Origin: a virus
Length of the DNA: 24,513 nt
Strand: one strand, 5' to 3'
IMG/VR virus record: IMGVR_UViG_3300011115_000942
Location: 1-24,513 of that record
In this document: positions 1 to 24,513 of the stretch, piece by piece
Position numbering within the stretch: the stretch's first letter is position 1
Layout of the letters: every line of letters starts with the position of its first letter
Notes under the pieces: model-generated
The model's database searches: none
What the model saw: the letters and a program-made list of their open reading frames with translations, nothing else
Told to the model about the DNA's origin: nothing
Program-made: the position numbers and the translations under genes

Positions 1-8
1 TTGCGTAG

Positions 9-1181
9 TTGTCGCGTTCCGCGCGCGCTCTGAGGAGAAAAAAGATTCCTAAGCCTGCGCCATCTCCCCGTACCCCGAAAAAAGCGCCGCGTTGTAACTC
101 TGCGGCGTCGGTCGCTGTTCTGCCTGCGGCAACTGAGGCGCTCATTAAGGGCGCTCCTGTCCAGACGGCGGCTGAGTGCATCGGGGCGTTATCCCCAGGC
201 TGCCAATTGCTGGGGATAACGAAGGGTCAGTTTTCCATGCTGGAATTAATCCGGGCTGTCATTGCCCAAATTGGGCCTGCCGATGTCCTTCTGAGTACCT
301 GGACCTTTGGGATCAGGGATGCTGAGATGGCCGCTTGGCTCATCAGGTCCGGGGATATCAAAAGCTTCACCTTTTTGGTGGATCATTCCTTCCCGGTTCG
401 GGAGGCTAAATACTGCCGTCGAATTCGGGAGCTGTTCGGGGCTGAGTCCATCGTGCTCTCAAAGGTCCATGCCAAATTTGCGACTGTCCGGGCTGGTTCC
501 TGGTCGGTCTGCCTGACGGGCTCCATGAACCTGAACAGAAACCCTCGCTGGGAGCACTTCACCCTCTGGGATTCTGCCCCTGCCTGCGACTTCCTGGCGG
601 GCATCCGTGACGAGCTAAAAGCCATGTCGGGATCGGGTTGGGATCCTGAGACCCCGGTGATTGATGCCGCCTTCCAGAAGGCTCTGCAACAGGGCCTCGA
701 TCCTACGATGCTGGCCATTGAGCAGGCCGATGTGCGGGCGGTTGCCCAAAATGAACGGGCTGAGCAGGTCGCTGCTAAGGACGCTGAGCGAGCGGCTGCC
801 AAGGCTGAGCGGGATGCTGCCAGGGAAGCTGCAAAACCTCCCCCTAAGCCTCCTCCTGAGCCCCTGCCCGATCCATCGTCTATAGAGATCCCTGCCTCAG
901 CCTCTGCCATGCTGGAGGCTCAGTACCGGCTGGCTGCCGTGCAGGAGCATGGTGCCAACCAGGATCATTCATGGGTTGCGGCTGGCCAGTTCGCTAGTCT
1001 CAAAGTCAAATTATATCAGGCGCTCATGGCCGCCCGAAAGGCTGAGGGAGCGGGCGAATTAACTGAGGCGCAATTCTTCGCCCAACTTGAGGAGCGGGTC
1101 AAGCGCATGTCTACCGCTCACCTTGAGGTTGCTGTCAGGGAGTACCTGGATCGTATGCCTGGGATGAGGCTCATAGGATGA
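9..1181 (+). CDS. PLD-fold (HKD-type) phage protein, possible nuclease
   Basis: The central part carries a single phospholipase-D-like half motif: H154-A-K156, then G171-S172-M-N174 and a following E182. The usual Asp four residues after Lys is not obvious. Single-HKD proteins such as Nuc and BfiI dimerise to build one active site. A basic, Pro-rich N-terminal tail (about 1-30) comes first. After the PLD part there is an Ala/Glu/Arg-rich probable coiled coil (about 238-275), a Pro-rich linker (about 276-290) and a helical C-terminal domain of about 100 residues. It overlaps the methyltransferase gene by 4 bp (ATGA) and lies just before the large terminase, where a small terminase is usual. 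So it could be a packaging nuclease, a TerS substitute or a restriction-like nuclease; none is proven. The start is uncertain. TTG at 9 is the first possible codon after an in-frame stop, but AGGAG at 33-37 is ideally spaced for a rare ATT start at 45. Confidence 0.6.
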   Translation: MSRSARALRRKKIPKPAPSPRTPKKAPRCNSAASVAVLPAATEALIKGAPVQTAAECIGALSPGCQLLGITKGQFSMLELIRAVIAQIGPADVLLSTWTFGIRDAEMAAWLIRSGDIKSFTFLVDHSFPVREAKYCRRIRELFGAESIVLSKVHAKFATVRAGSWSVCLTGSMNLNRNPRWEHFTLWDSAPACDFLAGIRDELKAMSGSGWDPETPVIDAAFQKALQQGLDPTMLAIEQADVRAVAQNERAEQVAAKDAERAAAKAERDAAREAAKPPPKPPPEPLPDPSSIEIPASASAMLEAQYRLAAVQEHGANQDHSWVAAGQFASLKVKLYQALMAARKAEGAGELTEAQFFAQLEERVKRMSTAHLEVAVREYLDRMPGMRLIG

Positions 1182-1990
1182 CTGCACTCACCCTCTTTGC
1201 AGGTGCAGGTGGTGCTGACAGGGGCATGTCAGACGCTGGCCTCACGCATCACGCTTGCGTTGAGGGCGATGCTACCGCCTACAAAACGCTGGTAGCGGCT
1301 GGGTTTCCTGCGGTCCATGCTTGGATAGGTGGGGAGGGGCCAGAGGGTCAGCGGGCTTGGATCTGGGATGGCACCCCCATTGATCTGCTTTGGGCGTCGC
1401 CACCCTGCCAGCCATACAGCCGCGCGGGGGCCATGCTGGGCACTGACGACCCACGGGACGGCTGGCCTGCCGCTCTGGCAACCATAACTGATGTACGCCC
1501 AACCTGGGTTATTGTTGAGAATGTGGTGGGCTGCCCCGTTGTTGACTGGTCAAGGGCTTTGGAGGCGCTTGGGTATGTCGTGAGCAGTGCCACCCTTGAC
1601 GCTGCCGATTGGGGCTTGCCCAGTCATCGGCGCCGGGTGTTTATTGTGGCTGGCCCAAGGCGCTACCGTTGGCCGACGCCGACACACTACGGGCCTTCTA
1701 TGCCGTATTTCTTGCGGGCGGGGAAGGTGCCTTGGTCAACTTTCATGGGGCATACAATGCCAACGGTCTGCACTACTGACGGGGTGGGCATCGGGGGTGC
1801 AGCATCACGGGATACTGTAGAGCGATTGATTGGCAAGCGCTCTTTTACTGTGGAAGAAGTTGCTCTATTGACGGGGTTTCCAGACGGGTATCCATTTTCT
1901 GGAACATCAGAAGAGATTTACAGGCAAGTCGGAAACTGCGTCGCCCCCATCATGGCTGAGGTATTGGTGCGTGGGATTTTGGGTGGATGA
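1178..1990 (+). CDS. C5-cytosine DNA methyltransferase
   Basis: Transfers methyl groups from S-adenosylmethionine to carbon 5 of cytosine in DNA. The family motifs are present in order: motif I LFAGAGG near residue 6; motif IV PPCQPYS with the catalytic C77; motif VI E114-N-V; motif VIII around R151-R152-R153; motif IX with LTGFPDGY; and motif X with G252-N253-C254-V255. At 270 residues it is small for the family, leaving a short target-recognition region between motifs VIII and IX (about 165-220). The start is fixed by an ATGA overlap with the PLD-fold gene, and its end overlaps the terminase start by about 20 bp. This makes it a translationally coupled member of the packaging operon rather than a free-standing cargo gene. 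It probably protects phage DNA from host restriction, or from the neighbouring PLD-fold protein. The target sequence cannot be read from the protein. Confidence 0.93.
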   Translation: MTALTLFAGAGGADRGMSDAGLTHHACVEGDATAYKTLVAAGFPAVHAWIGGEGPEGQRAWIWDGTPIDLLWASPPCQPYSRAGAMLGTDDPRDGWPAALATITDVRPTWVIVENVVGCPVVDWSRALEALGYVVSSATLDAADWGLPSHRRRVFIVAGPRRYRWPTPTHYGPSMPYFLRAGKVPWSTFMGHTMPTVCTTDGVGIGGAASRDTVERLIGKRSFTVEEVALLTGFPDGYPFSGTSEEIYRQVGNCVAPIMAEVLVRGILGG

Positions 1991-3425
1991 GGAACGCTCC
2001 AAAACCGCTGAGGAGTTGTTCGCCATCGGGGGCGACTACAAAGAGTTGGGCGATCTTGCCCGTCCGAGGCTGACTCAGCCTCAGTTGGATTTTGTTTCCT
2101 GGGCTGCCCCTAAACGCCTCTGGAGGGGTGGGAATACCATCGGGAAAAGCTATGGGCACGCATGGCAAATTGTCCAGCTTGCCCGTAAGAGTAACCCCTG
2201 GGTCAATCCATTTAAGGGCCCCTTAGAGATCATGGTTGCGGGGATCAGCTTTACGCAGATGGACCCCTTGATCAAAAAGCTCTGGGGTCTGCTCCCGAAA
2301 GGCGAGATAGACAAAAAGCTGTACTATCAGGCTGGTAATGGAATCCGGGGCCTCAAAGTGCCTACGGTCGAATTCGTCTCTGGGCCGGGGGCGGGCTCTA
2401 TCATTTATTTCGCGACCTATGACCAGGGCGCGGATCGTATCACCGGGTTTCAGGGGCATCAGTTGAGCTTTGATGAGCCTCCCCCTTATTCGATCTACAA
2501 TGAGGCTAAGCCGCGCCTAAACTCGAAAAGCGGGCATCTCTGCATCACTTTCACCCCTACGCCTGAGAGCCCGGATCTGACCCATATCAGAGAGGAGGTG
2601 GAGGCGGGCGATATCGCTGAGATGCAAACCAGCTACAATTTGGATGCCATCACGATCAAGGGCGGCCTGGTCCCGTGGGCGTGGAAAACTCAGGAGGGCA
2701 TCGATGCAGACATAGCCGCCTATGCAGAGTCCGAGCGGGCCATGCGGCGGGATGGGGCATGGGATCAGATGGTGACCGGGAGGGCGCTCGCTCTCATTGA
2801 TGAGCGGTGTTGGGTGGATGGTCCCTTCCCTCGGTCGCGCCATTGGCGGATCGGGATCGGGGTGGATCACGGTACCCGGCCAGGGCGGCAGTCGGCCTCC
2901 CTGGTCCTGCTGGATCTGGTCTCTGGGGAGGTCTGGATCTTGGACGAGCATCGAACGGGGGAGGTTTCTTCGACTTCGGATGATGCTCGCGGGATTCTGG
3001 CCATGCTCAAAAGGAATGGCATCCCCTGGACGGCGGTGGATCTTTGGGTGGGGGACCGGGCTACCAGAGAGAGCCAATACGGGATCGCAAAGTGCAACGC
3101 GGATCTATTCGTCGAATTGGCCTCAGAGCTTCGGTTGACCGGTCGGGCTGCCAAGGAGCGGGGCCTGAAAATTAAGACGGCCTTCAAAAACCCTGGCTCA
3201 CCGCGTCGGGATGTCGCAAAATTGAACACCCTCGCTCAGAAGGGGCTGCTCAAGGTCCATGCCCAGGCAAAAGGCTTCCGGGAAGCGGTTGCCCTTTGGC
3301 GGGGGGACGCTGCCAGTGCCCATAAGGATCCAGTTGATTCCGCCCGATACCCGATCATGGAATTATTGCGGGCGGCTCATGGTCTGGACGGGTCAACGGG
3401 TGCCTCGTCATTCATCGGCGTCTAA
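1971..3425 (+). CDS. terL: Terminase large subunit (TerL)
   Basis: The packaging motor that pumps DNA into the prohead and cuts the concatemer. The ATPase Walker A motif is G53-G-N-T-I-G-K59-S60, and Walker B is LSF-D168-E169. The C-terminal RNase-H-like nuclease shows acidic residues in the expected settings: GIGV-D299-HG, D357-LWVG-D362 and the late K-D453-PV-D456-SARY block, matching the family's DxxDA-like motif. Its 484 residues are normal for TerL. The GTG start at 1971 lies inside the end of the methyltransferase gene and has GAGGT about 9 bases upstream. A GTG at 1983 is an alternative. No classical small terminase is seen upstream; the PLD-fold protein fills that position. Confidence 0.93.
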   Translation: MGFWVDEERSKTAEELFAIGGDYKELGDLARPRLTQPQLDFVSWAAPKRLWRGGNTIGKSYGHAWQIVQLARKSNPWVNPFKGPLEIMVAGISFTQMDPLIKKLWGLLPKGEIDKKLYYQAGNGIRGLKVPTVEFVSGPGAGSIIYFATYDQGADRITGFQGHQLSFDEPPPYSIYNEAKPRLNSKSGHLCITFTPTPESPDLTHIREEVEAGDIAEMQTSYNLDAITIKGGLVPWAWKTQEGIDADIAAYAESERAMRRDGAWDQMVTGRALALIDERCWVDGPFPRSRHWRIGIGVDHGTRPGRQSASLVLLDLVSGEVWILDEHRTGEVSSTSDDARGILAMLKRNGIPWTAVDLWVGDRATRESQYGIAKCNADLFVELASELRLTGRAAKERGLKIKTAFKNPGSPRRDVAKLNTLAQKGLLKVHAQAKGFREAVALWRGDAASAHKDPVDSARYPIMELLRAAHGLDGSTGASSFIGV

Positions 3426-3494
3426 CCTGTAGATAAATAATTATTAGAGGTAGTTACCTGCTTTGGGCTGGGCTGGCCTTGTAGAGATCGGTCT

Positions 3495-5240
3495 GTGACT
3501 CAGCCTGCTCCCCATGACTACAGCCTGCCTCCGGTGCCTCGCGCGCCCTATGATGCGCTGCGATGGGAAGGTCTGCGGCTCCGGCGGCGCATGAAAACGG
3601 GCCTTTGGCGCCGTGACCTGGACGATAAGATGCTCCGTCAATTTGGTGTTACCCGTCGTCGGATCATGGGAGAGGCATCCCTTGCAAAAAACACGTTTCG
3701 ACGTCTTTGCAAGGAGTTGGCTATCTCCTACGTGGTCCCCCCTCAGGTGACCCATCCCGAAGGTGAGATCGGGGAATACCTGGGACGTGGCGGCGTCCTG
3801 GATCGGTTGGGAGCATGGAACCTGCTAAAAGAAATGCAGGATGATCTTATCGGACTCAGGGAGATGCTTCTCCGTCTGGACTGGTCCGAGGATATTCAGG
3901 CGCCCGTTATTCGGCTTGTGACTCCGGACGTCGTTATCGGGCGTGCCTTTGCATCGGCTCCGTCGGTCTTGGTCGGGCTGGATCATCTCCAGTGGAGGGA
4001 TGTCCCTGGACTTGGTGGCCGTTGGTGTTGGGATCTTCTATCGATAGAAGATCCTAAAAATCCATACTTCCGGGTTGTTGTTGCCGGGTCTGATGGTGGC
4101 CATGGTCAAGATGTGACTGAGCTTGTTCTCGGCAATGCTCTTTCCGGGGATGCCTATCCCTACCGATGGACTCAGGGGAAGCGGGCGGGGGCCCCCTTCA
4201 TGCCTTACATCCTTTATCATGCGGATCGTGTTTCCAAATTGTGGAATCACGCTGAGGGGATAGAGGTCGTGGAAGGCACGCTAAACGCTGCCGTTGCCGA
4301 TAGCTATTACCAGCACTGCTTTTTTCGGGCGGCGTTTCCGCTTCGATACATTATTGATGGGGATGTCCGGGGCGGCGTGCCTGTCGATGGAGACAACCAG
4401 GCGCACGCTCGTTCTGTTGTGACTGACCCTGCCTCCCTTGCCCATTTTGAAAGTACAGATCCGGTTCGGCCTTGTGTTGTGGATCAATTTGAGGCTGGCG
4501 CGGATCTCTCCGTCATGTCTCAGGCTGTTGCCCTAATTGATAGGACCGTGGCCAATTTCGACGGGTCGGATAATTCGTGGGTCATGGCATCGGATACGGC
4601 TAACCCATGGTCCGCTGATGCCTTGGTCGCCATCAATGAAGGCAAGCGGGCGGCTCAGCTTCGGTATGGTGCTAATTTACGCGCTCCTGATCTGGAGTTG
4701 CTTGGGAAGCTGGCTTGTATCTGCAATTTGCAGGTCTATACTGAGGCCATCCTTCCTGAGGATGGCTACGATATAAAATACAGCATCCTCCCCCTTTCAC
4801 CCGCCGAATTGCAGTCCAGGCGGGAACATGCTGACGGGATGGTCGCTTCGGGGCGCTGGTCGATAGTGGATGCGTACCTTTATGAGCACCCGGGCATGAG
4901 CCGCGCTGAGGCCATCTTGGACCTTAGGCGCATTGCCTCCGAGAATTCCGCGTTTGGGGTTGGTGCTCAGGGAACGGTTGGGACTCCTGCCCCGACTGCT
5001 CCCAAGGCGTCCCCCTCTCCGATGCCCTCCCCTCCGGCTCCGGTTGAGTCCGAGGGGATAGACTTGGAAGACTTGTCAGATCTGGTTGAGGATGTCGCTC
5101 GGAAGTGCATCCCGTTGGAGTCTGCTGTCCAGTCCCTTATCTTTATGGGCGTGGCTGAGGCTACCGCTCGCAAGATCTTGTCCCCTACTGAGGGATTTGT
5201 CCCTTCTACTGAGCCTGCGGGCTCAACTACTGAGGAGTAG
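3495..5240 (+). CDS. Portal protein
   Basis: Likely forms the dodecameric portal ring at the capsid vertex through which DNA passes. The assignment rests mainly on position (after TerL, before scaffold and capsid) and on length (581 residues). It also rests on a portal-like character: a long mixed alpha/beta core, a helical stretch around the middle (WNHAEGIEVVEGTLNAA), and a charged, Pro-rich C-terminal tail. I do not see a diagnostic catalytic motif, as expected for this family. The start is a GTG with a weak GAG upstream. The preceding 69 bp is the only sizeable gap in the packaging/head block. The last 80 residues (Pro-rich linker, then a small acidic helical domain) could be an added C-terminal module. 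Confidence 0.75.
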   Translation: MTQPAPHDYSLPPVPRAPYDALRWEGLRLRRRMKTGLWRRDLDDKMLRQFGVTRRRIMGEASLAKNTFRRLCKELAISYVVPPQVTHPEGEIGEYLGRGGVLDRLGAWNLLKEMQDDLIGLREMLLRLDWSEDIQAPVIRLVTPDVVIGRAFASAPSVLVGLDHLQWRDVPGLGGRWCWDLLSIEDPKNPYFRVVVAGSDGGHGQDVTELVLGNALSGDAYPYRWTQGKRAGAPFMPYILYHADRVSKLWNHAEGIEVVEGTLNAAVADSYYQHCFFRAAFPLRYIIDGDVRGGVPVDGDNQAHARSVVTDPASLAHFESTDPVRPCVVDQFEAGADLSVMSQAVALIDRTVANFDGSDNSWVMASDTANPWSADALVAINEGKRAAQLRYGANLRAPDLELLGKLACICNLQVYTEAILPEDGYDIKYSILPLSPAELQSRREHADGMVASGRWSIVDAYLYEHPGMSRAEAILDLRRIASENSAFGVGAQGTVGTPAPTAPKASPSPMPSPPAPVESEGIDLEDLSDLVEDVARKCIPLESAVQSLIFMGVAEATARKILSPTEGFVPSTEPAGSTTEE

Positions 5241-5242
5241 AT

Positions 5243-5818
5243 ATGTTGAAAGTTGAAATTGAGGATACCGAGCTGGCCGCCCTCCGGGCATCGGCAAAAG
5301 CCGGGGAGAAGGCTCAGGCGTTGGTGGATGGCCTCCAAGGCAAGCTGACTGAGGCTCAGGCTCAAGCGGGGCGCGTTCCCGACCTTGAGACCAAAATCAA
5401 GACCTTTGAGGCTCAGGTTCTGGATGGAACCTTCAAGGCGGCTGGCATCGTCGATCCAAAGGTCCGGCGGATCTTTGAGCTGGAGCATGTCGATGTTGCT
5501 CCGGCTGCCGATGGCACAAAACCAGCATTAGACAAGTGGCTGAGCGACTTGCAAGCAATGAAACCGGCGGACCGGCCTGCGCATCTTTCTCCCTTCCTTC
5601 CTGCTCCTGGTGCCGTTGTTGCCCCTCCTCGCGTGGCCGCTGGCCTTCCTGACGCATCCAAGGGGGCGCTACCCGTCCAGGGGGCTCCTGCTCAATTTAC
5701 TGCTGATGCAATCAAGGGCATGACGCCTGAGCAGTATAGGGCTAACCGCTCGGCGATCTTGGCTGCCAATCCTGAAATTGCCCCTTACTTCCCCATTCCG
5801 CCTCAGGCTCAAGGATAA
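5243..5818 (+). CDS. Scaffold protein
   Basis: A 191-residue, mostly helical, Ala/Gln/Lys-rich protein directly before the major capsid gene, which is the usual place for the assembly scaffold. Residues about 8-60 look like a coiled coil. The middle holds an Ala/Pro-rich disordered segment (about 115-150), and the C-terminus carries a short motif with MTPEQYRANRSAILAANPE. Such a short helical tail is where scaffolds often bind capsid protein, although that role is inferred here. No protease motif is visible, so capsid maturation cleavage by this protein is not supported. The ATG has an excellent AGGAG in the end of the portal gene; the two genes are separated by 2 bp. Confidence 0.75.
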   Translation: MLKVEIEDTELAALRASAKAGEKAQALVDGLQGKLTEAQAQAGRVPDLETKIKTFEAQVLDGTFKAAGIVDPKVRRIFELEHVDVAPAADGTKPALDKWLSDLQAMKPADRPAHLSPFLPAPGAVVAPPRVAAGLPDASKGALPVQGAPAQFTADAIKGMTPEQYRANRSAILAANPEIAPYFPIPPQAQG

Positions 5819-5821
5819 TTC

Positions 5822-6733
5822 ATGTCCCTTCTCACCACTGGCACTCCCGGATCTACCCTCCTCATCTCGACAATGGCCGCTCAGGAGGTGACTCTCCTCC
5901 TGGCTGACCGCACTTCCCTCCGTGGCCATCCCGCCTTGATCAATCAGGCGCGCGGCTTGGGCGGCGGGTCGCTCTCCAAGAATTTCGTTCTGTTCGGGTT
6001 GGATGGCTACGATGCCATGACAACCACCTCCGAGGGCAGCTCCACTTCTGAGACATCCCTCACCACTGCCTCCCGCACCCTGGCCACTGCCAGTCGCCAT
6101 ATCCGGCGCGACTTTTCGGATCAGTTGGCATCGGTCGATCCTACCGGCGCCATCAATCCGGCCCGGTTGGCTATGGATGGTTTTGCAAGTGCAATGAAGA
6201 CCCTCACCAATCTGATCGGGGCCTTGGCGTCCGGGTTCTCGGTCCAGGTCGGATCGACGGGTGTTGCGTTTGATCATGATGTGTTTATGGCTGCCAAGGG
6301 CAAATTAATTATTGCCAATGTTCCGGGGCCTTACCTGGCGGTCCTTAAGCCCGTCCACTTTGCCGCATGGATTACAGATCTGGAGTCCCGTCAGGGTATC
6401 ACCCAATGGTCTGCATCCAATGCTCAGATGCAATTGATGCGCGGTCCTGGTTTTAAGGGCACTTATGACGGGATCGATGTGTTCACGTCCGATAGTGTTC
6501 CTGCCTCTGGCTCCGATTACATCTCTCTGATGTTTGGTAGGGGTGCCATTGCCTACGCTGAGCAACCGGTTGTCTATCCTCAGTCGGCCTTTATCATCAT
6601 GGAAGCTGGTCCTATTGCGGTTGAGGAGGTTCGAACCGGTAATTCTTCCATGACTAATGTGATCACCCACTACAATTGCGGCGTCGTTGAGCTCCAGGAC
6701 GCGGCGGGTTGTGGCATGCTGGCGGCCGGTTAA
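5822..6733 (+). CDS. Major capsid protein
   Basis: A 303-residue protein following the scaffold, the position and size expected for an HK97-fold shell protein. The sequence is free of charged repeats, starts with a Ser/Thr-rich arm (SEGSSTSETSLTTASRT region near 70-90) and then has alternating beta and helical stretches. One of these, IANVPGPYLAVLKPVHFAAW, is typical of the long beta/helix core. The end is Gly/Ala rich with two cysteines. No diagnostic residue can be cited for this family, so the call depends on synteny, length and composition. The ATG is preceded by AAGGA, and the scaffold stop is 3 bp upstream. Confidence 0.8.
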   Translation: MSLLTTGTPGSTLLISTMAAQEVTLLLADRTSLRGHPALINQARGLGGGSLSKNFVLFGLDGYDAMTTTSEGSSTSETSLTTASRTLATASRHIRRDFSDQLASVDPTGAINPARLAMDGFASAMKTLTNLIGALASGFSVQVGSTGVAFDHDVFMAAKGKLIIANVPGPYLAVLKPVHFAAWITDLESRQGITQWSASNAQMQLMRGPGFKGTYDGIDVFTSDSVPASGSDYISLMFGRGAIAYAEQPVVYPQSAFIIMEAGPIAVEEVRTGNSSMTNVITHYNCGVVELQDAAGCGMLAAG

Positions 6734-6736
6734 TTC

Positions 6737-7558
6737 ATGGCACTTCAACCACTTCGCTTTGAGGGTCGGCGTCCAGACCCTCCCCCTCAGGCTCAGTCGC
6801 TTCTTCCTGTGGATGCGTCCTGCCAATTCCATTTCTTCCATCATCCGATCCAATGGGATGTAGCTGGTCAAGGGGAGACGTCCGTTATCGTCCCCCGTCT
6901 CCGGCTGTTCCGTTTGGAACCGGGTCTCTCTGGGGTTATCCAGGTCCAGGGCCGAAATGATGGTAATGCAAATTTAGCCATCAGTGAAATTAAGCAGGCG
7001 GGTTGGATTGAAATTCCTCGGATGCCTGTCAAGGCATGGGGCGGGGATCAACCTGATTACTGCATTCGTTATGATGGGGTCCGAGGTCCGGTCCATGCTG
7101 AGGCGTGGCGTCGGTTTCATATCGTTGGTGCTCAGGTGGCGACTGAATGGGATCAGGAAGGATGGATCGAATTCCTTCTGTCCCTCCCTGGGAAGTATAT
7201 TCCTGAGATTTCTCCATCGATCCAACGGGCGCTCTATCTGGAGATGCAACGGGCGGCTGAAAGTCGCCTGAGCAATGATAAGAGCGTCGGGGCTCAGCGC
7301 CGTGGAACCATCTATGAAGCCCGCCTCTCGGTCTTGGAAGGGGGTCGCCCCTCCCGTCGGGCTGAGCCTGTTGCGGTTGCTCCCGATGCCGCTCCGTCTC
7401 CTGTCGCTCCATCCCAATTCGATCACATCATGGCGGCTATCCAGTCGCTCGCTCAGGGGAGTGCGGCGCTGAGTGCACGCATCGATGAGCAAGCATCAAG
7501 CATCTCATCTCTCCAATCTCGCAAGCCGGGCACCAAACCCAAAATTGAGGAAGCATGA
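6737..7558 (+). CDS. Structural-region protein of unknown function
   Basis: I do not recognise this 273-residue protein. Residues 1-150 are rich in aromatic and hydrophobic beta-like stretches, with several Trp (IQWDV, AGWIEI, VKAWGGDQ, EAWRRFH, EGWIEFLL). Residues about 170-205 are helical and charged. A Pro/Ala-rich linker follows (about 215-232), and the tail ends in a predicted short coiled coil (HIMAAIQSLAQGSAALSARID). Its position right after the capsid gene and before small head genes suggests a head-associated or head-completion role. The ATG is 3 bp after the capsid stop and has only a weak upstream ribosome site, so it may depend on coupling to capsid translation. Confidence 0.6.
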   Translation: MALQPLRFEGRRPDPPPQAQSLLPVDASCQFHFFHHPIQWDVAGQGETSVIVPRLRLFRLEPGLSGVIQVQGRNDGNANLAISEIKQAGWIEIPRMPVKAWGGDQPDYCIRYDGVRGPVHAEAWRRFHIVGAQVATEWDQEGWIEFLLSLPGKYIPEISPSIQRALYLEMQRAAESRLSNDKSVGAQRRGTIYEARLSVLEGGRPSRRAEPVAVAPDAAPSPVAPSQFDHIMAAIQSLAQGSAALSARIDEQASSISSLQSRKPGTKPKIEEA

Positions 7559-7791
7559 CTCAGCTTGAACGCACCGAAGAAGTTATCCGTCGTAAACCTC
7601 TTCTTGAGGAAGCTGCTCGAATTTCCCGCGCCATCGCCAATTTGGCCGATGCCTGCCGGTGGAATGACTATGAGGGCATTGCCAAAATCCGGGAAGCGAC
7701 GCGGGCTGTGGACCGGGTTTATGCTGAGCTTGGGGAACCCCTTCCCAAAGTTGATGGGAAGCCATCGGTCAGGGTGGAACCTGAGGCATGA
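7555..7791 (+). CDS. Small helical protein of unknown function
   Basis: A 78-residue, highly charged and mostly helical protein (ERTEEVIRRKPLLEEAARIS, then IREATRAVDRVYAELGEP). It has no membrane segment and no cysteine motif. It overlaps the upstream gene by 4 bp (ATGA) and is itself overlapped by 4 bp by the next gene, so it belongs to a tightly coupled head-region cluster. GAGGA lies just before its ATG. The size and charge would suit a small head-completion or assembly factor, but no family is recognised. Confidence 0.7.
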   Translation: MTQLERTEEVIRRKPLLEEAARISRAIANLADACRWNDYEGIAKIREATRAVDRVYAELGEPLPKVDGKPSVRVEPEA

Positions 7792-8213
7792 AAGCGATCC
7801 GCTCCATCCGATACGGGGCTGTCCCTCCGGTTGAACTTGAGGCCGATGGCTCTCTTGTCATCCTGACTGATGGGCGGGTCTATCTCCGGTCTGGAGGTGC
7901 TTGGACGCTGCTTCCTGCTCCCCCATCAGGGCCGGTTGTGGAGCCCTACCGGATCATCTCCTCCTTTCCCGATGCCATCGCCTCAGACGATACCTGCCTT
8001 GAGGTTACGGCTTCGGGGACGCTGGCCCTCCCAACTCCTACATCCGGCCGCAAGCTGGTTTTTAAGTCGGTTGGTGCTGGTCTGCAACTTACCCGGTCCT
8101 CAAGTGGGGTTGAGGACTATGACGGTGTAAAGAAGAATTCTACGTCTCTCGTCTCTGGTGAGTCGGTTTGTTTTCGTGGAAACGGATCGGCTTGGTTGAG
8201 GTTCGCTGGTTGA
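7788..8213 (+). CDS. Beta-rich fibre-like or decoration-like protein
   Basis: A 141-residue protein. The N-terminal half contains short beta motifs (VELEADGSLVILTDGRVYLRSGGAWTLLP) of the kind found at the tip or cap of phage fibres and decoration proteins. The C-terminal half (about 80-141) resembles the C-terminal domain of the next gene: a TLALP start, then VFKSVG, a Gly/Ser turn, VSGESV and a closing W-x-R aromatic end. This looks like a duplicated module, so both proteins may be parts of one appendage. It begins by ATGA overlap with the 78-residue gene. It sits in the head block, well before the tail genes, which favours head decoration or head fibre over tail fibre. Function is inferred, not proven. 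Confidence 0.65.
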   Translation: MKAIRSIRYGAVPPVELEADGSLVILTDGRVYLRSGGAWTLLPAPPSGPVVEPYRIISSFPDAIASDDTCLEVTASGTLALPTPTSGRKLVFKSVGAGLQLTRSSSGVEDYDGVKKNSTSLVSGESVCFRGNGSAWLRFAG

Positions 8214-8231
8214 TCAACCTTTGGAGTTTTT

Positions 8232-9317
8232 ATGCTTCCTCTTTTGCTTTGGGTTCGTACCTTCCTCCTCGGCGCCGACGCTTCGGCCGGCCGGGATGCT
8301 CTCGGTCTTGGCTCCATGTCCGTCCAGAATTCTTCTGGAATTCAGGCCACGGGTGATATTGATGCGAATTCGCACAAAATTACCAATCTGACGGCCGGCT
8401 CTGCGACGGGTAATGCCGTCGAATACGATCAGATGAACACGGCGATCAACTCTGCCGTGACCGCCTTGGACTGGAAGAGCAGCGTCAAGGCTGCCACCAC
8501 TGGCGCGCTCCCTGCCTGTACCTATGACAATGGGACAAGCGGGGTAGGTGCGACCCTTACCGCCAATTCCAACGGTGCCTTTCCTAGTCAAGATGGGCAA
8601 GCCATTACGGTCAATGATCGTATCTTGGTCAAAAATCAGGCCAGTGGGGAGCACAACGGTATCTATAAGCTGGGCAATGCGGGCGGGGCTGGCTCTGCCT
8701 GGGTTTTGACGCGCTCCGCCGATGCCGACTCCTCCACCGAAGTCACGCCTCAGCTCAGTGTTGCCGTTGAGCAGGGCAGCTCTTCTGCGGGCTATATTTT
8801 CAAACTCAGCACCACTGGCTCAATTACGGTCGGGACAACCTCCCTGACTTTTGCGCAGATCGGTAGCCTGAGCCTCGGCTCTGCGACGCCTCAGTCCCTT
8901 GGGACTGCTTCTGCGGGCTCCTCCAGTGCCGCCGCCAAGGATGATCACGTCCATGGGACGGATGGCCTCGTATTGGCCGATGGGACCGGCTTAACCGGCA
9001 AGCTCGCCACCACTGGCCGCAAGCTCTCTGTTAATGCCGTCTCCTCCAGTGCCGCCGCCAACGCATCCAAGGACGTCCAATTCGTCAATTGCGGCACGGG
9101 TTCGATCACTTTGACTCTGCCTGCCTCCACTGGGGACGGGACCGAGGTTTGCGTCAAGCGCATTGGTAGCAATTCGGTCAATACCTTGACTATTGATGGA
9201 GATGGCTCTGAGACCGTGGAGGACTTCTCCGGCGCTCAGGTCGCCTCCTTTACAATGGTTCTCGGTGAATCTGTGCGCCTGGTTGCCGGTGCCTCCGGCA
9301 AGTGGTACCGCATCTAA
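8232..9317 (+). CDS. Fibre-like structural protein (head-region)
   Basis: A 361-residue Ser/Thr/Gly/Ala-rich protein with fibre features. Near residue 40 there is a HKITNLTAGSATGNAVEYDQM segment, typical of the shaft-to-repeat transition in phage fibres. It is followed by the widespread beta module (ATTGAL...GQAITVNDRILVKNQ...GIYKL) at about 85-150. SSAAAKDDHVHG and SSSAAANASK segments come next, then a C-terminal domain (about 290-361) that resembles that of the preceding gene. GGAG sits 6 bases before the ATG. A perfect 21-bp repeat (8918-8938 and 9041-9061) is in frame and encodes Ser/Ala runs. A fibre inside the head module, well before the tail genes, is uncommon; a head fibre or decoration role is an attractive inference. 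Confidence 0.7.
   Translation: MLPLLLWVRTFLLGADASAGRDALGLGSMSVQNSSGIQATGDIDANSHKITNLTAGSATGNAVEYDQMNTAINSAVTALDWKSSVKAATTGALPACTYDNGTSGVGATLTANSNGAFPSQDGQAITVNDRILVKNQASGEHNGIYKLGNAGGAGSAWVLTRSADADSSTEVTPQLSVAVEQGSSSAGYIFKLSTTGSITVGTTSLTFAQIGSLSLGSATPQSLGTASAGSSSAAAKDDHVHGTDGLVLADGTGLTGKLATTGRKLSVNAVSSSAAANASKDVQFVNCGTGSITLTLPASTGDGTEVCVKRIGSNSVNTLTIDGDGSETVEDFSGAQVASFTMVLGESVRLVAGASGKWYRI
8918..9061 (+). repeat. In-frame 21-bp direct repeat in fibre-like gene
   Basis: The sequence ctcctccagtgccgccgcc followed by aa occurs identically at 8918-8938 and 9041-9061. The copies are 123 bp apart, exactly 41 codons, so both are in the same reading frame and encode Ser-Ser-Ala-Ala-Ala. Recombination between the copies would delete or duplicate 41 residues of the shaft without a frameshift. 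Confidence 0.85.
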
Positions 9318-9328
9318 GGAGATAGATC

Positions 9329-10057
9329 ATGATTTCCGCCCGCTTTGCAGGTCCAGAAATTTTAGAGCAGGGGAAGGTAAACGCGCTCTCATGCGCGCTT
9401 TACCAGAACGGTGCTTTAATTGCGCCTGCATCGGGCGGCTCATGTTCGGTCTATCGGACTGATGGAACGTTGGTAGAAACCGGGTCCGCAATTGTATCCT
9501 CATCAATTGCGACCTTTTCCACGTCCGCTTTATCCTCTGAGGTTCGGGGGGAGGGATGGCGCGTCTCCTGGGCCTTGACCGTCGGGGGAGAGGCCCGCAT
9601 CTTTGACCGGATGGCGGCCCTCTGTCGTCGCCGGTTGTTTCCGACTGTTACCGATGCAGATCTTTATCGGAAGCACTCGGATCTCCAGTCTCAGCGCCCC
9701 TCTGGCGTCTCCTCCTATCAGTCGAAAATTGACGACTGTTGGGGGGAGCTGGTCCATGATGTCCGTCAAAAAGGCTCTATCCCCCATTTGGTCATGGGGG
9801 CTGAGGATCTGCACTACGTTTTGATGTATCGAGTGCTTGCAGGTATCTATTATGAGTTTGGGACTGGGCAGCAGCTCTATATAGATCGGGCGGCGCATTA
9901 TCGGGATCTTGCTAAGCAGGCTTTTGACGGGCTCAGCTTTGTTTATGATTCGACCGATAGCGGCAAAAAGGACGCTCAGCGCCGTGCCGCATCTCCTACT
10001 ACTTTTTTATGTGATCCTGGTTTGGGCTGGGGATGGAGTGGCCGCTATGACCGATGA
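9329..10057 (+). CDS. Head-tail connector-like protein
   Basis: A 242-residue two-part protein. Residues about 1-95 look like a beta sandwich (short strands such as LSCALYQNGALIAPASGG and SCSVYRTDGTLVETG). From about 105 on it is helical (DADLYRKHSDLQSQRP, then WGELVHDVRQKGSIPHLVMGAEDLHYVLMYRVLAGIYYEFG), which resembles head-completion or connector proteins. The order with the next genes (tail terminator-like, tail tube) supports a joining role. The ATG has a strong AAGGAG 8 bases upstream. The C-terminal end overlaps the next gene by 11 bp. The connector role is inferred from order and architecture; no exact family is claimed. Confidence 0.5.
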   Translation: MISARFAGPEILEQGKVNALSCALYQNGALIAPASGGSCSVYRTDGTLVETGSAIVSSSIATFSTSALSSEVRGEGWRVSWALTVGGEARIFDRMAALCRRRLFPTVTDADLYRKHSDLQSQRPSGVSSYQSKIDDCWGELVHDVRQKGSIPHLVMGAEDLHYVLMYRVLAGIYYEFGTGQQLYIDRAAHYRDLAKQAFDGLSFVYDSTDSGKKDAQRRAASPTTFLCDPGLGWGWSGRYDR

Positions 10058-10475
10058 AACCGCCGTCCGGACCGCTTTAGCGGCGCGTATCGCTGGCATC
10101 GGGATTCCCTGGTCTGAATCGGCTTTTCAACCCGATATGCTTGGGCGCGACCCATCCACAATTCAACATGGATGCTTTTCGGTCGATATGCCGTCCTCCC
10201 AAAATGTTGGGGAGCGGTCTAAGGCTGTGATTATGGTCCGTCCTCAGGTGGTCGTCCGTTTCTGCTGGTCGATCAAACCGCTTGATCAGACTGAGTCCTA
10301 TTCGGACGCTCAAACAGCCGAATTGCTCCTCCTCCGGACCCTTCTCCCGGATGTGTGGGCTGGCGACTTTCGTTTGTTGTGGTCATCCTCTCAGCGCCGG
10401 ACCCTGGATGATGGGGTCTATCGATTGGTGGAGATGACGTTCAACGCTCAATTCTATCTCTCTCTGGAGTCCTAA
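10047..10475 (+). CDS. Tail terminator-like protein
   Basis: A 142-residue protein whose size and position match tail terminators, which cap the tail tube and join it to the head. It is immediately upstream of the tail tube gene. The same frame is open from 9909, but the upstream part would overlap the connector-like gene by 149 bp. The ATG at 10047 has GGAG at 10035-10038 (8 bases away), so it is the better start. Residues show an alternating pattern (AVIMVRPQVVVRFCWSI, then TFNAQFYLSLE), compatible with the alpha/beta fold of this family. No diagnostic motif is present. Confidence 0.5.
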   Translation: MTDETAVRTALAARIAGIGIPWSESAFQPDMLGRDPSTIQHGCFSVDMPSSQNVGERSKAVIMVRPQVVVRFCWSIKPLDQTESYSDAQTAELLLLRTLLPDVWAGDFRLLWSSSQRRTLDDGVYRLVEMTFNAQFYLSLES

Positions 10476-10476
10476 G

Positions 10477-10992
10477 ATGTCCCTTTCCGATGCTCCTTTA
10501 ATTCCTTCCGATGGTGTCTTAGTCCTCTCCGATGCATCGGGGACGCCTAAAACCGTCACAATTTCTTATACCGATGGGGATCTTAAGATTGATGGGTTGG
10601 CCGCCAACGCGGCCGATATTACCGTTTTTGAGAAACGAAATATCCCCTATGCCGCGCGTCAAACCGGACGGAAACGCATCAAAGTTACCTTTTCCTGTCA
10701 TGTCCTGGATCTCTCCAATGGCTCAGCGGGGACTCCATTGGATGCCGTTCGTAAAACGGGCGCGTTCGCATCCGGTGTCTCTACCTGGACTGCGGGGGAT
10801 GTTTGGTTCCTGGATCTGCTCTGGACTGGGGAGCGTACCGCTTTTGGGGCGTCTGCCGATGCCACTATCCGGCTCAAGAAATTCCATCCTGAGGCATCTT
10901 TCTCTGAGGGCGTCCCTGGCAAATTTGAAATCACTGGGGAGGCCATCATTGTCGATACTGATACCTCGACTGGGGATCTGGTAATCGCATGA
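10477..10992 (+). CDS. Major tail tube protein
   Basis: A 171-residue protein of mostly beta character. It is followed immediately by the chaperone pair and the tape measure gene, the canonical order for the tail tube subunit. Motifs expected only in general terms are seen: an N-terminal strand with GDLKIDGL, a middle KRNIPYAARQTGRKRIKVTFSCHVLD stretch, and an ending with FEITGEAIIVDTDTS. It would polymerise into stacked rings around the tape measure protein. It overlaps the next gene by 4 bp (ATGA). Assignment is from order, length and composition. Confidence 0.75.
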   Translation: MSLSDAPLIPSDGVLVLSDASGTPKTVTISYTDGDLKIDGLAANAADITVFEKRNIPYAARQTGRKRIKVTFSCHVLDLSNGSAGTPLDAVRKTGAFASGVSTWTAGDVWFLDLLWTGERTAFGASADATIRLKKFHPEASFSEGVPGKFEITGEAIIVDTDTSTGDLVIA

Positions 10993-11381
10993 TAAAAATC
11001 CGCCTGCTGGGGGAGCACGCCGTCCTCCCGGTCTCCGGCCCGATGGCCTTTGCCATCTCCGAGGAATGGGCGGCGGCTTATTATGCCTCTATAGAGATTG
11101 GGGGCTTTCCTTTGATTCGGTCCTTATCGGCTGCTCTCGGATTCTCGACTCGGATCGGGAAGATGTCCGGGGCCATCTACAATCCCGCATCGGCTCAGGC
11201 GGTCCAGGAGTATGGGGGCGCGGTCTATTCGTTTTTTCGTCAAAAAGGTATATCGACTGAGGATATCCTGGATGCGGCCCGTCCCTGTGCCGATCAGATT
11301 TTGGGGGGTCTTGCTCCGAGGGAGTCCGAGGTCCAGGAAGTCGAAAATTTTACCGGTCAAAAAGGGGGGGCGTCGATCTGA
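10989..11381 (+). CDS. Tail assembly chaperone, G-like part
   Basis: A 130-residue protein between the tail tube and the tape measure, corresponding to gpG of lambda. It binds the tape measure protein and helps tail tube polymerisation. It has no export signal and begins at an ATGA overlap with the tail tube gene. Its 3' end contains A5G7 (11359-11370), read in the zero frame as CAA AAA GGG GGG GCG. Shifting back one base enters the -1 frame, which is open to 11581 and gives a longer GT-like product. The zero-frame product then stops at 11379-11381. This is the usual design for siphovirus chaperones and strengthens both gene calls. Confidence 0.7.
   Translation: MIKIRLLGEHAVLPVSGPMAFAISEEWAAAYYASIEIGGFPLIRSLSAALGFSTRIGKMSGAIYNPASAQAVQEYGGAVYSFFRQKGISTEDILDAARPCADQILGGLAPRESEVQEVENFTGQKGGASI
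11359..11370 (+). other. Probable -1 ribosomal frameshift (slippery) site
   Basis: AAAAAGGGGGGG lies 9 bases before the zero-frame stop of the chaperone gene. A tRNA on GGG at 11367-11369 can slip back and re-pair fully with GGG at 11366-11368. The -1 frame then reads GGC GTC GAT CTG ACG GTG and continues without a stop to 11581. Position and overlap match the G/GT frameshift of lambda-like tail chaperones. No strong downstream stem-loop was checked. Confidence 0.65.
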
Positions 11382-11383
11382 CG

Positions 11384-11581
11384 GTGCTTCGGCTCTCCCT
11401 AAAATTGGGGAGAGATCCGGGCTGGTTTCGGTCTCTTTCCAGGGAGGATCAAGCGGCGGTCCTCGCCTCTGAGCGGTTGCAGTCTAAACGGTCGGAAGGG
11501 AGTCCATCTCCTACTAAGTTGCCGCCGTCCATCCAGTCGGCTTTGGACAAGAGGCGCGCTCAGATGAAGGGGACAAAATGA
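11384..11581 (+). CDS. Tail assembly chaperone, T-like extension (frameshift product)
   Basis: This frame is -1 relative to the upstream chaperone gene and is open across the overlap, so it is most likely the T part of a GT fusion of about 197 residues, joined at A5G7. Read alone from a GTG at 11384 it would be 65 residues (LRLSLKLGRDPGWF, then SREDQAAVLASERLQ). That GTG has no good ribosome site because the G-run is about 14 bases upstream. The T part of such fusions is known to contact the tail tube protein. It overlaps the next gene by 4 bp (ATGA). A separate protein cannot be excluded, but the fusion reading is favoured. Confidence 0.65.
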   Translation: MLRLSLKLGRDPGWFRSLSREDQAAVLASERLQSKRSEGSPSPTKLPPSIQSALDKRRAQMKGTK

Positions 11582-12144
11582 GCAATATCCGATTCTCTTC
11601 TGGGGCTGCTTCGGTGGCGGTCTCCATGCCTGACATCGGCCGCAAGCTCTTGGAACGTCTCCGGGGTGGTGTTCCTGCTCGGTTGCTGGCGGTGGCTGAG
11701 GAGGTGGCTCAGGATGCGCGTCGGGATTGGTACGGTCCTCAGGGCGTCCGTCGGGTGACTGGCCAAACGGGGGACATCCGGGCTCAGGCCATCATCTCCG
11801 AGTCCGATGTCCGCATCCGGGTTTTTTCGACTGACACACGGAAGGACAAAAAAGGGCGGCCTGCGGTTGCCTTTGTTCGGCGTCCGGGCTCGTTGTCGTT
11901 GGTGCCTATAGAGATCGATAAGGCGGCGTATACGGCCGGGAAGGCATCGGCTAAGCCTGAGATGTTCTTCCATGCTCGGAAGGATGAGCCGCCATTCGTG
12001 CAAAAAGGCAAATTCTACAAGTTGGCGCCTAACCCTCAGGCGGGGGATGGAAAATACCTGTTTCAAGTCCTGGTACGCGCCCCCTTCAAGGCCAAAATTA
12101 ATAAGGCCGTGAATCAAATTAAGAAGGAGATCATCAATGGCTGA
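11578..12144 (+). CDS. gp10-like neck/minor tail protein (tentative)
   Basis: A 188-residue protein starting at an ATGA overlap with the chaperone extension and overlapping the tape measure gene by 8 bp. A helical region (LLAVAEEVAQDARRDWYGP) followed by VTGQTGDIRAQAIIS and a strand-rich middle vaguely resembles HK97 gp10-like proteins, which are involved in head-tail joining. The location between chaperone and tape measure is unusual for gp10, which is normally found with the connectors, so the family is only a guess. The C-terminal third is strongly basic (KAKINKAVNQIKKEI). Confidence 0.4.
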   Translation: MSNIRFSSGAASVAVSMPDIGRKLLERLRGGVPARLLAVAEEVAQDARRDWYGPQGVRRVTGQTGDIRAQAIISESDVRIRVFSTDTRKDKKGRPAVAFVRRPGSLSLVPIEIDKAAYTAGKASAKPEMFFHARKDEPPFVQKGKFYKLAPNPQAGDGKYLFQVLVRAPFKAKINKAVNQIKKEIING

Positions 12145-14161
12145 TGAAACCATAGGCATAGATGTAAAGCTTCAATTGGGCGACTTGCAAAAGCAGCTCG
12201 CTCAAATTCCAGGCATGACGGCTGAGCAGGCCAAATTGATGGTGGCTGAGCTTAATAAATCGGTCAAGGCATCCGAGAAGGCAGCCAGGGACGCTGCTAA
12301 GGCTGCGGGGGCTGGGACCAAAAAGATAGCCGATGATGCCAAAAAGGCGGCTGAGGACTTCTCCAAGACGGCCGGCGGGATGGGTGGGAACATCCAAAAG
12401 CTGGCTGGGTTTTTAGATTCGGTGATTCCGGGCGCGGGTCGGTTCGCTCAGTCGCTGGCCGATGTGGGAGACGTCGGGGAGGTGGCGGGCGACGTTGCCA
12501 AGGGGCTTGGGACATCAATTAGCGGGCTTGCGGCTACCTTTGGCCCTTTGGTCGTTGTGGTTGGGGCCCTTTCTGCGGCCTATGTGGTCCAGTCCAGGGA
12601 GGTGGATCGGTTGGTGGCGGCCCGTCAATTTGAGCATGACATCACAAAAAGCCTGACGGCTTCTGAGCGTGCCCTCCAGGATGCAAAATTGGCTGAGGCG
12701 GTGGCCACTGGCGACTTAACGGAGGCTGAGGGGGCTGAGACGCGGGCGCGTCGGTCGGCTCAGCGGGCGGTCCTGGATTACTATGAGGCTCAAAAAAAGA
12801 CGAGAGAGGAGCTTCAAAAAAGCATCGATGACTCCAAGAAATATGTAACCGTTCAGCGGGGCCTGGCTGTCGCTTTGGCGGCGGTCGCTGCGTATGGGAC
12901 TGGACAAGGGGAGGTCGCTTTTAAGCGGTATGCCCTTGCTATAGATCAGGCTTTCGACTCTGTGACCGGGTTGGAGTCGGGTGTCTCCGATGCCAAGGGC
13001 AAATTGGGAGAACTGGATCAAGCGGTCCAGACTCAGGCCAAAAACCAGGGAGAACTGAAGGATGCGACTCTCGCCACTGACCGAGCAACGCGGGCAAAAA
13101 GCGAGGGAGATAAGGCTGCCACTGAGGCCCTTAAGGCGCTGACTGCGGCCTATGAGGCATCCAAGAGGGCCATGGATGAGGATTCGGCTATCCAGGCTCA
13201 ATTCGCGGCCGGTTTGGCTGGCATCCAATCGGCTGGGGAGAAGGCTGCTGAGTCTCAGTTGGATGGGGAGGCCCGTCTATCGGCTGCGCGGGATCTGGCC
13301 CTTAAACAGCTTTTAGAGCAGTATCAGGCCACTTTGCAATTGGCTGGGGCCGATGCTGACCGGCTCAAAGCGTCGGGGGCCTATGAGGCATCTAAGGCGG
13401 CTATCGTTCAGGCATCCGAGGCTGAGATCGCTTCACTTCGGAAGTCGGCTGAGGACAAGGCCAAAAAGGAGCGGGATGACGCACTTAAAAGGCGCATGGA
13501 TGATGAAAGGAAGTCGCGGGATGAATATGTCGCCATCATCCAAGATGGGCTGAGCAAGGGGGCAGATCTGACCGCTCAGGCATCGGCTAAAAATGCCGAT
13601 GTGGCTTCCAGTCTCCAGGCCCAATTGATAGCAGGCGAGGGCATCTATACTAAGGCTCAGGAAGCTGCGCTCAAAAAGCGGATCGCCTCTGCCAAGGAGG
13701 CGGCGCTCCGTCAATTTGAGATATCCAAAGGGTTATCCATAGGTTCGGCTGTCATGAATACCGCTGAGGGCGTCTCCAAGGCCCTCGCGGGGCCCTTTCC
13801 TTTGGTGAGATCTGCGATTATTGCCGCTGAGGGGGCGGCTCAGGTGGCCGTCATCTCGGCTCAGCAGCCTACTTTCCATGCGGGCGGTGTGTTCGATCCT
13901 TCTCTCGGTCCTGATGAGGGGTACGCAAAATTGAGGAAGGGGGAGCCTGTTCTTGCCCCTGTCGCTCGGTCGGTTTTGGGGGATGATACGCTCCGGAAGG
14001 CATCGGCGGGGGTGTCGTCGCCGTCGGGATCGATTTACACGGTCCAGGTCTATGGGCATAATCAGATAGTAGATCGTTGGGAGCGGGATCGCCTTCGGGT
14101 TGGGGGCCCGCTCTCCATGGCGGTTAAGAAGAATTCTAAGCCTGGGATGGGTGGTCTATGA
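12137..14161 (+). CDS. Tape measure protein
   Basis: A 674-residue, mainly alpha-helical Ala/Glu/Lys/Gln-rich protein that would set tail length. Helices dominate residues about 25-85, 150-240 and 290-530. A hydrophobic segment around 128-148 (ISGLAATFGPLVVVVGALSA) is typical of tape measures, which insert into the host membrane at DNA injection. The C-terminal end has the common GGVFDPSLGPDEGYAKLRKGEPVL motif type seen in this family. At roughly 0.15 nm per residue, a tail near 100 nm is expected (rule of thumb, not measured). AAGGAG precedes the ATG. No peptidase or lysozyme domain is evident in this version. It overlaps the next gene by 4 bp. Confidence 0.9.
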   Translation: MADETIGIDVKLQLGDLQKQLAQIPGMTAEQAKLMVAELNKSVKASEKAARDAAKAAGAGTKKIADDAKKAAEDFSKTAGGMGGNIQKLAGFLDSVIPGAGRFAQSLADVGDVGEVAGDVAKGLGTSISGLAATFGPLVVVVGALSAAYVVQSREVDRLVAARQFEHDITKSLTASERALQDAKLAEAVATGDLTEAEGAETRARRSAQRAVLDYYEAQKKTREELQKSIDDSKKYVTVQRGLAVALAAVAAYGTGQGEVAFKRYALAIDQAFDSVTGLESGVSDAKGKLGELDQAVQTQAKNQGELKDATLATDRATRAKSEGDKAATEALKALTAAYEASKRAMDEDSAIQAQFAAGLAGIQSAGEKAAESQLDGEARLSAARDLALKQLLEQYQATLQLAGADADRLKASGAYEASKAAIVQASEAEIASLRKSAEDKAKKERDDALKRRMDDERKSRDEYVAIIQDGLSKGADLTAQASAKNADVASSLQAQLIAGEGIYTKAQEAALKKRIASAKEAALRQFEISKGLSIGSAVMNTAEGVSKALAGPFPLVRSAIIAAEGAAQVAVISAQQPTFHAGGVFDPSLGPDEGYAKLRKGEPVLAPVARSVLGDDTLRKASAGVSSPSGSIYTVQVYGHNQIVDRWERDRLRVGGPLSMAVKKNSKPGMGGL

Positions 14162-17100
14162 TTGATGATATCCGGGGGTTACTCCTTCCTGCCTCTCTTT
14201 CGCCTCAGGCCTCAGCCCCTGCATCGGGGCCGTTACCTGGTCTCGTCTCCGAGGCATCCGGACAGCATTCCGGGATGGTCCTGGCGACGTCCGGCGACAT
14301 CGAGGGGGATACGTCTCCCGATATAGATCTTAGGGCCCTTCGGGCTGGGATGCCGGGGGATGCGGCTCTTATCTGGCGAGAATCAGGCGGGGACTGGCAA
14401 GGCTGGGACGCTCCCCACGTCCCCCATGAAATTCGGGCCATCCTCCGAGGGACCGGCGCGGCGTATCGGCCTTCCAGCTCCATCCGTACCCGCTCGGGGG
14501 CATGGATCGTCTCTCTGATCAGTGACTCCCAGGCGGTTGAGATCGTCTGCGCATCGGGGCATACGACCGTCTACGACCGTGGATCGGCGTATTCCGGGGG
14601 GCTGCCGTGGTCCGCCCTTTGTGAATTGGGGGATGGGACCGTCCTTCTTTTTGCCTGGGTCTATCATGGGACGTCATGGCAAATTCGGGCGTGGCGGTCT
14701 GGGAATGATGGGGTCGATTGGGACTTACATCAGTCTGCATGTCTGCAACATGCCGTCTCAGGATCGACCTATGGCCTTATTGGGCGGCTCTCAGGCGCAT
14801 GGTTGGGCGGTCAAATTTGTCTAATTGGCCACATTCAGGAGACCGCGACTCCAGAGGATCGCCTCATCCAGTGGGCTTCCTCGGATGATGGGGCGTCCCT
14901 TGTCCGGGTCGATCTGATGACGGGACAAGACCGGGCATATCCTCAGGTATGTGTGCCCTTTGGTCGGTTGGTGGTTGTCTATATTGCTCGGAGAGATGCA
15001 ACGGCTCCCCATCATCTCCCCTACGTCCGAGTCCTCCCCTCACCTTACGATCCACTGTCGTCGGTCGATGCGACTGCCATTGATGCGGGGGCTATCGAGT
15101 GGGCTTCCCAGGCGGGCGGGGTTTTTGACGATGGAGATCTTGCTCTTACTGTGGATGATGACGGGGTTTTGTATCTGGTTGGGAGGGATACGGGGTCATC
15201 CATGGAAGTCCAGGCCCTTCGGTCGGTGGATGGGGGCGCGTCCTGGGAGGGGATGGGGGCATCCTCAGCGACGTATGGCCTGATTTATTCGGGTTCTTCG
15301 GTCTATCCCGTCGATCTTTGCCTCTATCCCTATCAGGGTGCCCTTTATTTGGGGCATCGGTGGATCGGTGCGGTCGATACCGATGGCGCCTATCGTCTCA
15401 AATTGGGCGGCTATGGTCCGGTGACTTTGCCGATGGTTTCCGGGGTGGCCGATTCGCCTGCCGATCAATCGGGATGGGTTTCGACTTGGTATCCTGCCGA
15501 TGTGCCTGAGAGTGTCCATCCAGGTGTCTGGTCCATCTCGACTTCAGGGGCTCCGGCGATCACTTGCAACAATTCGGAGACAATGCAGGTCCGGGCGACA
15601 ATTGCCTTGGATGATGCCGATTGGGCCGCTCAGCCCTCCGTCGGCCTGGATGGTGTTCATATAGAGATCGAGGTTACCCCATCCGGACTCAAGCCCTACG
15701 TCTCCGCTCGGTCCTCGGACGGTGCGGGGACATCGTACTCAGTCCGTGTGGCATGGGATGGATCGGCGTGGATCATCCGGGATTTATCGGGCGGGGTGGA
15801 TGTGGGGAGTGTGACGCCATCCGGGACAAGGCAGCGGATCATCCTGTCGGTTGGGGATGGGGTTGGGCACGTCTGGATCATGGATGAATCTGGGGCATTA
15901 GATGGGGAGGTCGATATCCCCTCCCTATCGGCTGGATCGGCCTCCACTGCATCCCTGTCGGTGGGCATCATTGCTCAGGTCGCGCTTTCATCGTGCTATT
16001 TTCATTACATACACTGGTCTGATGGGGCATACATAGGGATCGGTCTGTCGGGGGGTCAAGGTCGGGACTCCCTCAGCCCTCGGACGGTCTCAGGTTTGCC
16101 GGTTTGGATTGCTTCTGGCCTGCGCCTGGCTGCCATCGATGGGCCTTGCGGGCATGGGGAGGAGTGGAACATCAAGGCCCGATATGCGTATCCGGTCTCA
16201 AATTTGGATATGACGGTGGATCTCCCTCGGCTGAGTCCGAGGTCTCCTTTTAAGAGCCCTACCGCTCCGATCTTGGTTTGGGAGTACTCCTCGGACGTTT
16301 CAAAAATTGAGCGGCCTTTGGGCGTGCTCGGTCTATACCTCTCGGATGTGAATTGGCGATATGCCACAATTGAGGGCCGAAACGCGGCGGGGGCGTGGGT
16401 TTCTCTCCTGAGCCTGGATCTTGCCAAGGAGGCGCGGGGGCTTGGCTGGATCCGGACCAATTCTTTGATGAGATCTGCGGGGTCCAGTGCGTCTAGTCCG
16501 TTTTATGCGACGGGTGACCTGGATGGGGCCTATATGGTCGCGCATGGTTCGGGGCGGGTTTGGCGCATCTCGGATCAGACTGCCGGGAAATTCATCGATC
16601 CTACCACTGGCATAGCGGATCAGGCGGTCCGGTTTGTGGTCTCGGATGTTGCTGCGGGGGATGCCACTTCTGGGAGCGACGGGGCGATCATCCCCAGGGA
16701 GGCGCTCATCCTGCTTCCTGCGACCTATGCGACTTCCTACGGGGCCTATCGGCTCAGGGTGTTGTCGGTGGATTCGGCGGTTGCCGATGCGGATAACCCT
16801 GAGGCCGATTATCGGATCGGGGTGGCAATGGTCGGCTATTTCCATGCTTTCGGCATGCAGTATGCCTTAGGCCGCGCGATAGAAGTAGCATTCAATGCTG
16901 AGATAAACGAGGGGAGAACGGGCGTCCTATCGGCTATTTCTCCAGGCCCTTCATATAGATCATGGGAGGTCTCTTGGTCGGATCCTGTGGATGAGTCTGT
17001 TAAAAGCCTCGTTCGTGCCTGGGACGGGGGGGACATCATCGCTACCCTCGGATCGACTACTCAGGACATCATTGGCGTTATTGGGCGTCTCAACGGGTCT

Positions 17101-17289
17101 AAGCCGGTGGTGTACCTGGGAGCGTGGTCGGTGGGGAGCAACGACTCAGCCCTATTGATAACCTCGCGGCGTCTTCTGGCCTATGGCCTGCCTCAGTCCG
17201 AGTCCTGGCGAATTGACGGGGTTATCGGTTCGGAAGGGAAGGATGAGGTCTGGAGAGGTGGGACGCTTCGGATTAGGGAACTGATATGA
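14158..17289 (+). CDS. Large tail protein with Asp-box (BNR-like) repeats
   Basis: A 1043-residue beta-rich tail protein between the tape measure and the hub-like gene. Three Asp-box-like motifs (S/T-x-D-x-G-x-x-W) are visible: S181-G-N-D-G185-V-D-W188 (Asn at the Asp place), S241-S-D-D-G245-A-S-L248 (Leu at Trp) and a canonical S356-V-D358-G-G360-A-S-W363. This implies a sialidase-like beta-propeller in the first 400 residues. Whether it binds sugars, cleaves them or is structural cannot be told; the catalytic residues of true sialidases were not identified. The remaining 600 residues are further beta-sandwich-like segments with many Gly/Ser/Asp. It begins at an ATGA overlap with the tape measure and its stop overlaps the next start. 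Tail-tip or distal-tail function fits the order. Confidence 0.6.
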   Translation: MIDDIRGLLLPASLSPQASAPASGPLPGLVSEASGQHSGMVLATSGDIEGDTSPDIDLRALRAGMPGDAALIWRESGGDWQGWDAPHVPHEIRAILRGTGAAYRPSSSIRTRSGAWIVSLISDSQAVEIVCASGHTTVYDRGSAYSGGLPWSALCELGDGTVLLFAWVYHGTSWQIRAWRSGNDGVDWDLHQSACLQHAVSGSTYGLIGRLSGAWLGGQICLIGHIQETATPEDRLIQWASSDDGASLVRVDLMTGQDRAYPQVCVPFGRLVVVYIARRDATAPHHLPYVRVLPSPYDPLSSVDATAIDAGAIEWASQAGGVFDDGDLALTVDDDGVLYLVGRDTGSSMEVQALRSVDGGASWEGMGASSATYGLIYSGSSVYPVDLCLYPYQGALYLGHRWIGAVDTDGAYRLKLGGYGPVTLPMVSGVADSPADQSGWVSTWYPADVPESVHPGVWSISTSGAPAITCNNSETMQVRATIALDDADWAAQPSVGLDGVHIEIEVTPSGLKPYVSARSSDGAGTSYSVRVAWDGSAWIIRDLSGGVDVGSVTPSGTRQRIILSVGDGVGHVWIMDESGALDGEVDIPSLSAGSASTASLSVGIIAQVALSSCYFHYIHWSDGAYIGIGLSGGQGRDSLSPRTVSGLPVWIASGLRLAAIDGPCGHGEEWNIKARYAYPVSNLDMTVDLPRLSPRSPFKSPTAPILVWEYSSDVSKIERPLGVLGLYLSDVNWRYATIEGRNAAGAWVSLLSLDLAKEARGLGWIRTNSLMRSAGSSASSPFYATGDLDGAYMVAHGSGRVWRISDQTAGKFIDPTTGIADQAVRFVVSDVAAGDATSGSDGAIIPREALILLPATYATSYGAYRLRVLSVDSAVADADNPEADYRIGVAMVGYFHAFGMQYALGRAIEVAFNAEINEGRTGVLSAISPGPSYRSWEVSWSDPVDESVKSLVRAWDGGDIIATLGSTTQDIIGVIGRLNGSKPVVYLGAWSVGSNDSALLITSRRLLAYGLPQSESWRIDGVIGSEGKDEVWRGGTLRIRELI

Positions 17290-18992
17290 GATGGCTCCTG
17301 ACGATCCATTATTCGGGGGGTATCCTCCGAATTTCCGATGTGCCCTGTTCGGTTGAGACCAAAACGGGGGAATGGATTGTTTTTGATGAGGGCTTGCTTG
17401 AGGACATACAGCCGATGCAAGCCCTCCAATTGCCGGGGGAGACTGGGGGACAAGCATCCCTAAGCCTCTCGGTTGCCCTTGGTATCGATTTGGCTGCTTT
17501 GGAGGCTCAGGGCTACGAATTGCATGGAGCATCGGCTGAGGTTGCGCGGTGGAAGGAGGGGGACTCCTGGGAGTCCAGGGCCGTGGTTTTGGTGGGGAAG
17601 GTCCGGGATCCTGAGTTTGGGATGGCGGGGGAGGCCGTTGGTTTTACGATTGAGGAGCCTCCCTGGCTGGACGTGGCTCAGGTGCCTCCTCCCCTCCAAA
17701 AAGTGGACGGGGTGACGTGGCCTGACTCTATTTTGACCTTGGAGGGGGCATCTCTGGGGGCGCTGTATCCGCTGGTAATTGGCTGTCCAGGTCGGACGGA
17801 TGCCTCCTGGGGGGCGGGGGCCTTGGCTCGGTGGGTTTGGCATGAACCGACCATCGATCCTGATTTATCGGCCAATTACATTGGGCTGGTTCTTGTTATC
17901 GCTGGCCATCACGTCAATGCTGAGCGGGTCTATCTCAATTGTGAGGCGTACCCGGCTGGTTTTCGCGTTCCCGTTTTCAATGGGACCGATGGGAGAGGGC
18001 AGCCTATCGCTTACGTCCCTTGGTATGCCATCCGGACCGGCTCAGGGAGTCCTTTTGAGTGGGATACGTCTGGGGCCTATACATGGCGGCTCTCGGACTT
18101 TGACGGGGCCTATTCGCATGGATTAGGCGATAATTTCGCTGTCGGCTCCACCTTCATCTCAGCCCTGGCTACCAATTCCGCTGAGCCTCAGTTTTGGGTT
18201 GGATGGCGAGATGATGAGTCGGCTGCTCAGGGTGGCCTGGTTCTCGGTGGGCAGCTCGTCCGAGCGGCGGGGGATGTGCTGGAATACCTGCTCAGTCTGA
18301 CTTCGGCGGGCGTGGATCGGGGCGCTTTTGCTGCGGCTAAGCCGTTTCTTGCCGGGTTCAATATCGATATCTCCATTGATGAGCCCACGTCCCCTTGGGA
18401 GATAATTTCGTCTTACTTGCTGCCGATACTGCCAGTGTCGATTGTCAGGGGTCCACAAGGGTTTTATCCAGTGGTCTGGAGATGGGATGCGACTGCTTCT
18501 GAGGCTGTTGCTCATCTGGATGCTGACGCCGATCCGTATGTGCAGCGGGTGTCGAAAATCAGGGTTGACGGGTCAAAGGTCGTCAATGATTTTTCTCTGG
18601 ACTATGCCCTTTCCAGGCGGACGGGGAGCTATTCAGCGACTGCTCGGCTGGGGGCTGGTCCATACGATGCGGACGATCCTCAGACGGTCTCCCTGGCCTG
18701 TCGGGTCAGTCAATCCCGATCCTATGGGGTGGTGTCGAAAACCCTCCAATCTGAAGCGATCTGGGAGGGGGCTACTGCTCAGGGGGTGCTGGGATGGATG
18801 GCGGCGGCGTATGCCTTCCCCCACAAGCGGATCAGTTATCTGGTGACTGAGGGGGCGTTCCCGATCCAGTTGGGATCGGTGGTGACGCTGACCCATCGGG
18901 AGATGAGCATGGATCGGCGTGTGGCGCTGGTAGAGTCGATCCAATTTCGACAGGCGGGGGCGCTGGAATTGGGTTTCATTCTGGTAAACTGA
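17286..18992 (+). CDS. Tail hub / baseplate-like protein
   Basis: A 568-residue protein that is last of the tail genes. N-terminal residues about 1-130 form a compact beta-like domain (RISDVPCSVETKTGEWIVFD, then LSLSVALGIDL). The middle third has Trp-rich stretches, and the C-terminal half has beta motifs with YALSRRTGSYSATARLGAG and a final strand pair (VALVESIQFRQAGALELGFILV). This layout is like gp27/Tal-type hubs that form the tip ring below the tail tube, an inference from order and length. No peptidase domain was recognised. The ATG sits 4 bp inside the upstream gene. Confidence 0.5.
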   Translation: MRWLLTIHYSGGILRISDVPCSVETKTGEWIVFDEGLLEDIQPMQALQLPGETGGQASLSLSVALGIDLAALEAQGYELHGASAEVARWKEGDSWESRAVVLVGKVRDPEFGMAGEAVGFTIEEPPWLDVAQVPPPLQKVDGVTWPDSILTLEGASLGALYPLVIGCPGRTDASWGAGALARWVWHEPTIDPDLSANYIGLVLVIAGHHVNAERVYLNCEAYPAGFRVPVFNGTDGRGQPIAYVPWYAIRTGSGSPFEWDTSGAYTWRLSDFDGAYSHGLGDNFAVGSTFISALATNSAEPQFWVGWRDDESAAQGGLVLGGQLVRAAGDVLEYLLSLTSAGVDRGAFAAAKPFLAGFNIDISIDEPTSPWEIISSYLLPILPVSIVRGPQGFYPVVWRWDATASEAVAHLDADADPYVQRVSKIRVDGSKVVNDFSLDYALSRRTGSYSATARLGAGPYDADDPQTVSLACRVSQSRSYGVVSKTLQSEAIWEGATAQGVLGWMAAAYAFPHKRISYLVTEGAFPIQLGSVVTLTHREMSMDRRVALVESIQFRQAGALELGFILVN

Positions 18993-19020
18993 CTCTAAAG
19001 TTTTTATCAGAATCTTTGTG

Positions 19021-19046
19021 GATGGGGTACAAGTATGTACCCCATC
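19021..19046 (+). promoter_or_regulatory. Palindromic operator, GGGGTA-N8-TACCCC type (site 1)
   Basis: An 11-bp perfect inverted repeat with a 4-base centre: GATGGGGTACA (19021-19031), AGTA, TGTACCCCATC (19036-19046). The core GGGGTACAAGTATGTACCCC (19024-19043) recurs in variant form, with the same GGTA-N8-TACC spacing, at the right end of the window. It lies 28 bp after the tail-hub stop and upstream of the small gene at 19101. A TACAAG 18 bases after TTATCA could be an overlapping promoter, only weakly supported. Confidence 0.7.
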
Positions 19047-19100
19047 ATGTTATTAAGAATGCATCGAGAGAAGAACTTCCCCTCTCGACTGGATTCTAAA

Positions 19101-19301
19101 ATGACCCTCACCTTCCCTCATACATTTTCATCCCGTGCTGACATCCTTTTCCATCTCGCCGAATTATTCGGCGTCTGTGCCTCAGTTATCGATGAGGCTA
19201 CGGGTGCGCTGGATCGGCGGTTTGAAACTGAAGAAGAGTTCTCAGCCTTCAAGGGCGAGGTCTGGGGAATTTGTTTCCCCGGAGTAGAATATCAGGGGTA
19301 G
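19101..19301 (+). CDS. Small protein of unknown function
   Basis: A 66-residue protein with a helical LFHLAELFGVCASVIDEATG stretch and an acidic ERFETEEEF-like middle (DRRFETEEEFSAFKG). It has no recognisable domain. The frame is open from 19035, but that ATG lies inside the palindromic operator. The ATG at 19101 has GGA 7 bases upstream, so it is preferred; ATG 19059 is another possibility. Immediately upstream is site 1 and a weak hairpin (CGAGAG 19065-19070 with CTCTCG 19082-19087). Downstream is a terminator, so the gene looks like a single-gene transcript controlled by the operator. A regulatory role is possible but not shown. Confidence 0.55.
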   Translation: MTLTFPHTFSSRADILFHLAELFGVCASVIDEATGALDRRFETEEEFSAFKGEVWGICFPGVEYQG

Positions 19302-19496
19302 GGGGGGGCTGCCCTTCGCCTCAATTGTCCGCTTCGGCGGGCTTTCTGCTTTTTGGGGCTACCCCTCCCCTGACAGGCGGCTGTCGCCTCCTCAGCCGAT
19401 ACCTCCCCACAGTCCATGCACGCATCCTGAGGGGTCTGGGGTGCGCAAAAGAGCCAAAATAGCAAAATCATGGTAGGCTACCTCTGGAGGTTGGCA
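19302..19496 (+). other. Intergenic stretch with terminator and second hairpin
   Basis: Contains a G8 run at 19301-19308, the UUCG hairpin at 19327-19342 and a second inverted repeat GACAG-gcgg-CTGTC (19372-19385). A 63-residue open frame crosses both hairpins and looks accidental. No convincing sigma-70 promoter is visible before the next gene. Confidence 0.6.
19327..19354 (+). terminator. Rho-independent terminator
   Basis: GTCCGC-TTCG-GCGGGC forms a 6-bp stem with a UUCG tetraloop (19327-19342) and is followed by TTTCTGCTTTTT. It would end the transcript of the small gene at 19101, or be overcome by late read-through. Confidence 0.6.
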
Positions 19497-19751
19497 ATGG
19501 CCAATGAAGCGATCCAGGGCCTAACCGATGCTATCAGACTGCTCATCGTGCAGGTCGTCGAATTGCGGCGGGAGGTTCGGGAGCTTCGTGACCGTCAATC
19601 CGCTGAGATTGGCTGGGGAGAGTGGGCGAAAACCCATCCCTGGCCTGCTGCATTGATTGTGCTGGCGCTGCTGCTGGCTCTCTCTGGCCAGCTTCAACTT
19701 CTACCCTCAGTTTTTGGAGCTGTCGTCCATGCCATCCCCTCAGGTCAGTAG
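19497..19751 (+). CDS. Small membrane protein, holin-like candidate
   Basis: An 84-residue protein. A helical, charged segment (ELRREVRELRDRQ, about 22-34) is followed by one hydrophobic segment, PWPAALIVLALLLALSGQLQLL (about 49-69), and a short C-terminal tail. One membrane span upstream of an endolysin gene is compatible with a class III-like holin or a pinholin/antiholin. It could equally be another inner-membrane lysis helper. The frame is also open from 19470, but the ATG at 19497 has an ideal GGAGG 6 bases upstream. It overlaps the next gene by 23 bp. Confidence 0.6.
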   Translation: MANEAIQGLTDAIRLLIVQVVELRREVRELRDRQSAEIGWGEWAKTHPWPAALIVLALLLALSGQLQLLPSVFGAVVHAIPSGQ

Positions 19752-19941
19752 CCGATCCACGGTCCATACCCTCCCCCCTCTCCCCCTTGACGGGGGGCCT
19801 GATTACGAGTCGTGGGAGATCAGGCGGGTTGAGGCTGCTCTTGACCGGGTGGCTCAGTCGGATGACTCTCCAGACCGATGGCGCGATCTTTTCCTAGCAG
19901 GGTCTCCATCGGCCTCCATCCCCCCTCATCGGGTGGTCTGA
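19729..19941 (+). CDS. Small acidic protein of unknown function
   Basis: A 70-residue protein. It has a Pro-rich N-terminus (TLPPLPLDGGPDYESWEIRR) and a helical middle (RRVEAALDRVAQSDDSPDRW). It has no membrane segment or lipobox, so it is not an obvious spanin. The ATG at 19729 has GGAG 9 bases upstream and lies inside the end of the membrane-protein gene. The stop TGA shares its A with the next start (TGATG). Membership in the lysis-proximal cluster is the only functional hint. Confidence 0.55.
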   Translation: MPSPQVSSRSTVHTLPPLPLDGGPDYESWEIRRVEAALDRVAQSDDSPDRWRDLFLAGSPSASIPPHRVV

Positions 19942-20231
19942 TGGGAAAATACGATCCAGACTCGGATACCTTTTTGCGCTGGCCTGTCGGGTCGGGCTCC
20001 CCATCGTCTGTAGAGATCTACGACCTTGGGACCGAGGTATCGTATCCCTGGTCCTCCTGGACCGGCTACCAGGGCGCGCGGATCGCGGCTGAGAGTCCAG
20101 GGGCCTGGGATACCTGGAATTTGACGATCCATCCCGATCCTGCGCATCGGGCGTGGTTTGCTGCTCAGCTGCCAGTGGTGCGCGCTCGCCTTCGGCAACG
20201 GGCCCTGATGATTGCCGGATATGCCCCTTGA
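19941..20231 (+). CDS. Small protein of unknown function
   Basis: A 96-residue protein, Trp/Tyr/Pro-rich (FLRWPVGSG, YPWSSWTGYQGARIA, AWDTWNLTIHPDPAHRAWF) with a basic C-terminus (VVRARLRQRALMIAGYAP). The frame is also open from 19878, but the ATG at 19941 overlaps the preceding stop (TGATG), which favours this start by coupling. The sequence looks like a folded domain rather than a spurious frame. No family is recognised; a role with the tail tip or lysis is only suggested by place. Confidence 0.5.
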   Translation: MGKYDPDSDTFLRWPVGSGSPSSVEIYDLGTEVSYPWSSWTGYQGARIAAESPGAWDTWNLTIHPDPAHRAWFAAQLPVVRARLRQRALMIAGYAP

Positions 20232-20482
20232 CTCCAGAGCGGGCTCAGGAAGCGCTGACCGAGGTGGAGGCGCACGCCTCCGACACTGCTAGGGCGGCTC
20301 GGACGCTGCATACCTGCCTGGCCCTTGACCCTGGCTGCATTGACTCTCCCGAGGTCCGCCGTAGGGTCGCTCAGTTGATTTTGGATGCGACTGGCGAGAG
20401 GCGCGGTCTTGCCCTCATCGTATCGGCAATTCGGCGGCGTCCGTGGTGGATGCCCTCTTTTTTATGGAGAGTTTATGGATAA
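20228..20482 (+). CDS. Small helical protein with TTG start
   Basis: An 84-residue helical protein (TPERAQEALTEVEAHASDTARAARTLHTC, then VRRRVAQLILDATGERRGLALIVSAIRRRP) ending in a basic, Trp-rich tail. The frame is open from 20153. A TTG at 20228 that overlaps the preceding TGA (TTGA) gives the shortest coupled gene, with the ribosome site weak. Its stop overlaps the endolysin start by 8 bp. It could be a lysis-region helper, but no spanin, holin or signal sequence is recognisable. Confidence 0.45.
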   Translation: MTPERAQEALTEVEAHASDTARAARTLHTCLALDPGCIDSPEVRRRVAQLILDATGERRGLALIVSAIRRRPWWMPSFLWRVYG

Positions 20483-21059
20483 CTTCCCTGTTTCCCTTGA
20501 ATTTTCTCTCCGATGGGAGGGGGGATTCAGCGATCATCCCCTGGATCATGGGGGGTCAACCATGCGAGGGATAACTCAGGCGACGTATGACGCCTATCTG
20601 CGGTCAATCGGGGTCAAGGTGCCATCCCCTCCTGAGCAGGTGAAATTTCCATCTCGGGCTGAGTATCTGGTTGCGATGGCTGCCTATGCCCCCATCTACC
20701 CGGTCAAGGGCATCCGGGATGAGGAAATTGAGTGGATCTATCGTCGGAATTATTGGAATGAGATCAGGGGGGATTCTCTGCCTATGCCCTTGGCTATCGC
20801 GGTTTTTGATTGCGCCGTCAATAGCGGGCCCTCTCGGTCGATCAAGCTTTTGCAGGCGGCTTGCGGGGGGCTTGTCATTGATGGGGCGCTCGGTCCGGTG
20901 ACTTTGGAGGCTGCAAAGTCGGTGGACGTGGCCAAAGTCGTCTCTCAGAGAGAGGCTTTTCTGAGGCGGATCGTGGTCCGTGACCCATCTCAACAAGTGT
21001 TTTTAAAAGGCTGGATGAGCCGGATCGCTGCCCTCAGGACTGCTTGCAATGGGGGCTAA
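20475..21059 (+). CDS. Endolysin, GH108-type muramidase
   Basis: A 194-residue peptidoglycan hydrolase. The N-terminal catalytic domain shows the family signature RW-E15-GGFSDHPLDHGGSTMRGIT, with E15 the expected catalytic glutamate. The C-terminal half matches the PG_binding_3 type (FDCAVNSGPSRSIKLLQAACGGLVIDGALGPVTLEAA). It has no signal peptide or signal-anchor, so it should rely on a holin to cross the membrane. The frame is open from 20385; the ATG at 20475 has GGAG 5 bases upstream and is overlapped by the preceding gene. It closes the rightward late block, and a strong terminator follows 104 bp downstream. Confidence 0.9.
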   Translation: MDNFPVSLEFSLRWEGGFSDHPLDHGGSTMRGITQATYDAYLRSIGVKVPSPPEQVKFPSRAEYLVAMAAYAPIYPVKGIRDEEIEWIYRRNYWNEIRGDSLPMPLAIAVFDCAVNSGPSRSIKLLQAACGGLVIDGALGPVTLEAAKSVDVAKVVSQREAFLRRIVVRDPSQQVFLKGWMSRIAALRTACNGG

Positions 21060-21162
21060 GTGCCTTCTATCCCGGTTTGCGCTGGCCTTTCGCATATCGG
21101 ATGAGGGGCTATGCCTTCCTATTGGTGAATATGTGGAGGTCTCCCCATTGCCAACTGTTATT

Positions 21163-21187
21163 AGCAGGTAGAACCTGCTTTTTTATT
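21163..21187 (+). terminator. Rho-independent terminator of late operon
   Basis: AGCAGGT (21163-21169), AGA loop, ACCTGCT (21173-21179) then TTTTT and ATTT. A 7-bp perfect stem with a U-tract is enough for a strong terminator on the plus strand. It lies about 100 bp after the endolysin stop. Confidence 0.88.
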
Positions 21188-21221
21188 TGTTATTGGTCGT
21201 GGATCTGCTCTCGTTTAAGCC

Positions 21222-21258
21222 AAAAATCCGGATCGGTCTGCTTGGAGACCGTCCGGAT
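21222..21258 (-). terminator. Rho-independent terminator of leftward operon
   Basis: On the minus strand ATCCGGA plus CGGTCT pair with AGACCG plus TCCGGAT around a 6-base loop, giving a 13-bp stem with a single bulged base. TTTTT follows directly (AAAAA at 21222-21226 on the plus strand). It sits just downstream of the Cys-rich mini-protein gene. Confidence 0.85.
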
Positions 21259-21278
21259 GTTGGCTGGACCCTTCCAGG

Positions 21279-21455
21279 CTAAAAGATGGCGGAGGCCATC
21301 AGGAAGGGGATCAGCATGAGCATGAACCCGGTGAGGACATCGGCTCCGATGGGCATCGGCTGACTGGGCATCGGCTGACTGGTCATCGCCATCTTAAAGC
21401 AGGGGGCGCAATTCCCGATATTGGGGGCGGCTTCTTGGCCACAAGAGCAGGTCAT
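21279..21455 (-). CDS. Cys-rich mini-protein with one membrane segment (58 aa)
   Basis: A 58-residue gene. The start ATG overlaps the RecT stop (ATGA at 21455-21452). The N-terminus has C3-S-C5, then C16-A-P-C19, a small zinc-ribbon or rubredoxin-knuckle-like set of four cysteines. A Met/Pro/Gln segment follows, with a near-perfect repeat SQPMP-SQPMP. The hydrophobic C-terminus VLTGFMLMLIPFLMASAIF is a membrane span or amphipathic helix. The stop is 21 bp before a strong terminator. Coupling, composition and the terminator make it very likely real. Function is unknown; a membrane-tethered metal-binding helper or an inhibitor of a host protein is possible. Confidence 0.75.
   Translation of the reverse strand: MTCSCGQEAAPNIGNCAPCFKMAMTSQPMPSQPMPIGADVLTGFMLMLIPFLMASAIF
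21351..21380 (+). repeat. Two tandem copies of a 15-bp unit in mini-protein gene
   Basis: GGGCATCGGCTGACT occurs twice head to tail at 21351-21365 and 21366-21380. On the minus strand it encodes the SQPMP-SQPMP repeat between the cysteines and the hydrophobic segment. The 15-bp length keeps the frame, so copy number could vary without harm. Confidence 0.85.
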
Positions 21456-22498
21456 TTGTTCAATTCCGCGTGAGTACGCTTCAATTCTGCGAGGTACGCA
21501 GGCCAGTATCCGGGGGCGATCTTGGCTACGTCATCGGTCTCGGAGAGTTTGCGGGCGCGTCGGACTGCCTTAACCTCAGCTTCCGGGAGGGCCTTTTCCG
21601 CCTCCCGGACGGCTTCGACGGGCGGGATCTCGGTGAGGGAGACGCCTAAGGCGTTTTTGGGGGTGGGCTGGGGAGGGGCTTCCTGGACCACTTCGGCCTG
21701 AGCCTCAATGATGCTGGGGTCCAGGCCATTTTGGCGCATCTCCTCAGCCATTGTTGCCAGGGCGGCGCGGGTCTGTTCGGGGCTGGCCTCTTCATCCAAG
21801 AGGGTTGCAAGCCCGATTTGATCAGCCATCGGTACGCGTCCTCCCGTAAACAGGGCACGGATCGCCGTCTTCCGGGCCATAGCTGCATAGTCGGTATTCC
21901 AGGGGCCTCGGTCGCTTTTGTTTTCCGAGCGGTTGCGGCGGGCTTCAATCTCGTCCCTCCAAAGGAATTCAAAGAATTCCGATCCATCCCTCAGCCGGAC
22001 TACGCAGTATGCTCCGATGATGCTCGCGCTTTTGGTCCGGTCAATTCCCTTCCCTGGCTTATGGGTCAGGGTGGGGTGGATGCCGTACCCGATATCGAAT
22101 TCATCCCCTTCCCAGACCACATGAGCATCTACCATAGAGATCATGCCAGAACGGCGGGCCAGGGTGAGATAGCCCTTGTACCCGATCTGGGTCTGGAGCT
22201 GCATCTCCTTATCGAACCCTCCCCCTTCCCGCTTCACTGACATCATCCGGGGAATAAAGTACAACTCCCCCTTGACCGCTCCGGGCTCAAGCTGGAGTTG
22301 GGCGCTGAGGTAGACGGCGCGCATCACGGAAGCCTGGGAGCACTCTTGGATCTTTGGGTTGAGGGCGGCTTCGATGGTGATCAGCCGTAGTAAGCGATTA
22401 CGGACGGTTTCTGGCACCAGGGATCCCAGACCTTTGACGAAGGTTCCGAGCTGGTGCTCAAAAGGGGAACGTTGGGTTTTTGCGATTTCGGTGTTCAT
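21452..22498 (-). CDS. recT: RecT-family single-strand annealing protein
   Basis: A 348-residue protein of the RecT/Redbeta group, which anneals complementary single strands made by its partner nuclease. The typical core is seen: residues about 60-85 (AVYLSAQLQLEPGAVKGELYFIP), IGYKGYLTLARRSG near 105-118, and the WNTDYAAMARKTAIRALF block at 200-217. The C-terminal 100 residues are less conserved and Ala/Glu/Pro-rich (about 260-300), like the host-factor-binding tails of this group. GGAG lies 7 bases before ATG. The start is an ATGA overlap with the preceding 102-residue gene, and the mini-protein gene starts in its stop. It pairs with the YqaJ-like nuclease. Confidence 0.93.
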   Translation of the reverse strand: MNTEIAKTQRSPFEHQLGTFVKGLGSLVPETVRNRLLRLITIEAALNPKIQECSQASVMRAVYLSAQLQLEPGAVKGELYFIPRMMSVKREGGGFDKEMQLQTQIGYKGYLTLARRSGMISMVDAHVVWEGDEFDIGYGIHPTLTHKPGKGIDRTKSASIIGAYCVVRLRDGSEFFEFLWRDEIEARRNRSENKSDRGPWNTDYAAMARKTAIRALFTGGRVPMADQIGLATLLDEEASPEQTRAALATMAEEMRQNGLDPSIIEAQAEVVQEAPPQPTPKNALGVSLTEIPPVEAVREAEKALPEAEVKAVRRARKLSETDDVAKIAPGYWPAYLAELKRTHAELNK

Positions 22499-22803
22499 TT
22501 TTTACTCCAGAGAATTTTTACGGTTTCACCCGATGGGGGTGCTTCGTCGTCTGCAATGCGGATTTTGATGTTCGTCCAGTGGCTTTTGATGTGGGTTTTG
22601 TAGACCGTTCCTTCGGCCTCGTTCCATCCATCCTCAGCCGTTTTTTGCCCCTCATTCATGCCGTCTTGGTACATGCTCCACATGTCCTCAGAGAGGGCAT
22701 GGATCGTATCTGACAGGTACAAGCCTTGGCTGTGGGCATCCAAGAGGTATTTTATCCGGTCTGTAACTGACTCCCGACACACCATATCTTCCGATTTCTT
22801 CAT
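22495..22803 (-). CDS. Protein of unknown function in recombination operon
   Basis: A 102-residue acidic protein between the nuclease and RecT. Helical elements (RIKYLLDAHSQGLYLSDTIHALSEDMWSMY) are followed by a beta-like end (THIKSHWTNIKIRIADD, then SGETVKILWSKK). The frame is open from 22863, but GGAGAG 8 bases before the ATG at 22803, plus an ATGA overlap with the nuclease stop, fix this start. A sliding role as an adaptor, an inhibitor of host exonuclease or a single-strand binder would fit its place, but I see no OB-fold motif or Gam-like coiled coil. Confidence 0.7.
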   Translation of the reverse strand: MKKSEDMVCRESVTDRIKYLLDAHSQGLYLSDTIHALSEDMWSMYQDGMNEGQKTAEDGWNEAEGTVYKTHIKSHWTNIKIRIADDEAPPSGETVKILWSKK

Positions 22804-23816
22804 GGCTTCTCTCCAAATTTGTACAAGTTGAACGTGACGAAAGGACTTCCCTTTTTCTGGCATGCCTCAAAGGCTGCCGGAAAGTCGGTCTTGAGTTTGT
22901 CGATGTCGATGCCGGTTTTTCCTTTGTTGAATTGGGGTTGACCGTAGGGGCTGCCTTTGCCAGAATTGGCAAGCAGGCGGGCCCCATCGGAGATCTGGAT
23001 CAGTTGGTTTTTGAGGACGTCTGCACGTCCCTCAAGGGCTTTCATTTGGCCTTTGATAGCCGCAAATTCCATCAGGAGGCTCAGCTCCTCTCCTGTTGTC
23101 TCGCGGGCGTCTCGCTTCTTGAAAGAGGCTGAAAGAGCACGATTGCAGGCGTCCGAGCCGTCGACCTCAGGTGGGATGCCTCTCACCAGGTGTCGATCTT
23201 GCCACTCTGCCAAGGTGGCCACGATGGAGGATTGTACCGATGTGTCGCGCATAATCCGCACCCATCGCACTTCCAGCCATCCGGCGGCGGGAACGAGGGC
23301 ACACAAGTCCCAATAGGGGAACCCTGAGACTTCCAGGGAGAAATAGACCTGCACTGCATAGTGAGGGGGGATCATGGTGGCGGCGTCATCCGACCATCGA
23401 TCCAGGACAAGGCCCTTCTCTGGGGTCCATGCGCCCGCATCGGTGGCCGTTTTGGCCTCGACTCCCCCTAAAATGCCATCCTGGCGAGAAAAGGCATCGG
23501 GGGAACAGCGCATCCAATCGTGATCATGGTGGTGTAAAACTGCGATACCGGGGCGGCTGCTGAGGTGGATGGCGGGATCGATGAGTTGGACTCGCGCTTC
23601 TTCGGCGTAGTCCTCAAGCACTCTGGGCTCCCACTTCCGCCCGCGTGCCATCGCTGTATTATCGGGGTTAGGCTTGCCTTGTTTCCGCTCAAAAAGCTCC
23701 CACGGTCCGCCGTAGGGGCTGACTCCGAGGGCCATAGCAGCCTCAGAGGCTCCGATGCTCAGGGGGTCTCGGCTGGCAAGCCACGCCTCCCGATTGGGGT
23801 AGATTTTGGGGATCAT
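22800..23816 (-). CDS. YqaJ/lambda-exonuclease-like recombination nuclease
   Basis: A 338-residue PD-(D/E)XK exonuclease that should digest DNA 5' to 3' and supply strands to RecT. Active-site features: SIGASEAAMALGVSPY (helix and loop, residues 20-35) with KW-E63-P, SP-D107-AF, GGV-E120-A-K122 (the D...ExK core) and Q156 in PHYAVQVYFS. Residues about 250-338 form a helical C-terminal region beyond the usual core. The frame is open eight residues further upstream, but the ATG at 23816 is an ATGA overlap with the preceding stop and is preferred. The gene for a 102-residue protein, not RecT itself, follows. Confidence 0.9.
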   Translation of the reverse strand: MIPKIYPNREAWLASRDPLSIGASEAAMALGVSPYGGPWELFERKQGKPNPDNTAMARGRKWEPRVLEDYAEEARVQLIDPAIHLSSRPGIAVLHHHDHDWMRCSPDAFSRQDGILGGVEAKTATDAGAWTPEKGLVLDRWSDDAATMIPPHYAVQVYFSLEVSGFPYWDLCALVPAAGWLEVRWVRIMRDTSVQSSIVATLAEWQDRHLVRGIPPEVDGSDACNRALSASFKKRDARETTGEELSLLMEFAAIKGQMKALEGRADVLKNQLIQISDGARLLANSGKGSPYGQPQFNKGKTGIDIDKLKTDFPAAFEACQKKGSPFVTFNLYKFGEKP

Positions 23817-24199
23817 TTTATCCACCCTTCCCGAACCCACCGATCCCAGTCCGCTCTCAGCAGGTAGGTCTCAGATCCTACCGGGTGGATCCAGTCGATA
23901 CGGTCCGGATCGACTGCCGTTACCCTGCTCGCGTAGGGCTCCCGGATGACGGGGGGCTGGCATTGAAAGCGCATCCCCACAAAGGGCGCTGCCAGATCAG
24001 GGAGGCGGGGGGCTGCCTGGCATGTGGAGGCGTGGGTCTGGATGCAAGTGCAGGCGGGTTTTGCCAGGGCATCGATCTCCCTGAGCAGTTCTTCTGTCTG
24101 CTCAAAAGTCAGGTCAACTTTTTTGGGGAGGGGGAAGCCAACGGCTTCACGGGCCTTTTGCAGTTCCATCCATGCTCTCAGAATCTTTAGGGTGCTCAT
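23813..24199 (-). CDS. Protein of unknown function, recombination operon
   Basis: A 128-residue protein. Helical N-terminus (STLKILRAWMELQKAREAVG) leads to an acidic helix (FEQTEELLREIDALAKP). Then two closely placed cysteines and a third (ACTCIQTHASTC) suggest a small metal-binding or redox patch. The C-terminal half is aromatic and folded (VGMRFQCQPP, DWIHPVGSETYLLRADWDRW). The upstream frame is open to 24271, but ATG 24199 overlaps the previous stop by ATGA. It could be an accessory of the nuclease; I do not recognise a family. Confidence 0.6.
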   Translation of the reverse strand: MSTLKILRAWMELQKAREAVGFPLPKKVDLTFEQTEELLREIDALAKPACTCIQTHASTCQAAPRLPDLAAPFVGMRFQCQPPVIREPYASRVTAVDPDRIDWIHPVGSETYLLRADWDRWVREGWIK

Positions 24200-24375
24200 T
24201 TCCGCCCCCTTATGTCTGCCATCGCGGCGGCTGCTTCGGATCGGGTCGCTGGGGGATCTTCTCCCCAGCAATAATCCAAGATGTCCTCATCCGATGGCAT
24301 GTCCTCATCAGGTTGCTCCATCTCATCAAAGCGGGCCTGAGCCTGTCGAAATTGCTCATCATCGTGTCGTGGCAT
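24196..24375 (-). CDS. Small acidic leader-gene protein
   Basis: A 59-residue very acidic protein (DEMEQPDEDMPSDEDILDY), ending in a basic IRGRK tail. It is the first gene of the leftward operon. The frame continues upstream to an ATG at 24405, but that codon lies inside operator site 2. The ATG at 24375 has AGAGGG about 5-10 bases upstream, so it is preferred. Acidic small proteins at early operon heads are often regulators or inhibitors of host DNA-binding proteins, but nothing specific is seen. Confidence 0.6.
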   Translation of the reverse strand: MPRHDDEQFRQAQARFDEMEQPDEDMPSDEDILDYCWGEDPPATRSEAAAAMADIRGRK

Positions 24376-24395
24376 TGATCCCTCTGAACGATCAA

Positions 24396-24415
24396 GGGGT
24401 ATCATCCTGTACCCC
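24396..24415. promoter_or_regulatory. Operator, GGGGTA-N8-TACCCC type (site 2)
   Basis: GGGGTATCATCCTGTACCCC: perfect GGGGTA and TACCCC half sites separated by 8 bases, identical in geometry to the site at 19024. It lies 21-40 bases upstream of the preferred start of the leftward operon, overlapping where its promoter should be. A TTGACG (minus strand, 24424-24419) could be a -35 element, though no good -10 at 17-bp spacing is seen. Confidence 0.65.
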
Positions 24416-24438
24416 TATCGTCAAGGTATATTTATTTA

Positions 24439-24458
24439 CCGGTATGACCTTGTACCCT
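24439..24458. promoter_or_regulatory. Operator-like site, GGTA-N8-TACC (site 3)
   Basis: CCGGTATGACCTTGTACCCT keeps the GGTA-N8-TACC core and the TGTACCC right half of the other two sites, but the outermost bases differ. It is centred 43 bp from site 2. An AT-rich patch (about 24428-24437) lies between them, where RNA polymerase could bind leftward. Confidence 0.5.
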
Positions 24459-24468
24459 GGCTGGGGGC

Positions 24469-24513
24469 TGGCTAGGGGGGGGGGTATGTCTAGCCAAGAA
24501 ATTCTTGCCCCCA
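24469..24513. other. Right-edge inverted repeats and G10 run
   Basis: TGGCTAG (24469-24475) and CTAGCCA (24490-24496) flank a run of ten G (24475-24484). CAAGAAATTCTTG (24495-24507) is a near-perfect palindrome with one central A. No gene is open here, so the edge of the window looks like regulatory DNA upstream of the leftward operon or of a neighbouring gene outside it. Confidence 0.55.

Follow-up and report, generated by a model that had tools for sequence, protein, structure and literature searches.

The window analysed here, meaning the whole stretch of 24,513 nt, is a genome fragment represented by a 24.5 kb virus record. Its left end carries an ORF encoding a phospholipase D (PLD)-fold protein, a C5 cytosine DNA methyltransferase (MTase) and the terminase large subunit (TerL), in that order (Table 1). 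The stop codon of the first ORF overlaps the start of the MTase gene as ATGA (1178-1181), and the start of TerL overlaps the MTase stop as GTGGATGA, a junction also found between the PLD gene and TerL of L002, the nearest relative of the window (71-77% identity); the first-pass annotation, which described a PLD ORF joined to a complete MTase that in turn overlaps TerL, was thus confirmed on this point. Three candidate nuclease aspartates of TerL (D299, D362 and D456) are invariant among five aligned TerL homologues. Downstream of TerL are more genes on the same strand, including an endolysin gene and one with weak matches to major head proteins. On the minus strand, at 21452-23840, a RecT annealing protein and a YqaJ/RecE-like exonuclease form a recombination module facing the structural genes.

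Table 1. Features identified at the left end of the window
Feature	Position (nt)	Strand	Extent and basis
Putative cos-like physical genome end	1..27	+	GTCGCGTTCCGCGCGCG motif from nt 11
Likely RBS AGGAG (33-37) and possible rare ATT start (45-47) of the fusion protein	33..47	+	inference from sequence and L233 alignment
PLD nuclease-TerS fusion ORF (predicted)	9..1181	+	390 aa from TTG 9; probably 378 aa from ATT 45
NucT/BfiI-like PLD nuclease domain	135..644	+	residues ~43-212; phrog_16945, homologue invariants, AlphaFold/Foldseek
Helical/coiled-coil linker	702..833	+	residues 232-275; AlphaFold secondary structure
TerS-like helical domain	834..1175	+	residues 276-389; held-out HMM and BLASTP to L183 27-425
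C5 cytosine DNA methyltransferase	1178..1990	+	270 aa; Pfam PF00145; passenger in TerS-TerL slot
TerL	1983..3425	+	probable start GTG 1983 (alternative 1971); phrog_2, alignments, junction sequences

Inspection of ORF 9-1181 found H154-A-K156 (H154 codon at nt 468-470) and G171-S172-M-N174, the PLD half site proposed earlier, and these residues belong to the one HxK...GSxN...E half site in the chain (H154, K156, N174, E182). A Pfam search returned no match for the ORF; the PHROGs profile phrog_16945 ("endonuclease") matched residues 42-212 with an E value of 7e-38, and domains of this type carry the database annotation "NucT-like nuclease" in actinophages. In an alignment of 33 homologues, most with 23-38% identity and L002 with 77%, G89, T97, D104, D125, H154, K156, N174, L175, N176, N178 and E182 were invariant. 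Conservation of H154, K156, N174 and E182 at such divergence rules out a chance match, and the loss of the catalytic H/K in homologues, which the first-pass annotation had named as evidence against its reading, was seen in none of the 33. AlphaFold modelled residues ~43-207 with high confidence as a PLD fold (pLDDT mostly 80-98), followed by the helical linker, and Foldseek matched the model to SauUSI, the NgoAVII R-protein, NucT and further PLD proteins (E about 1e-4), and to the NucT-like protein of Arthrobacter phage Galaxy (E 4e-14). By fold and active site, residues ~43-212 are a NucT-like single-HxK PLD nuclease, the activity being predicted. Since there is one HxK per chain, two chains are expected, by analogy with BfiI and NgoAVII, to form a dimer that shares one active site.

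The identity of the C-terminal domain surfaced once the window's own TerL family was gathered. Queries with the C-termini of the window and L002 alone had found nothing else in known phages, viral contigs and genomes. Scanning with the TerL family collected loci L182-L259, in whose phages the position immediately 5′ of TerL, that of the terminase small subunit (TerS), is taken by a small gene encoding about 100-200 aa. An HMM built only from L182, L183 and L184, all stand-alone TerS-position genes and with the window held out, matched window residues 276-389 (E 7e-12), L002 (2e-13) and L114 (6e-4); reversed sequences, run as a control, gave no match. BLASTP of the window C-terminus against L183 found 39% identity over 69 aa, and the window TerL was 55-57% identical to TerL of phages with a stand-alone TerS-position gene. 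Because residues 276-389 are homologous to a stand-alone gene in the TerS position, we conclude from the sequence comparisons that ORF 9-1181 is a nuclease-TerS fusion.

The name TerS is used here on the grounds of position, size and layout, a weak helix-turn-helix (HTH) in some relatives and homology to this gene set; the curated TerS profiles of Pfam and PHROGs recognise neither the C-terminal domain nor its stand-alone relatives. The small-gene relatives L186, L196, L211 and L256 have the classic TerS layout, an N-terminal HTH (a weak match) ahead of the same helical domain. No HTH match was obtained in the window ORF with Pfam, PHROGs or the model, and the PLD domain occupies that place. 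As TerS of gene transfer agents (GTA) also has no HTH, we regard its absence as a variant feature and not as disqualifying. The C-terminal domain was modelled at low confidence as a helical hairpin (pLDDT 62), for which Foldseek found no significant match. Comparison by hhalign revealed no similarity to the TerS types found in other PLD phages (P27, HTH-type and Nu1-type), but these types, compared with each other as a control, were also unmatched, so the negative result carries no weight. The missing part of the genome may hold another TerS.

Clear PLD-TerS fusions were found in the window, L002, L114 and L233, and L149 has an extension at the same place as the TerS part with a weak match. 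In L002, L114 and L149 the fusion stop overlaps the TerL start, placing the fusion directly upstream of TerL as is usual for TerS; in the window this adjacency is interrupted by the MTase gene, coupled on both sides. Within the window's TerL family, L009 has PLD and TerS as two separate genes. L233 encodes a 338-aa PLD-TerS fusion and L248 a 103-aa TerS alone, the TerS parts being 80% identical and the downstream gene similar in both, so that one TerS occurs with and without the nuclease head and the pair forms a natural comparison.

Contig edges suggest that this gene lies at the end of the phage genome. Of the 71 contigs that are 10 kb or longer, 13 start within 300 nt 5′ of the PLD gene, where about 1 would be expected, and none ends within 300 nt 3′ of it. 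The window's TerL family includes 35 contigs of this length, and 22 of them start within 800 nt 5′ of TerL (1.6 expected). About 18 related contigs have a GTCG(N)TTTCGCGCGCG-type motif at a distance of 3-11 nt from their edge (L182, L196, L197, L198, L200, L205, L210, L215, L220, L223, L225/L226, L233, L239, L240, L247, L248 and L254), and its version in the window begins at nt 11 (Table 1). As the terminal motif is common to these contigs, the left edge of the window is probably where the genome physically ends, in a cos-like manner, which would make PLD-TerS the first gene. A separate TerS hidden just 5′ of the contig edge, as the gene order of L036, L148 and L165 would allow, is unlikely given the terminal motif at the edge of the window.

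The same motif bears on the start codon. Since nt 1-27 correspond to the conserved genome-end motif, TTG at 9 is probably not the true start of the fusion ORF. A good Shine-Dalgarno sequence is followed by ATT at 45, which aligns with the GTG start of L233, and this ATT is a possible rare start codon. In L114, positions 1-44 are Nextera adapter sequence at the contig end, so the apparent ORF start there is an artefact; the real ATG lies further in, behind AGGAG.

Scans for the PLD family found 115 loci, which fell into 87 clusters at 90% identity. TerL was present within 5 kb of the PLD gene in 67 of the 87 clusters, and TerS or TerL was near in 81; among control C5-methyltransferase loci, which were shorter, TerL was found in 1 of 60. 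The TerL genes beside PLD belong to at least four Pfam classes: PF03354/PF20441 (TerL_ATPase/TerL_nuclease), PF03237/PF17289 (Terminase_6), PF04466 (Terminase_3) and PF05876/PF20454 (GpA). The commonest order is PLD, TerS (PF05119-like), TerL; the order is TerS, PLD, TerL in L036, L148 and L165 (the TerS of L165 called by eye), TerS adjoins PLD on the opposite strand in L008 and L031, and in Arthrobacter phage Andrew the PLD-TerS pair (gp58-gp59) is kept together with TerL beyond the genome end. Given these TerS/TerL neighbours and the contig starts just 5′ of PLD, the PLD nuclease gene belongs to the packaging cassette and lies close to the genome end. The idea that it substitutes for an HNH packaging nuclease was weakened by the finding of HNH genes in 15 of 37 PLD records. 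At L128:1362-5276 a PLD homologue lies near an SNF2/DEAD helicase gene, with no terminase detected, possibly a SauUSI- or NgoAVII-like context. At L046:4598-5032 a small PD-(D/E)xK resolvase-like protein (by eye) is encoded immediately 5′ of a related TerL and may represent a further nuclease fold occupying this slot.

The main rival to a packaging role is that the PLD protein is a homing-like or competing endonuclease hitch-hiking at a mobile-nuclease hot spot, its adjacency to the terminase and the TerS fusion being by-products. The region upstream of the terminase is a described hot spot for several endonuclease classes (PMC10448857), the related loci L242, L021, L036 and L129 carry HNH genes nearby, and the L233/L248 pair demonstrates that a PLD head can be gained or lost. 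However, PLD keeps its place next to TerS in several terminase classes, whether upstream or downstream of it, inverted, or far from TerL as in Andrew. Homing genes also favour polymerase, RNR and capsid genes (PMC10448857), a much less exclusive association than that of the 81 of 87 PLD clusters near TerS/TerL. The in-frame TerS fusion in several divergent phages and the strictly kept active site further suggest a shared function, and we consider a hitch-hiking nuclease rather unlikely.

The MTase gene was at first taken as the obligate partner of the PLD protein. It matches the Pfam DNA_methylase family (E 1e-35), with motifs I, IV, VI, VIII and X present by eye. In L002, however, the PLD ORF runs straight into TerL, and the 13.9 kb contig yielded no related MTase; L114 and L149 likewise have no MTase between the PLD ORF and TerL, and no other C5 MTase adjoins a PLD gene in the 87 clusters. 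Homologues without the MTase, which the first-pass annotation had itself listed as counting against its proposal, therefore exist. Within the window's TerL family, TerS abuts TerL (gap of at most 60 nt) in 34 of 48 loci, and other loci hold modification genes in the slot: a C5 MTase at L210:436-1230, absent in L205 (TerS 97% and TerL 96% identical), an N6/N4 MTase at L213:333-1217, and a Mom-like gene at L189:414-857 (match below the cut-off), absent in L190 (TerS 91% and TerL 97% identical). An apparent HNH endonuclease gene (by eye) lies between TerS and TerL at L242:729-1367. Because L002 has no MTase and the slot holds other modification genes elsewhere, the C5 MTase is an optional insertion or passenger in the TerS-TerL slot; the METHYLTRANSFERASE is not a partner of PLD. 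Most likely it protects phage DNA from host restriction, modifying it before packaging.

A phage-encoded restriction-modification-like pair, in which the C5 MTase would shield phage DNA and the PLD protein would cleave DNA lacking the mark, accordingly appears very improbable. PLD-fold restriction enzymes such as BfiI do exist, the NgoAVII/CglI R-proteins occur with methyltransferases (the characterised methylase-linked PLD R-protein is NgoAVII, not NgoFVII as had been supposed), and the window shows translational coupling between its C5 MTase and PLD genes. N6/N4-type MTases are also located next to or near PLD in unrelated terminase cassettes, at L013:6205-7497 (a ParB_N fusion), L033:3466-4908, L043:2818-4923 and L175:2-352. 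Yet the MTase is missing from the closest relatives, MTase class and position vary among loci, and the slots of L210 and L213 contain MTases although their TerS has no PLD head. BfiI, the NgoAVII/CglI R-protein and SauUSI differ in having a B3-like or other target-recognition domain, with ATPases in NgoAVII and SauUSI; the Pfam search for a DNA-binding C-terminal domain in the window protein, suggested by the first-pass annotation, found neither a B3 nor any other target-recognition domain, and the C-terminus is TerS-like instead. To our knowledge, none of these three proteins is known as a TerS fusion. A shade less probable still is that PLD-TerS degrades host or competing-phage DNA for nucleotides or rival exclusion, with the TerS part only a tether, for although the catalytic domains of BfiI- and NucT-type PLD nucleases are relatively non-specific, nucleases that degrade host or rival DNA are usually early genes, and the genome-end position beside TerL and the TerS fusion point to packaging.

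The reading we consider likely is that the protein is a terminase small subunit in which a dimeric metal-independent PLD nuclease, acting at the genome end, has replaced the usual N-terminal DNA-binding head or been added on top of it. The PLD fold and invariant active site, the homology of the C-terminal domain to TerS-position genes, the recurrence of the fusion, the tight linkage of the nuclease family to TerS and TerL and the genome-end position were observed in the sequence comparisons and models. The TerS part would oligomerise and dock on TerL and thereby bring the PLD dimer to the genome end, there to nick, cut or trim ends together with the TerL nuclease; the C5 MTase would modify phage DNA ahead of packaging, against host restriction. 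Of the earlier suggestion of a TerS replacement with modification-guided cleavage, the PLD nuclease in the TerS position stood, with a C-terminus homologous to a TerS-position gene, and the guidance by methylation is without support. A bolder version, which we advance tentatively and hold to be possible but doubtful, has TerS itself as a site-specific or end-processing nuclease at cos, in a motor whose TerS and TerL carry unrelated nucleases, of PLD and RNase H fold respectively, and with DNA marking coupled to packaging; the TerS-TerL slot would then repeatedly capture C5 MTase, N6/N4 MTase and Mom-like genes.

TerS is described as an HTH DNA-binding head, an oligomerisation hairpin and a C-terminal TerL-binding segment (PMC6854486, PMC9611059), and as a recognition subunit with no enzymatic activity. 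The window ORF resembles it in its slot upstream of TerL (with a passenger gene between), its helical C-terminal domain and its homology to TerS-position genes, and differs in having a PLD nuclease domain where the HTH is expected. The NucT-like nucleases of actinophages, such as Gordonia phage BetterKatz gp1 and Andrew gp58, are of the same family and lie near TerS/TerL at or near the genome end, but are free-standing (about 210-290 aa), and TerS is encoded separately. The closest functional precedent is the HNH protein gp74 of HK97, an extra phage nuclease beside terminase and cos that stimulates cos cleavage by TerL (Kala et al. 2014, cited in PMC9410871, PMC10448857); it has an unrelated fold and is a separate protein, and many of these phages have HNH genes as well as PLD. 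In phage P1, pac methylation controls cleavage of the packaging site (Sternberg and Coulby 1990, as cited in PMC12707154). That is adenine methylation, and the window offers no evidence of a C5 mark controlling packaging. No description of a PLD or NucT nuclease with terminase came up in literature searches limited to open-access papers.

A nuclease-headed TerS contrasts with the view that TerS serves for recognition and has no enzymatic activity. The way in which terminases produce specific genome ends is as yet only partly understood. The L233/L248 pair offers a clean system for the role of accessory nucleases in packaging. The TerS-TerL slot recurrently gains DNA-modification genes, and near-identical neighbours with and without them exist. 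The finding also provides a role hypothesis for the gene next to the terminase genes that annotations of many sequenced actinophages call a "NucT-like nuclease".
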